Shown here in pieces: positions 1-52,585 of a DNA stretch of 52,585 nucleotides. The position numbers and the translations under genes are program-made. Source of the stretch: Nitrosospira sp. Nsp14 (lineage in GTDB: Bacteria; Pseudomonadota; Gammaproteobacteria; Burkholderiales; Nitrosomonadaceae). The stretch's first letter is position 1. Every line of letters begins with the position of its first letter. The stretch lies in contig NZ_FOPV01000020.1 in NCBI RefSeq assembly GCF_900113575.1, positions 1-52,585 of the forward strand, given 5' to 3'. Below the pieces are notes generated by a model that was not told where the DNA came from, did not search any database, and saw nothing but the letters and a program-made list of their open reading frames with translations.

Positions 1-63
1 CTGACCCCAAGCGAATACGTTAAATCCAACCAGGTCAGACTGCTCGAAGCGGCTAGATTCTAG
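1..63 (+). pseudogene. C-terminal fragment of an IS3-like transposase (cut by window edge)
   Basis: Reading frame 1 from the first base is open for 20 codons and stops at 61-63. It begins LTPSEY, which resembles the LGGLTPSEY-type tail that ends many IS3-family DDE transposases. Only the tail is visible, so neither the catalytic residues nor the upstream inverted repeat can be checked. The stop of the opposite-strand phosphoesterase (53-55) lies inside this fragment. That overlap suggests the two genes were brought together by an insertion. Confidence 0.35.
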
Positions 64-1186
64 TTTTGAATCCCATCAGAATTGGGGGAACATCAGTCCG
101 ACCTTTTTCTTCTTCATCAAGCGGTCGCATTTCTGGGTAGATATACACGTCGTCAAGCGTTAAATCTTCCCCCTTGCCGTAATGTGTAAATCGAGCTCCA
201 GCATTATTGAGAAGTTCCAAAAACTCGTCGGTGATCGAGAACTCACTCCGCTTCTTCTCCGGCAACCGCCTGAAGGAAGACCATGCTGACTCCACCTCTT
301 TGGGAACGTAAAGAGAGCCGTTCCATTCTTGAAACTCAACCGAATACTCTTGAGTCTCAAGATTTAATAATACGAGGTTGAAGCAAGAGGTTTGCGTATT
401 AGCGCCCTGTAGGACCCCTCCGTCTATTGCAACATTTTCTCCTGCGGCCATTTCGTCAATAAACGCAACTGCCTGGGAATGCTCATGTCCCGTTAGAATC
501 AGATGTGCGGCTTTCCTCGTAAACATTCTGAAAGGGCGATAGCTTGATTGAGCGAACCAATTTAGTGGATGATGGAACGCCACTATGGTCGCGTCTGATG
601 TGGTTTTTACCACAGCTTCAAACCTTTTGATTGGGAAGACAACCGTACCCTGGGCCTCGCGCTGCTTCGACATCCATGCGACGTTTAGAAGATGAAAAAG
701 TACCGAGTGACCATTTAGGGTAACCCTGTGAGACTGCCATAACGCGTGATTATTGAGAGGTTGTTCAATATAAAACTTCTGCTGGAACGCGAAAAATTGG
801 TGCTGAACCTCAACGCATTGTTCTATGAGCGTATCTGTTATTTCGTCCGGTGACGTTTTTAAGATCTTCTCAATTATGAGCTCTCTGATTTCAGGTTTGC
901 CCGATTCAAAGTCGCAGTCATGGTTGCCGGGACACATTAAGACTTTAAGAGGAATATTTTTTTCCCTTCTGATACTTTTCACTACATCTTCCAGAAATCC
1001 TTCAGCTAACGCGTATTCAGTTTCCTTACCACTAAAAGCAATATCGCCAGTAACGAGTATGACTACCCCGTCGACCATGGGTAGATCTTTGTAGGTCGCT
1101 CGGCCAATCAAGTCGCCGCGCGTCAAAATTTCATCCCTAGCTGTTTTGATGTGAATGTCGCTAAGATGGAGTATTAATAAGTTCAT
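53..1186 (-). CDS. Calcineurin-like metallophosphoesterase
   Basis: Predicted cytosolic metallophosphoesterase; the substrate cannot be deduced. The family's dinuclear-metal motifs appear in order: DIH close to the N-terminus, GDIAFSGK, GNHD, a central FHHPLNW and GHEH. No membrane segment or signal peptide is seen. The C-terminal 120 residues match no domain I recognise. The ATG at 1186 (MNLLILHLSDIH) is preferred because the core strand of the fold starts immediately after it; a TTG six codons upstream (1204) is the alternative. The last codons run into the transposase-like tail at the window edge, so the C-terminus may not be original. The gene stands alone between mobile-element remnants and may be cargo. 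Confidence 0.8.
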   Translation of the reverse strand: MNLLILHLSDIHIKTARDEILTRGDLIGRATYKDLPMVDGVVILVTGDIAFSGKETEYALAEGFLEDVVKSIRREKNIPLKVLMCPGNHDCDFESGKPEIRELIIEKILKTSPDEITDTLIEQCVEVQHQFFAFQQKFYIEQPLNNHALWQSHRVTLNGHSVLFHLLNVAWMSKQREAQGTVVFPIKRFEAVVKTTSDATIVAFHHPLNWFAQSSYRPFRMFTRKAAHLILTGHEHSQAVAFIDEMAAGENVAIDGGVLQGANTQTSCFNLVLLNLETQEYSVEFQEWNGSLYVPKEVESAWSSFRRLPEKKRSEFSITDEFLELLNNAGARFTHYGKGEDLTLDDVYIYPEMRPLDEEEKGRTDVPPILMGFKTRI

Positions 1187-1204
1187 TCTTCTCGATTTTT
1201 CCAA

Positions 1205-1605
1205 TATTTGAATTCACAGGAGCATGCTCAATCACAGCAGTATTGGCAGGTAATAGTACACTTTTTCCTTCACATTAAAACGGTACATTTGTCCACAGCT
1301 TCCAACAGTACATTTGTCCACAACTTTCCGTCGGTACGCTTCGAGTTACATCTAGGCCGAAGTTAACTACCTTTATCACTTCTGTGAATCCATTTTCCGC
1401 CAAGCTCACGCTCTGGTATACGCGATGCAGTTGGCCACACCGCTTCTGTAGTCTTTGTTTGCCAGGGTCAACAACCCATTCGTATACTTTAAACATACAA
1501 AAGTTGACAAAGTGGAGCCGAGTTGATAACCTGTGCCGTACGTGAAGCACTTAAACAGTGCTTTTATGGATCGGAATTCGGGCAGCGGTATTTGGGCAAG
1601 TCAGC
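1205..1605. other. Intergenic region, about 400 bp
   Basis: Apart from the spaced repeats I see no convincing gene. A 91-codon minus-strand frame (1275-1550) is largely made by reading through the repeats and is rejected. A TTGACA at 1505-1510, with a weak -10 about 17 bp downstream, could be the promoter of the lipoprotein gene that follows. Confidence 0.35.
1255..1347. repeat. Four degenerate repeats at about 26-bp spacing (transposon-end-like)
   Basis: Two near-identical copies, GGTACATTTGTCCACAGCTT (1282-1301) and AGTACATTTGTCCACAACTT (1307-1326), are 25 bp apart. Weaker GTAC-containing copies begin at about 1256 and 1334, giving steps of 27, 25 and 26 bp. Serial 20-25-bp sites at one flank are typical of Tn7-, Mu- or IS21-like ends, where they bind transposase. 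On the minus strand the core reads TGTGGACAAATGTAC. Assignment to a transposon family is inference. Confidence 0.4.
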
Positions 1606-2082
1606 GTGAAAAAAGGAAAAATTTTCGTGATGGCAGCCACCTTGGGGTTACTGGGTGCATGCGCTCCGATGAGCCCATACGAGGCCGTGGACAGCCCCGC
1701 TGTTCGTAAGACGGTTGAGAGTGCGCGTACACCCGGCGATCATGTTGCGTTGGTCACTTACTTTGAAAATTTGGCGGCGGAGATGCGGATAAAAGCTGAG
1801 GAACAGAGGCAACTTCTCCAGCATTTCCAGGAGAAAAGCTATCTCTACGGCCGACAGGCGCAGGACCGGCAGTCGCATACCTGGGCCTTGATGAACAGGT
1901 ACGAGCGGGCGGCGAAGGCAAGCATCGGCAAGGCGGCTTCACACCGCCGGCTTGCGGCCGGCCTTGAGCAGGATGAGAGGGAACGCTACGCGGTTACCGG
2001 CGCGGGCAGCGCCAGGACCCCAGGAACATCGAGGACAGGGGACGCCCGTACCCGTTCCAGCCGGCACCCGCCCAACGACTAG
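1606..2082 (+). CDS. Small lipoprotein, unknown function
   Basis: Hypothetical envelope lipoprotein of about 158 residues. From the GTG at 1606 the N-terminus is VKKGKIFVMAATLGLLGAC, a lysine-rich n-region, a hydrophobic stretch and a lipobox (LLGAC). The longer frame from the GTG at 1558 would put 16 extra residues before the signal and is less likely. After the cysteine comes a segment rich in Glu, Gln and Arg that is probably helical. The C-terminal 40 residues are rich in Arg, Thr, Ser and Gly and probably disordered. An intrinsic terminator follows directly. No function can be assigned. Confidence 0.6.
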   Translation: MKKGKIFVMAATLGLLGACAPMSPYEAVDSPAVRKTVESARTPGDHVALVTYFENLAAEMRIKAEEQRQLLQHFQEKSYLYGRQAQDRQSHTWALMNRYERAAKASIGKAASHRRLAAGLEQDERERYAVTGAGSARTPGTSRTGDARTRSSRHPPND

Positions 2083-2094
2083 ACAGATTCAGCT

Positions 2095-2128
2095 AATCGC
2101 CCCCCGCTTAGCCGGGGTGCGATTTTTT
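2095..2128 (+). terminator. Rho-independent terminator of the lipoprotein gene
   Basis: AATCGC plus CCCCG pair with CGGGG plus GCGATT around a six-base loop, and the hairpin runs into a stretch of T. It lies 13 bp past the lipoprotein stop codon on the same strand. Confidence 0.75.
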
Positions 2129-2194
2129 ATTGGTCAGCGTCGCGATGCCTTGCCTGGCGGTTCTCCACTGATCAGCCGGCTTGCAGCGCAACGA

Positions 2195-2629
2195 ATGAAG
2201 AAGGCGTACGCCAGGGAGGTCATTTTGCGAAACATCTGGTTACCGATTGCCATACTTGCCATCTTTCTGCTGATCAGCATTGCCGCATTGGCTGGACTCG
2301 GGAGGAATATCGCCCAGAAACGGGATGCTTACAGCGACCCATTGTGCAAAGCATTCATGGACAAGACTCCCCAAGCCGTGGACAACATGGCGGCCAAAAA
2401 TCCGGGCGGACAGGAAAAGAACAAGGAGGAGGACGGCATGGCAGGGCCTGAGCCTTACCGTGCCATCGGGAAAAACGTTTCCAGTAAATACAGGATCGTC
2501 GCCAGAAGCGGTACAAACCAAAGTATGAAAATGGTCCGTCGCGCGCCCACCAGTTCGGGCAGCGTGATTTTGCCGCGGTTGCCCCACTTCAAAACAGTTG
2601 CTTCCAGAAAGTCGGACGTTTCGGCATAG
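2195..2629 (+). CDS. Possible small single-span membrane protein
   Basis: This frame encodes MKKAYAREV followed by a clear transmembrane stretch (WLPIAILAIFLLISIAALAGL) and a polar tail. A TTG at 2225, preceded by AGGGAGG, is an alternative start. The last 175 bp run antisense to the end of the yeeE-like gene, and that part of the product has no natural composition. The real product may therefore be shorter or frameshifted, or the frame may be spurious. No family is recognised. Confidence 0.25.
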   Translation: MKKAYAREVILRNIWLPIAILAIFLLISIAALAGLGRNIAQKRDAYSDPLCKAFMDKTPQAVDNMAAKNPGGQEKNKEEDGMAGPEPYRAIGKNVSSKYRIVARSGTNQSMKMVRRAPTSSGSVILPRLPHFKTVASRKSDVSA

Positions 2630-3141
2630 AGATAACTGCCAGCCAAAAGGCCCAGAACGCCTGCGATGGCATCAAAATTCCCCTGCCCAAGAGCAGCAGT
2701 TCCCGTGCCCGGGCAGTAGCCCAGCAGGCCAAAGCCAACCCCAAAGATGAGTCCCCCGATGATGTTGGCCGCATAACGGGTGGGTTTCACGTGCAGCTCG
2801 ACCAGTCCCAATGCATGCAGGGAGAAGATGCCGATCATGCCGGTCGCGATGGCGGTGAGCATGATTTTCATGACGGTGAAATCCGTCAGGAACAGGGCGC
2901 CCAACAGCACCTCGTACTTGCCTACCCCGCCCTTTTGCAGCAAGAACCCGAATATCACACCAAAGAAGAGGCCCAGCATGATCTGCCTGGGCGTGTCGGC
3001 CTTTTCCTTCTGACGATCCGCTGCCTTTTTATTTGCCAGCGGAAGGATCCCGGGCAGCGGTACGTGCGGCGTAGCGCTCCCTTCTGCATGGATCAGCGAG
3101 TCGTGATCTGAAAGCGTATTCGTGTCCATATTCATGTTCAT
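2455..3141 (-). CDS. YeeE/YedE-family sulfur transporter, half-size subunit B
   Basis: Integral membrane protein of the YeeE/YedE (DUF395) family, which imports thiosulfate or related sulfur species. A polar N-terminus of about 50 residues is followed by several hydrophobic spans. The diagnostic cysteine motif GYCPGTGTAALGQG sits in the middle, where the family places a conserved Cys in the transport path. At 228 residues it is half the size of fused YeeE and would pair with the adjacent 172-residue gene. It lies 12 bp downstream of that gene and about 570 bp downstream of the MBL-rhodanese gene on the same strand, consistent with one sulfur operon. Its extreme 3' end overlaps a dubious plus-strand frame. 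Confidence 0.85.
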   Translation of the reverse strand: MNMNMDTNTLSDHDSLIHAEGSATPHVPLPGILPLANKKAADRQKEKADTPRQIMLGLFFGVIFGFLLQKGGVGKYEVLLGALFLTDFTVMKIMLTAIATGMIGIFSLHALGLVELHVKPTRYAANIIGGLIFGVGFGLLGYCPGTGTAALGQGNFDAIAGVLGLLAGSYLYAETSDFLEATVLKWGNRGKITLPELVGARRTIFILWFVPLLATILYLLETFFPMAR

Positions 3142-3153
3142 GATGATCTAATC

Positions 3154-3672
3154 CTAGATTCCAAACATAAGTTTGGCGGTTGTCATTCCGCCGATGAAGA
3201 AACATATCAATGCGACCCATGAGCCTACGGAAAGCTGCAGCGCGCCGCTGATGCCATGCCCGCTGGTGCATCCGCCAGCAAGCCTCGCGCCGAAGGCCAT
3301 GACCGCGCCGCCGAGGAAGGCCACGCCCAACCTGAGGGCGTAACTGGAGCCAAACCGCTCTTCCCACAAGGGAGGCACCCAGTACCCCGTGATTTCACCT
3401 CCTGTGTACGCCGCGATGGCGGCGCCCAGAAGAATGCCGAGCAGGAGCGTGACATCCCACTGGATACTGGGTTTTGTTTCCTGATAGAACTTGAGGGATT
3501 CGGTGTGGCGTTTGGAAAACACCTTTCCGATGAGTCCGGCAATTCGCGCGTACGCCGTGGAAGCGCCAATCGGCTGGTTGGAAAAATAGAACGTCGCCAT
3601 CGAAAGCAGCCCGATCAATGCCCCGACCAGATAAGGGGACCACGCGCCGCCATCGCTTGCCATGTAGTCCAT
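3154..3672 (-). CDS. YeeE/YedE-family sulfur transporter, half-size subunit A
   Basis: Membrane protein of 172 residues with about four hydrophobic spans and the family signature GARLAGGCTSGHGISG, the counterpart of the Cys motif in the other half. Half-size YeeE proteins of this kind are commonly encoded in pairs near rhodaneses and MBL-fold sulfur dioxygenases. The start ATG at 3672 is preceded by GGGAGG. The gap to the downstream half is 12 bp and to the upstream MBL-rhodanese gene 35 bp. The probable role is moving thiosulfate or another sulfane sulfur species across the inner membrane; the exact substrate is inference. Confidence 0.88.
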   Translation of the reverse strand: MDYMASDGGAWSPYLVGALIGLLSMATFYFSNQPIGASTAYARIAGLIGKVFSKRHTESLKFYQETKPSIQWDVTLLLGILLGAAIAAYTGGEITGYWVPPLWEERFGSSYALRLGVAFLGGAVMAFGARLAGGCTSGHGISGALQLSVGSWVALICFFIGGMTTAKLMFGI

Positions 3673-3707
3673 TCTTGCCTCCCGTCGTAATTGGGTAATA
3701 GTTTCAG

Positions 3708-5120
3708 CTAGTTTTTGTTTCCATTGTCCGGCTCATCCCGCTGATCGGGCTGGTCGAGCGGAAGATTGAGAGCCTCCCACGCCTTGATGCCGCCGAGCAG
3801 GTTAAAAACATGAGTGAACCCGTTGCGCTTGAGGATGCTTGCGGCGAGACCGGCTCGATGGCCAACACTGCAATGAACTACCAGGTTGTCTTCCTTGGGC
3901 AGATGGGGAATCTTTTTTTCGAGGTCGCCGACATACGTATGGAGCGAACCGGGGATACGTTTCTCTTCCCGCTCGTTATCGTCGCGTACGTCCAGCACGC
4001 GTACCTCGTTCTTCTTCATCCGTTCCGCGCACTCCTGCGCGCTGATCGTGCCGGACATGGCAAGTGCAAGCCCCTGATCCCGCCATGCCTCTATTCCGCC
4101 GCCCAGCACCCCTTCCACGCGGTCCAGGCCAATGCGCGCGAGCGATGTAACGGCTTCATGAATATGCGCGGGTTCATCGACCACCAGGAATATTGCCGTG
4201 CTCTCATCCGCTAGCCATCCTGCAAACGCCGGAAGGCCCTGCAGCCAGACATTGTATGATTCTGGAATATGCGCGCCTGCGAATGCTTCGGGTGGGCGGC
4301 AATCGATCACGACGCCTGTGCTCATCCTTTCCTGGAATTCATGCGGCTGGAGCATCCGACCGCCGGTCCCGATTCCCTCGGGCAACGCCCTGCCACCCTG
4401 CAGGTTCACTTTTTCCATGTGGGAAAAATAGGGCGGACGCGGCAGCTTCTCGGCCACTTTGTGGTCCATGAATTCGTCGCGGCTGGTTTTGAAAACCAGG
4501 TTGGTTTCCTTCTCGATGCCGAGCGTGGAATCGTCGCGATCCGAAATGTTCCCGCCACAGGCGGAGCCGGCCCCGTGCGCGGGAAAGATCAGGGCCTGAT
4601 CGCCGAGCGGCGCGATCTTCTCAAGGATGGAGTCGTAAAGAATCCCGGCATTCTCCCGTGTTTTCGCAGGGTCAGACAGATCCGTTCGTCCTGTCGCACT
4701 GACAAAGAGCGTATCCCCGGTAAAAATCCCCCAGCATTTCTTTCCGGTGCCCTTCGGGTAGACCGCATAAGTCATGCTCTCGCGCGTGTGTCCTGGGGTC
4801 TCAAACGCCACGAGGCGCGTGGTTCCGGCCTTGAGTTCCTGTCCGTTCCCCAGCTTGATATCCGATTGACCGAACAGTTCATGCCTGCCGGTCACGATTT
4901 GGGCGCCGGTAACTTCCGCCAGCGCTCGCGAACCGAATTCGAAATCTTCCTGGCGGTGCGTTTCGAGAATATAAGCGATGCTCAGGCCGTTATTCTGTGC
5001 GAGTTCAAGATATTCCTCGACATCCCGGCGCGGGTCGATGACCATGGCTATTCCCTGCCCGCAACCAAGCATGTAGGAATTCTGTCCCAGACCCGACGCT
5101 TTCAGTCTTTTGAAAAACAC
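3708..5120 (-). CDS. MBL-fold/rhodanese fusion, persulfide dioxygenase-like
   Basis: Predicted cytosolic 470-residue protein. Residues 1-250 form a metallo-beta-lactamase fold of the persulfide dioxygenase/CstB type: a GH pair at 110-111 (PGHTRES), TGDTLFV at 134-140, and PAHGAGSACGG at 180-190. Two rhodanese domains follow. The first (about 258-350) has no Cys in its active loop and is probably inactive. The second (about 360-460) has the loop HCSVGHRAG with a candidate catalytic Cys. The usual metal motif HxHxDH is replaced by HRQED (55-59), so the first metal shell is altered. The start is GTG at 5120 with AGGAG six bases upstream. It heads the yeeE operon, pointing to sulfane sulfur detoxification or assimilation. 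Confidence 0.85.
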   Translation of the reverse strand: MFFKRLKASGLGQNSYMLGCGQGIAMVIDPRRDVEEYLELAQNNGLSIAYILETHRQEDFEFGSRALAEVTGAQIVTGRHELFGQSDIKLGNGQELKAGTTRLVAFETPGHTRESMTYAVYPKGTGKKCWGIFTGDTLFVSATGRTDLSDPAKTRENAGILYDSILEKIAPLGDQALIFPAHGAGSACGGNISDRDDSTLGIEKETNLVFKTSRDEFMDHKVAEKLPRPPYFSHMEKVNLQGGRALPEGIGTGGRMLQPHEFQERMSTGVVIDCRPPEAFAGAHIPESYNVWLQGLPAFAGWLADESTAIFLVVDEPAHIHEAVTSLARIGLDRVEGVLGGGIEAWRDQGLALAMSGTISAQECAERMKKNEVRVLDVRDDNEREEKRIPGSLHTYVGDLEKKIPHLPKEDNLVVHCSVGHRAGLAASILKRNGFTHVFNLLGGIKAWEALNLPLDQPDQRDEPDNGNKN

Positions 5121-5405
5121 ACTCCGCTCCTGTTATATCCAGCTTCGCCGTCAAGTCCTGCTAAGACCGGCCATTCGGCTTCCTAGTTCGGGCTTCAAGT
5201 TCGAGCCTCCAAGTTCTCGTCACGGAAAAGATACCAGGGCGGGCCTTACTGGTCAGTGCGCTCTCGCGCTTAAATCGGGGCGGCAAGGAATTATCGACTG
5301 AAGCACAGCCAGGAGGCTTGATCACGCGCAAATACATGCAGGTGCATATGCGGTGCGTTCGGCGGGGCACTGCGTTATCATGGCGGCAGTTTTCCGACCT
5401 TGCCC

Positions 5406-7352
5406 ATGCCCGATATCGATTCGTTCTTTTCGCCCGAGGGCCCGCTGGCGCGCACAGTGTCCGGGTACAGTCCGCGCGCGCATCAGCTGGAGATGGCGCA
5501 GGCGATTGCTGAAACCATCGCGGCAAATTCTGTCCTGGTCGCGGAAGCCGGCACCGGCACGGGCAAAACGTTTGCCTACCTGGTTCCCGCGTTGCTGGGC
5601 GGCGGGAAAGTCATCATCTCCACCGGCACCAAGACCTTGCAGGACCAGTTGTTCAATCGCGATATTCCGACCGTGCGCGCGGCGCTGAAGGCGCCAGTTA
5701 CCGTGGCGTTGCTGAAAGGCCGGGCGAATTACGTTTGCCATTACCATCTGGAGCGAACGCTGCAGGAAGGGCGGCCCAGCCTTATTAGCCGCGACGAGGT
5801 CAAGTATCTCAAGCTCATCGAACGCTACGCCAACGTCACCAAGAGCGGCGACAAGAGCGGCTTGAGCGAGGTGCCGGAAAATGCGGCCATCTGGCAGCAC
5901 GTAACGTCCACGCGTGACAATTGTCTCGGTTCCGAATGCCCACATCACAAGGAATGTTTTGTCATGGAGGCGCGCAAGCAGGCACTGGCGGCGGATGTTG
6001 TGGTCGTCAATCATCACCTCTTTTTCGCTGATGTGATGCTGCGCGACGAAGGCCTGGCCGAGCTGCTTCCCGCCTGCAACACGGTAATCTTCGATGAAGC
6101 TCACCAGTTGCCCGAAACAGCGAGCCTGTTTTTCGGCGAGACTGTCAGCACCAGCCAGTTGCTGGAGCTTGCCCGTGATACCCAGGCTGAAGCCTTGCGG
6201 GGGGCGAAGGATTTCACTCCACTGCCCGAAGCTATCATGGCAATGGAGAAAGCGGCGCGCGACTTCCGTCTGACGGTGGAGGGCGAGAACACGCGTATGC
6301 CATTAGCGGCAACGCTGAAAAACCCTAGCTTCGGCGCGGCGTTGGACGAATTGCTGCAAAAGCTCGATGGGCTGGCGGAGCTGCTGGAAAACCAGGCGCA
6401 GCGCTCGGAGGGCCTGGAACACTGCGGGCAGCGGACGCGCGAACTCAGCGCCAGTATCAGACGCTGGCGCAATGAAGCCGAAGCTGACGGCTTCGTCCGT
6501 TGGGTGGAAGTATTCAGCCAGGCGCTGCAGCTCAACGCGACGCCGCTTTCCATCGCAGAGATATTCAACAGGCAGCTGAGCGGATCACCGCGCGCGTGGG
6601 TATTCACCTCGGCCACCCTGTCGGTAAAAGGCGATTTTTCCCACTACACTGGCGAGATGGGTTTGAACGCTGAATTGATCACGGCGCGGTCGGCTTGCTG
6701 GGAAAGCCCGTTTGATTTCGCCAATCAGGCTTTGCTCTATGTGCCCGCCGGCCTCCCCGATCCCAACAGCCCGAAATATACGGAAGAGGTGGTGAAAGCC
6801 GCGTTGCCGGTGCTGAAGGCCAGCCGTGGTCGCGCATTTTTCCTGTGTACCAGCCTGCGGTCGATGCAGCGTGCGCACGAATTGCTGCTGGAAGCATTCA
6901 AGCGGGAACGACTCGACTATCCGGTATTGCTGCAAGGCCAGGGTTCCCGTTCTCACATGCTGGAGCGTTTTCGAAACACGGCTAACGCAGTGCTGATAGG
7001 CAGCCAATCCTTCTGGGAAGGGGTGGACGTGCGGGGCGAAGCGTTGTCGCTGGTGGTGATCGACAAGCTGCCCTTCGCCCCGCCAGATGACCCGGTGCTG
7101 GCGGCGCGTATCGATAAAATCAACAAGGAGGGCCGCAACGCCTTCATGGAGTATCAACTGCCGCGCGCGGTGATCAACCTGAAGCAGGGAGCCGGAAGAT
7201 TGATCCGCGACGAGACCGACCGCGGCGTGCTGATGATTTGCGACCCGCGCCTCATTACCAAACCCTATGGCAGGAAGATCTGGCAAAGCCTGCCGCCCAT
7301 GAAGCGTACGCGTGTGCTCGGCGACGTGGAGTCATTCTTCGCCGGACGCTGA
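5406..7352 (+). CDS. yoaA: DinG/YoaA-family iron-sulfur DNA helicase
   Basis: ATP-dependent superfamily 2 helicase of the XPD-like DinG/YoaA group, which unwinds DNA with 5'-3' polarity and acts in repair and replication stress. Walker A is AEAGTGTGKT (about 49-57 counted from the TTG at 5400) and Walker B is DEAH (about 232-235). Four cysteines at about 113, 175, 180 and 186 fit the FeS-cluster site between them. C-terminal motifs include GSQSFWEGVDV and a QGAGRLIR arginine-finger motif. At about 650 residues the length is normal for YoaA. ATG 5406 is preferred, with TTG 5400 two codons upstream as alternative. It is divergent from the sulfur operon across about 280 bp. Confidence 0.92.
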   Translation: MPDIDSFFSPEGPLARTVSGYSPRAHQLEMAQAIAETIAANSVLVAEAGTGTGKTFAYLVPALLGGGKVIISTGTKTLQDQLFNRDIPTVRAALKAPVTVALLKGRANYVCHYHLERTLQEGRPSLISRDEVKYLKLIERYANVTKSGDKSGLSEVPENAAIWQHVTSTRDNCLGSECPHHKECFVMEARKQALAADVVVVNHHLFFADVMLRDEGLAELLPACNTVIFDEAHQLPETASLFFGETVSTSQLLELARDTQAEALRGAKDFTPLPEAIMAMEKAARDFRLTVEGENTRMPLAATLKNPSFGAALDELLQKLDGLAELLENQAQRSEGLEHCGQRTRELSASIRRWRNEAEADGFVRWVEVFSQALQLNATPLSIAEIFNRQLSGSPRAWVFTSATLSVKGDFSHYTGEMGLNAELITARSACWESPFDFANQALLYVPAGLPDPNSPKYTEEVVKAALPVLKASRGRAFFLCTSLRSMQRAHELLLEAFKRERLDYPVLLQGQGSRSHMLERFRNTANAVLIGSQSFWEGVDVRGEALSLVVIDKLPFAPPDDPVLAARIDKINKEGRNAFMEYQLPRAVINLKQGAGRLIRDETDRGVLMICDPRLITKPYGRKIWQSLPPMKRTRVLGDVESFFAGR

Positions 7353-7692
7353 CGGTAATTGACGTGTTCAGGCGGTTTCCATGAAGCATGTGCGCCCCAT
7401 TTCCGTCAACTTAGCATGGCGGCATATTTTCGTATGCCACCGTACAGATTCAGCTATAGAAAACCTCAATACTGTTCGCCAAGCAGCTGATCCGAGGGGG
7501 CTGCAACATCACTCTTCAGCCGGCCTGCCAGGCCTTTCACCCATAACACGTACAGCCGGCAGGCGGGGAGCGGACAAAGAATTCCAATTTGACAAGAAGA
7601 AACCAGGATTTACGAAAATCTCAGCCAAAGCGTAAACCGATAAGTAGGTGCTTGATCTTATGTACGTTCTAACATGGCTCAGACAGACGAAC
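7353..7692. other. Intergenic region, about 340 bp
   Basis: I see no convincing gene. An 84-codon plus-strand frame (7381-7635) has no ribosome binding site and an unnatural composition. A short palindrome GCCTGCCAGGC and repeated GCCGGC words lie around 7520-7560. The region probably holds the promoter of the downstream outer-membrane-like gene. Confidence 0.3.
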
Positions 7693-8448
7693 ATGAGTTA
7701 TGCAAGCGTAAATTGGACACCTCGCTGCATTCATCTTGCCGTAATGCTGCCCGCCATGCTTGCCGCGCTCGGCCTGCCACATAGCGCAAGTGCGCAGGAG
7801 GACGACCGGCCTGAGCCGATGGTGTACGATCTGGTCGACCCGCTTGGCTCCACCAAAGGAAAAACGGAAATCAATACCTTGCTGGCCTATTCACCTCGCA
7901 CAGGCGAAATGGCATGGTCGCCTGAGGTTGAATATGCGTTTGCCAAGGGACACGCAATTGAGTTTGAGCTCCCGGTTGAAAATACAACCGTAAACCAATA
8001 CAAGGTTACGGTGCAAGGTTATTTCGGCGAGTTGATGAAGGGCCGCATGCTTCACGGCTGGCAGGCCGGGGGGCGGCGCATAAACGATCAAAAAGCCTAT
8101 GCAGCGGAGGTGCTCTACCTGAATGACTACAAGTTTTCGGACAAGTGGAGCATGATGAATATGCTGGGCGTCAGGCACACCGCGATCGGTAAATCAGGTG
8201 AGTTTATCGGCTTGTTGAATAACAGCCTGTTTTATAGTTTCAGCAAGCGTTTTTCGTTTGGGGTGGAATTAAATAGTGAGATCGGCGCGCGAGATTATCG
8301 CTACCAGCTCACACCGCAATTTCAATACAGTATTAGTAAAAACGGGATAATCCAGATTGGCGGTGGACCGTCGCAGCTGACAACGCAATGGAACGAGCAG
8401 AAAAAAACCGAATGGCTGCTCGTTTCCCGTCTTATTTATGATTTTTGA
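7693..8448 (+). CDS. Secreted or outer-membrane protein, unknown
   Basis: Product of about 251 residues from the ATG at 7693. A signal peptide is clear: a basic n-region, a hydrophobic core (LAVMLPAMLAALGL) and a cleavage site near HSASA/QEDD. The mature part has alternating hydrophobic and polar residues and ends in a terminal Phe (LIYDF), as outer-membrane beta-barrels do. No named family is recognised. Upstream in-frame starts at GTG 7648 or ATG 7660 would put extra residues before the signal. Neither start has a strong ribosome binding site. A barrel or porin-like role is inference. Confidence 0.7.
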   Translation: MSYASVNWTPRCIHLAVMLPAMLAALGLPHSASAQEDDRPEPMVYDLVDPLGSTKGKTEINTLLAYSPRTGEMAWSPEVEYAFAKGHAIEFELPVENTTVNQYKVTVQGYFGELMKGRMLHGWQAGGRRINDQKAYAAEVLYLNDYKFSDKWSMMNMLGVRHTAIGKSGEFIGLLNNSLFYSFSKRFSFGVELNSEIGARDYRYQLTPQFQYSISKNGIIQIGGGPSQLTTQWNEQKKTEWLLVSRLIYDF

Positions 8449-8587
8449 TAGGCCACCCGGCGAGCGCCAACAGCATTTCTTCAGGGGGTAAATACCCTGC
8501 CAATGGGTTGAAAACTGACCGTACAGATAAGTCGGTCGCAGGGCATGCGACATAGGCCCGTACCGCTTGGCCATAGCCCCAATTGTG

Positions 8588-8640
8588 TCGAAGGACGCAG
8601 CGGACCTTTTCGAGCATTGAGCTGACATTTCGTCCTTCGA
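8588..8640. repeat. 10-bp inverted repeat with 33-bp spacer
   Basis: TCGAAGGACG (8588-8597) is exactly complementary to CGTCCTTCGA (8631-8640). It lies just beyond the 3' end of the small zinc-ribbon gene (minus strand) and in the gap to the plus-strand gene ending at 8448. There is no T-run beside either arm, so it is not a canonical terminator. Confidence 0.4.
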
Positions 8641-8674
8641 GGGGAAGGAGTGACGCTGCGACAAGCGCCCGCGG

Positions 8675-8908
8675 CTATGACCGGTCGCGCAGTTCCGTCA
8701 CCCCCTCCTGCTCGGCGCAATGGTTGCAGCAGTACATGGTACCGCTCTTTTCCAGCCCGTGCCCCACGATTCTTACCTTGCAATGCGCGCATGTCGGCGC
8801 CAGCGTGCTGATCGCGCACTCGAAGCTGTCGAAGGTGTAGGTCTTGCCGCCGGCAATTACCTGGAACGCTTTGTCATAGTCATTCCCGCATGCGTCGCAT
8901 TTTGGCAT
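8675..8908 (-). CDS. Small zinc-ribbon (metallothionein-like) protein
   Basis: Cytosolic 77-residue protein with CDACG near the N-terminus, FECAIS, CAHCK and a C-terminal YCCNHC, enough cysteines and histidines for one or two metal sites. Similar short proteins are widespread in proteobacteria and are often annotated as metallothionein-like or zinc-ribbon; their role is unproven. The start at 8908 has a strong ribosome binding site (GAGGAGGA just upstream on the minus strand). The gene lies 67 bp after the second leader-bearing peptide gene and on the same strand. It could be co-transcribed with the peptide cluster, but because such genes also occur alone elsewhere, membership is uncertain. 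Confidence 0.8.
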   Translation of the reverse strand: MPKCDACGNDYDKAFQVIAGGKTYTFDSFECAISTLAPTCAHCKVRIVGHGLEKSGTMYCCNHCAEQEGVTELRDRS

Positions 8909-8975
8909 AAATCCTCCTCTATTATTGGAGCTACCGGGCGCGTACGTAATTGCCCCGCCCTCCTGCCAGTCGCGT

Positions 8976-9263
8976 TTAACCTAACGTAAGCACAGGGTCA
9001 CGGCACAGTATCCAGGGATAGCCATCCGGGGTGCGCCGGCATTCGCAGTTCTGCAGCGGATGAGTTCGCTGCGAGGTGCACACGAATCTTCCCAGCGACG
9101 GTACATAGCCGCAGCATCGCATCAAGGGAAAAATATCAAAACCCCTCCAGATCTGGCTCGGCGTCACTTGCATCGAGCCAGATTCACTGTAAGAAAGCGT
9201 TCCCCTATATGTATTCATCGATCGGCCAAGCGAGGCTTCCGCATTAAATTGTGGCATGTTCAT
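8976..9263 (-). CDS. Short Cys-rich peptide B with FxAEASL leader (RiPP precursor candidate)
   Basis: A 95-residue product starts at the ATG at 9263, eight bases after AGGAGGAA. The frame is open 46 codons further upstream, but that part is antisense to the previous gene's tail and has no ribosome binding site. The N-terminus MNMPQFNAEASLGR matches that of the preceding peptide, including a shared YR and an SGS about 10-20 residues later. The C-terminal half carries six cysteines (RCCGY, FVCTS, NCECRR, ILCRD), also sharing the word CEC with its paralogue. The pattern of a conserved N-terminus and a divergent Cys-rich C-terminus suits a leader plus core. The cluster partners are a PatG-like protein and an S8 protease upstream in the same orientation. 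Modification and activity are unknown. Confidence 0.7.
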   Translation of the reverse strand: MNMPQFNAEASLGRSMNTYRGTLSYSESGSMQVTPSQIWRGFDIFPLMRCCGYVPSLGRFVCTSQRTHPLQNCECRRTPDGYPWILCRDPVLTLG

Positions 9264-9307
9264 TTTCCGTTTCCTCCTGATCACATGATAAAGGGCATCG
9301 TTTATCC

Positions 9308-9538
9308 TTAAAGTTCGCCCAAAACCGCGTGTATCACCCGCATCGCGCCTCCTGATGTGCAGACGCAGATATCCGTTGCGGCATCGCATTCGCAGGTCCA
9401 ATCCCTGAGCTTGATGCGTTGCGGAACGATCGATCCGCTATCAGCCATGCTGAGTCCGTTAGCGGCCGTGCGATAAGGCGTGTTGATACGGTCGAGCGAG
9501 GCTTCGGCCGTGAATCCCGGTATGGTCGTCGTATTCAT
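9308..9538 (-). CDS. Short Cys-rich peptide A with FxAEASL leader (RiPP precursor candidate)
   Basis: A 76-residue product starts at the ATG at 9538 behind a near-perfect AAAGGAGGT site. The N-terminus MNTTTIPGFTAEASLDR is clearly paralogous to the next gene. The shared elements are FxAEASL, a YR about eight residues on, and SGS before a proline-containing stretch. The C-terminal part contains four cysteines (WTCECD, ICVCTSGG) and ends in VLGEL. There is no signal peptide or membrane span. It lies 45 bp downstream of the PatG-like gene and 44 bp upstream of peptide B, so the three read as one transcript. Being a processed precursor peptide is inference from context; a non-processed small protein remains possible. 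Confidence 0.75.
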   Translation of the reverse strand: MNTTTIPGFTAEASLDRINTPYRTAANGLSMADSGSIVPQRIKLRDWTCECDAATDICVCTSGGAMRVIHAVLGEL

Positions 9539-9583
9539 TTCGTACCTCCTTTCAGTTAGTGGTTCGAACAGTCGTGTTTGCGG

Positions 9584-10546
9584 TTATCGATCATAGTAGG
9601 GCGACATCTTGGTCACCAGAAACGGAAATTCCTCGGTGGCGTCGACGCGCACAAAGAATTTCTCGGTAAAGTCGGTGTTGCGATTGGTGTAGGAAAAGAT
9701 GGCTTTGTAGATCTTGCGGGTGCTGCTAAGCGACGAGGGCACGACCTCCACTCCGGTCAGGGAACAATCCGCGCCGTATTTTTCCGCTGTCTTTGCATAA
9801 ATCACCTGATAACGCATGGCCAGATAGTTCAGGACGCGATGTTCGTCAGTTGCGCCCGCGTTATCCGTCATTTGCATAATGCGGTGGAATAGTTCTTCGG
9901 CTGCCGGGGCGAATTGTTTCTCCCCGACGTTTCCCGGCCTGGGAATCGCCTTGATGAGGGTGTCGCGCGCGAATGAGTAGATCTGGTCAAACGCGACAAT
10001 GGGAATCATGAGTCCATTGCACATTTCTGGCGGTGCAATGGGTCCGCGCATGCCTATAACCACGTCGATGTCGTTGGGCGTGGGCGCCGGACGGATGGCG
10101 TCGATCAGCATGTCGATATCGGCCGGATCGCGCGGCTGCAGGAGGTAGGTTTCCAGTCCCTGTATGGTCAAGACCCAGCACAGCTGGCGGACGAGGTAGC
10201 GATTCTGGCGTTGGGACAGCACCTCATGGAAGGCCTGCTGATCGGTTTTGCCGGCAGTGTCGGCGCGCCCGGTCGCCTGGGCAAATTCCTTCTCGGCCGC
10301 CAGATTCGGGAACCGGGCCTCGACCCTTCCGATGGCATAAACATATGAGATGATCCCCCCGCCATTTTGCGCTATTCCCGCTGCTCCGCCACAGCTACAG
10401 CCCGCGGCACCCATCTGCGGCGAAACCGACAGGTTCGAGCGGGTCTCCGCGAACGGCGCACCTGTACGCTTGTCCCCCCCTTCCATTCCTTTAGTCATTT
10501 GGCCCGTTGGCTGTTCTGAAGCCTCGCTCTCGATCTGTTCGGTCAT
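9584..10546 (-). CDS. Free-standing PatG C-terminal-domain protein
   Basis: This 320-residue protein matches, from memory, the C-terminal domain of the cyanobactin maturation protease PatG. The match runs from SYVYAIGRVEARFP (about 67-80) through NRYLVRQLCWVLTIQGLETY, IGMRGPIAPPEMCNGLM and NAGATDEHRVLNYLAMRY to a terminal TEEFPFLVTKMSPYYDR. PatG normally carries an N-terminal subtilase domain; here that domain is replaced by 60 polar residues ending in a GCSCGG motif. The protease is encoded separately 70 bp upstream. The biochemical role of this domain is not established. Its position between protease and peptides suggests it takes part in recognising or maturing them. No transmembrane segment is seen. 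Confidence 0.85.
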   Translation of the reverse strand: MTEQIESEASEQPTGQMTKGMEGGDKRTGAPFAETRSNLSVSPQMGAAGCSCGGAAGIAQNGGGIISYVYAIGRVEARFPNLAAEKEFAQATGRADTAGKTDQQAFHEVLSQRQNRYLVRQLCWVLTIQGLETYLLQPRDPADIDMLIDAIRPAPTPNDIDVVIGMRGPIAPPEMCNGLMIPIVAFDQIYSFARDTLIKAIPRPGNVGEKQFAPAAEELFHRIMQMTDNAGATDEHRVLNYLAMRYQVIYAKTAEKYGADCSLTGVEVVPSSLSSTRKIYKAIFSYTNRNTDFTEKFFVRVDATEEFPFLVTKMSPYYDR

Positions 10547-10616
10547 TTTTTTCTCCTTCCCATTAGTTCATAGTGATAATAGAAACTCGTGTGCGTCGTG
10601 TGCCCAGTCTGCTCCT

Positions 10617-11522
10617 TCATCCCGCCATGCGCCGCGTTGCCGACGACGCCAGCAGGATGTGGTGGGCGGCTTCCGCATCCAGCAGAGGCGGAACGACGGA
10701 AGGCCGCTGCCTGGTGGAACCCTGTGTCAGTGCCAGCTTGATCTGGGCTGCGCTCGACGAGGGAAATTGCGACCACAGCAGCGCAATGGTCCCGGTGACG
10801 AAGGGCACGGCCACGCTCGTGCCAGAGAGGCTGAGCAATTTGCCGTCAGAACCCAGGCTGGTGATGCCGTCGCCCGGCGCGCTCAGCCCTCGCCTGCCAA
10901 TCGACCCGCCCAGATTCGACTCGTTGAGCGGACGTCCACGCGTATCGCACGCCACTACCGGGATAACCCATGGATGACGCGTAATGGCGGAACTGCCCAA
11001 TGTGCCCTGATTGCCGGCGGCCGCCACGATCAGCACCCCCCGGACAAGTGCCTGGTTCAGTGCCTCATCCAGCATCGCCTCACCTCTGGTGGAGGGCTGC
11101 GCCAGGGCGACGCTCAGATTGATGACACGGGCGCCCGCCTGGATGCAATCCAGGATCGCCCTCGCCAGCTCACCCGGGGTAGCAGCGGGCATGTGTTCGC
11201 GTCCGGCGCTCGTCTCGCTGAAGATGGGACGCAGGAGGAGCGTACAGTCCGGACAAAGCGCCGGCGCCGGAGAGGTTCGCTTGGCGGACAGAACGCCCGC
11301 GATGAACGTCCCATGCAAGCATGCCATGCTTTCGTTCTGTGCGCAGGTAGCCCCGTTGGGGCTGGTAAGTCCACGCAGATGTGCCGCATTGAAATCAGGA
11401 TGCTGGGTGAACACGGGCCCGTCGATGAGTCCGATATGGAAGTCTGGACTGCCGCTGGTGCGTTCCATTAACGCCGTGAGCCGGATTGATTGCGTGGGAG
11501 ACATGGCTCCCACTAATAGCAT
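10617..11522 (-). CDS. S8 subtilisin-like protease of PatA/PatG type
   Basis: Subtilase core with all catalytic elements: Asp in IGLIDGP, His in CLHGTFIAGVL, the oxyanion Asn in AAAGNQG and Ser in LSGTSVAVP. Cys pairs flank the His motif and the following CPDCTLLLRPIF strand, a pattern I associate with PatA/PatG-like subtilases. It has no evident propeptide or signal peptide, so it is probably cytosolic, as in cyanobactin maturation. The start is unsure: ATG 11522 is used here, with ATG 11504 and TTG 11552 as alternatives. It heads the run protease, PatG-domain protein, peptide A, peptide B. Cleavage or macrocyclisation of the peptides is inference from the family. Confidence 0.88.
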   Translation of the reverse strand: MLLVGAMSPTQSIRLTALMERTSGSPDFHIGLIDGPVFTQHPDFNAAHLRGLTSPNGATCAQNESMACLHGTFIAGVLSAKRTSPAPALCPDCTLLLRPIFSETSAGREHMPAATPGELARAILDCIQAGARVINLSVALAQPSTRGEAMLDEALNQALVRGVLIVAAAGNQGTLGSSAITRHPWVIPVVACDTRGRPLNESNLGGSIGRRGLSAPGDGITSLGSDGKLLSLSGTSVAVPFVTGTIALLWSQFPSSSAAQIKLALTQGSTRQRPSVVPPLLDAEAAHHILLASSATRRMAG

Positions 11523-11739
11523 CCGGTCCAGAGCCCCTCTGTGCGCCAACAAACATAGTGGAAGTAATGCAGGCAGCAGGCTAAACTTCGAGGCAGGGCG
11601 GCACGTCAGCCGGGCAGCCCCGCAGGCGAAATGAACGAAACCCGAGGAATAGAAGCGTCTGGGGAATGCTCCATCAGTGCCCGCTTTCAGGTCACACCGA
11701 TGCAGCGGAAATCATGATCGAAGCAGGAAAAATTTATCA

Positions 11740-12345
11740 ATGCGCACGCGCCCGCTGCTGACCGTCATCGGTATGCTGGTAGTCATGGTTTTCACGGGAA
11801 TCCAGCTTCACGTGAGCGGCCAGGGAGATTTATCCGAAACCTACCCCAAGGGCTTTCGCGGCGGAACGTGCACGATTGAATCCGATACCCTGCTGATCGG
11901 ATATTCGGCTTACTTCATCCCAGCGGACTATGCGATACCCGAGAATGCGATAAGTGCGCTATCTGTCCCGGTCCTGTGTGGCAAGGTGCCTGAACCCGGC
12001 ATCCTCGATGTGACCATAGACCTGCTCTACCCGGAATCCGCCCGCAACTGGGCGCTGGCGTTGAGCCTGGTACGGATGGGGAAGGACGGCTCGGCAAAAG
12101 CGGTTTTTTCCGTCCCGCCCAGAAGCTATGAGCGCGGAAGCATCACTCAAGCGATCCGCATCGGAGAAACCGGCGATTACAGGCTTCATCTCTACGGCAA
12201 GGACGAAAATCAGGCAGATTTCCGCATGGAAATACCTGTTACCGTGGGAACGAAATGGTACGAGAGTATCACCAGCTTCTGGCCCATGCTTTTGCTTATC
12301 ATGGCAGCGGTCATCTTCTACAATTTTCGAAAGATATTCGGCTGA
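11740..12345 (+). CDS. Bitopic envelope protein, unknown
   Basis: About 201 residues from the ATG at 11740 (MRTRPLLTVIGML), preceded by AGGAAAA. A hydrophobic N-terminal segment (LLTVIGMLVVMVFTG) is followed by a domain of about 150 residues with a beta-sandwich look. A second span lies near the C-terminus (FWPMLLLIMAAVIFY) with a basic tail (NFRKIFG). The domain has a Cys near its start (GGTCTIE) and another at VPVLCGK. This topology suggests a periplasmic domain held at both ends in the inner membrane. It is divergent from the S8 protease gene across about 220 bp. I recognise no family and cannot link it functionally to the peptide cluster. Confidence 0.65.
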   Translation: MRTRPLLTVIGMLVVMVFTGIQLHVSGQGDLSETYPKGFRGGTCTIESDTLLIGYSAYFIPADYAIPENAISALSVPVLCGKVPEPGILDVTIDLLYPESARNWALALSLVRMGKDGSAKAVFSVPPRSYERGSITQAIRIGETGDYRLHLYGKDENQADFRMEIPVTVGTKWYESITSFWPMLLLIMAAVIFYNFRKIFG

Positions 12346-12699
12346 CCGGGGCTCCGCTGCGGAGACCTCGGCCAGGTTTCTATAAGGATTTCCAGGGCAA
12401 CCTGATCCGCCGTCCGTTTGTGTTTTTAAAGCGGCGAGCGTTGCAGCCCGCTGCAGCCATCGGGCTGATCCGCCCCCTTGCTTCTCTCTCTGCTCCAGTC
12501 GTGGGCGCATGCCTCCAGCCGACGTCTCGTCGTCCGCAGCGAAAATAGTTCAGCCGCTGAATCAATCGCTACGGTGGCAGCGAAGGGTACGTTCCTCTCC
12601 TGACTCATGTCCGTCGCGGGCGTGTGCCGCCGCACAGAATGAGCTGAAGCTGCGGGCTAAACTATGGTTCCCTTTCAAGAAAACCAGGAGATGACTGAT
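12346..12699. other. Intergenic region, about 350 bp
   Basis: No convincing gene is seen. A small hairpin CTCCG/CGGAG lies just after 12345 without a T-run. The remaining open frames lack ribosome binding sites and natural composition. The promoter of the following lipoprotein gene should lie here. Confidence 0.3.
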
Positions 12700-12996
12700 A
12701 TGAGCAATTTAAAACCTGTCCTGATTGCCGCGATACTCGCCTCCACCCTTGCTGCCTGCGATTCGAAACAGGAAAACAAACGGGAAGCAGTGCTGGAAAA
12801 GAAAGCTGACATACTGGAAAAAAAAGCCGATATAGCGCGTGATCAGGGCGAAGCCACCGCCGACCGTATTGAAAAGCAGGACCCTGGTATGGACAGCAAG
12901 GCCACCGACCGCGCGGCAGAAGCCACCCGTGACGCGTCCGAACGCCGCGCTGACCAGCTGGAGGATACGGCTGACCGGGTTCGTGAACAAAAATAG
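12700..12996 (+). CDS. Small charged lipoprotein
   Basis: A product of 98 residues starts at ATG 12700, nine bases after AGGAG. The lipobox is TLAAC in MSNLKPVLIAAILASTLAAC. The mature part is highly charged and helical, with a short internal repeat (LEKKADILEKKADIA) and a terminal RADQLEDTADRVREQK. Its look is that of small coiled-coil envelope lipoproteins, but no named family is recognised. A degraded copy of its 3' end follows directly downstream. Confidence 0.75.
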   Translation: MSNLKPVLIAAILASTLAACDSKQENKREAVLEKKADILEKKADIARDQGEATADRIEKQDPGMDSKATDRAAEATRDASERRADQLEDTADRVREQK

Positions 12997-13032
12997 GCGT
13001 AAATAAAGCTGCTTGGATAAAGCTGCTTGGGA

Positions 13033-13156
13033 GCCGCGGCGACTGATCGGGCCGCGGACGCGGCGCGAGAGACCGCTGAGAGACCGCTGAGAGACCGCTG
13101 AAAAGCGTGCCGACCAGCTGGCGGATCAGGCCGACCGCCTGCGTGAACAGAAGTAG
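13033..13156 (+). pseudogene. Decayed partial copy of the upstream lipoprotein gene
   Basis: In two frames this stretch encodes ATDRAADAARETAE and then AEKRADQLADQADRLREQK with a stop. These are the equivalents of ATDRAAEATRDASE and RADQLEDTADRVREQK at the end of the intact gene. Between them, the 11-bp unit AGAGACCGCTG occurs three times (13068-13100). Reducing it to one copy restores a single frame, so expansion by 22 bp broke it. No start codon or lipobox is present upstream, making this a 3'-end duplication. Confidence 0.7.
13068..13100. repeat. Perfect 11-bp tandem repeat, three copies
   Basis: AGAGACCGCTG is repeated exactly three times, at 13068-13078, 13079-13089 and 13090-13100. Because 11 is not a multiple of three, the array shifts the frame of the lipoprotein copy that contains it. 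Confidence 0.9.
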
Positions 13157-13314
13157 CGGTCCGCCTCGTGCCTGGTCGTGGAAAATCAGGAATGCCAGGC
13201 ACAGGCAAACGACTCACAGGCGAACGCATGCGCGCCATCAAGTCGGGCGCGCGACCAAATGACTCGACAGGCAGGGACGGAGATGCGGAGGTGTTTGAGG
13301 TTGAGGCTCAGTAT

Positions 13315-15207
13315 TTATTGGGCTGGCTGCTCGCCATACAGCCTCGTGATCTCATCGGCGTAGCGCTTATTGATTTCCAAACGCTTCAGCTTCAATGTGG
13401 GCGTCAGCAGGCCATTCTCCACCGTCCAGGGTTCCAGGGTCAGGTGAACCGAGCGCACCCGCGCGTACTTGGGAAACCCGCGAACTGCGGCCTTGATCCT
13501 GTTTACGACTTGATTCTTCACGGCTGAGCTCGCCAGGGAGGCTGCCTCGCCCGGTTGCAGACCAAGACTGACGGCCAGTTTTTCCCATTCGCCCGGGTTC
13601 AGCACCAGAATCGCGCTCAGATGGGGACGCCCCTCGCCTATCACCATTGCCTGGGCGATCAGAGCGTCCTGAAGAATCGCCATCTCAAGATCCGCAGGGG
13701 GGACCTTTTCCCCGCTGGAGGTGACCAGGATTTCCTTGATGCGTCCACAAATGAAGACGTGGCCGCCGGCAATCCGCGCCTGATCGCCCGTGTGCAGCCA
13801 GCCATCCGGATCAATCCGGAGACTTGTGTCTTCCGGCCTGTTCCAATAGCCGAGCATGACGCCTGGGCTGCGGGCGAGTAATTCATCATCCTCGCCCAGC
13901 CGGACTTCAACACCCGGCAATGGCAGGCCAGCCGACTCTGGAATATTGTCATCCAGCCGGTTGACGGTGAGTACCGGCGCCGCCTCGGTCAACCCGTAGC
14001 CTTGCACAAGCGGAAGCCCAAGGGCGAGGAAATATCGCGCGGCCTCGCCGCTCAGCGGTCCGCCGCCAGTAACCGCTATCCGCAACCGCCCACCGAGGGT
14101 TTCAAGTATTTTGTCAGCGACCAGCCGCCGCAACAACGGCCAGGCGAGGCCGTGCCACCAAGCAGCTGCCGTTTCTTGCTGCGGTCGGTGCTGGGTAGCC
14201 ATAAATCGTTGCCAGCCAATCTCCAGCGTCCAGTCAAACAGCAAACTGGCGAATTTTCCCTTCTCACTCACCTGCTGGCGAGCCTTGGCGCGCATGCCTT
14301 CAAAAACCTGCGGCACGCCGATGAGCAGGCGCGGGCGGATGGTGTTCAGATCCTCTCTCAGGTCCTTTAGGGAGCGGGCATACGCTACACTGCTTCCCGC
14401 CATCATCGGAAGATAATAGCCGGCGGTACGTTCAAGCATATGCGAGAGCGGCAGCAAGGAGAGGTAGACATCGCTTCGGTAGCCGGATACGGCCGTGAGA
14501 ATCGCCTCCGTGTTCCACAATATATTGCGGTGCGAGAGCATGACGCCCTTGGACCTGCCGGTTGTGCCGGAGGTATAGACAAGCGTGGCAAGCTGGTTCG
14601 GATCCGTGGACTTGAATTTATCAACTGCAGCCTGATCTACAGGCTGAGCGTCCGTTATGTTATCAGTGCGTCCGCCGGCGCGTTCCAGCCAGTCGTCGAC
14701 CCCCTCAAGAGCAATTTCATCGCTGGAACCAGCTGCGGCATCCCCGTTGGGCCGTTGCAGGCATAAAACTTTTTCCACGCGGGTGCGATTGGCGCAATGC
14801 GGTGCCAGCGTTTTCCAACGGCCCTGTGTTCCTATGAGCAGCAACCTTGCGCCCGAATCTTCCAGAATGTAAGCAATATTGTCTGCCGTATCGGAAAGAT
14901 ACAGCGGCACGAGGACAAGGCCAAGCGCCAAGGCCGCCTGATCGAAACATACCCACTCGACAGAGTTCCGCAAGAGCACGGCCACCCGATCCCCCTGGTC
15001 GAGATGCTCCCGGTCCAGGGCTCGTTTCCACTCTGCCACCCGCGCGCCCGTCTCCCGCCAGGTATAGCGTTGCCATTCGGCCTTGACGGGATCGAACTGG
15101 CGATAAGCCGGCTCGTCCGGCGAGCGTTGGACCCGCAAAGCAAACAGCCCCGGCAGGGTTACCGCGGTTGAGAATGGAATGACATCGATTTCCGGCCGAG
15201 CAGTCAT
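13315..15207 (-). CDS. Long-chain acyl-CoA synthetase (AMP-forming)
   Basis: Adenylate-forming enzyme of 630 residues, the size of FadD15/FAA1-type long-chain fatty acid-CoA ligases. It activates a fatty acid with ATP and transfers it to CoA. The AMP-binding motif is TLVYTSGTTGRSKGV (about 208-222), later motifs are VQGYGLTEAAP and GWLHTGDQA, and a C-terminal lid domain carries GRIKEILVTSSGEKV. No signal peptide is seen; such enzymes act at the inner face of the membrane. It is monocistronic and convergent with the lipoprotein genes. The start ATG at 15207 has no strong ribosome binding site. Confidence 0.9.
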   Translation of the reverse strand: MTARPEIDVIPFSTAVTLPGLFALRVQRSPDEPAYRQFDPVKAEWQRYTWRETGARVAEWKRALDREHLDQGDRVAVLLRNSVEWVCFDQAALALGLVLVPLYLSDTADNIAYILEDSGARLLLIGTQGRWKTLAPHCANRTRVEKVLCLQRPNGDAAAGSSDEIALEGVDDWLERAGGRTDNITDAQPVDQAAVDKFKSTDPNQLATLVYTSGTTGRSKGVMLSHRNILWNTEAILTAVSGYRSDVYLSLLPLSHMLERTAGYYLPMMAGSSVAYARSLKDLREDLNTIRPRLLIGVPQVFEGMRAKARQQVSEKGKFASLLFDWTLEIGWQRFMATQHRPQQETAAAWWHGLAWPLLRRLVADKILETLGGRLRIAVTGGGPLSGEAARYFLALGLPLVQGYGLTEAAPVLTVNRLDDNIPESAGLPLPGVEVRLGEDDELLARSPGVMLGYWNRPEDTSLRIDPDGWLHTGDQARIAGGHVFICGRIKEILVTSSGEKVPPADLEMAILQDALIAQAMVIGEGRPHLSAILVLNPGEWEKLAVSLGLQPGEAASLASSAVKNQVVNRIKAAVRGFPKYARVRSVHLTLEPWTVENGLLTPTLKLKRLEINKRYADEITRLYGEQPAQ

Positions 15208-15782
15208 TTATCCGCCCATGGGCAATCTTGCTGGATGTCCATCAAGCCGCCTCCATTAGGATTCGACGCAGCGGCAACAAGGAGCAACAAGGCAAATTGC
15301 CGATGGGTCAATTTTGTCCGGCCGGATGGCAGCACGCTTTTCTCCTCGTTCCTTGTCTCTACGTGTCAATCATAGGATAAAACGGGGCGAGAATCAGCGT
15401 GAATGCGCCGCCTTATCGAAACAGGGCATTGATGGATGGGGCGATCCCAGTACTGCGGGCATGTCCCAAGCCATGCGGGAGCTTGCGATGGCCGCGCTTG
15501 CGGCGGGGACGCACAGCCTATTCTTCGTCCAATTACTGGTATCGGGCCCCGGCGCTAGGCCGATGAAGACACGTTCTTCATGAATTTTTCGCGATTCCTG
15601 GGATTCTTCGCAATTCCCAATTCCCAATTCCCAGTTCCTTGAGACCCCGGGTGCCGCGCCGGAGGAGTTTCGGCTAACACCGTTCGGTTGCCCACAGACA
15701 ACCGCATCGGAAGCCCCTTACTTTAACGTCCGGGTTGACCGTTTTTCTTTTTTTCATATAAATTTTCAGGCCGGAATCCATC
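15208..15782. other. Intergenic region, 575 bp
   Basis: No supported gene is seen. Two opposite-strand frames of 77-89 codons (15314-15583 plus, 15394-15627 minus) have no ribosome binding sites and no recognisable products. The stretch contains a three-copy AATTCCC array and should hold promoters for the synthetase (minus) and RTX gene (plus). Confidence 0.3.
15612..15638. repeat. 7-bp tandem repeat AATTCCC, three copies plus a partial
   Basis: AATTCCC is repeated exactly at 15612-15618, 15619-15625 and 15626-15632, followed by the degenerate unit AGTTCC. CGCAATTCC-like words also precede it. Confidence 0.85.
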
Positions 15783-17042
15783 ATGACAAAAATCTACGGA
15801 ACCAATAATTTCGATGTGATAACACCGGGCCTTAGCTCTTCGGGTGTCACCGGCGTTCCCACTAGGCTCCCAACCCGCTTTGCCGACACGATATATGGTT
15901 TGAGCGGAAACGATAAAATCGACGGTGGAGCAGGTGCGGATACCATGCATGGCGGCCCAGGCTACGACAGCTACTATGTCGACACGATGGGGGACAAAGT
16001 AATCGAAGACGCCCATCAAGGGTTCGATATTGTATTCAGCTCGGTCAGTACTCATCCTGAATGGCTGCCCCGCAATGTCGAGAAACTGACGCTCACTGGC
16101 AAGGCGTTTTTCGGCGGCGGCAACGATCTCAACAATGTGATCACCGGCAATGCTTTCGCCAACGCACTCCATGGTTACGACGGCAGCGACCGTCTCATCG
16201 GTGCGGCAGGCAATGATCGTTTATACGGTGGCAACGGCCACGATTCGATAGATGGCGGGATCGGCGCGGATACCATGTACGGCGGCACGGGCAACGATAA
16301 TTACCGCGTGAATGCGTTGTCCGACAAGGTTATCGAATACCGCGGACAAGGGGTTGACGGCATTGTCAGCGCTGTCAGTACATCACAGAAATGGCTGCCC
16401 CCAAATGTGGAAAATCTTTCCCTTACCGGCACCGCGCATCGCGGGGACGGAAATGATCTCAACAATATGGTCGTGGGTAATATTGTTGCAAACGCGCTCT
16501 ACGGTTATGCCGGAAGCGACAAGTTATACGGTGGGCGCGGCGATGACGCGCTCTATGGCGGGGCGGGGGCGGACATGCTGGTTGGTGGACCGGGCAACGA
16601 TGTACTTGAAGGGGGCGCTGGGACAGATATTCTGTATGGCGATGCCGGCAAGGATCGGTTTGACTTCACGAATGCCCAGCGCAATGGAAAGTCCCCTGGG
16701 GCGACCATCAAGGACCTGAATATAGATGATGACCGCATCGGTCTGGCTGCGCAGAACAAAGAAGCATTCTCCAGGGGGCTGATCTGGGCGCAGGAAGACG
16801 TCGTCGGCAGTACGCTTGACCCGTCCTGGTATTTCGAGGGGGGAACGGGCAACACAGAGGACGACCTGAGCGGAATTTACCTTGATTTTGGCGGCGCGGA
16901 TCCGTCGGCCGCGACCACCGGCCAGCTCTGGTACAACCCTACACCCGGCATTCCGGGAGACAGCATATGGTTTGCAACAGTACAGGGGGCGGCCGCTGCG
17001 AAAATAATCGGACTATCCGCAAACGATTTCGTGCTGATCTGA
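15783..17042 (+). CDS. RTX (hemolysin-type calcium-binding repeat) protein
   Basis: Protein of 419 residues with three tracts of GGxGxDxxx nonapeptides (about 38-62, 133-172 and 241-290), which fold as calcium-binding beta-rolls in type I-secreted proteins. A block of exactly 110 residues is duplicated: DKVIED at 71 and DKVIEY at 181, each followed by VSTxxxWLPxNVExLxLTG and GNDLNN. After the repeats comes a domain of about 130 residues (DFTNAQRNGKSP onward) typical of RTX C-termini, ending ANDFVLI. There is no Sec signal, in keeping with type I export; no dedicated exporter is adjacent. Its stop lies one base from that of the convergent tyrosinase gene. Enzymatic activity is not evident. Confidence 0.85.
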   Translation: MTKIYGTNNFDVITPGLSSSGVTGVPTRLPTRFADTIYGLSGNDKIDGGAGADTMHGGPGYDSYYVDTMGDKVIEDAHQGFDIVFSSVSTHPEWLPRNVEKLTLTGKAFFGGGNDLNNVITGNAFANALHGYDGSDRLIGAAGNDRLYGGNGHDSIDGGIGADTMYGGTGNDNYRVNALSDKVIEYRGQGVDGIVSAVSTSQKWLPPNVENLSLTGTAHRGDGNDLNNMVVGNIVANALYGYAGSDKLYGGRGDDALYGGAGADMLVGGPGNDVLEGGAGTDILYGDAGKDRFDFTNAQRNGKSPGATIKDLNIDDDRIGLAAQNKEAFSRGLIWAQEDVVGSTLDPSWYFEGGTGNTEDDLSGIYLDFGGADPSAATTGQLWYNPTPGIPGDSIWFATVQGAAAAKIIGLSANDFVLI

Positions 17043-17043
17043 C

Positions 17044-17943
17044 TCAGGCGCCCAGGTTCGTCAGGTCGGCAAGGGTGTCGTATTCGTAGTATCGCCTGTA
17101 ATCGACCATGGTTCGCGGCGTAACGCTGTCGTTGTATATGCTGTATAGCGCGTCGTCGACGCGGTGGAATTGCAGCGTTTCCGGGGATGTCATGTCCGGC
17201 AGGTAGGGGGCATCCGGGTGCCTTTCCTGCCACGCTGCCCAGATACGGTCCACATTGCAATGGTGCAGGAAGAATATCGGGTCATTCGGTGACGACGATA
17301 GCGACATGTCGCCGCCGACCCAGACGTGAACATTGTTATGGATGCGCGCGCTCCCGATCCAGCCTTCCACAAGGTTCCGCATGCCGTCCGAGGATGAATT
17401 GAACGGCGGGGAGTCGTAAGCGGTCTGCTCACGGATGACCGTGCGCACCGCCTCGCGGCCAGGCAGCTGTCCCGCGCTGCCGAGGTCGCGCTGCAGCGAG
17501 CGGTCGGCGCGGCGTAAATCCCCGTTCCGCAGATTCATTTCCAGCCGTACACGCCAGTCGGAGCCTGCGAATTGACCGAGGTTGGCATTATTCCAGATAG
17601 GCGATGTGACGGGTTCATCCAGTTCAGCATCGGCGCTCCAATCCCAGTAGGGGATGCGGAACTGGTCGTCGTTTACCGCCCGCCGCAGGAACCCCTCCAG
17701 CGTAATAAGAAAGTACCGGTGCCACGGCAGGAACGAGGGACCGGAGTGGGCGGCATTGCGGTCGCTTTGCGTTGGCGGCGTCATCAACATCATAGTCTGA
17801 TGATGCCAGAACACAAATGAGTCATAGATCGACAATCCGTCCTGGTCGGGCCACGGAAACTGCGCCGGGTCTTTCAGCCGCCGTACCCCGTCGATGTACT
17901 GCTGGGCGGCATCGGCGTCGGTCAGGAAGTTGCGGCGGATCAT
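17044..17943 (-). CDS. Tyrosinase-family binuclear copper enzyme
   Basis: Type 3 copper protein of 299 residues that would oxidise phenols to quinones. CuA-site residues are His 47/48 (FWHHQT), His 66 (AAHSGPSFLPWH) and His 75. CuB-site residues are His 202 and 206 (HNNVHVWVGG) and His 227/228 (NDPIFFLHHCNVDRIW). All six ligands of the family are accounted for. No signal peptide or C-terminal shielding domain is seen, so it resembles short Streptomyces MelC2-type enzymes that depend on a partner for copper loading and export. Its ATG overlaps the stop of the upstream gene (ATGA), indicating translational coupling to a MelC1-like partner. Whether it acts on monophenols or only diphenols cannot be told. 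Confidence 0.9.
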   Translation of the reverse strand: MIRRNFLTDADAAQQYIDGVRRLKDPAQFPWPDQDGLSIYDSFVFWHHQTMMLMTPPTQSDRNAAHSGPSFLPWHRYFLITLEGFLRRAVNDDQFRIPYWDWSADAELDEPVTSPIWNNANLGQFAGSDWRVRLEMNLRNGDLRRADRSLQRDLGSAGQLPGREAVRTVIREQTAYDSPPFNSSSDGMRNLVEGWIGSARIHNNVHVWVGGDMSLSSSPNDPIFFLHHCNVDRIWAAWQERHPDAPYLPDMTSPETLQFHRVDDALYSIYNDSVTPRTMVDYRRYYEYDTLADLTNLGA

Positions 17944-18437
17944 GTGCCCTCTCCGTGAGTATGGTTGTGATCCGGACTGGCTGGCGCGCTCGATGACGTG
18001 CCGGAGGGATTTGCGAAGGCGTCCTCAGGATAGGCATCCATCACCGCTTTCATCAAATCCACAGCTGAAGCATAGGTTACGAAGGGCGTGGCGTGGGTGA
18101 ACACCTGCCCGTCTTCGTCCACCGAAAGGTGCAGGTCCGCAGGCTTGCCATCCACCTCGACGCGGTAGGTGGTGATAATTCTGACAGTATGGCCCTTATG
18201 GGTGAGCTCGCGTACGCTGGTTGCTTCATGCTTGCCGTGCGGCTCGACATAGGAAGGAAACCTGGTCTTGACCCATTGCGGATGGGATTGCGCGGCATCC
18301 GTGGGGGAATATTGCGCGAGAACGGATATGTCGGGGTTGGCGACGGAATCGTTCGGTGCTCCCTGAGCCCCAGCCCCAACCTTAACCTTCCTGCCCTCCC
18401 CGTCTCCCGCGCTTGCAGGCGCGCCCTTTTTTTCCAT
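17940..18437 (-). CDS. Tyrosinase partner resembling the MelC1 caddie
   Basis: Protein of 165 residues with a polar N-terminus and a central segment (about 83-135: YRVEVDGKPADLHLSVDEDG, then FVTYASAVDLMKAV). This resembles the small tyrosinase cofactor MelC1, which delivers copper and covers the active site before export. The tail DHNHTHGEG is His-rich and suits copper binding. Unlike classical MelC1, no Tat or Sec signal is visible. It has a good ribosome binding site (GGAGGAA) and overlaps the tyrosinase start by four bases. The caddie assignment rests on position and a short similarity recalled by eye, so it is provisional. Confidence 0.6.
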   Translation of the reverse strand: MEKKGAPASAGDGEGRKVKVGAGAQGAPNDSVANPDISVLAQYSPTDAAQSHPQWVKTRFPSYVEPHGKHEATSVRELTHKGHTVRIITTYRVEVDGKPADLHLSVDEDGQVFTHATPFVTYASAVDLMKAVMDAYPEDAFANPSGTSSSAPASPDHNHTHGEGT

Positions 18438-18534
18438 TATCGTTCCTCCGTGATCTGCAAAGACCGCGATAATCTGCTGGTTGCTTCGAGTTTATCGGGA
18501 TTTCTTTACATGGTTCGGTGCGAGTGCCCGTCGC

Positions 18535-19272
18535 TCAGAGCACCGGGATGTCTTCGGCCACGCCTTTCAAATGCACCACATCGTAGGTCAGTTCCGCCCC
18601 GGCAGGATTGATCAGCCGCCCGCGGCTTCGAATCCTGATTCCCAACGTATCAAAATCCTGATGCGCCTCCCCGCCGAGATTGACCGGCGGGAGAATCAGC
18701 GCGAAGTCGAGACCGCCTGCGTCGGCATTGGGTTTCAGCACCACGGAAACGACCAGGCCGAGCGCTGTTTGCTCCTGCGCGATCTCGTCGCCCCGAAAGA
18801 CCAACTGGCCTTCCAGGCCATGGTATTCGAGTTGCGCTTCCGCCGCAGACTCGCTTGTGCCCAGTGGTGTCAGCGTCCGGGGGAAAAAAACGATGCGCGT
18901 GCCCTTGCTGCTGTCCGTCAGCGTGAAGCGGTTGGGTTGGCGCTCCGGCTGACCCGCGCCGGCGAGCAGCGCTGTTTTTGAATTTTGCGCAGCATGGATG
19001 CGCACGCCCTTCACCCCTCCGGGCGAATTCTCCCATATATCCGTTACTTCGATAGGGGAAATGATTTCCACCGCGGGGCCCGCAGGGGGGTCAGCGACGA
19101 AATCAAACCCATAGATGCCATCAGGCGGAGCCTGGATATGAATATGTGGTTTTAATCGCGGATTCGACCAGCCGCCAGTGGGCACCTTGCCCAGGGTATC
19201 GATGCGCAACTTGGGGGGGAAGCTCTCCAGAACCGCAAGCTTGACCTCGGTGACTTCAAGAATTTTTTCCAT
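18535..19272 (-). CDS. Unknown protein of the tyrosinase operon
   Basis: Hypothetical cytosolic-looking 245-residue protein, rich in beta-type segments. Features include KPHIHIQAPPDGIYGFDF, a proline-rich stretch, and a C-terminal region GIRIRSRGRLINPAGAELTYDVVHLKG. No Cys cluster, signal peptide or membrane span is present. It starts at ATG 19272 behind AAGGGGG and precedes the caddie-like gene by 97 bp in the same orientation, so it is probably the first gene of a three-gene tyrosinase operon. I recognise no family. A role as accessory or substrate-binding protein is only a guess from position. Confidence 0.65.
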   Translation of the reverse strand: MEKILEVTEVKLAVLESFPPKLRIDTLGKVPTGGWSNPRLKPHIHIQAPPDGIYGFDFVADPPAGPAVEIISPIEVTDIWENSPGGVKGVRIHAAQNSKTALLAGAGQPERQPNRFTLTDSSKGTRIVFFPRTLTPLGTSESAAEAQLEYHGLEGQLVFRGDEIAQEQTALGLVVSVVLKPNADAGGLDFALILPPVNLGGEAHQDFDTLGIRIRSRGRLINPAGAELTYDVVHLKGVAEDIPVL

Positions 19273-19554
19273 GGTTGTTGTCCCCCTTACGACGGTTACT
19301 ACCTCCTGCTACCAGAACCTGTCACTGCATGGCTGCAGAACTACGCGCGCTGCCCGATAGCTGCCGTTCCTAATATTTGTAGTTTAGAACAGAAAAAGGC
19401 AAGGCGCAGATCCAATTCCCTATCCTTACCCTTCACCTCGCTTCAGCTGGTCGCCAGGATGCTCAACGTGTTAGCGGCTTGTATTTATCCCAACATGAAC
19501 TATTTTTAACCTTTATACCGCCAAGGCTAAGTTCGCCCACAAGAGGAGGAAACC
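19273..19554. promoter_or_regulatory. Divergent promoter region of the copper-oxidase island
   Basis: This 282-bp gap separates the tyrosinase operon (minus) from the dual copper-oxidase gene (plus), so both promoters probably lie here. I could not define -35/-10 boxes with confidence. A strong ribosome binding site (GAGGAGGAAACC) sits next to the plus-strand ATG. Confidence 0.4.
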
Positions 19555-22500
19555 ATGCAGGCGCGACATATCTATTTGAAAATCGAGCCCATAGCAAACT
19601 ATAGCCCAGTCGCGCCCGACGATGCCGAGCATCACAAGCATCGTCTCGACTGCATGCGCAACATGGAGCACACCGACGGGACTATTCCTCAAACCGAAGT
19701 GGACCGGCGCATGCTGAATGCCCTGGTCTACCGCGAATATCTGGACGCAGCCTACACTATCCTCAGGAATGATCCGCTCATTGCGGCGGACATCAATGAG
19801 CCCCGGGTCGAGCGGCGCATACCGGGAACGGTCGTCTATACCGAGCCGGGCGAGCGGCTCTACGTCCATGTCCTGAACGGTGACACCGAGCCGCACAGCT
19901 TCCATACGCATGGGCTCCACTACGGCATCGACTCGGACGGATCGTGGCCGTTCGGCGTGCAGGAATACGATGGGCCCAACCGCAGCGATGCCATCTGTCC
20001 GGGAGAGCAGTGGTGCTACATATTCGATGTCAAGGAGGATACGATCGGCGCATGGCCCTTTCATGACCACCACATGCACATCGAGGACGTGGTGAAACGC
20101 GGGCTTTTCGGAGGCATCGTGGTGCGTGACCCGCATTGCGAGAAAGCCGATCTGGAAGCACCGATCTTTTTTCACAAGCTCACGGCAAACGTCGGCGCGG
20201 CGCTGTTCGACAGCGGCTCGCTCAATGCCGGCGACCTGTTCACCTTTACCTTTACCCAGGAAGGCACCTTTGAATATTACTGCCGCTTCCATCCCATGCA
20301 GGGACGGGTGCGGGTCACCGGCGGCGGTCCCCTTACCGCAACCATCAATATCCTCGATACCCCGGCCCGCTTCGAACTGGACGATATTACCGTGGGCGTG
20401 GGCGCGCTGGTCACCTGGGCCCATGCCGGCACGCAGCCGCATACCGTAACCGAGCGTAGCGGCGCCGGCCTGGAATCGTTTGCCATCAACGGCCGCACAT
20501 TCGTCGGCAACACGCCCACGATTGTCGCCGAACATGGAACGCGGGTGCGCTGGTACGTCTTCAACCTGGATTTGAGCATGGTCTGGCATAACTTCCATCT
20601 GCACGGGCAACGCTGGCGCTGGGGGACGGAATGGGTGGACACGCGTTCCATGGGACCGGCGGAATCTTTCGTGGCAGATACCATCGTGCCGCCGGTCATA
20701 CTCGAGCCCCTGCCGCTGGATTGCGGCTGCAAACCGCGCAAAGGCGAGGATGGCCATGACCACGCGGGCGACGATGAAAGCGAGGCCGGCCGCCGTAACC
20801 TAGGCCATATCGCCGCCGAACATACGGGTGTTGGACATGCGGCCATGCACGGAGGGGGCAGCCGCGAAGCCCAGCCTGGCAGGTCTGGCGAGCGCGGCAG
20901 ATCCGGCGCAGACCGGCATTCCCAGTCCCGCCATCCGTCTGGTGGCAGTGAAGAAGATGAAAAGTACCCTGAGCACGAAAAAAAATGCCGCAAATATCAG
21001 CTGCAGGGCGACTTTCTCATCCACTGCCATGTAGAGATGCACATGATGGAAGGTATGGCTGCGGTGCTGCGAGCGACCCAGGAAGTGGAGTTGAGCGAAG
21101 ACGATCTCGACCGGATCTGTTACCAGTTGCCCAGGGTGCGGCTACAGCAGTGTCCGGAGATCGGCCATCATCCCTGCGGCGGAGACGGTCAGGACAGCTG
21201 GGAGCTGCTTAACCCCTCGCCGATATTCACCGTGCATGGAGCGCTGCTGAACAGCGGCCATGTGCTGCTCTTCTCGGGCGCGGCGGAACGGAATTACCCG
21301 CTTGAGGGGCGTATCTGGGATCCGGCCACGAAACAGATCATGCCCGGAGTGATTACGCTGCCCGAAGATTTTTTCTGCAGCGGCCATACGTTTCTTCCGG
21401 ACGGCCGCCTGCTCGTCGTCGGCGGCGATACCAATGGCGCCGGGCATACCAATAACCGCTGCTATATCTTCACTCCCAATAACGCGGCCCCGGATGCAGG
21501 CACGTTTGCCGCCACCGGCAGCATGATGCATGCGCGCTGGTATCCCACCGCGGTGAGCCTGAGCGACGGCAGGGTGCTTGCATTTTCCGGCGGCCACCCG
21601 GTCGCGGCGGAGGTCGAAGTATTCGATGGCGGAACCTGGACAACCGTTGCTGGCGCCAATCGTACGTTCGACGAGCTGTATCCCGGCCTTCATCTGCTCC
21701 CCTCTGGGGAAATCTTCTATACTCGTGCGGGCTGGGCCGCCGCCGCCGGCACCACGACGGCCTACCTGTCCATGACCGGACCGGCGAGCGGAGCCTGGAC
21801 TGACCATGGTCAGCAGCAATTCTACGACCGGCAGGAGGGCATGAGCGTGCTCATCATCGACACGACTGTCTCGCCCGTGCATACCAGCCTATATGTCTTT
21901 GGTGGCGGCGTATCGGGCGCAGCCACCGCGCGCAATAACAGCACCGCCGAGGTGATCGAATTCAGCGGCGGCATCACCGGGTCGGCCTGGCGGCGTATCG
22001 CCGACATGAACTTCGGCCGCACCAATGTGAACGCCGTGGTTCTGCCGACCGGCCGGATACTCATTATCGGCGGCCACAGCAACGGCCAGAAATGGTCGCC
22101 GACCCCAGTGTTGCAGACGGAGATCTACGACCCTGGCACGGACAAATGGGCGGTGGGTGCGCCGCTCAATTTCCCGCGGCAGTATCATTCGGTTTGCATT
22201 CTCCTTGCCGACGGCAGGGTCGTGACGGCGGGAGGCGTCGCCCCAGGTACGGCAGATCCCGACCAGCACTCGCTGGAACTTTACTCACCGGGTTATCTCA
22301 GCCAGGGAACCCGTCCGGTTATCTCGACCGCACCGCCCGCGGCGACCTACGGCAGCGTTTTTGTGGTCGAGACCTCGCAGGCCGCCAATATCAATTCGGT
22401 CGTGTTGATCGCGCCGATCTCGGTGACCCACCATACCGATGCCGGACAGCGATACATAAAACTCCCCATCCGGTCGCGCACAGCCATCACCATTGAAACC

Positions 22501-22605
22501 GAAGCGCCTGCGAGCGGGAATATAGCCCCGCCCGGCTTCTACATGCTGTTCGTGGTCAACAACCAGGGTGTTCCTTCGGAAGCGAAGTTCGTCGCCATTT
22601 CATAA
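19555..22605 (+). CDS. Multicopper oxidase fused to a galactose/glyoxal-oxidase-like domain
   Basis: A 1016-residue protein with two redox modules. Residues 85-510 hold all four multicopper-oxidase motifs: HTHG (117-120), HDH (170-172), HNFHLHG (345-351) and HCHVEMHMMEGM (490-501). Inserted at about 217-300 is a blue-copper-like stretch in which the Cys/His/Met end (YYCRFHPMQG, 241-250) precedes the strand carrying the other His (QPHTV, 295-299). A His/Gly/Ser-rich linker of about 90 residues (391-480) lies between the last two motifs. Residues 545-1016 are a Kelch-type radical-copper oxidase with Cys 608, Tyr 663 (RWYP), Tyr 877-His 878 (RQYHS), His 959/960 and a C-terminal early-set domain. 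No signal peptide is visible. It is divergent from the tyrosinase operon. Substrates are unknown. Confidence 0.85.
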   Translation: MQARHIYLKIEPIANYSPVAPDDAEHHKHRLDCMRNMEHTDGTIPQTEVDRRMLNALVYREYLDAAYTILRNDPLIAADINEPRVERRIPGTVVYTEPGERLYVHVLNGDTEPHSFHTHGLHYGIDSDGSWPFGVQEYDGPNRSDAICPGEQWCYIFDVKEDTIGAWPFHDHHMHIEDVVKRGLFGGIVVRDPHCEKADLEAPIFFHKLTANVGAALFDSGSLNAGDLFTFTFTQEGTFEYYCRFHPMQGRVRVTGGGPLTATINILDTPARFELDDITVGVGALVTWAHAGTQPHTVTERSGAGLESFAINGRTFVGNTPTIVAEHGTRVRWYVFNLDLSMVWHNFHLHGQRWRWGTEWVDTRSMGPAESFVADTIVPPVILEPLPLDCGCKPRKGEDGHDHAGDDESEAGRRNLGHIAAEHTGVGHAAMHGGGSREAQPGRSGERGRSGADRHSQSRHPSGGSEEDEKYPEHEKKCRKYQLQGDFLIHCHVEMHMMEGMAAVLRATQEVELSEDDLDRICYQLPRVRLQQCPEIGHHPCGGDGQDSWELLNPSPIFTVHGALLNSGHVLLFSGAAERNYPLEGRIWDPATKQIMPGVITLPEDFFCSGHTFLPDGRLLVVGGDTNGAGHTNNRCYIFTPNNAAPDAGTFAATGSMMHARWYPTAVSLSDGRVLAFSGGHPVAAEVEVFDGGTWTTVAGANRTFDELYPGLHLLPSGEIFYTRAGWAAAAGTTTAYLSMTGPASGAWTDHGQQQFYDRQEGMSVLIIDTTVSPVHTSLYVFGGGVSGAATARNNSTAEVIEFSGGITGSAWRRIADMNFGRTNVNAVVLPTGRILIIGGHSNGQKWSPTPVLQTEIYDPGTDKWAVGAPLNFPRQYHSVCILLADGRVVTAGGVAPGTADPDQHSLELYSPGYLSQGTRPVISTAPPAATYGSVFVVETSQAANINSVVLIAPISVTHHTDAGQRYIKLPIRSRTAITIETEAPASGNIAPPGFYMLFVVNNQGVPSEAKFVAIS

Positions 22606-22720
22606 CATGGCCGTGCATGGGTTTAGTTGAGATTCGCGGGGAGTTACCGGAACAAGTTCATACCGGGAAGAAAGAGCCCCGGGCAAACCGGTGCCTATGG
22701 CTATCGCAGGTGACCGTGGG

Positions 22721-23830
22721 CTACAGCAGATGATGGCGAAACAGCCACGCGGCGAGCGGCAGCGTAATGGCTGAAATGATCAACAGGGGGACCAGATCAT
22801 ACGCAACCATCAGCAGGCTGGCTCCCTCTAGATAGACGCGTTGCATCAGATCGATGGCGAATCGCAGCGGATTGGCCAGCGTGGCAATCTGCAAAAATTG
22901 CGGCATGTTACGAACGGGAGTGGCCAGTCCGGAAAGCAGGATTAAAGGCATGATAAGCATGAAGGTGTAGAGCATGGCCTGCTGCATGTTTGCCGAAACT
23001 GCCGAGATCGATAGCCCCAGGCCAACGCTGGCAACAATGAACAGGATCAGGCCGGCATAGAGCGTCAGGAGCGAGCCTGCCAGCGGTATTTTGAACCAGA
23101 ACAATGCCACCAGCAGGACGATGGTGGACTGCATTAGGCCGATGAGCATGATGGGGATGGCCTTGCCAATCATGATTTCCGTTGGCGAAAATGGCGTCAC
23201 CAGCAACTGGTCGAAGGTGCCATTTTCTCGCTCCCGTGCTACGGAAAGCGCAGCCAGCATCAGGGTCTGTATCATGCTGAGCGAGGCGATGAGGCCGGGC
23301 AGCAGGTTCCAGCGCGTTTCGAGGTTGGGGTTATACCAGGCGCGCGACTCGACCGTAAGCGGAGGCCTGTTCTCCGAGCGCAAGGTAGTGTTGTAGGCCT
23401 CGATCACTGTGCCGACATAAAATGCGGCGGAGCCCGCGGTATTGGAGTTGCGCCCGTCAAGGATCAGCTGCACCGCAGCCTGTTCACCCGCGTTGAGCTG
23501 CCGCTCGAAGCGCGGCCCGATCTGGAGCACCATCAACGCTTCCCCGGAATCGATGACGCGAGCGATCTCGCTCGGGGTTTCTAGGGTCGCGACCCGGCGG
23601 AACACGCCCGTTCCGTCGAGGCGCGCGACCAGTTCAACGGAGGCAGCGCCCCTGCTTTGATCAAGTAACGCGTATGGCACGTTGTTCAGGTCGTAAGTCG
23701 CCGCATAGCCGAACAGAAAGCTCTCCACCAGCGAGGGAACCACCAGAATTATCCGGTTGGCGGGATCTTTCAGGATGGCCAGCAGTTCTTTCCGGCACAG
23801 GCTGACCACGCGGCGCAGAAAGTCGAGCAT
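22721..23830 (-). CDS. ABC-2 type permease (YbhR-like)
   Basis: Inner-membrane permease of 369 residues with the ABC-2 layout: an N-terminal span, a periplasmic loop of about 150 residues and a block of five spans in the C-terminal half. It is the last gene of a four-gene exporter operon and is separated by three bases from the other permease. With that subunit and the fused ATPase it would form a YbhFSR-type complex that, in other bacteria, exports drugs or cations. The product starts MLDFLRRVVSLCRKELLAI, with the amphipathic segment typical of the family. Confidence 0.88.
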   Translation of the reverse strand: MLDFLRRVVSLCRKELLAILKDPANRIILVVPSLVESFLFGYAATYDLNNVPYALLDQSRGAASVELVARLDGTGVFRRVATLETPSEIARVIDSGEALMVLQIGPRFERQLNAGEQAAVQLILDGRNSNTAGSAAFYVGTVIEAYNTTLRSENRPPLTVESRAWYNPNLETRWNLLPGLIASLSMIQTLMLAALSVARERENGTFDQLLVTPFSPTEIMIGKAIPIMLIGLMQSTIVLLVALFWFKIPLAGSLLTLYAGLILFIVASVGLGLSISAVSANMQQAMLYTFMLIMPLILLSGLATPVRNMPQFLQIATLANPLRFAIDLMQRVYLEGASLLMVAYDLVPLLIISAITLPLAAWLFRHHLL

Positions 23831-23833
23831 GGG

Positions 23834-25012
23834 TCAGTCCAGCTTCTTGCGCGTGACGAACCGCGCCAGTCCCAGCAGCAGCACGGCGTAGGCGGCCAGG
23901 ATAGCGCTATTCTTGAGAATCAGTGGCCAGACATTGCCGGCGAGAAACAATGTCCTGATCAGTTCCATGAAATAGGTGGCAGGCAGGAGCTGTCCCACAA
24001 GGTAAATGACCGTAGGCACATTCCGCAGGTCGAACAGGAAGCCGGAGAGCATCAATGCTGGCATGAAGCTGCTAATCAGGGCTATCTGGCTGGCCAGGAA
24101 CTGGTTTTTCACCGACGAGGAAATGACCAGTCCGATGCCCAGAGCGACCAGCATATAGAGCATCGAGCTGCCGAGCACGATCAGAAACGAGCCGAACATC
24201 GGTACCTGGAAAAGGAAGCGCGCCGCCACCAGGCACATTCCGAGGCCCAGCATTCCGACCAGAAAGTATGGAACGATCTTGGCCAGCAAGATCTCGGTTG
24301 GCCGCACTGGCGAGACGAATAATGCTTCCAGGGTGCCGCGTTCCCACTCTCGGGCCATTACCATCGCGGTGAGGAAAGCGCCGACCAGCGTCATGAGGAG
24401 CACGATGAGCCCCGGCACCAGGTACCAAGTGCTCGTGTTCGCGGAGTTGAACCACATTCGTTCAACCAATGTTACAGAGCCTGCAGCGACCATGTCCGCG
24501 CGTCCCCTCCGGTCGGCAAGGCGTTGGGCCCATTGGCGGATGGTGCTGTTTACATAGCCGCGTATGATCAGGGCGCGGCTGGCCTCGGAGCCATGCACCA
24601 GCAGTTGTACCTGGGCATCACCTGCCGCCAGGCGGCGGGAAAAATCATTCGGTACCCGCACGATGGCATCTACCCTGCGTGCCAGCATGAGGCGCTCGGC
24701 ATCATGCATCGAGCTTACCACCACCGGCGATATGTATGCGGAGAGCCCCAGCCCCGCGACGACGTCAGCGGCCATGGGCGAGGGGTCTTCGAGTACCACC
24801 GCGACAGGCGCGTTCGTAACATCGAGCGACAGTCCGTAGCCAAAAATCAGGATGAGCGCGATCGGCAAGCCGATCCCGATGGCAAGGTTGCTTTTGTCCC
24901 GCAGCAGTTGGCGAATTTCCTTGCGGGTCAGGGAAAGCACGCGCTTCCAGAATCCTTTAAACCCGCCCCCGCCCCCATGCTTCCCACGGGTCGCAGCCCT
25001 TTCTTTGCTCAT
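23834..25012 (-). CDS. ABC-2 type permease (YbhS-like)
   Basis: Second inner-membrane permease (392 residues) with the same topology: a basic N-terminus (RVLSLTRKEIRQLLRDKSN), a first span, a large external loop and five C-terminal spans. Its start overlaps the stop of the fused ATPase gene, indicating coupled translation. It probably forms a heterodimer with the neighbouring permease. The substrate cannot be inferred from the sequence. Confidence 0.88.
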   Translation of the reverse strand: MSKERAATRGKHGGGGGFKGFWKRVLSLTRKEIRQLLRDKSNLAIGIGLPIALILIFGYGLSLDVTNAPVAVVLEDPSPMAADVVAGLGLSAYISPVVVSSMHDAERLMLARRVDAIVRVPNDFSRRLAAGDAQVQLLVHGSEASRALIIRGYVNSTIRQWAQRLADRRGRADMVAAGSVTLVERMWFNSANTSTWYLVPGLIVLLMTLVGAFLTAMVMAREWERGTLEALFVSPVRPTEILLAKIVPYFLVGMLGLGMCLVAARFLFQVPMFGSFLIVLGSSMLYMLVALGIGLVISSSVKNQFLASQIALISSFMPALMLSGFLFDLRNVPTVIYLVGQLLPATYFMELIRTLFLAGNVWPLILKNSAILAAYAVLLLGLARFVTRKKLD

Positions 25013-26802
25013 CAGCCTGCCGCCTCCGCATGGGTTGCATTCTCTCTCTGTCTCGCGCGCTCAACAATACTAATAAACGCCTGCTCCATGCTCAGTTTGC
25101 CGTCTTTCCCGCCTGCCTGCAGACGCACCTCCTGCGGGGTCCCGAGCGCAAGCAATTTGCCCGCATCCTGTATCACGATGCGGTCGCAATACTCGGCTTC
25201 TTCCATGAAATGGGTGGTGATGATGATCGTCGTTCCTACCTGTGACAACGCCGTAATGCGGCGCCAGAACTCGCGCCGCTTCAGCGGATCGGTGCCACTG
25301 GTGGGTTCGTCCAGGAACAGGATGTCGGGTTCGTGCAACAAACCGACGGCCATTGCCAGGCGTTGCTTGAATCCACCGGGCAGTTGGCCGCTGGGTGAAT
25401 TTTCCCTTCCTCCAAGATCGAATTGCTCAACCACGGTGCGGATGCGATCATATAAGCGAGCCCCATACAAGCCATAAGCGCTGCCAAAGAACTCCAGGTT
25501 TTCGCGTACCGAGAGATCGCCATAGAGAGCGAATTTTTGCGAGACATAGCCGATGTTGCGGCGCGCAACGGCTCGGGCGTGCCGCAAGTCAACCCCCGCG
25601 ACATGGACGAAACCGCTGCTCGCAGGCAAAAGACCGCACAGTACGCGAAACGTGGTGGTTTTGCCGGCGCCATTCGGACCCAGCAAGCCAAAAATCTCGC
25701 CGCGCCGGACCGAAAACGAGACATGATCCACGGCGATGAATTGACCAAAAGTCCGCACAAGATCTTTCACCTCAATTGCGATTTCATCGCTAATTCCTGT
25801 TACAGGGCGGTGAGTGACCATCGCTTCGGCATCCCGCGCGATAGTTTCCATCTGCGCATCGTACCGTTTGCGCAGCAGGACCATGAACCCGTCCTCAAGA
25901 CTTGCCGCTGCCGGGAATACCTCGATACCGTCCAGCAAGGCATCCAGCCGCGTATTGCCCGCGTCGGCACGCCGGATGAAACGAACGGCTCCGCCTTGAG
26001 GAACTGCGTCGATAATGCTTTCGGCGTCATCCAGCAGGCGTGCCTGGAGGATCCGCGGCGGCTGGTCCTGCGGGGGGATGGCGATAAAGCACAGGTTGTT
26101 CGCCTGGCCCCGAATGTCTGCCGGAGTGCCGCTGGTCAGCAGCTTGCCCTCGTGCAGCACGAACACCCGGGCGCAGCGCTCGGCTTCATCGAGATAGGCG
26201 GTAGTGACGAGCACGGTCAGGCGCTCATCGTGAATCATTTGCAGGATAATTTCCCACAGCTCGACACGGGATAGCGGGTCCACACCCACGGTCGGCTCAT
26301 CGAGCAGCAACAACTCGGGCGCGCGGACCAAGGTGCAGGCAAGGCCCAGTTTCTGCTTCATTCCCCCCGACAATTTCCCAGCCGGGCGGTCGGTAAAACG
26401 CGCCAGGTTGGTCATGTGCAGCAGCCGGCGGTAGCGTTCCTTGCGAGCCTCCTGCGTCACGCCATGCAGATCGGCATACAGGTCGAGGTTTTCCTGCACG
26501 CTCAGGTCTTCATACAGGCCAAAACGCTGCGGCATATAACTGATGCGGTCCTGAACCGCTTGCGGATCGGTGGCGACATCGATGCCCAGTACTTCGAGTC
26601 GGCCTTGATCTGCTTGCATCAGTCCGGCCATCATCCGCAGCAGTGTCGTTTTGCCCGCCCCGTCCGGGCCAACCAAAGCGGTAAGCGTTCCCGGGAGTAC
26701 TTCGAGAGAGACATCGGTGACGGCGAGAACCGTCTGTCCCGTTTCCTTGATCAGAAAGCGCTTGTGAAGTCCGTTTCCCGCCAGCGCCGCCGCTTCATTC
26801 AT
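25012..26802 (-). CDS. Duplicated ABC transporter ATPase (YbhF-like)
   Basis: Cytosolic ATPase of 596 residues with two complete nucleotide-binding domains in one chain. The first has GPDGAGKTT, signature LSGGMKQ and LLLLDEPTVGVD. The second has GPNGAGKTT, a variant signature LPGGFKQ and LFLDEPTSGTD. Both Walker motifs look intact. Fused ATPases of this kind power YbhFSR-type exporters. It overlaps the membrane-fusion gene by eight bases and the first permease gene at its stop, so translation of the operon is tightly coupled. Confidence 0.92.
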   Translation of the reverse strand: MNEAAALAGNGLHKRFLIKETGQTVLAVTDVSLEVLPGTLTALVGPDGAGKTTLLRMMAGLMQADQGRLEVLGIDVATDPQAVQDRISYMPQRFGLYEDLSVQENLDLYADLHGVTQEARKERYRRLLHMTNLARFTDRPAGKLSGGMKQKLGLACTLVRAPELLLLDEPTVGVDPLSRVELWEIILQMIHDERLTVLVTTAYLDEAERCARVFVLHEGKLLTSGTPADIRGQANNLCFIAIPPQDQPPRILQARLLDDAESIIDAVPQGGAVRFIRRADAGNTRLDALLDGIEVFPAAASLEDGFMVLLRKRYDAQMETIARDAEAMVTHRPVTGISDEIAIEVKDLVRTFGQFIAVDHVSFSVRRGEIFGLLGPNGAGKTTTFRVLCGLLPASSGFVHVAGVDLRHARAVARRNIGYVSQKFALYGDLSVRENLEFFGSAYGLYGARLYDRIRTVVEQFDLGGRENSPSGQLPGGFKQRLAMAVGLLHEPDILFLDEPTSGTDPLKRREFWRRITALSQVGTTIIITTHFMEEAEYCDRIVIQDAGKLLALGTPQEVRLQAGGKDGKLSMEQAFISIVERARQRENATHAEAAG

Positions 26803-27829
26803 CCTTACGTCCTGGGAGCTGCTTGTCCTCTTGCAGAGGAATACGCACGGTGGCCGGCATGCCTAAACGCAGCCGATCGCCAGGGTCATCGACATAGACG
26901 CGCACTTCGTAGACCAGGCTGGTACGGAGTTCTTCGGTCTGGACGATTTTCGGCGTGAACTCCGCTACGGAGGAAATATAGCCTATGCGTCCCGGGATGG
27001 GCTGATCCGGATGGCTGTCGATGATCACCTGAGCGCTCATTCCCGGCTTGATATGGCCCAGATCGACTTCGGTTATGTAGGCGCGCACCCATTTCGGGTC
27101 GGTGATTGCCAACGCATAAACCGGGCGTTCTGGTGAGGCCATATCGCCCGGTTCCAGCAGGCGCGAGCGGATCGTGGCGTTGATGGGGGCTTTCAATTCC
27201 GCCTGGTTGAGATAATGAATGAGCAGTGCCAGCTCGGCTCGCGCGCCATTCAACTGCGCCCCGGCCTGGGCGATGTCTTCGCGCCGCGGACCGATCCGGG
27301 CCAGTTGCAAAGCCTTTTTGCGGTTCTCGAGCTGCGCCCGGGCTACGCGCCGGCGGGCACGCGCACTATCGAGATCCTGTTCGCTTACAGCCCCGGAAGT
27401 ATTGCCGGTGATGTCCCGTAGGCGGGTCAAATTCACTTCTGCCAGATCCGCCTCGGCCTGCGCGGCGCGCACCTCAGCCCTGGTCTGCGCCACCTCCTCC
27501 GGCCGCGTGCCATTCTTCAGCCGCAGCAAAACCTGCTCCTGTACGGCGATACGAGCTTCCGCCTCCGCGATTTGCAGGGTCAAGGCGCGGGTATCAAGGC
27601 GTGCGATGACCTGCCCGGCCTCGACTCGGTCACCTTCCTGCACCCGCATCTCGGCGATCCGCTCGCTGCCGTTGAACGCCAATGAAACCTGGCGGATATC
27701 GACATTACCGAAGAGTACCAGTGTGCCGCTGTCGGCCGGATGGCGAGTGAAATACCACCCCGCCAGTGCCAGGGCGGTCAATATGAGCACTACAGTAGCC
27801 GCAACGAGCTGTTTGAGTCGTTTGTTCAT
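26795..27829 (-). CDS. HlyD-family membrane fusion protein (YbhG-like)
   Basis: Periplasmic adaptor of 344 residues. An N-terminal signal anchor (LVAATVVLILTALALAGWYF) is followed by a barrel-sandwich half (VEAGQVIARLD), a helical hairpin with many Ala/Glu/Arg heptads (about 80-200), and the return lipoyl half with KAPINATIRSRLLEPGDMA. It would link the inner-membrane ABC complex to an outer-membrane channel such as TolC, which is not encoded nearby. It is the first gene of the exporter operon, with 117 bp to the unrelated upstream gene pair. Confidence 0.9.
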   Translation of the reverse strand: MNKRLKQLVAATVVLILTALALAGWYFTRHPADSGTLVLFGNVDIRQVSLAFNGSERIAEMRVQEGDRVEAGQVIARLDTRALTLQIAEAEARIAVQEQVLLRLKNGTRPEEVAQTRAEVRAAQAEADLAEVNLTRLRDITGNTSGAVSEQDLDSARARRRVARAQLENRKKALQLARIGPRREDIAQAGAQLNGARAELALLIHYLNQAELKAPINATIRSRLLEPGDMASPERPVYALAITDPKWVRAYITEVDLGHIKPGMSAQVIIDSHPDQPIPGRIGYISSVAEFTPKIVQTEELRTSLVYEVRVYVDDPGDRLRLGMPATVRIPLQEDKQLPGRKDE

Positions 27830-27946
27830 AAGGCAAATTGGGCCAGCTCCCGTTGCAGCGCGTCTGCGCTGACCGGTCGGTTCCAGCTTATGGGTTCCCG
27901 GTTTGCGGCCTTAACAAGTTCTGCTGCTCCTGCAATGATTTGCCAC

Positions 27947-28369
27947 TCAGGTGCCGTCGCTGCCCTGCCGCTGGACAATCGCGATCGTGGCATCGTTCAC
28001 TGCCAAGATTGCGGCTGGGATAGCTGCTGCGTTGCCCGAGGACACGGCCGCGGCGAAGAGAATCAGCGCAGAGGCGAGATCAAGCGCCTGCTTGAGCGTG
28101 GCAATACGTTGCACCGCAGATCGCGCCGCTTTTAGGCTGGATTGCAAATGAACAACCGCCACCTCACTGTCCAGCAGAACGAGTCCGATGGCGGAGGTGT
28201 AGATGCCGGAGGCCGTGTTCAACAGCCGGATCTCCTGCTGATCGATTTCATCCCATTGGGCTTTCGTCAGGCTGGCGCGGTGACTGATGCGCCAGTCGCC
28301 GAGTGCAATTGCGGCATCCCGAAACTGGTTGCCCAGCTCAAACGCATCATCCGGGTTGAGTTTATCCAT
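27947..28369 (-). CDS. Small helical protein, unknown
   Basis: Product of 140 residues beginning MDKLNPDDAFELGNQF. It is almost wholly helical by composition, with a hydrophobic Ala-rich segment near the C-terminus (about 95-130). No signal peptide is seen, although the C-terminal stretch could insert in a membrane. It follows the lipoprotein gene by 14 bp on the same strand and is probably co-transcribed with it. No family is recognised. Confidence 0.6.
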   Translation of the reverse strand: MDKLNPDDAFELGNQFRDAAIALGDWRISHRASLTKAQWDEIDQQEIRLLNTASGIYTSAIGLVLLDSEVAVVHLQSSLKAARSAVQRIATLKQALDLASALILFAAAVSSGNAAAIPAAILAVNDATIAIVQRQGSDGT

Positions 28370-28383
28370 GCGGCTGTCTTGTA

Positions 28384-29244
28384 TTATCGCGTGATCTCAA
28401 GCAAGCTGCGGTAAGCATACCGAAGTTCATCGATATATGGGCTGAATTGCTCGTTTAGCTCGTTATTGCCGATCCTGTCTCTATGCTCATGCAGATATTG
28501 GTGACCTTGTGCGAGCTTCTCCAATACCGCGTCATACGCCTGCGCGCCCTTGATCCGGCTATCGATCCGGCCCAGCGCTTCGGCTTTCGCTTCCCTCGCC
28601 AAGGCCATCGCCACGGGCTCCGGCGGATTGTCGGGCGCGAGCATGAAGTTGTCGTAATACCGCGAGACCAGCGTCGATTCCACCTGTAAATCCGCGTAGA
28701 TACCCCTCATTACGATCTTGCGCGTAGCCTTGATGATATCCTGCAGGGGCTGATTGCCGTCCTGGATAAGCTTTTTGATTTCGTTCCGCCGGTATACCGC
28801 CGTGACCCCGCGTGCCAGCAAAGTGGATAGTGCGGCGACTGCCTCTTTTTCGTCACTGGTCAGCAACGTCGCCTTGTTTAGGCTGGCGCCGAGGTCTTTC
28901 AGCGATTTATCATATGCCCTGATCTCGCCCGTCGTCAGTCCTCCGAGCCCCTGCATGTAGCCGACCATCGTTTGCTGAAACACATCCAGGCTTGCCTGCT
29001 GTGCTTCCCGTCGCGTCCTCTGCGCGTCCAGTTCCGCGTGGAACTCAGGTGGCTGATATTGCTTGCGTCGATCCAGCGCCGCAATATAGTCTCTGGTTAC
29101 GGCTGCATGATTTGCCGCGTTGGACGAAAGCGTCGCAAACTTTTTTACTGCATCAAAATTTGCACAACCGGATACGCCTACCGCCAGCAGAAAAGCGGCG
29201 AATCCGGGAAAGAAACCTCTTCCTATATGAAGGGGGCGAGCCAT
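28384..29244 (-). CDS. Helical lipoprotein, unknown
   Basis: From ATG 29244 (AGGAA seven bases upstream) the product is about 286 residues with a lipoprotein signal ending GVSGC. A longer frame from 29307 adds 21 polar residues before the signal and is unlikely. The mature part is long-helical and rich in Ala, Leu, Lys, Glu and Asp, without Cys clusters. This suggests a coiled-coil envelope protein. It forms a two-gene unit with the downstream 140-residue protein. I recognise no family. Confidence 0.68.
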   Translation of the reverse strand: MARPLHIGRGFFPGFAAFLLAVGVSGCANFDAVKKFATLSSNAANHAAVTRDYIAALDRRKQYQPPEFHAELDAQRTRREAQQASLDVFQQTMVGYMQGLGGLTTGEIRAYDKSLKDLGASLNKATLLTSDEKEAVAALSTLLARGVTAVYRRNEIKKLIQDGNQPLQDIIKATRKIVMRGIYADLQVESTLVSRYYDNFMLAPDNPPEPVAMALAREAKAEALGRIDSRIKGAQAYDAVLEKLAQGHQYLHEHRDRIGNNELNEQFSPYIDELRYAYRSLLEITR

Positions 29245-29491
29245 GTTGAATTTCCTGTACCTGGATGAACGATCGTCCATCGGTGCAATATCCCGCATTT
29301 CAGCCACTGGCGGCTACCCAGCTCATCATTTCTTATGCAAAATGTGCAGCGGATGCTGCATTGTAGAGCTTCATATCAGGTTAACGGAATGTCGGGTAAA
29401 ACCTGATAGAGTCTCATTCCTCAAGCGGATGGCGGCGCGCCGTGCTCGTACACAGCTCAAGGTTTGAATAATACTGAAAATCGCCGTACTC

Positions 29492-30739
29492 ATGAGAAAA
29501 ATTACTCTGCCGGCGGTTGCTCTGGCGGCAAGTTTCGCCATTGCCGCCGCGATGCATGCGGCCGCCGAAGCGGTCACCGAAGTGGCCACCGAAGCGGCCG
29601 CCGGCAACGCACCCCCCAGCTTCAGGCTGAATTATATCGGTCATCAGCTCGTGCCCAACAATACCCGCTTCAACGGCACCACCGTCGGAGGTTTGTCCTC
29701 TCTCGATTATGATCCGGCCAGCGGCCGTTATCTGGCCGTCAGCGATGACCGCAGCAAATTCAACCCCGCGCGGTTCTATGAACTTTCCCTGGACCTCTCC
29801 CGTTTTACCCGCTCCGCGACACCGGGCATGGACGGCGTGACTTTCCACTCAGTTACCACGATTCAACGCCACGATGGCGGCGCTTTCCCGAATGGCACGG
29901 TGGACCCGGAAGGCCTGCGCCTGGACGCCACGCGCAATAAAATATATTGGAGTGATGAAGGTCACCGCGGCATTATGCTCACCAGAAACCCGGCAGTGCG
30001 CGAAATGAATCTCGATGGCAGCCACAGCCGCGATTTCGGTGTGCCTTACTACTATTATCCGCACGGCTCCAGGCTCGGTATATTCCCCGGCGACAGCGGG
30101 GTCTATGGGAATCTCGCATTCGAAAGCCTTGCAATTTCGGTGGATCGCAGGACGCTATATACCGCCACCGAGAATGGCTTAATCCAGGATACGCCGCCGG
30201 CGAATATCGTTACGGGATCCCGTGCACGCATCCTGTCCTTTGACATCGACAGCGGTGCGCCAGGGGCCGAATACATCTACGATGTGGCGCCGGTTGTTTT
30301 CATCCCCGCCTCGATTATCGGATTTGCAACCAATGGGCTGACCGATTTCGTTGCCGTTGGAGACCGGCAGTTCATCACGATCGAACGGGCTTTCACGCTC
30401 GATGCGCTCATCCCCGGTACCAACTCGACCGGTTATTCCATCCGTCTCTATTATGCGGATGCGCGCAACGCTACGGATGTATCAGGAATGCGGACGATTG
30501 CAGGCCTCAGCGTTGTTCCGGTAAAAAAGACATTGCTGCTGGACTTGTCGGAACTGAAAAACGCGGACGGCTCCGCGCTCGCGCAGGGTAATATCGAAGG
30601 GATCACTTTGGGACCTGTCTTCAATGGCAGGCACACCGTCATACTGGTAGCCGACAATAATTTTACCCGCACCCAGTTGACCCAGTTCATAGCATTGGAA
30701 ATGCGGCATGACATGTCGAAAAGCCCGCCGGCTTTTTGA
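29492..30739 (+). CDS. Secreted phytase-like esterase domain protein
   Basis: Protein of 415 residues with a signal peptide (LPAVALAASFAIAAAMHAAA) followed by a beta-propeller-like domain of the 'esterase-like activity of phytase' family. Features are GGLSSLDYDPASGRYLAVSDDR near the start, VDPEGLRL, YWSDEGHRG and a late NIEGITLGP. These mark calcium and substrate positions in the family, whose natural substrates are poorly defined. The product is probably periplasmic or exported. The gene is divergent from the lipoprotein pair. A short hairpin overlaps its stop codon. Confidence 0.8.
   Translation: MRKITLPAVALAASFAIAAAMHAAAEAVTEVATEAAAGNAPPSFRLNYIGHQLVPNNTRFNGTTVGGLSSLDYDPASGRYLAVSDDRSKFNPARFYELSLDLSRFTRSATPGMDGVTFHSVTTIQRHDGGAFPNGTVDPEGLRLDATRNKIYWSDEGHRGIMLTRNPAVREMNLDGSHSRDFGVPYYYYPHGSRLGIFPGDSGVYGNLAFESLAISVDRRTLYTATENGLIQDTPPANIVTGSRARILSFDIDSGAPGAEYIYDVAPVVFIPASIIGFATNGLTDFVAVGDRQFITIERAFTLDALIPGTNSTGYSIRLYYADARNATDVSGMRTIAGLSVVPVKKTLLLDLSELKNADGSALAQGNIEGITLGPVFNGRHTVILVADNNFTRTQLTQFIALEMRHDMSKSPPAF
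30719..30737 (+). terminator. Possible intrinsic terminator overlapping the stop codon
   Basis: AAAAGCC (30719-30725) pairs with GGCTTTT (30730-30736) around a four-base loop and runs into five T residues at the phytase-like gene's stop. The stem is short, so efficiency is doubtful. Confidence 0.35.
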
Positions 30740-31068
30740 GGACTGGATAACAACGGGAACGTTTGTGGACATTCTTCGATAACCGTGCCGAGATACTGCC
30801 GGTAAAAGTTCATCCGCCATGGCCCCCGGACGCCTGCCGCGCTCGATTCAAACCGCCGGGCTGACGTGATTACACGCGACGTTTCCAGGCTGGCGGAAGG
30901 CGAAAATGGGAATCGAGCGCCCCGCCCCACTTAACCAATTGACGTAACAGAAACGTCCAGCGTCGCCTTTCTCGATGCTAGACAACGAACACCTGGCAAC
31001 AACTGCGGGCAACTATTTCTGCTAAGCTTTATGCCGGGCGAAACGGAAACGAAACGATTGGAGTGTCC
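30740..31068. other. Intergenic region, about 330 bp
   Basis: No convincing gene is seen between the phytase-like gene and the potassium transporter. Minus-strand frames here are antisense shadows. The KtrA promoter should lie in the last 100 bp, but I cannot assign boxes with confidence. Confidence 0.3.
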
Positions 31069-31719
31069 ATGAAGCATACCTATGCGGTGGTTGGGCTTGG
31101 CATTTTCGGATCGACCGTCGCGCTTGAGCTTGCACGGCTGGGGCATGACGTCATCGGGATCGATCTTGACCCCAATCTTGTCAATAACATCGCCGATAAA
31201 ATCACCCAGGCCGTCATTGCTGACGCGCAGGATGAGAAGGTATTGCGCGACCTGGGAGTTCATGATTGCGATGGCGTGGTGATCGCCATTGGAGAAGACA
31301 TCGAGGCCAATATCCTCGCTACCTTGATCGTCAAAGGCATGCCCAAGCCCAAGGTCTGGGCAAAAGCCAATAATCCCAACCATCACAAGATATTGGAAAA
31401 ACTGGGCACTGACCATATCGTGCACCCGGAACACGAAATGGGCCTGCGCCTCGCGCGCGGAATGGTCTATCCCGAGGTGATGGACTACATCAGCTTCGGC
31501 GACGATCAATTCGCCGTAGAAGTGCGCGCTTCAGAGCGGCTAGCCGGGCAGGGGCTGGATTCCCTTCATCTGGCGGAAAACGATCTCCAATGTTTGCTGA
31601 TCAAGCATCAGGAGCAGGTTCTGGCGCCGCCGCCACCGCAATATGAGTTCAAGCTCAATGACCAGATTCTGTTATGGGGGATGTTGCGCAACCTGCGGAA
31701 AATCAGCAAGTATTTATGA
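31069..31719 (+). CDS. TrkA/KtrA-type potassium uptake regulator
   Basis: Cytosolic gating subunit of a Trk/Ktr potassium transporter. The RCK_N Rossmann fold opens with YAVVGLGIFGSTVALELARL and an acidic ligand-binding end (VIGIDLD). A C-terminal RCK_C domain covers roughly residues 140-216. The length of about 216 residues corresponds to single-RCK KtrA rather than double-RCK TrkA. Nucleotide binding in such proteins controls the channel subunit. ATG 31069 has TGGAG five bases upstream; a GTG two codons earlier (31063) is possible. The stop overlaps an ATG of the downstream gene (ATGA). Confidence 0.9.
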   Translation: MKHTYAVVGLGIFGSTVALELARLGHDVIGIDLDPNLVNNIADKITQAVIADAQDEKVLRDLGVHDCDGVVIAIGEDIEANILATLIVKGMPKPKVWAKANNPNHHKILEKLGTDHIVHPEHEMGLRLARGMVYPEVMDYISFGDDQFAVEVRASERLAGQGLDSLHLAENDLQCLLIKHQEQVLAPPPPQYEFKLNDQILLWGMLRNLRKISKYL

Positions 31720-31730
31720 GGTGGGCGCTG

Positions 31731-33077
31731 ATGCGCGAGACATTGCTTCAGCGAATCAAGACGCATGTCCTGGAATTGACGCCGCCCCAGGCTCTGGCTC
31801 TCTCCTATATCGGTTTATGTCTGGTGGGCTCTCTGCTGTTGAAGCTGCCAGCAGCGGCCCAAATACCTATTACCTGGCCACAGGCCATTTTCACCGCTGT
31901 GTCGGCTTCTACCGTCACGGGCCTGGTGGTGGTCGATACCGGTACCCACTTCACCCTGCTTGGGCACTGGATACTGCTTTTTCTGATGCAGTGCGGCGGG
32001 CTGGGCCTGATGACATTCGGCATTCTCATCATTCACCTCATGAAGGGCCAATTAGGCCTCAAGCACCGCGCGGCACTACGTGAAAGCTTCAATCAAAGCG
32101 GACAAGGAGACTTGCGGCGCCTGATGCTATGGGCGGTGGGTTTCACGCTGATAACGGAAGCGCTGGGTACCGCACTTCTGGCTCTGCAGTGGGTCCCCGA
32201 ACTGGGCTGGGGACAGGGATTGTTCTATAGTTTTTTCCATGCTCTTTCCGCATTTAATAACGCGGGCTTTGCACTTCGCGCCGATAGCTTGATGCCCTAC
32301 GCAGGCAATCCTCTCGTCAATAGCGTTATCTCCTATCTGTTCATCTCTGGGGGTATCGGCTTCATCGTGGTCGCCGATATCCTCGGCCAACCGGGCTTCA
32401 AAAACTATTCGCTGCATACCAAACTCATGCTGATTGGGACGCTGGCTATTAACCTGGTTGCAATGGTCATAATACTGGTGCTCGAATATGGCAACCCTGC
32501 CACGCTCGGTGCACTTCCCGGCTGGGACGCCAAGCTTTGGGCCTCCTGGTTTCACGGAGCTGTGCCGCGTAGCTGCGGGTTTAACACGCTTGATACGGGC
32601 GCCCTCCTCCCATCCACCACTTTTTTCATTATCGGCCTGATGTTTATCGGCGGCGGCAGCGGCTCGACGGCGGGCGGCATCAAGCTCAGCACCTTCATCG
32701 TCGTTTTGCTCGCCACATGGGCATTTTTGAGAAAGCAGGAGCGCCCTGTTGTATTTGGCCGCAGCATCCCACTCGATATCATCCGCAAATCGCTGGCGAT
32801 CATCGTCATTTCGCTGCTTTGCGTCACCACGGGCATCTTCCTGCTAACCATAACGGAATCGGCGCCCTTTCTGGATGTGGCTTTTGAAGGGGTGTCCGCG
32901 GCAGCAACGGTTGGGCTATCCCGCGGAATTACTGCGGATTTGTCGCTCCCAGGCCAAGCGATCATCATGGTGTTGATGGTAATCGGCCGCATCGGGCCGC
33001 TCACTATCGCGTTCCTGCTGGCGACTTGGCGCGGCGAAAGCATACAGTATCCGCCGGGACAAGTGAGCATCGGATAG
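31731..33077 (+). CDS. KtrB/TrkH-type potassium channel subunit
   Basis: Inner-membrane ion-conducting subunit with four M1-P-M2 repeats. Their selectivity-filter segments are SASTVTGLVVV, SAFNNAGFAL, RSCGFNTLDTG and AATVGLSRG. The filter glycines are conserved in all four, so potassium (possibly sodium-coupled) transport is expected. ATG 31731 is preferred because GAGGTG lies seven bases upstream; ATG 31716, overlapping the KtrA stop, is the alternative. Together with the preceding gene it forms a complete two-component uptake system. Confidence 0.92.
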   Translation: MRETLLQRIKTHVLELTPPQALALSYIGLCLVGSLLLKLPAAAQIPITWPQAIFTAVSASTVTGLVVVDTGTHFTLLGHWILLFLMQCGGLGLMTFGILIIHLMKGQLGLKHRAALRESFNQSGQGDLRRLMLWAVGFTLITEALGTALLALQWVPELGWGQGLFYSFFHALSAFNNAGFALRADSLMPYAGNPLVNSVISYLFISGGIGFIVVADILGQPGFKNYSLHTKLMLIGTLAINLVAMVIILVLEYGNPATLGALPGWDAKLWASWFHGAVPRSCGFNTLDTGALLPSTTFFIIGLMFIGGGSGSTAGGIKLSTFIVVLLATWAFLRKQERPVVFGRSIPLDIIRKSLAIIVISLLCVTTGIFLLTITESAPFLDVAFEGVSAAATVGLSRGITADLSLPGQAIIMVLMVIGRIGPLTIAFLLATWRGESIQYPPGQVSIG

Positions 33078-33262
33078 GTAAAAATTCTGACCTCGTGACA
33101 ACTACTAAACTGAGCTAGCAGCTAAAATCGCTCACCCCAGCCAAATGTTCTCCGCCAGAGTTCGACATAGGTTGAAAAACCTTACGGTAGGTTCCATAGG
33201 TCTAGGGGAAAAATGACAAAAAAAGGTTGTATGAGAAACCACTAAGCACAGGAATACGCATT

Positions 33263-34876
33263 ATGAATAAGATAGAGAGTATGGAACTCTATACGCAAGG
33301 CGTAGAGGTCTGGAACTCTTGGGCAGCCGAGATGTTGGCTGAGCGTACCAAGCTTATAGAGACCGGAGAATGGATGGCTGAAATTGATCCCTTGGGTAAA
33401 CTCTGGGGATCAAATCTAGCAACTGAGAAATGGTTAGATGCGGTAATGAGCAATTTCTCAGGAGAAGTGTTTAAGAATGAGATGAATTTTATCAATTTCG
33501 TATTTCCTGGAGATGCAAAATTTACAGGGACGGTATTTACGCGCGAAGTGAGGTTTAATGGCACGACGTTCAACGGCTTTACAGATTTTGAGACCGCGGT
33601 CTTTCGTAGCTATGCGGGGTTCGGGGAAACCAAATTCCTCGGCTTAACATCATTTTATAAAGCCAAATTTGGTTTCAGCGGGAATTTCAACGGAGCTGAG
33701 TTTAGCGGTGGTGCAGAGTTTAGTAGCGCGACGTTCGGCACAGCGGTTTTCATTGGAGCGAGGTTCGACAGCTATGCTGAGTTTAGCAAAGCAATGGTTA
33801 ACACTGGGTACTTTTCTCAAGCGGTATTTAACGGCGAAGCTCGGTTCTCAAAAGCGAGTTTTAATGGCGATGCCCAATTCATGGGGGTGAAATTTAACCG
33901 TTCCTTGCACTTTGATGAAGCAAATTTCAACAGCAACGTAATGTTCCATGGCGCAATGATGGCGGACAGGGCAAGTTTCGATAGAGCGGAATTCAAGGGC
34001 AGAACGTGGTTCGACCAGTCTCTTTTCAAGGGGAATGTAGTATTTGATCAAGCGATCTTTGCGAATCTTACAAGTTTTTTTCGCGTCACGTTCCAGAAGG
34101 AATCAAGCTTTGTTGCAATAGAAGGGCGAAGTCTCTTTACGCTTGAAGAGTCGGTCTTTTTTTTAGTGCCCGATTTCGCACAAGCGCATTTTGCGGAAGC
34201 GTTGCGGCTCGACAATTCACATTTCAGTGCCGCCCCACGTGAGTCGAGACGATTGTGGAAGCGCGAGCTTAGGAGTACTAACACAGATCTCGCCTCCCGT
34301 TGGCGTACTCTAAAACGCCTTGCACTTCAGGGACACGACCACGAACGGGAGCTCAATTTTTTTGCGGAGGAGATCAAATCGCTGCGCGGCGTAAAGGACT
34401 GGCTCTTACCTAATCCACTCAGTTTTCGCAAAGGTTCTCCGGTATGTTGGCCGGGGGGTGGACGCTATTGGGCAGGACTTCTGTATGAATGGTTTTCGGA
34501 CTTTGGGAGATCTGCACTCCGCCCGCTCTTATGGTGGGTAACTATAACGTCCATTTTTGCAACCTATTATTTCCTCCATTATTCTGATCTGCCGTCTGAG
34601 AGCCCACGCACTACCCCGGCATTTACCTGTACTGGTGACCCGGTGGCGGCCGCACTCTACTTATCGATTCATAATGGTTTGGTTATTTCAGGGCTGGGCC
34701 GCGCTGAAAAATTAGCTCAGAGTTATGCGTGCTTGTATGGAAGGGAAGAAAACAGTGGTTTCTTCCCGGTGATGCCCGATGCTGTAGTGTTTGCTGGGCT
34801 TATTCAAACGATACTTTCGGCCATACTAATCTTTCTATTTTTACTTGCCCTTAGAAACTACTTTCGAATTAAATGA
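33263..34876 (+). CDS. Pentapeptide-repeat-like protein with C-terminal membrane segments
   Basis: Product of about 537 residues from ATG 33263. After 75 N-terminal residues comes a long array (about 75-310) of five-residue units with Phe at every fifth position (for example FNGTTFNGF, FSGGAEFSSATF), a pentapeptide-repeat variant that folds as a right-handed beta-helix. A charged Arg/Lys region follows. The C-terminal third has two or three hydrophobic spans (LLWWVTITSIFATYYFL and FAGLIQTILSAILIFLFLLAL) with a Cys-containing loop between. The array would lie on one side of the membrane. Base composition is more AT-rich than the neighbours, suggesting transfer. The layout recalls pentapeptide proteins with a C-terminal ion-channel-like domain, but no filter motif was identified. 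Confidence 0.75.
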   Translation: MNKIESMELYTQGVEVWNSWAAEMLAERTKLIETGEWMAEIDPLGKLWGSNLATEKWLDAVMSNFSGEVFKNEMNFINFVFPGDAKFTGTVFTREVRFNGTTFNGFTDFETAVFRSYAGFGETKFLGLTSFYKAKFGFSGNFNGAEFSGGAEFSSATFGTAVFIGARFDSYAEFSKAMVNTGYFSQAVFNGEARFSKASFNGDAQFMGVKFNRSLHFDEANFNSNVMFHGAMMADRASFDRAEFKGRTWFDQSLFKGNVVFDQAIFANLTSFFRVTFQKESSFVAIEGRSLFTLEESVFFLVPDFAQAHFAEALRLDNSHFSAAPRESRRLWKRELRSTNTDLASRWRTLKRLALQGHDHERELNFFAEEIKSLRGVKDWLLPNPLSFRKGSPVCWPGGGRYWAGLLYEWFSDFGRSALRPLLWWVTITSIFATYYFLHYSDLPSESPRTTPAFTCTGDPVAAALYLSIHNGLVISGLGRAEKLAQSYACLYGREENSGFFPVMPDAVVFAGLIQTILSAILIFLFLLALRNYFRIK

Positions 34877-35050
34877 TGCTTAATTAAGCCAGTGGGGCTG
34901 CGGTTACCCTATGGATATGTGGGAAAGCGTGACTAGGTGCCGAGTTAGGGAAATGAGCGGGAGAAAATGGAACAATTACATGTTTAAGGTATTCGATATT
35001 TGCTCCATATAATTCAAACACTGTCATACGACATATGGTTAAGGTATGCA

Positions 35051-35866
35051 CTATTGTTCCGAGACCGGACTAGCATTCTTCTGGTCGACCACTCCGGGGA
35101 TATCGCGAGTGGGCCGGGCAAATTTACCTTTCAGGTCGTCAACGCCCGACTGGGGCTTGGCGTATTGTTTGAGGTCGGCGCGCTGTTTGCGCGCTTCGTC
35201 GCTGTTTAACTTAAGCTTCTGGTCGCGTTTTTCCACGAGTCCAGGTATCGCTTCGCCATCCCTGCTGAAAGACCAGCCAAGCATCGGCGCGCCCAACGGA
35301 AGTGCCGTGCCCGGTTTTCCTTCATGACCCGTATTCCACACGTGCCATGTTTTGCCATAGCTGTTCATTTTTTCTTTCATCAGGGATTTTTCGGCCGCAT
35401 CGGGAATATGGGGTGCAACCAGCTGACCGGAAAGGATTTCGCCGTTATGGGGATGCCAGTACTGCTTTTCCTCTTCAGGCAGGCGCGCAAAAAGCTTTTC
35501 CGAAATAATATATTCGATTCCGTTCAGATTCGCAGCCGCCGTGTTGCCGTCGAACAAGGCGCACTGCGCAAAATCCTCGTTGACCTGATGACAGTAGTGA
35601 TGAGCCTCCATCTGGTCTTCGGGGGAGTCCTTCATGGGGTGGAAACCGACCAGATAGATGTCGAAGCGCTTTAACGGGGCATTGCTCTGCAGAAGCTTCG
35701 CGCCCAATTCCAGGATTCTTGTTTTCGGAGATTTGGTTTCCCCAGCCGGAACCACATCCGGTTCCTTTGACTCTTGAGCGAAGGCGCCTTGCATAAGAGC
35801 AAGCAACATTGCACATGAGAGTAACGCCGCATATGCTGGGGGAAAATTCCCATTCAGCTTATTCAT
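35051..35866 (-). CDS. Secreted DUF1264 (OBAP-like) protein
   Basis: Protein of 271 residues with a signal peptide (AALLSCAMLLALMQGAFA/QES). The mature domain matches DUF1264, the family of plant oil-body-associated proteins and bacterial homologues. Conserved features include FDIYLVGFHP, HHYCHQ, GIEYIISEKLF and WHPHNGEI. The family function is unknown. The His-rich motifs (EAHHYCH, WHPH, TWHVWNTG) are conserved but their role is unproven. It has an AGGAGG site next to its ATG and is separated from the upstream SulP gene by a 14-bp-stem hairpin, so it is probably transcribed separately. Confidence 0.85.
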   Translation of the reverse strand: MNKLNGNFPPAYAALLSCAMLLALMQGAFAQESKEPDVVPAGETKSPKTRILELGAKLLQSNAPLKRFDIYLVGFHPMKDSPEDQMEAHHYCHQVNEDFAQCALFDGNTAAANLNGIEYIISEKLFARLPEEEKQYWHPHNGEILSGQLVAPHIPDAAEKSLMKEKMNSYGKTWHVWNTGHEGKPGTALPLGAPMLGWSFSRDGEAIPGLVEKRDQKLKLNSDEARKQRADLKQYAKPQSGVDDLKGKFARPTRDIPGVVDQKNASPVSEQ

Positions 35867-35978
35867 ATTCTCCTCCTGGATAAGCCTGCTGGAATCATTC
35901 TACGGATGATGCAGCGCTTTTCGGTACGCTAACGCACACGCTATGACGACAATTGGCGATTGGCGTCATTTAACGCAT

Positions 35979-36012
35979 AAATCCACGCCATGCGCTGACA
36001 TGGCGTGGATTT
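35979..36012 (-). terminator. Strong hairpin after the SulP gene
   Basis: AAATCCACGCCATG (35979-35992) is perfectly complementary to CATGGCGTGGATTT (35999-36012), a 14-bp stem with a 6-base loop. It lies about 40 bp beyond the SulP stop on the minus strand. The stem ends in TTT but no long T-run follows, so it may be a terminator, an mRNA 3'-end stabiliser or an operator. Confidence 0.55.
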
Positions 36013-36051
36013 GCTCAAAAAACTGATCCTGATTGTAGTGCTGATCGCCAG

Positions 36052-37416
36052 CTAGTCCGCACCGCCCCCGCCCGACGAAAATTTATCCAGGTATTTTTTG
36101 ATGATGGTCTTGCTTGGGACCTTATCAGCCTGGCTGAAGACAATATAGTTGATAAGGCCGTGCACCGCCATGGCGATAAGCAAGCCTTCGAAAATTCCGA
36201 CTTTATAGACCAGCAAGCCGCACACCGTGGCCAGGATCATGGCGTATTGCCCGTAATGCGCCACGTGCCACAGCCCCATTATCATCTTCCACCCGGAGAA
36301 AATCATGATGGCGGCCAGTGAAAACTTGGGCAGATATTCCAGATACTGCGAGTTCATGGCGAAAAAGGCGACCACGATCCCGATCACCAGGACCGAGAAT
36401 TTCGTCATCGCGCCGGCCAGCTTGTTGGTCGTACTTTTTGCCAAGCCATCGAGGTTGGTCATGCCGCCAAAGAAGCTTGAACCCATGTTTGCGATCCAGA
36501 TGGCCAGCAGGCTGTTGTTGGTATTGCACTTTCTATCCAGCGGATCGATCTTCTCGATCGCCGCATTGCTCATCACCTGCTCGATGACGTCGATCACAGC
36601 CAGCATCGCCGCGAAGCCAATAACGTAAATCCAGGTTAACGCGCTATCAAAATGCGGCAGCGGGAGTGCAAGCTGGAGCTCCACGTCATCTACATGCAGC
36701 ATCGGCACGGGCAGGAATTGGGCCAGCACAATGCTCGCGCCAATCAGCAGGAAATAAGGCACGGCAGGCTTCGTGTCCTTGAATTTGGAGAACAGGTACA
36801 CGAACGCGACAAAACCCGCCAGGGAAATAAGCGCCATTTGTATTCGCGCGCCGTTCCAGAATGCATCAGCCGCTTCCTGCTCGGCGGGAATTTCGTAAGT
36901 GAATGTGAGGAATTTCAGTGCGATCTTCAGGCCGACCCCCGCCAACAGACCCTCGACAAGGTAGCCCGGCACGGCCAGCAAAATGTACTTTTGCCAGTTG
37001 AACTTCCATATCAGGGCCTGCATCGCGGCAGTCAGGAAAATGACGAAGGCCATGTTTTCCATGCCGAAACTCGCGACACCCATCGCCAGCACGGGCGCGA
37101 GGCCTGCGGCGACGCCAGGCGCCCCAATATAATTTCCGGGCCTGATAAAAGCATTGATCCAGCCGATGAAACAGGCAAACGCGACGGTTGCGAGGGCAAC
37201 TTTGATGGGGTAATCGGACATCAATGCGATGCCGACGGACAGGGGAATAGCCATTGCGCCGGTGATAATCCCGGCCTGTATATCGCGGGCAAGATACTTG
37301 GCCTCAAACGCCGCGGATGCGGATTGAACGCCAGACGCGCTCGCGGCTCCGGTGCTGGCGATGTCACGATCTCCCAGCGGTCCGGATCTATCGTTGTGAT
37401 GATGAGTTTCAGACAT
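36052..37416 (-). CDS. SulP-family inorganic anion permease without STAS domain
   Basis: Inner-membrane transporter of 454 residues with about 10-12 hydrophobic spans. The N-terminal SulP core starts at DIQAGIITGAMAIPLSVGIAL, with APGVAAGLAPVLA in the position of the family's substrate-site helix. The usual C-terminal STAS regulatory domain is absent, and the chain ends in a hydrophilic GGGGAD tail. Sulfate, bicarbonate or another anion could be carried; bicarbonate would suit an autotroph, but this is inference. It has a canonical ribosome binding site (CAGGAGGAA) and lies 95 bp downstream of the ribbon-helix-helix gene. Confidence 0.82.
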   Translation of the reverse strand: MSETHHHNDRSGPLGDRDIASTGAASASGVQSASAAFEAKYLARDIQAGIITGAMAIPLSVGIALMSDYPIKVALATVAFACFIGWINAFIRPGNYIGAPGVAAGLAPVLAMGVASFGMENMAFVIFLTAAMQALIWKFNWQKYILLAVPGYLVEGLLAGVGLKIALKFLTFTYEIPAEQEAADAFWNGARIQMALISLAGFVAFVYLFSKFKDTKPAVPYFLLIGASIVLAQFLPVPMLHVDDVELQLALPLPHFDSALTWIYVIGFAAMLAVIDVIEQVMSNAAIEKIDPLDRKCNTNNSLLAIWIANMGSSFFGGMTNLDGLAKSTTNKLAGAMTKFSVLVIGIVVAFFAMNSQYLEYLPKFSLAAIMIFSGWKMIMGLWHVAHYGQYAMILATVCGLLVYKVGIFEGLLIAMAVHGLINYIVFSQADKVPSKTIIKKYLDKFSSGGGGAD

Positions 37417-37511
37417 ATTGATTTATTCCTCCTGAGAATTGCTGCGGTTCATGCCAACCCTTGCCGCGCATCGGGGGATCGATTTGCCCCTGTTGCTTCC
37501 GGCAAGACTCT

Positions 37512-38021
37512 TCATTTTTTCGCCCTCCTCGGTGTCCCTTTGGCAGACTTGGCAGAAGTGTTCGTCCGCAGCGACGCGCTCCGCGTCTGTTTTGCGTAGC
37601 CGGAATCCACGTCAACATCATCTGCAAACGAATCATCAGCCATGTCTTTATCCGGTCGGACAAAGTCCACGCTCGCACAAAACTGCAGCGCATCCGGTTC
37701 TGCCGCGATTGTCGGGGTGGGATGTTGCATGGGCTCCGGGGATACTTTGGGCGACGCGCGCGATAGGGCGGATACGTCGTTACCCTCACGCTCGGCGTGT
37801 AATTTGGAGAGCATTTCAACGACCAGTTGACGGTCGGCCTCGCGTTGTTGCTTGAGCTGTTGAAACTCGATAGCCATGCGTTCCAGCGTAGGCTGCGCCA
37901 TCAACATGAATTCGGAAATCACCCCACTCATGCTTTGACCTGCTGCCGCGCTTATCTGGCGCAAAATTGCATACTGCTCCTCGGTAAGCGTGACCGTTAT
38001 ACGCGGCTTCGATGTGGGCAT
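37512..38021 (-). CDS. Ribbon-helix-helix (CopG/Arc-like) DNA-binding protein
   Basis: Product of 169 residues. The first 45 (PRITVTLTEEQYAILRQIS followed by MSGVISEFML) match the ribbon-helix-helix fold, which dimerises and inserts a beta-ribbon into the DNA major groove. A coiled-coil-like segment with QQLKQQREADRQLV follows, then a long polar tail (about 90-169) of low complexity ending in basic RRAKK. The tail is unusual for this small family. Direct and inverted TGATGCA repeats lie just upstream of its start, an arrangement expected for autoregulation. Confidence 0.75.
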   Translation of the reverse strand: MPTSKPRITVTLTEEQYAILRQISAAAGQSMSGVISEFMLMAQPTLERMAIEFQQLKQQREADRQLVVEMLSKLHAEREGNDVSALSRASPKVSPEPMQHPTPTIAAEPDALQFCASVDFVRPDKDMADDSFADDVDVDSGYAKQTRSASLRTNTSAKSAKGTPRRAKK

Positions 38022-38438
38022 AATGCTCTCCTTAATAGTCGTCCTTCGAGGTGATGTAACTGATGCACCGGATGCAGGTGATGCACCTGATGCATGGAAT
38101 GCTAGTGCATCACCTCAAGTACAGTCAATGAAATTGTTGGAGGCCCGGGAAGCTTCTACGCAGCTTCTAAACAATGGCTGCGCCACCCACCTTTTCAATT
38201 ATCGGACTGCCACGCACATAGGAGCGACGTGCTGGAACCAACGCGGTACCGTGCCCCCGCGTTGACACGAATGTGAGTTTTTTGTTAATTAAATGTGAGC
38301 GGTATGGGAAGACTGGCCGAAAACGCTGAGCGATGATCGGAGATGTGTGTAAATCGGTTGCTCAGGCGTTCTCTTGAGAGTTGCCGTGGCGGTTGTCCTC
38401 GGGGGAGTTCAAGTGAGGGACTTTCCTCCCGCCTGGCT
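38022..38438. other. Intergenic region, about 415 bp
   Basis: Besides the operator-like repeats there is an inverted repeat AACGCGG (38240-38246) / CCGCGTT (38257-38263), followed after about 20 bases by TTTTTTG. No supported gene is present. Confidence 0.35.
38048..38116. promoter_or_regulatory. Candidate operator of the RHH gene
   Basis: An outer inverted repeat, GAGGTGATG (38048-38056) with TGCATCACCTC (38106-38116), encloses a series of TGATGCA/GGATGCA words between 38060 and 38095. The array begins about 27 bp upstream of the start codon of the ribbon-helix-helix gene, the usual place for an autoregulatory site. Binding is inferred. Confidence 0.5.
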
Positions 38439-39839
38439 TTATTCCACCCGGAGCTCGGACAAGCCGAATTTCAGCGCCAGATCGGATTGTCCGGTACAAA
38501 TGACGTTTTGATTTGCTGGATCGTAAACCATTCGCCACATGTACCTGGCGCCATTCTTCGGTATCTGTTTGACCAGTTGGTTATTTTCGTCATAGGCCAG
38601 CACACACATGGCCATGCGGTTATCCACGTAGTCCGCCACCCAATATGTGTGCGTTCCCCAGCGCAGTACCGATGTGTTGGGCGCGGCATTCAGGTTTGAT
38701 CCGGAAAAGAAGGCATCCATTTTCATGTCGCCAGGAATTGGCGGGTGACTGAGCACGGGTACGGACTGCACCACGGGCGCGTCGCAATAGGCGCACATCA
38801 CCGTATTGGTGGTAATCGGTGTACCGATGATGCCCTGGGCACCGGTCACGATGACATCCCACTCGTTGCAGGCGGCATTGAACCATGCCTTTTCCACTAC
38901 CCACGCGCTGGCGTTTTGAGCATTGGAAATTTTGCTGACGATCCCGCTCATTTCCTGAAAAAAAACGTCCCAGCTAGTGCGGACCTGGTCGAGCATCTGA
39001 CTCGAGACCTGCACATCGCTCAGGGCAATATTCCCCGACACGAGCAATCCGTTCAGCGTGACCAGTTGTGCCTGATCCTGGGTAAGAGTCTGCTGGGCGG
39101 CGACGATGCGATGCTGGTAGCTTTTAATGGTGCTTTCAAGCGCGTTGACCTTGCTCTGTGCCTCGACTATCGAGGACACGCCGATACCTGCCAGGACCAG
39201 CGAAAGGCCACCGGTGAATGGCGCGAACAGTACGCCAAAAACAGTTTCTACAATACCGCTGGTGTTTTGCGATTGGGCTTCCGCAATAGCCTTCCGGTCC
39301 CGGACGACTTCGGTGGTCATGGCGCCGATGGCAAGGTTGGTGGCCACGATTTGCGCCTGCAGACTACCGGCCTGGGCCTGGATCTGCGCCACGGTCCGGC
39401 CCATGCTCGCCTGAACCGTGCTCAGCCGCTGGCCCCAGTCGCGCAGCTGAGCCTCATAATTGGCCGTGGTGCGCAGGATCATCTGCGTGCTTGCCTGCAA
39501 GCCGGTCAGTTCAGCGACAAGCTGCGCCCTTACGCTCCCGAAATCGCCGCTGGTGGAATTGAACAGATTGGTGATGGTGGCCCGCCGCTCGCCAAAGGCC
39601 TGCCCGCAGTGGATGACGCAGGTGAGCACATCGGTTTGCAACTCGCTTGCGAAACGGGTGCGCCACTCTCCTGCCAGCGCCTGGGCCTGTTGCAGCTGGC
39701 TATTGAGGTTGGCATACCAGGGGGATGAAACGGCTTGCAGATGCGCCTCCAGTATTCCCTGGCAGGAGACGGACAGGTTTGCCGCCGCGGTGGCGCTGGA
39801 GCTGAGTTGCTGAGTGATTTGTGCGGCGTTCAACGTCAT
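38439..39839 (-). CDS. ClyA/HBL-like pore-forming toxin subunit with extra C-terminal domain
   Basis: A 466-residue protein with a long helical N-terminal part (about 1-336) and a hydrophobic head segment at 195-224 (GIVETVFGVLFAPFTGGLSLVLAGIGV), the layout of alpha-helical pore-forming toxins (ClyA, HBL, Mak/Ahl-type). It lacks a signal peptide, as is usual in this superfamily. Residues 345-466 form an added domain that starts with a CxxC-like MCAYCDAP and contains Trp/Tyr-rich strands (RWGTHTYWVADY, ARYMWRMVYD), suggesting beta structure and a possible receptor-binding role. It is the last gene of the three-gene unit and is separated from the second by a terminator. Family assignment rests on architecture. 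Confidence 0.75.
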   Translation of the reverse strand: MTLNAAQITQQLSSSATAAANLSVSCQGILEAHLQAVSSPWYANLNSQLQQAQALAGEWRTRFASELQTDVLTCVIHCGQAFGERRATITNLFNSTSGDFGSVRAQLVAELTGLQASTQMILRTTANYEAQLRDWGQRLSTVQASMGRTVAQIQAQAGSLQAQIVATNLAIGAMTTEVVRDRKAIAEAQSQNTSGIVETVFGVLFAPFTGGLSLVLAGIGVSSIVEAQSKVNALESTIKSYQHRIVAAQQTLTQDQAQLVTLNGLLVSGNIALSDVQVSSQMLDQVRTSWDVFFQEMSGIVSKISNAQNASAWVVEKAWFNAACNEWDVIVTGAQGIIGTPITTNTVMCAYCDAPVVQSVPVLSHPPIPGDMKMDAFFSGSNLNAAPNTSVLRWGTHTYWVADYVDNRMAMCVLAYDENNQLVKQIPKNGARYMWRMVYDPANQNVICTGQSDLALKFGLSELRVE

Positions 39840-39857
39840 GAGAGGTCTCTATGGTTT

Positions 39858-39892
39858 AAAAAAAGGGGGTGCCCTGGCAACGAAACACCCCC
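39858..39892 (-). terminator. Intrinsic terminator between toxin genes two and three
   Basis: On the minus strand GGGGGTG pairs with CACCCCC around a 14-base loop and is followed by seven T residues (39865-39871, 39886-39892, T-run 39858-39864). It lies in the 70-bp gap after the second toxin gene and before the third, where it could attenuate transcription and reduce the third product. Confidence 0.8.
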
Positions 39893-39909
39893 CCAGGCAA
39901 AAAACAGTT

Positions 39910-41016
39910 CTATGCTGCCATGGGCAGCGTTTTCGCTTCCACAGGAACAGCCATGCCAGACAATTGCTGCGCGAACTGAACAGCCAGATTCCACTCGTTT
40001 TGAGCCGCGATGATGTAGGCCTTGTTCACGATCGCGGACAGGTTCTCGTCCGTCTTCTCGAGCTTGTCCATCGTCCCCTGCAGTTCATTCTGGAACATGG
40101 TCCACATGACTTTCACGTCCGATAGCGCGCTGGTGGCGGTGGCAATGGAGCTGATGGCAGAGTTCGCCGCAAGCGACAAGCCCTGAAGCGCCACCAACTG
40201 ACGCTTGTCGTCGCTGATCTTTTTCTGATCTTCGGCGATTTCGTCAAACTGACCATTGATCTTTGCCTGCATGACGCCCCAAGTCACTGCGCCACCGATG
40301 ATTGCCGCACCACCAATACCCGAGACAATAAGCGAAGCGCCGCCAGTGACAGGTGCAAGCGCAATTCCGACCACCAGGGCGAACAAGCCCACGCCGATAG
40401 CGAGCGCGCCCGCCACGATCGCCTTGTTTTCGGCGTCAATTTGCGCCCGGAGACCCTGAATCGCGGCGTTCATCTTGCCAATATCGGCCTGTAAATCGAC
40501 CTGCAGAGATTGAATGTTGGCCGCCCCGGCGAACAGATCATCGTGCGATTTTTGCATTGCATCTCCCCAGATTTTCAATTGCTCCTGGGTGCCGATCACA
40601 TCAGTGATGATCGTTTCGATTTCATCGTGCAACGCGCTGATAAGCGCAAATACCTGTTGCACCACCGGGTTGTCCTTGCCCTTGGCATTCGGGTTCTTGT
40701 TCAGCAAATCGACGATTTGATCGGTCAGCGCGGTGTAGGTCGTGCCGTAGTCAATCACGTGGCTGGGTACGCTCGCCGTCAATTTAGGGGCGATGTCATC
40801 AATCCACTGGTTCGCGAGCACTTTGGCTGCGTCCAGCTTGGCGTTGAGGTCATCGAACCAGCTGGGCTTCGGACTGGGCGGGATAAATTGCGTGTTCAGC
40901 ACCCCGTGACAGGACGCGGTCACAATCTGCAGAGAAGCAAAGCCTGAGGCCGTGCTGCTGTTGGTATTGGTTGCGGCGGCGGTGTTTGTGCTAATCGAGG
41001 TAATCGAGGTAATCAC
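39910..41016 (-). CDS. ClyA/HBL-like pore-forming toxin subunit (pore candidate)
   Basis: Protein of 368 residues, helical throughout, with the longest hydrophobic head of the three subunits (about 199-248), two apolar stretches forming a hairpin around APVTGGASLIVSGIGG. Such a head would insert in a membrane, so it is the best candidate for the pore-forming component. Long amphipathic helices flank it. The N-terminus is Thr/Ser/Asn/Ala-rich and lacks a signal peptide. It starts at GTG 41016 overlapping the stop of the upstream gene (GTGA), with AAGGAG eight bases upstream. Assignment to the tripartite toxin class is by architecture. Confidence 0.75.
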   Translation of the reverse strand: MITSITSISTNTAAATNTNSSTASGFASLQIVTASCHGVLNTQFIPPSPKPSWFDDLNAKLDAAKVLANQWIDDIAPKLTASVPSHVIDYGTTYTALTDQIVDLLNKNPNAKGKDNPVVQQVFALISALHDEIETIITDVIGTQEQLKIWGDAMQKSHDDLFAGAANIQSLQVDLQADIGKMNAAIQGLRAQIDAENKAIVAGALAIGVGLFALVVGIALAPVTGGASLIVSGIGGAAIIGGAVTWGVMQAKINGQFDEIAEDQKKISDDKRQLVALQGLSLAANSAISSIATATSALSDVKVMWTMFQNELQGTMDKLEKTDENLSAIVNKAYIIAAQNEWNLAVQFAQQLSGMAVPVEAKTLPMAA

Positions 41017-42110
41017 GAATGAAACTCCTTGAGTGGGGTGGCGAAGTTTAAGGTGGTGACAGGTTTGGTCGTGGTAACCGTCACCGGTTGACCGTTCCTC
41101 GTCACTTGTGAAAGCTTGATGCAGAAGTCCGATAAAGTGTTCCAGCTGGCCGAAGCGGCGGGCATCGCTACCAGATCGACAATTTGTGTTGGGTTGGCGC
41201 CTGCGTTAATCGCGTTGATGACCTGGCGAACCTTGGTTTGCTCGGCATCCCACATGGCAGCCATCGGCGGCAACTGGCGATTCACCGCCAACAGGCTCTT
41301 GTCGAAGTTATCGATCAATTGGATAACGGCCTTGCTCATGGCAGCGGCTTGCGCGTTTTCCGACATGTTGATGCGCAACCTCACGATTTTGCCTATGGTT
41401 TGATCGATCTCTTTATCCGTCACGATCAGGTCGTAAGCCATCTTGCCAACGGTGAAAAGCAGGCCCCCGATCGCCAGGTAAGGAACCTCTACGCCTGCGG
41501 TGGAAACCAGCGTATAGCTGATGGTGACCGAAGACTGAATGAAGTTTTTTCCCGCCGCGATTTCCGCGCTCGACAGCGAACCCTCGAGGCCACCGAGCTG
41601 GTCCTGCAACGCAGTAACTTGGGTGGCAAGGTCGATCATGGCTTGTTCTTCGCTTGCCAGACTGTTCCAAGCAGTCGCAATGCTGGTGTCGAGTACCTGC
41701 CGAATATTGTTGAGATTATTGATCTGCAACGTAAACTGGCCTTCTGCGGCGCGCGTCACATTCTTTCCTGTCGCGAGGGCTGCGCTCATCGCATTCAGTA
41801 TTTCCATCCATGCATCCTTGTCGTCGCCGATACTGGGCGCAACTTGCGCAAAGCCGGAAAACAATGTGCCGTAATTGATAAACTGGTTTAAGACTGGAGC
41901 CCAAATATCTGTTTTCTTTAGCTGCCAATGTTCACCCGCTTCACTCAACAGCTCGATGCGCTGTCGCACTGTGGGCAACCAGTCCGGATCTGGACTCAGT
42001 TTTCCTACCATCGTGTTCATACTTGCAAATGCAAAAGCGTCCACCTGGCGGATGGTGGAGTACGCCAGGGCCAGCTGGTCAGTCGCATTGTTGACATTTG
42101 GACTTAACAT
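41013..42110 (-). CDS. ClyA/HBL-like pore-forming toxin subunit (first gene)
   Basis: Protein of 365 residues with long helices and a shorter, less apolar head segment at about 195-232 (SYTLVSTAG and LAIGGLLFTVGKMAYDLIV). It lacks a signal peptide. It shares the helical size and plan of the next two gene products but little local identity, as in HBL, Nhe or Ahl systems where three related proteins assemble stepwise on a target membrane. The ATG at 42110 is followed by SPNVNN, and a 600-bp non-coding region lies upstream. It would be the first-translated subunit. Confidence 0.72.
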   Translation of the reverse strand: MLSPNVNNATDQLALAYSTIRQVDAFAFASMNTMVGKLSPDPDWLPTVRQRIELLSEAGEHWQLKKTDIWAPVLNQFINYGTLFSGFAQVAPSIGDDKDAWMEILNAMSAALATGKNVTRAAEGQFTLQINNLNNIRQVLDTSIATAWNSLASEEQAMIDLATQVTALQDQLGGLEGSLSSAEIAAGKNFIQSSVTISYTLVSTAGVEVPYLAIGGLLFTVGKMAYDLIVTDKEIDQTIGKIVRLRINMSENAQAAAMSKAVIQLIDNFDKSLLAVNRQLPPMAAMWDAEQTKVRQVINAINAGANPTQIVDLVAMPAASASWNTLSDFCIKLSQVTRNGQPVTVTTTKPVTTLNFATPLKEFHS

Positions 42111-42620
42111 TTTTTCCCCCAGGAAATTGAATGGGCCGTTGTAAGCGGCAGAAGCACGGATGTGTCGGTAGACCGATGCCGTTGGTGTTGTACGGCTGGA
42201 ATCAATGCGCAGGATCGGTCTTTCATAGACGTTTCCAGGTCAGATGAGGCAGCAATAGAAAATGGAATAAATGAGCACGGCGATACAAAAAATGCCCTAT
42301 CCCGCCATATGCAAAAACGGGTTTTACCCGGCTCATTGCGCATCGGTCTCTAACGGCAAGACAAACGGATACTTGAACGGAATTTACGAAGCTGGCGAAT
42401 ATTTGAATATTTCTGACTGGTCGGTTGCAGGAATAGCTGAGGGGGAAACGTGGCGATTAGGATGATGATGAGTTTCAGGAGAATAACAATTCGTTCAGAA
42501 AGCGGCTTGACCACAGCCTCGAGGGGAATCGAGAAGCTGCCTTTTTCGGTTCCCGTAAGCTTCGCCCCGGGGGGTCAATGGCATAACATCTTAAAATGGT
42601 GGAGAGGCCGTCCGTTGAAC

Positions 42621-42648
42621 TGGAGGCGGAGCTGATAAAGCGCCTCCA
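42621..42648. repeat. 8-bp perfect inverted repeat
   Basis: TGGAGGCG (42621-42628) pairs with CGCCTCCA (42641-42648) around 12 bases. It lies 60 bp beyond the TonB receptor stop on that gene's strand, but no T-run follows, so a terminator role is uncertain. Confidence 0.4.
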
Positions 42649-42660
42649 CACTGGGGCTGG

Positions 42661-42690
42661 AAGGAAGAGGAAGGAAGAGGAAGGAAGAGC
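42661..42690. repeat. 10-bp tandem repeat AAGGAAGAGG, three copies
   Basis: Two perfect copies at 42661-42670 and 42671-42680, and a third (42681-42690) differing only in its last base. They lie between the inverted repeat and the TonB receptor stop. Confidence 0.85.
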
Positions 42691-42707
42691 GTCCTGTGGC
42701 AGCGCCT

Positions 42708-44903
42708 CTAAAACGTGTAGCTTGCGTTCAGGCCCACCATATAGTTCCGTACCGGCGAGGGCTCATAAAACCGCCCGTTCGCTTCATTCACGATCACGGA
42801 GCCGACGTAGCGCGTGCCCGTCAGATTATCGATGCGCGCGAATCCGCTGATCTTCCAGGCACCGATCTGCCGCATATAGGCCACACGGACATTGGCGATG
42901 GCATATGCTTTTGCGGCTTCGGTATTCACGTCGTTGACAAAGATTCGATCCCGGTACAGTGCCTCCACCGCGCCGGAAAATCCGGGGAGCCCGCGCCGCC
43001 AGGCAAGTTCGCCGAAGGCGGTGTTGCGGGACACACCCGGCAGGAAATTGCCCTCCGAGACAGTCACCGCTGCCGGCGCCTGCGCCGGACGATAGCTGTA
43101 TTGATCGCGAAAGACGGCATCGAGGTAGGTATAGGATACATATGCCGACAGGTCCCGGGCAAAATACGCATCTACGGAGAATTCCACGCCGCGGCGGCGC
43201 GTATCGGAAGCATTCTGGAATGTCGCTCGCCCGCCGGAGCTTGTTGCAGGCACAATCTCGCCGCTCACGCGGGTTTCGAAAAGCGCGAGATTGACGCGCG
43301 TGCTGTTGGTAGCGAGCCACTTCAACCCTGCTTCGATATTGTCGCTTTTGCTCGGCCTGAGCGCGAAATTGAGACCCGCGGCGTCATCCGGGCGATAGGC
43401 AAGCTCGACGAAAGTTGGCGTCTCGAACCCCTGCCCTCCGCTGGCGTAAAGATTGAGGGTGGGAGTGGCCTTGAACAGCAGTCCCACTACGGGGGTGATC
43501 TTGCTGTAAGTGACGCCGCCGCTGTCATCCCCGTTGCCGCCCCGGATAAAAAAATCGTCCGACTTGAACTTCACCTCGGTATTGCGTACCCCTGCGGAAA
43601 GCGACCACGAGGGCGTGAATTGCCACTCAGCCTGCGCATACTGGCTGAGACTGGTCACGGTATTGTTTTCGTCACGCCGCAGGTCTCCGCGGACCCCCAA
43701 AGTGGTCCCGGAGAAATTCTCGTAGCCTTTGCGCCGCTCGCGGAATGTTTCATATTCGATCGCCCCGGTGAGGGTGATTGGCTGCGGCCCGCTGCTTCGG
43801 TGCGCCAATCTCAATCCCAAGCCGGCGAACCCCCGGTCAAGGTCCACTACCCCGCCCGAATTGGTCTCAGGTATCTGTGCGACCCGAGGGATTGCCAAAA
43901 ACTGTTCCACCTGCCGCGTTCCGGCATAGCTGATCAGTTTGAGCGAAGTCTCGGGAGAAAACTTATGCTCATATACAAGACCACCCTGGGTATTATTGAT
44001 GCTCTTGCGCGTGTTGAAAGTGATCGCCCTGCTATCCGCCTGACGAGGATTTGCGAGCATTTGCCCCTGTGTCAGTCCGAGCGGGTCCCGCGTATCGCCC
44101 TGGTTAAGCTCGTTGAATACCAGGGTCAAGGTGCTATCGTTCGTAACTCGATAGGTGAGCTTTGCGTTTGCCTGGAACCGTGTGGCGGCACTGTGATCGC
44201 GGTACCCTTCCGTATGAAAACGGGAGATATCGACGATGTAATTGAAAGGTCCGGGGATGGCATTGCCGTCGGCGCCCTTTGTTCCGCCAAGGGTTCCTCC
44301 AAGTTTGATCTCGCCCCGGCTGGTGCCAAAGCTGCCCCCCAGCAGCGTGCCTGTTATCGTTGCTCTAGCGGGTCCATCCTCCGTAAACGCCTGGATCACG
44401 CCCCCCGAGGCATTGCCATGGATAGCGGAAAAAGGACCGCGCAGAACTTCGATGCGTTCGACCGAACCGAGGTTGATATTGGCCGCCTGGCCCTGCCCGT
44501 CCGGCATGCTGGCGGGGATGTCATCGACAACCAGGCGTATCCCGCGTATGCCGAAAGTGGAGCGGGCGCCGAAGCCGCGGATCGATACCTGCAGATCCTG
44601 GGCATAGTTTTGCCGGTTTTGAATCAGCACTCCCGGTACGCGCGATAACGCTTCAGACAGATTGACACGCGGCTGGCTGTCCTGCACCACCAAGCCCTCC
44701 ACCACATCAATGGACATGGGCAGAGAAAAACTCGATTGTTCCACGCGGGTTCCGCTGACTACCACCGGGCTAAGGGAAACCGCCGCGTTACCCGTTGAAA
44801 CGCGGGGAGACGAAATGGCCTGCGCTAGCGCCGAACCCAATCCCGATATCAGGATGGAGGGCGCGATTGCCGCGGTGGCAAGGATCGAGTTCAATGTCTT
44901 CAA
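42708..44903 (-). CDS. TonB-dependent outer-membrane receptor
   Basis: Large outer-membrane receptor with an N-terminal plug domain (VNLSEALSRVPGVLIQNRQN, RGFGARSTFGIRG, and ERIEVLRGPFSAIHGNASGG) and a 22-strand-type barrel ending in YTF with terminal Phe. The plug and barrel sizes match siderophore or other metal-complex receptors. The TTG at 44903 is preferred because it starts a clean signal peptide (KTLNSILATAAIAPSILISGLGSALAQA). The longest frame, from TTG 44972, would add 23 residues before it. There is no adjacent TonB, sigma factor or ABC importer, so the ligand cannot be named. Confidence 0.88.
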   Translation of the reverse strand: MKTLNSILATAAIAPSILISGLGSALAQAISSPRVSTGNAAVSLSPVVVSGTRVEQSSFSLPMSIDVVEGLVVQDSQPRVNLSEALSRVPGVLIQNRQNYAQDLQVSIRGFGARSTFGIRGIRLVVDDIPASMPDGQGQAANINLGSVERIEVLRGPFSAIHGNASGGVIQAFTEDGPARATITGTLLGGSFGTSRGEIKLGGTLGGTKGADGNAIPGPFNYIVDISRFHTEGYRDHSAATRFQANAKLTYRVTNDSTLTLVFNELNQGDTRDPLGLTQGQMLANPRQADSRAITFNTRKSINNTQGGLVYEHKFSPETSLKLISYAGTRQVEQFLAIPRVAQIPETNSGGVVDLDRGFAGLGLRLAHRSSGPQPITLTGAIEYETFRERRKGYENFSGTTLGVRGDLRRDENNTVTSLSQYAQAEWQFTPSWSLSAGVRNTEVKFKSDDFFIRGGNGDDSGGVTYSKITPVVGLLFKATPTLNLYASGGQGFETPTFVELAYRPDDAAGLNFALRPSKSDNIEAGLKWLATNSTRVNLALFETRVSGEIVPATSSGGRATFQNASDTRRRGVEFSVDAYFARDLSAYVSYTYLDAVFRDQYSYRPAQAPAAVTVSEGNFLPGVSRNTAFGELAWRRGLPGFSGAVEALYRDRIFVNDVNTEAAKAYAIANVRVAYMRQIGAWKISGFARIDNLTGTRYVGSVIVNEANGRFYEPSPVRNYMVGLNASYTF

Positions 44904-45062
44904 TGATCTTGCTTCCCCAAGACTTGAAATCGGCGTGACGGCACGAACGGGGGCACTCGGGCCCTTTCCCAACCATCGTTGGCTACCCCATGTACTTAGG
45001 TGGTTGGACGTGCAACAACTCCCAGGCGCGTCCCCGCCATTAAATCGCGGCTGGGTATTTGC

Positions 45063-45473
45063 CTAATAACCCGGATTGCCAGGCATGGTTCCTGCAGGCG
45101 GCGCCAGCGTTGGAGAGGGCGAAGAAGAGCTGCGTTCTACTTTTTGCCGCCCTGCGGTAGCATCCTGGTTTACCTTTTCTATCGCGTCGTTAATACGCTT
45201 CTGCTCACCGGTTGCTGCGTGATTAATAGCCGCGCTGTCGGCGTTTGCCTCTTTCACCATGCAGTCGTGATACGCCAGCAGCTGCTTCTGCCACTCATTG
45301 ATTGCCCCGACGCTCTTATTGAAAGCATCCGCGGAGCTTGAGTCGATGCTGGGTGTCTGGGGCCTCGCACCGCATCCCGCAGGGGACCAGCCCTCTGGTC
45401 CAATAACGCCCGCATGGGCCGTGAATGCGGTAGTAAACGCAAATGATGCGACAACAAGAATGAGTGATCTCAT
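45063..45473 (-). CDS. Small secreted protein, unknown
   Basis: Product of 136 residues with a signal peptide (SLILVVASFAFTTAFTAHA). The mature part has two cysteines (AGCGARP and YHDCMVKEA), a helical central segment, and a Ser/Pro-rich C-terminus ending GNPGY. No family is recognised. It lies about 90 bp upstream of the TonB receptor's longest start on the same strand and might be co-transcribed with it. Confidence 0.65.
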   Translation of the reverse strand: MRSLILVVASFAFTTAFTAHAGVIGPEGWSPAGCGARPQTPSIDSSSADAFNKSVGAINEWQKQLLAYHDCMVKEANADSAAINHAATGEQKRINDAIEKVNQDATAGRQKVERSSSSPSPTLAPPAGTMPGNPGY

Positions 45474-45723
45474 AGTAAATTTTCCTTTATGTATATTCAG
45501 TCCATTTTAACCTGGTGGTTCGCGGAAGCCGCTTTTAAGGATAGGTGAAAGACGGCCGAATCGGGGGCGCGGGCGAAGTATCCCTTTCCATTCTATCCGT
45601 AACAGAACCAATCTTGGCATATTGCCGCCGGGCTGATCGAGCTGGGCCTACTCGGATCATCGCCCCAGGCAGCCCACATAAGTTATGATACCGCCGCCTA
45701 TGACTTCCTCTACTTCCTGAAAC

Positions 45724-46971
45724 GTGGCAACTTCCGCCCCCCCGCCAGCCCTGTTGCAAGGCGCCGACGCCTGGCGCAACGCGCTGGCAAAGTTCGCACT
45801 CCTGTTCTTTGGCATTGCCCTGTGGCACAAGGGCCTGAGTTTTTATGCCTACTATCTTCTTCCGATCGCCTGGGTCCTGGATGGTGCTTTAAGCCGGTTC
45901 AGACAGACAACGAAAGAGCCGCTGGTTGTCGCCCTGCTCGTTCTCTGCCTAGTCCTCGCATTGGGAATTCTATGGAGCGACGATCCCAAGGCCGGGTTGA
46001 AGGTGTGGCGGCGCTATTTCGCATTTCTGGTTTTTATTCCCTATTTTTCCCTTTTGACTAAGGCCCGGCTCCCCTGGGCGATCTTCGGCTTGTTGACTGG
46101 CTATTTCGGCGCCGTCGCGGCAGGTATCTATCAGCTGCTCATTGTCGGAGAGCAAGGAATTCCACCGCTGGGCATGCCTTACCTGCACTTCTCCTCCGTC
46201 CTGGGGATCGGAGCACTAGTGACTCTTTATCTTGCTGGCGTCAGCGGAAATAAAAAGGCCAAACTTGCGTTGTGGCTGCTCGCAATCATATTGCTGTTTC
46301 TCCAGTTCAGTCAGAGCGCACGCGGAATTCTTATCGCTACAATTGCTTCAGCGGCGATTTTACTTTTTTTGCTATACAAACGGGAGATCAAGACGTTTCT
46401 CGGCATGATGGCATTGCTGGCGGCAGCGGTTTCAGTTTTTGCTTACAACAGCAGCAATTTCCAGCAAAGGCTCGCGCAGGCGAAAGATGACATCGAATTA
46501 TCCAGAGCGGGAAACTATGGCAGCAGCGTCGGATACCGGCTCGCGCTGTGGGATATCGGCCTGCACGGAATTGCCGAACGCCCTCTTCTCGGTCATGGCA
46601 CAGGCATGGCAATAAACTACTTCGAAAAAAACGTGGAGACCTACAAGGGCGGCATCTACAAAAACCTGCGGGAATTCCACGACGATATCCTTCATTACCA
46701 CAATGACTGGATAGAAATTGGAATGCATCTCGGCGCGCTCGGCTTGGCAGCTTATGCGTATTTATTGTGGAGCTGGTACAAGACATTCAGCTTGCACCGG
46801 ATGGCTTCCTTGGGAGCGGCGCTGGTCTGTTTTATTTTTCTTTGCGGCGTGACAGATAATCTTGTTTTCTTTCGGCAGACCTTCTACCTGCTTCTTGTGC
46901 TTACGGCCATCGGAATTGCCTGGCAAAAATGGAATAATATGCCTTCCCTGGGCCCTGCACCGCCTCCTTGA
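45724..46971 (+). CDS. O-antigen ligase/polymerase-like membrane protein
   Basis: Inner-membrane protein of 415 residues with about 10-12 hydrophobic spans and the Wzy_C-type central segment QSARGILIATIASAAILL. The periplasmic loop that follows holds GERPLLGHGTG-like spacing (AERPLLGHGTGMA) and DDILHYHNDWIEIGMHLG, the His-containing loop of WaaL ligases. It would attach O-antigen or another lipid-linked glycan to lipid A core, or polymerise it. The start is GTG at 45724; the frame is closed just upstream. It opens the polysaccharide region. Confidence 0.85.
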   Translation: MATSAPPPALLQGADAWRNALAKFALLFFGIALWHKGLSFYAYYLLPIAWVLDGALSRFRQTTKEPLVVALLVLCLVLALGILWSDDPKAGLKVWRRYFAFLVFIPYFSLLTKARLPWAIFGLLTGYFGAVAAGIYQLLIVGEQGIPPLGMPYLHFSSVLGIGALVTLYLAGVSGNKKAKLALWLLAIILLFLQFSQSARGILIATIASAAILLFLLYKREIKTFLGMMALLAAAVSVFAYNSSNFQQRLAQAKDDIELSRAGNYGSSVGYRLALWDIGLHGIAERPLLGHGTGMAINYFEKNVETYKGGIYKNLREFHDDILHYHNDWIEIGMHLGALGLAAYAYLLWSWYKTFSLHRMASLGAALVCFIFLCGVTDNLVFFRQTFYLLLVLTAIGIAWQKWNNMPSLGPAPPP

Positions 46972-47123
46972 GGAGTTGATGGACATGTTCTTCCCATCCC
47001 GCTGGCTTCAATAGCAGCAACCCAGAATCATGCTAAAACCTTACCGCCCGGATGGGGTAATATGAGAACTCGAACGGAGTGTATTCCTCCTGTACACGTC
47101 CGATTGCGAAGGAACGCAGGTTG

Positions 47124-48296
47124 ATGCGTGTCTGCTTTGTCTCTCATACAGCCGCGCGCAATGGTGCGGAACTCGCATTGCTGGAGCTGTTGCAAGGTCT
47201 CCATCGATTAGGTGTCCAATGCCTGGTGTTCGTACCAAAAAAAGGTCCGCTCCTCGAAGAGCTCGACAGGCTGAATATCGAATGGCGGTTAATAAGTTAT
47301 CCCTGGTGGTGGAAATTGAGGGGAAAATCTCTCCCCCGCCGTCTTTTTCGGACCCTTCACGGGTTGACTGCTGCCGCGCGCATCGCAATAGTGCTGAGGC
47401 GCTGGCGCTGCGATGTTGTTGTCACCAATACCGTTGCGGTCGCCGCGGGGGCATTCGCCGCCTGGCTGGCACGCAAGCCGCACGTTTGGCACCTGCACGA
47501 GTCCCCGTATCGCGACACCAGAATAACATTTGACCTCGGGAACCGTTTGTCAGCGCGCCTCATAGAGGAGTTGTCCGCACGCATTGTCCCGGTTTCGAGC
47601 GCAGTAGCCAATGAGTATTCGCGCTACATCAAGCGAGACAGGATGCGTGTCGTTTATCAATCCGTCACCTTGCACGTTGGGATAGAGGAAGGGCTTGATC
47701 GCAATCCTGGTAATACTTGTTTTCAGTGTTGCATGGTTGGCTCGATACAACCGTGGAAGGGGCAGGACGAGGCAATTAAGGCCTTGTCCGAGCTAGTCCG
47801 TAGAGGCGTTGATGCTCATCTACTCATAGTCGGCGATGAGAACAGGTTCTTTACGGCTTCTCTGCGTGAGCAGGTGAGGGACTACGGCCTCGAACAGCGG
47901 GTTACGTTTACTGGGTACGTAAAAGAGCCGGTGCGCTATATACACATTGCCGATGTCACACTGTTATGTTCCGCCTGGGAGGCTTTTGGGCGCGTAATCG
48001 TGGAGACAATGCTGGCAGGAAAGCCCGTTATCGCCACTGCAAACAGCGGCGGAACAGCCGAACTGATTGAAGAAGGGAAAACCGGCCTCCTGTATGAGCG
48101 CGGCAATCACAATGAGCTTGCCGATAAGATACAGTATCTGTATGAGAACCCCAAAGTTCGATCAAAGCTGGGACAAGCGGGCTACGCGTGGGTGATGGGA
48201 CGTTTTACTCAGGAGCGGTACGCGAGCGAAATGCTCGATCTTTTTACGGAAGTGCTGGCGAAAGGGAACGTGTCGACAGATTCAATACCCTCTTAA
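47124..48296 (+). CDS. Glycosyltransferase family 4 (GT-B fold)
   Basis: Cytosolic sugar transferase of about 390 residues from ATG 47124 (MRVCFVSHTAARNGAELALLE). The N-terminal Rossmann half has the Gly-rich donor-facing loop NGAE. The C-terminal half has GSIQPWKGQDEAI, SAWEAFGRVIVETMLAGKPV and the Glu-containing EX7E motif typical of GT4. Its acceptor and donor sugar are unknown. A longer frame from 47079 adds 15 residues without a ribosome binding site. It is downstream of the ligase and upstream of a GT2 gene in the same orientation. Confidence 0.88.
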   Translation: MRVCFVSHTAARNGAELALLELLQGLHRLGVQCLVFVPKKGPLLEELDRLNIEWRLISYPWWWKLRGKSLPRRLFRTLHGLTAAARIAIVLRRWRCDVVVTNTVAVAAGAFAAWLARKPHVWHLHESPYRDTRITFDLGNRLSARLIEELSARIVPVSSAVANEYSRYIKRDRMRVVYQSVTLHVGIEEGLDRNPGNTCFQCCMVGSIQPWKGQDEAIKALSELVRRGVDAHLLIVGDENRFFTASLREQVRDYGLEQRVTFTGYVKEPVRYIHIADVTLLCSAWEAFGRVIVETMLAGKPVIATANSGGTAELIEEGKTGLLYERGNHNELADKIQYLYENPKVRSKLGQAGYAWVMGRFTQERYASEMLDLFTEVLAKGNVSTDSIPS

Positions 48297-48395
48297 TTTT
48301 TCCGTAATAAAACCTTGTGATGGTGCCTCCCTAATCGATTTCTTCGACACTATTATTTGCTAGCCCCTCGTGACGCTGTGATCGGCTGAGGAAAA

Positions 48396-49352
48396 ATGAC
48401 TACACCGCTCTCATTATCGGTCGCGCTCGCCAGCTATAACGGCGAACGCTACATCGGCGAGCAACTGGACAGTATCGCCCGCCAAACGCGACTACCGGAC
48501 GAACTGGTAATCTGCGATGATGCATCGACCGACTCCACAGAGGTCATCGTGCGAGAATTCGCCCGGCGCGCGCCCTTTGCGGTCCGCTTCCTCCAGCATG
48601 AGCGAATGGGTAGCACACGCAACTTCGAGTTGGCCATAGCCGAGTGCCGGGGCGATATTATCTTCCTTTGTGATCAGGATGATGTGTGGTATCCAGATAA
48701 GGTAAAGACCATCGAAGCTGTTTTCATCGACAGACCAGAGACCGGTGCAGTATTTACGGATGCCGACGTGGTTGACGAGAATTTACAACCTCTCGGGTCG
48801 CGATTATGGAAGTACTTTAGATTTAAACCGAAGGAGCAGGCACAGGTCGAAGCTGGCGATGCGCTCAGCGTGCTGCTCAGGCACCCGGTGGCCACCGGCG
48901 CAACCATGGCCTTTCGTTCCAGTTTTCGCGATTTTCTGCTGTCGATGCCGCCCACGTGGCACGATGCGTGGATCGCTCTGCTTATCGGCACCACATCTCA
49001 TCTGGTTGCATTGCCAACTCCGCTTATTGCTTATAGGCAGCACGGCCATAACCAGGTCGGAATACCGCGACCGGGCAGAAATCGGGATAAAACCGTTGAG
49101 GAAATCTACGGACCACGAGTGTTGCTATATGAAAGAGCACGGGCGCGTCTACTGGAATTTGCCGATCGCTTTCCGACTGATGCGGAAAGGATTTACCTGT
49201 TCAATGAAGTTATAAAACTTCTCCGAGCGCGCGCTACGTTACCGATTGACCGATGGCGACGCCTACCGATGGCTCTACAAGGGTTGATTGCATACCGATA
49301 TCACCGATATGCTTATGGATGGGGAAGCTTCCTCAAAGATTTGTTCCGATAA
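48396..49352 (+). CDS. Glycosyltransferase family 2 (GT-A fold)
   Basis: Glycosyltransferase of 318 residues with the GT2 N-terminal fold (SVALASYNGERYIGEQLDSI), nucleotide-binding DDASTDST and metal-binding DQDDVW. A second catalytic region includes TWHDAWIALL. It resembles rhamnosyl- or galactosyl-type transferases of LPS/O-antigen clusters, but donor specificity is not readable. It has no membrane anchor. It is the last plus-strand gene of the group and lies 98 bp after the GT4 gene. Confidence 0.88.
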   Translation: MTTPLSLSVALASYNGERYIGEQLDSIARQTRLPDELVICDDASTDSTEVIVREFARRAPFAVRFLQHERMGSTRNFELAIAECRGDIIFLCDQDDVWYPDKVKTIEAVFIDRPETGAVFTDADVVDENLQPLGSRLWKYFRFKPKEQAQVEAGDALSVLLRHPVATGATMAFRSSFRDFLLSMPPTWHDAWIALLIGTTSHLVALPTPLIAYRQHGHNQVGIPRPGRNRDKTVEEIYGPRVLLYERARARLLEFADRFPTDAERIYLFNEVIKLLRARATLPIDRWRRLPMALQGLIAYRYHRYAYGWGSFLKDLFR

Positions 49353-49390
49353 AAAGATGCTGCTGTTTTTCTGTTTAGGGCTGTAGAAAA

Positions 49391-49420
49391 TAGAAAATCC
49401 CACCCTTTAGTTGGGGTGGA
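49391..49420 (-). terminator. Terminator overlapping the stop of the GT fusion gene
   Basis: On the minus strand CCACCC (within the last codons) pairs with GGGTGG and is followed by ATTTTCTATTTTC. The stem straddles the stop codon at 49407-49409, so the hairpin and the gene's end are combined. Confidence 0.55.
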
Positions 49421-51722
49421 CGGTTGTCTCGCTCAGAGAGGTTGAGCCATTTTTTATTAATTCAAGGTAAACAGATTCGTACTTCTTAAATAAGGTTACT
49501 GGGTCAAACTTTGCCGCGGCTTCAGGTACTTTTTGCAGGTGATCAAGGTACAGATTGGTGTTTTCAACGTACTTAACAATGAGGCTAGCGACATGGGAAA
49601 TAGGAATGGTCCAGTTGTTTAAGTCGAATACCATTCCAGCATGACCTTTACTGGTTGATATCATGTTTTCAATTTCACCCAAATTACTCGCCAATATGGG
49701 GCGGTTAGAAAGAAGGCATTCGATTAATACGAGAGGAAAGCTTTCTGCTGGGTAGCGTGAGGGCAAAAAGCCGAGATCAGACGTTGCAAAGTAATCGCGA
49801 ACATTTCCTCGAAATCCTATTAAATGTACAAAATTATCTTCAACAATAAACCTAAGTCGCTCATATTCTGGCCCCGTACCTATAAGTAGCAGGTGAATAT
49901 TTTTCTTACTGATTTTACGTGCTAATTTTACAATCTCAATAGCCTCCCCCCAGCCTTTCTCAGGGATGGCTCTACTAACCAAACAAATTAGGAACGCATC
50001 TTCTGGAACCCCCAATGTTTGGCGAGGAACAGGTGTTATCGGAATTATGTCCAAGGCGTTACCAATCTTTACGAAACTGCCAAGATCGAATTGATGGGAC
50101 ATGAATACCGGAAGGTTTTTATCCGTTAAATACACGAACTTGTTCACCCTCTTTTTGAGCAGTGGAAAAATTTGAGCCAACACAGCGGGAGGCGTCATCT
50201 CATATATGCCGTGGGTGGTAACTACTAAATGAATGTGAGGACTATTCTCCAGAAAATAGGAAACACATACGTCGACCCATGAATGGTGTGAATGCACAAG
50301 CTCTATGCCCATGTCATCAACAGCCGACCCAAGCTTTGAAAGGGTATCAAGCTCTAGCAGGGGTATACTCGGATGAAGCATTTGCCTTATGCCGGCTTCG
50401 GTGGGCGCTTTATGGCAATTTAGAAAAGTAATCCCATAACCGGCAGCCTTTAGGATATTGGCGAGTTTGATTGGAAATGTTTCTCCCCCACCTGCGGTTA
50501 AAGCGAAAGAGGCCATCAGTATATTTGGCTTGTGCTCCGCGGCGTTCTTTTGGATTCGTTCGTAGTCGTAGCATTTTTTAAATGATTCCTCAGAGCAATC
50601 CATACGAGAAGCAAGCCATAACGATTTCAAAATCCGCCTTTGTCGTATTACTACGTCCACTTCTAGTCGATACAAGGAGGTTAGTGCTTTTGCAACTTGC
50701 TCGTGCTCTTGATAATAAAAATCAGTACGACACGCATTTTCCTCGACGTCATTTTGATACAAGGGAATGTAATTCGTGGCGTGAGGAGAGTAGGCGACGA
50801 GCCCTCCACGAATCAGATGTAAATAGAGCATCCAGTCGCGACATATTGTCATTCGTTGCCAATTTTTATTATTTAGCAATTCGAGTTTCCGGGGGTGACG
50901 AAAAACGGTACTACTGATTCTTGGCAAGTTAGTCTTGATGAACCAGGCTTTATTTACCAAGCGGTGGGCGGATATTACAAATGGATCGGGCCCTAACTCA
51001 AAGTGTAGCTTCTGTGAATGCTCCTTTGAGTTGTGCATTGATTTAGCAAACCTACTATCCCCGCATACACTGAGGCCGAAAGCAAGCATTACTGCCTCAT
51101 TTATAAAACATCTTACGAGTTCTGCCAGGAAGTTATAGGAACAGTAACTGTCGCTTTCGGCTATCCATATCAAATCCCCTCGCGCCATGGTAAAAGCGCG
51201 ACTCCATTGACCCATAGTCACAGAATTTTTTTCATAAAAGGCATAGCGTGTCACCTGAGGATAGCGATATTGATATTCTTCGAGAATATCTTTACTCCCA
51301 TCCGTCGAACCGCCATCCAAAAGAATGACCTCAAAATTGGTGAATGTCTGTTGATAAATCGAGTTGAGTCGTTGCCGTAGAAACTCAGCCTGATTGTAGC
51401 TGAACACAATGACTGATACTTTGGGACTGAAATTGGCGGCAATAGGCGCGGCAGTCGGATAAAGACTTGTGGAAATAGGAATGTGTGATGAACGGTCTCG
51501 GTATAAATACTGTTTTCTCAGATACAGCGTCAGTTTCTGGAAAAGCAGTTCATGCAGTAAAGGAAATACTGGCATGACAATTTTAGCTGAAAGGTCTTTG
51601 GTCCAAATATAGCAGCGGCGAATCCAATTGTTAGATACATATTGCTTTACTAAGAATTTTGCTGTGGCTCTGATAATGTGCCGACCTCCGCGCTCAAGCG
51701 GTTTCAACTGGTATTTGTGCAT
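49407..51722 (-). CDS. Bifunctional GT2-GT4 glycosyltransferase
   Basis: A 771-residue protein with two transferase folds. The first (about 105-340) is GT2, with VSVIVFSYNQAEFLRQRL, LLDGGSTDGS and IAESDSY. The second (about 395-750) is GT4, with FALTAGGGETFPIKLA, a glycine-rich donor loop and the late ESFPLVLIECLLSNRP. The product would add two sugars in sequence to a growing glycan. Base composition is clearly more AT-rich than the preceding genes, and it lies on the opposite strand, both consistent with acquired polysaccharide genes. A terminator overlaps its stop codon. Confidence 0.85.
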   Translation of the reverse strand: MHKYQLKPLERGGRHIIRATAKFLVKQYVSNNWIRRCYIWTKDLSAKIVMPVFPLLHELLFQKLTLYLRKQYLYRDRSSHIPISTSLYPTAAPIAANFSPKVSVIVFSYNQAEFLRQRLNSIYQQTFTNFEVILLDGGSTDGSKDILEEYQYRYPQVTRYAFYEKNSVTMGQWSRAFTMARGDLIWIAESDSYCSYNFLAELVRCFINEAVMLAFGLSVCGDSRFAKSMHNSKEHSQKLHFELGPDPFVISAHRLVNKAWFIKTNLPRISSTVFRHPRKLELLNNKNWQRMTICRDWMLYLHLIRGGLVAYSPHATNYIPLYQNDVEENACRTDFYYQEHEQVAKALTSLYRLEVDVVIRQRRILKSLWLASRMDCSEESFKKCYDYERIQKNAAEHKPNILMASFALTAGGGETFPIKLANILKAAGYGITFLNCHKAPTEAGIRQMLHPSIPLLELDTLSKLGSAVDDMGIELVHSHHSWVDVCVSYFLENSPHIHLVVTTHGIYEMTPPAVLAQIFPLLKKRVNKFVYLTDKNLPVFMSHQFDLGSFVKIGNALDIIPITPVPRQTLGVPEDAFLICLVSRAIPEKGWGEAIEIVKLARKISKKNIHLLLIGTGPEYERLRFIVEDNFVHLIGFRGNVRDYFATSDLGFLPSRYPAESFPLVLIECLLSNRPILASNLGEIENMISTSKGHAGMVFDLNNWTIPISHVASLIVKYVENTNLYLDHLQKVPEAAAKFDPVTLFKKYESVYLELIKNGSTSLSETTVHPN

Positions 51723-52125
51723 ACTTGCCTATTCTCAATCACAAGGCCGCAATATGGAAACGAGCTATATTGAGCGGCGCGGGTTGTCTGCCTTTTTTGA
51801 ATGCGAGGAGAAACGTCGAAAGGGGATAGTGTCGTAGCAATCGTGAGCGTCAAATACGATGTAGAAGATACCGAACGAATTTTGCTTGTGCGTGGGAGTC
51901 GGTTTGCTAATGAAAAGCTACCTTTGGAGAAGAAGAGTCCTGGCTATAATACATGAGCTTAGTAATCGGATTAGTCCAGCACCGTTAGTACTCAGTTAAA
52001 TGGTCGTGAAGTTCAAATTGAATCTTAGCGGCAGTTACGCTAACACTAGCAAAATTTTTGAAAATTATTGTCACTCTTTCGAAAGGGAGCATATTAAACG
52101 TGAAATTAGATTTAGCTAAGCAACT
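51723..52125. other. AT-rich intergenic region, about 400 bp
   Basis: No supported gene is seen. A 27-codon frame beginning METSYIERRGLS (from about 51754) has no recognisable product. The stretch separates divergent genes and probably holds two promoters. Confidence 0.3.
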
Positions 52126-52509
52126 ATGTTAAGAAAACCGAGCCCACGTATCTCCACCTACTCGTTATGTGAACCGACCTCGCTCATAAAGTTTTCGAAA
52201 ATTTGGGTGAAGAACATTTGGAAGTTTTTCCTCGGACGCAAACGGTTTCTTTTAATTACTCCACCCTTTTTCAAGATTCAGTTAGCATTTGATCGTTGCA
52301 ATAACTCCATGTTTACCGTACAGATCAGAGACGCAATCGACTGGTGCACAACTAAACAGATCTATATAGATCAAGATTATAGTTTTAAGAGCCTGAAGCG
52401 CCGAGAAGATATTGAAGGGTATTACAATTTGCTAAAGAGGGAAGGAATATCTCCATTAATTGTCGACTGTGGCGCCAATATCGGATTAGCTGTAGTAGTT
52501 TCGATTTAA
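52126..52509 (+). pseudogene. Truncated FkbM-family methyltransferase
   Basis: The frame encodes 127 residues and ends a few residues after the SAM-binding motif IVDCGANIGL (about 112-121), where FkbM proteins would normally continue for 100 or more residues. The preceding VQIRDAIDWCTTKQIYIDQDY matches the usual FkbM approach to that motif. The chain becomes AVVVSI and stops, and the next bases run to the window edge without rejoining the family. An insertion or deletion near 52490 is likely. Such enzymes methylate sugars in polysaccharide clusters, fitting the context. Confidence 0.7.
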
Positions 52510-52585
52510 TCTGACAGTAGGGCCTTGCCAAAGGTGGGGTTACCCGGTTTGATAGAGGTGCGAATCTTTATCAAATTGAGCGCTG

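Follow-up and report, generated by a model that had tools for sequence, protein, structure and literature searches.

A putative minimal PatA-type maturation cassette with a stand-alone PatG-type DUF protein and FxAEASL precursor peptides

Our analysis points to a minimal PatA-type maturation cassette in the window (the whole stretch of 52,585 nucleotides from Nitrosospira sp. Nsp14), in which an S8 protease probably cuts short precursor peptides after a recurrent site and releases disulfide-rich mini-proteins. The cassette lies at positions 8976-11504 on the minus strand and consists of an S8 protease of the PatA type, a PatG_D/PatG_C protein encoded by its own gene (here DUF protein) and two short peptides (Table 1). 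The gene order and common orientation that a first-pass annotation had reported are borne out by the sequence, as are the strong Shine-Dalgarno sequences before both peptide genes (aaaggagg and caggagg); the DUF gene has a strong one as well (aaggag). The intergenic gaps are 70, 45 and 44 bp, however, and not 44-95 bp, and the supposed Cys-rich leaders are nearly Cys-free, with the cysteines sitting in C-terminal cores. Promoter and terminator scans of the locus gave no more than was found in shuffles. The interpretation offered by the first-pass annotation is supported overall; that the peptides are substrates of the S8 and DUF proteins is what we infer.

Table 1. Positions of the cassette genes and predicted peptide elements in the window.
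Feature	Position	Strand	Basis
S8 (subtilisin-type) PatA-like protease, 295 aa	10617..11504	-	Pfam PF00082, PDB matches, catalytic residues
PatG-type DUF protein (PatG_D + PatG_C), 320 aa	9584..10546	-	PF18047 2.7e-37; PF18065 6e-31
Substrate-like site VSPQ in disordered N-terminal arm of DUF protein, followed by Cys cluster GCSCGG	10415..10426	-	
Peptide 1, 76 aa: leader, spacer, 4-Cys core	9308..9538	-	
FTAEASL leader motif of peptide 1	9494..9514	-	pattern and leader-profile matches
Predicted protease site IVPQ of peptide 1	9419..9430	-	site position statistic
Predicted mature core of peptide 1	9311-9418	-	
Peptide 2, 93-95 aa (ATG 9263 or 9257): leader, spacer, 6-Cys core	8976..9263	-	
FNAEASL leader motif of peptide 2	9228..9248	-	pattern and leader-profile matches
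Predicted protease site VTPS (then Q) of peptide 2	9156..9167	-	

The S8 protease matches the Pfam family Peptidase_S8 (PF00082) with an E-value of 6.6e-21, and its catalytic residues D28, H64, N165 and S230, the Asp, His, Asn and Ser noted before, are invariant across 11 aligned proteins. Its top PDB sequence matches are PatA protease chains (4h6w, 3zxx, 4h6v and 3zxy; 2e-30 to 3e-29), whereas PatG macrocyclase chains match only at 2e-14 to 5e-14 and from residue 63 or 69 on; by sequence comparison, PatA rather than the PatG macrocyclase is its nearer counterpart. The scores against TIGR03895 (PatA/PatG family, 110 bits) and a T7SS mycosin model (122.6 bits) are under the respective cut-offs of 421 and 279. 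No signal peptide was visible by eye. The start of the gene is uncertain: the ATG at 11504 was chosen from alignment with relatives and has no clear Shine-Dalgarno sequence, and 11522 or a TTG at 11552 are also possible. An anti-phage defence system was rejected, with the protease matching just generic subtilase and IetS models and the DUF protein and both peptides matching none. A phage origin was likewise rejected, since the protease matched just protease-type and unknown families and the other cassette proteins none.

The DUF protein ends in the expected SPYYDR. Its single sequence found no relative in a PDB search but a profile search did, in which profile A5 matched the PatG-DUF crystal structure 4uvq at 9.7e-8. 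This structure is also the best fold match of an AlphaFold2 model (Foldseek E 2.7e-12, probability 1.00), but with a TM-score of just 0.42-0.50 and an rmsd of 15.4. Both large proteins thus match PatA/PatG profiles and crystal-structure sequences, which was the check proposed at first pass, the DUF protein also by fold. No catalytic motif was identified in it. The crystal structure dates from 2014, and no function was given for the domain in the literature searched (PMC4259220, available text). Residues 1-64 of the model form an arm with pLDDT below 50 that carries a site resembling those of the peptides. A site of the form [VIL]xPQ followed by Cys was found in 24 of the 32 split DUF proteins that could be placed (of 33; L079 could not), compared with a mean of 0.94 and a maximum of 5 in shuffles. 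All 13 DUF proteins of the genus carry it and 11/19 of the others; the eight without it are all from outside the genus, which counts against our preferred explanation.

Both window peptides are members of what is apparently a large, undescribed and unannotated family of FxAEASL precursors that differ greatly in their cores, many of which occur in nitrifiers. Nitrosospira Nsp2 has close homologues of both. The 93 matches correspond to 92 distinct precursors, one L023 peptide being identical to one of L022; two L078 peptides at 2-3e-3 fell outside the 1e-3 threshold. In the motif region of the leader alignment, the P and F columns are invariant and A is nearly so. No convincing Pfam or NCBIfam match was obtained for any of 52 peptides, and none of the 52 matched cyanobactin precursor models at E 0.1. 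A shared leader before a variable core, one of the features that define RiPPs, was found; as to a second feature, modification of the core after translation, the cysteine parity described below suggests disulfides only.

Judged from the sequences, the precursors consist of a leader followed by a spacer that evolves fast and a core under constraint. The spacer ends in [VILM]xP[QS] in 60/92 precursors (shuffles: mean 3.3, maximum 9), in 57/90 when these were picked by a 17-residue leader profile free of site information, and in 33/60 non-redundant ones. The strict site is missing in 32/92, which counts against the proposal, and many of these have variants such as VISQ, VQPA or VAQS. The [VILM]xP[QS] site resembles and aligns with the published PatA cleavage consensus G(L/V)E(A/P)S (PMC10885120, available text), and intermediate forms (GVEPS, GITPS, GIKPS, GVEA-type) occur in peptides beside fused relatives. 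Among the 60 precursors with the site, five cysteines lie before it and 462 after it. The cysteine count is even in 56 of 60 non-redundant cores (p 4.5e-13; cores of site-less precursors were set to begin 24 residues past the motif), as compared with 49/60 for whole precursors; since the core counts are even, disulfides are proposed there, which the parity only suggests. For hand-picked codon pairs, dN/dS against L022 was 0.03 in the core and 0.68 in the spacer of peptide 1, and 0.04 and 0.26 in peptide 2; the pairs for blockwise identity had been picked by core similarity. Against L027, the core of peptide 2 is less constrained (dN 0.28, spacer 0.48, dS saturated), and one other core reached a dN/dS of 0.17, a weaker constraint that speaks against the proposed cassette. 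The core of peptide 1 differs from that of L024 by 19 synonymous and one nonsynonymous changes; because of this, and of the genus-wide co-occurrence of leader and DUF described below, the pattern exceeds chance.

The first-pass annotation had treated the separation of protease and PatG domain as a split of a normally fused protein. The two genes are indeed separate, but this is no local oddity and instead marks a cross-phylum lineage. Split cassettes were found in loci assigned to Pseudomonadota, Acidobacteriota, Nitrospirota, Planctomycetota, Chloroflexota and Actinomycetota, several being metagenome-assembled contigs, and plasmid-borne copies exist. Since the contig survey used two peptide patterns (cyanobacterial chromosomes lay outside it), the count of at least 25 loci is a floor, with distant and fused forms mostly missed. 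Duplicate genus loci (L056-L059, L061, L066, L068 and L069) were counted once, as the loci with G handles. S8 and DUF genes share a locus in 13/13 genus and 16/17 non-genus cases (including two that are incomplete or fragmented), and the existence of DUF genes without any S8, at L080, L084 and L143 (no match in 16.8 kb), counts against the preferred reading. Among reading frames of 80 aa or longer in 19 loci, leaving aside peptides and shadow frames of the cassette genes, just one other family was shared, in two of the loci. No linked exporter or oxidase was seen at the loci. The Edaphobacter DUF protein is 72% identical to that of the window; in the tree made to examine horizontal transfer, many forks stay open and branches are long, and more than one change in it is no proof of transfer.

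The neighbourhood survey suggested for FxAEASL peptides came out in favour of the association. The leader occurs in 13/13 DUF-bearing and 1/10 DUF-less genus genomes (Fisher 1.2e-5, from related genomes that are not independent), and such peptides lie at 15/17 non-genus DUF loci. The exception, G002, has a leader gene without a DUF gene and without a close S8 protease (best 2.3e-7).

We propose that the FxAEASL leader would dock the precursor on the S8 protease, the DUF protein or both, and that the protease would cleave after [VI]xP[QS], at a point predicted to lie 18-25 residues past the leader motif. This cleavage may release the C-terminal core as a disulfide-rich mini-protein, as its cysteine parity suggests. 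The DUF arm, with the same kind of site, could either be cut by the protease or act as a tethered mimic in the active site that holds or regulates it. A role of the DUF as leader reader is disfavoured by an NMR experiment in which PatG-DUF on its own showed no binding to PatE' (PMC4259220, available text). Many leader genes of the genus lie far from the cassette and beside unrelated genes, and one cassette might there serve scattered precursors in trans. The same positions would also fit peptides that are no substrates at all but, for example, secreted proteins or regulators sharing the locus by chance or co-regulation. We consider this very improbable, given the cross-phylum linkage, the co-occurrence at the genome level and the similar sites of arm and peptides.

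A cut within the leader motif after FxAEAS, with spacer and core as product, seems unlikely to us, even though the letters E-A-S fit the PatA consensus and this region holds the most conserved leader columns. It was rejected by the spacer/core dN/dS of both window peptides against L022 and by the cysteine parity, which fits better past the downstream site than over the whole precursor; fused relatives, moreover, keep their N-terminal motif and a GVE(A/P)-type site as two separate elements. That the DUF protein is a core-modifying enzyme, e.g. an epimerase as once proposed for cyanobactins (PMC4663559, available text), and the products heavily modified RiPPs, is likewise improbable. It is the sole widely conserved partner besides the protease, but no catalytic motif was identified in it, poor conservation is reported for the zinc ligands of PatG-DUF (PMC4259220, available text), and disulfides would already account for the even cysteine counts.

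Beyond the proposed cleavage cassette, it is conceivable, if doubtful, that protease and DUF form an old, mobile, cross-phylum mini-protein platform with cyanobactins as its late specialised offshoot, the DUF being a non-enzymatic tethered substrate mimic that gates or positions the protease, and patB maybe a relic precursor. The arm or linker site is xPQ in split systems and mostly xPS in fused ones; our estimate was slightly lowered because the sites of Streptomyces peptides frequently end in N or D, in contrast to the S of their linkers. As the DUF forms a protein of its own here, in a two-protein system with short peptides, the role of the domain is directly testable in a cleavage assay with or without it, and the cassette leads to an unannotated precursor family across six phyla.

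The use of a single leader for many unrelated cores is shared with the NHLP and Nif11 leader families and with prochlorosins, whose precursors are also scattered away from their enzyme. Their leaders differ from FxAEASL, and the NHLP and Nif11 TOMM families are described as lacking PatA/G-like proteases (PMC4603692, available text). The literature searched, with most subscription papers and bioRxiv outside it, held no account of FxAEASL peptides or of the cassette in the text available. The nearest printed case is a remark on Streptomyces scabies SCAB_66631, with PatG homology just in the C-terminal DUF and encoded with four short peptides; in the available text it is a mining oddity without leader, site, core rule or family (PMC7369419). 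With patellamide-type cyanobactin systems the cassette shares a PatA-type S8 protease (TIGR03895 below cut-off), a DUF of the PatA/PatG kind with the PatG-DUF fold, and a leader peptide with a PatA-like cut site. Unlike these, its S8 and DUF proteins are separately encoded, the single S8 is not joined by a macrocyclase-type second protease such as PatG, and PatE-type precursors are replaced by ones with a different leader and long even-Cys cores (AYDG in 0/92, FYDG in one). The earlier remark on missing YcaO extends to 0/23 genus genomes (control rings, 5/14), YcaO being present in many but not all cyanobactin clusters. Fused S8-DUF loci of Gloeocapsa, Nostoc, Streptomyces plasmids and the unannotated G353 differ in having one protein, a leader [LM]PxQxxPVxR that is weakly like cyanobactin precursor models, and a site ending in S, A, N or D instead of Q, with Streptomyces cores mostly without cysteine pairs. 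No YcaO annotation was found in the stretch of the Gloeocapsa, Nostoc and Streptomyces plasmid loci. The fused loci nevertheless share protease and DUF with the cassette and likewise have short peptides downstream and a site before the core, and the five peptides counted (Gloeocapsa, Nostoc, G353) have even cysteine numbers.

The four genes that the first-pass annotation had read as a split PatA/PatG-like maturation system with two peptide substrates lie on the minus strand, at the positions it proposed. Peptidase_S8 was matched by the protease (6.6e-21), and the expected catalytic residues were found as Asp28, His64, Asn165 and Ser230, invariant across 11 aligned proteins. The protease scored 110 bits against the PatA/PatG family model and 122.6 bits against the mycosin model, below the cut-offs of 421 and 279. 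Among solved structures, PatA protease chains matched its sequence best, at 2e-30 to 3e-29, compared with 2e-14 to 5e-14 for PatG macrocyclase chains, whose alignments started only at residue 63 or 69. The assignment of the second protein (DUF protein) to PatG also held, with matches to both PatG_D and PatG_C, and a 23-row DUF profile found the PatG-DUF crystal 4uvq at 9.7e-8. The same crystal was the sole match below E 0.001 for the AlphaFold2 model (E 2.7e-12); the TM score was modest (0.42-0.50), the rmsd high (15.4), and the model had a mean pLDDT of 71, with residues 1-64 below 50.

Coordinates of the features described, in the window and in compared loci (L-numbers)
Feature	Position	Strand	Remark
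S8 protease	window 10617-11504	-	Peptidase_S8
DUF protein	window 9584-10546	-	PatG_D + PatG_C
Peptide 1	window 9308-9538	-	
Peptide 2	window 8976-9263	-	
77-aa CxxC-rich protein	window 8675-8908	-	directly downstream of peptides
Rfam psRNA2	window 52422-52585	-	proteobacterial sRNA; 80.5 bits; cut by window end
DUF-like proteins, Vibrio neptunius	L080 7126-10043		three in tandem
24-Cys dispersed precursor	L122 7470-7937, L126 7804-8286, L128 7896-8378, L129 8374-8835, L130 7550-8005, L133 8176-8643, L139 7671-8153		20 Cys in L128
Core DPDLGAYLRCRANGGSDLICRFFGGLPPFTIGG and variants	L016 8350-8595, L020 6199-6444, L024 6467-6727, L060 9653-9904, L063 10953-11201, L065 6578-6823, L070 6335-6574, L071 11488-11733		
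Cores CCPTGTHCCNDNHGCC and CPPPQQCCPTGWRCC	L064 9463-9864; L031 1290-1529		granulin- or knottin-like by eye
Fused S8-DUF genes, Streptomyces plasmids	L142 10755-11741, L146 7475-8617, L147 7580-8979, L148 5116-9838		

The cassette is conserved within Nitrosospira and beyond it. PatG_D occurred in 13 of 23 genomes of the genus, each time adjoined by an S8 gene, and the closest named relative of the window's DUF protein is that of Nitrosospira sp. Nsp2. Scanning one genome per species (84,980 species) with two patterns gave 25 loci, 17 of them outside the genus, in Nitrosomonas, Nitrotoga, methanotrophs, another gammaproteobacterium and one distant Vibrio as well as in Nitrospira, Acidobacteriota, Planctomycetota, Chloroflexota and Actinomycetota. 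Sixteen of these 17 loci encoded S8 (incomplete or in pieces in L072 and L079) and 15 had a leader peptide with an E value of 1e-3 or lower; the Vibrio had no S8 within 16 kb around its locus and no leader match genome-wide. Gene order is not fixed, with S8 after the peptides in one locus (L067) and a peptide first in another (L077). The DUF was present on five plasmid records, three of which (Mesorhizobium, Sinorhizobium, Streptomyces) carried S8 and leader peptides, the latter missing from the PLSDB gene table, itself incomplete; neither was seen on plasmid records L143 and L084. Among 398 sampled Pseudomonadota genomes, PatG_D was found in our own and in one fused case, and the leader at E < 1e-6 in our own only; three further matches, in other genomes, were weaker (3.7e-5 at best). 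When open frames of 80 aa or more from 19 cassette loci were clustered, a single family, present in two loci, was shared besides the protease, the DUF, the peptides and shadow frames. The 77-aa CxxC-rich protein, retained downstream of the peptides in five genus loci (L022, L023, L025, L026, L027), had no shared relative among the 19 loci in this clustering, which covered longer frames only.

The peptides share the leader consensus M-P-G-F-[TN]-A-E-[AS]-S-L-Y-x5-Y. Searches of 52 members against Pfam and NCBIfam gave no convincing family match; six families reached E 0.1 or better, each through one or two members, the best being a spider toxin family (8.7e-4). Leaders were present in 14 of the 23 genus genomes, namely 13/13 with DUF and 1/10 without (Fisher 1.2e-5, ignoring the kinship of the genomes, which are hence non-independent). 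One of the ten (G016) is 80% complete and retains an S8 fragment 71% identical, so its DUF may simply be absent from the assembly. Our genome encodes five leaders, two at the cassette and three on other contigs, and the cassette would have to act in trans on such dispersed precursors. In twenty dispersed loci, a subset of those found, no neighbour family except the peptides was common to more than four, and sharing mostly tracked orthologous copies. Scatter is not universal, since in six non-genus genomes all leader matches lie at the cassette and the seventh, Vibrio, has none.

Several core types recurred. The 24-Cys precursor occurred in seven of the 20 dispersed loci beside differing neighbours, named by eye as an ImuA/ImuB/DnaE2-like block (4) and mraW/ftsL/murE-like genes (3). 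Loci L120, L132 and L137 share one core type, each precursor lying at most about 5 kb from a gene for a protein of about 950 residues that by eye has a P-type ATPase look. Core DPDLGAYLRCRANGGSDLICRFFGGLPPFTIGG and its variants were found in Nitrosospira, Nitrosomonas, Nitrotoga and Nitrospira, ammonia or nitrite oxidisers of two phyla, and in none of the other listed peptides; nitrifier communities may share this peptide.

A candidate protease site, [VILM]xP[QS], followed the FxAEASL motif by 18-25 residues in 60 of 92 distinct precursors (shuffles mean 3.3, maximum 9), and many of the remaining 32 had near variants at the same position. Because the first profile spanned the site, selection was repeated with a 17-residue leader profile, which gave 57/90 (shuffles 3.3, maximum 9); with one member per core group the count was 33/60 (shuffles 2.2). 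The 60 site-bearing precursors have five cysteines before the site and 462 after it. Codon comparisons of peptide 1 with Nsp2 gave dN/dS of 0.68 for the spacer between motif and site and 0.03 for the core after it; against L024, another compared locus, the core differed by one nonsynonymous and 19 synonymous changes. Values were 0.26 and 0.04 for peptide 2, and 0.35-0.88 (where unsaturated) and 0.08-0.17 for another peptide common to several loci. Constraint was weaker between peptide 2 and locus L027 (core dN 0.28, spacer dN 0.48, dS saturated). These comparisons indicate that the peptide genes are real and that selection mostly preserves the part after the site, where cleavage would release the core.

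Core cysteine counts were even in 88 of 92 precursors, in 56/60 non-redundant cores at 60% identity and 45/48 at 40%, and in 85/90 under the site-blind 17-residue selection; the next residue in this respect, Gly, was even in 38/60 non-redundant cores. This parity points to disulfides in the cores, and even-Cys cores may alternatively bind metal. Whole precursors had even counts less often (49/60 non-redundant, 79/92 of all). Cysteines before the site thus disturb the parity, a further but weaker indication of a cut at this position.

A similar site is found in the DUF protein, for which we infer a role in the process. The disordered arm contains [VIL]xPQ and then a Cys cluster in 24 of the 32 split DUF proteins (13/13 in the genus, 11/19 elsewhere); for the site alone, shuffles gave 0.94 on average (maximum 5). 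In fused S8-DUF relatives, eight of nine linkers between the domains show by eye a serine form (VVAS, VTPS, VRPS, ISPS, VTPS, VTPS, LRPS, VRPS); two of these eight proteins come from a true cyanobactin cluster and lack a Cys cluster after the site. The ninth linker reads PPAS and a tenth relative, from Nostoc, has none. Peptides beside fused relatives carry GVEPS, LAPS (genome G353), GITPS (Nostoc) and GIKPS (Gloeocapsa), and the published PatA consensus is G(L/V)E(A/P)S (PMC10885120). In both DUF and peptides the last residue is thus Q in split and mostly S in fused systems; a partial exception is Streptomyces, whose peptides mostly have GVEA with N, D, S or A as the next residue. On the Streptomyces plasmids the fused genes are followed by several similar leader peptides, in which GVEA-type sites precede short cores that often lack Cys.

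Peptides beside fused relatives bear a second leader, [LM]PxQxxPVxR, which the start of PatE probably resembles. Four of six such peptides tested gave weak matches to models of cyanobactin precursors or PatB (E 0.04-0.08, none reaching its cut-off). The split cassette would operate like PatA-type leader removal. It is not a cyanobactin cluster, because it has no PatE-type precursor, macrocyclase or YcaO. According to a 2015 review (PMC4663559), cyanobactin clusters had been known from cyanobacteria only. The nearest published remark found (PMC7369419) concerns a Streptomyces scabies protein whose PatG homology is confined to the DUF and which adjoins four short peptides.
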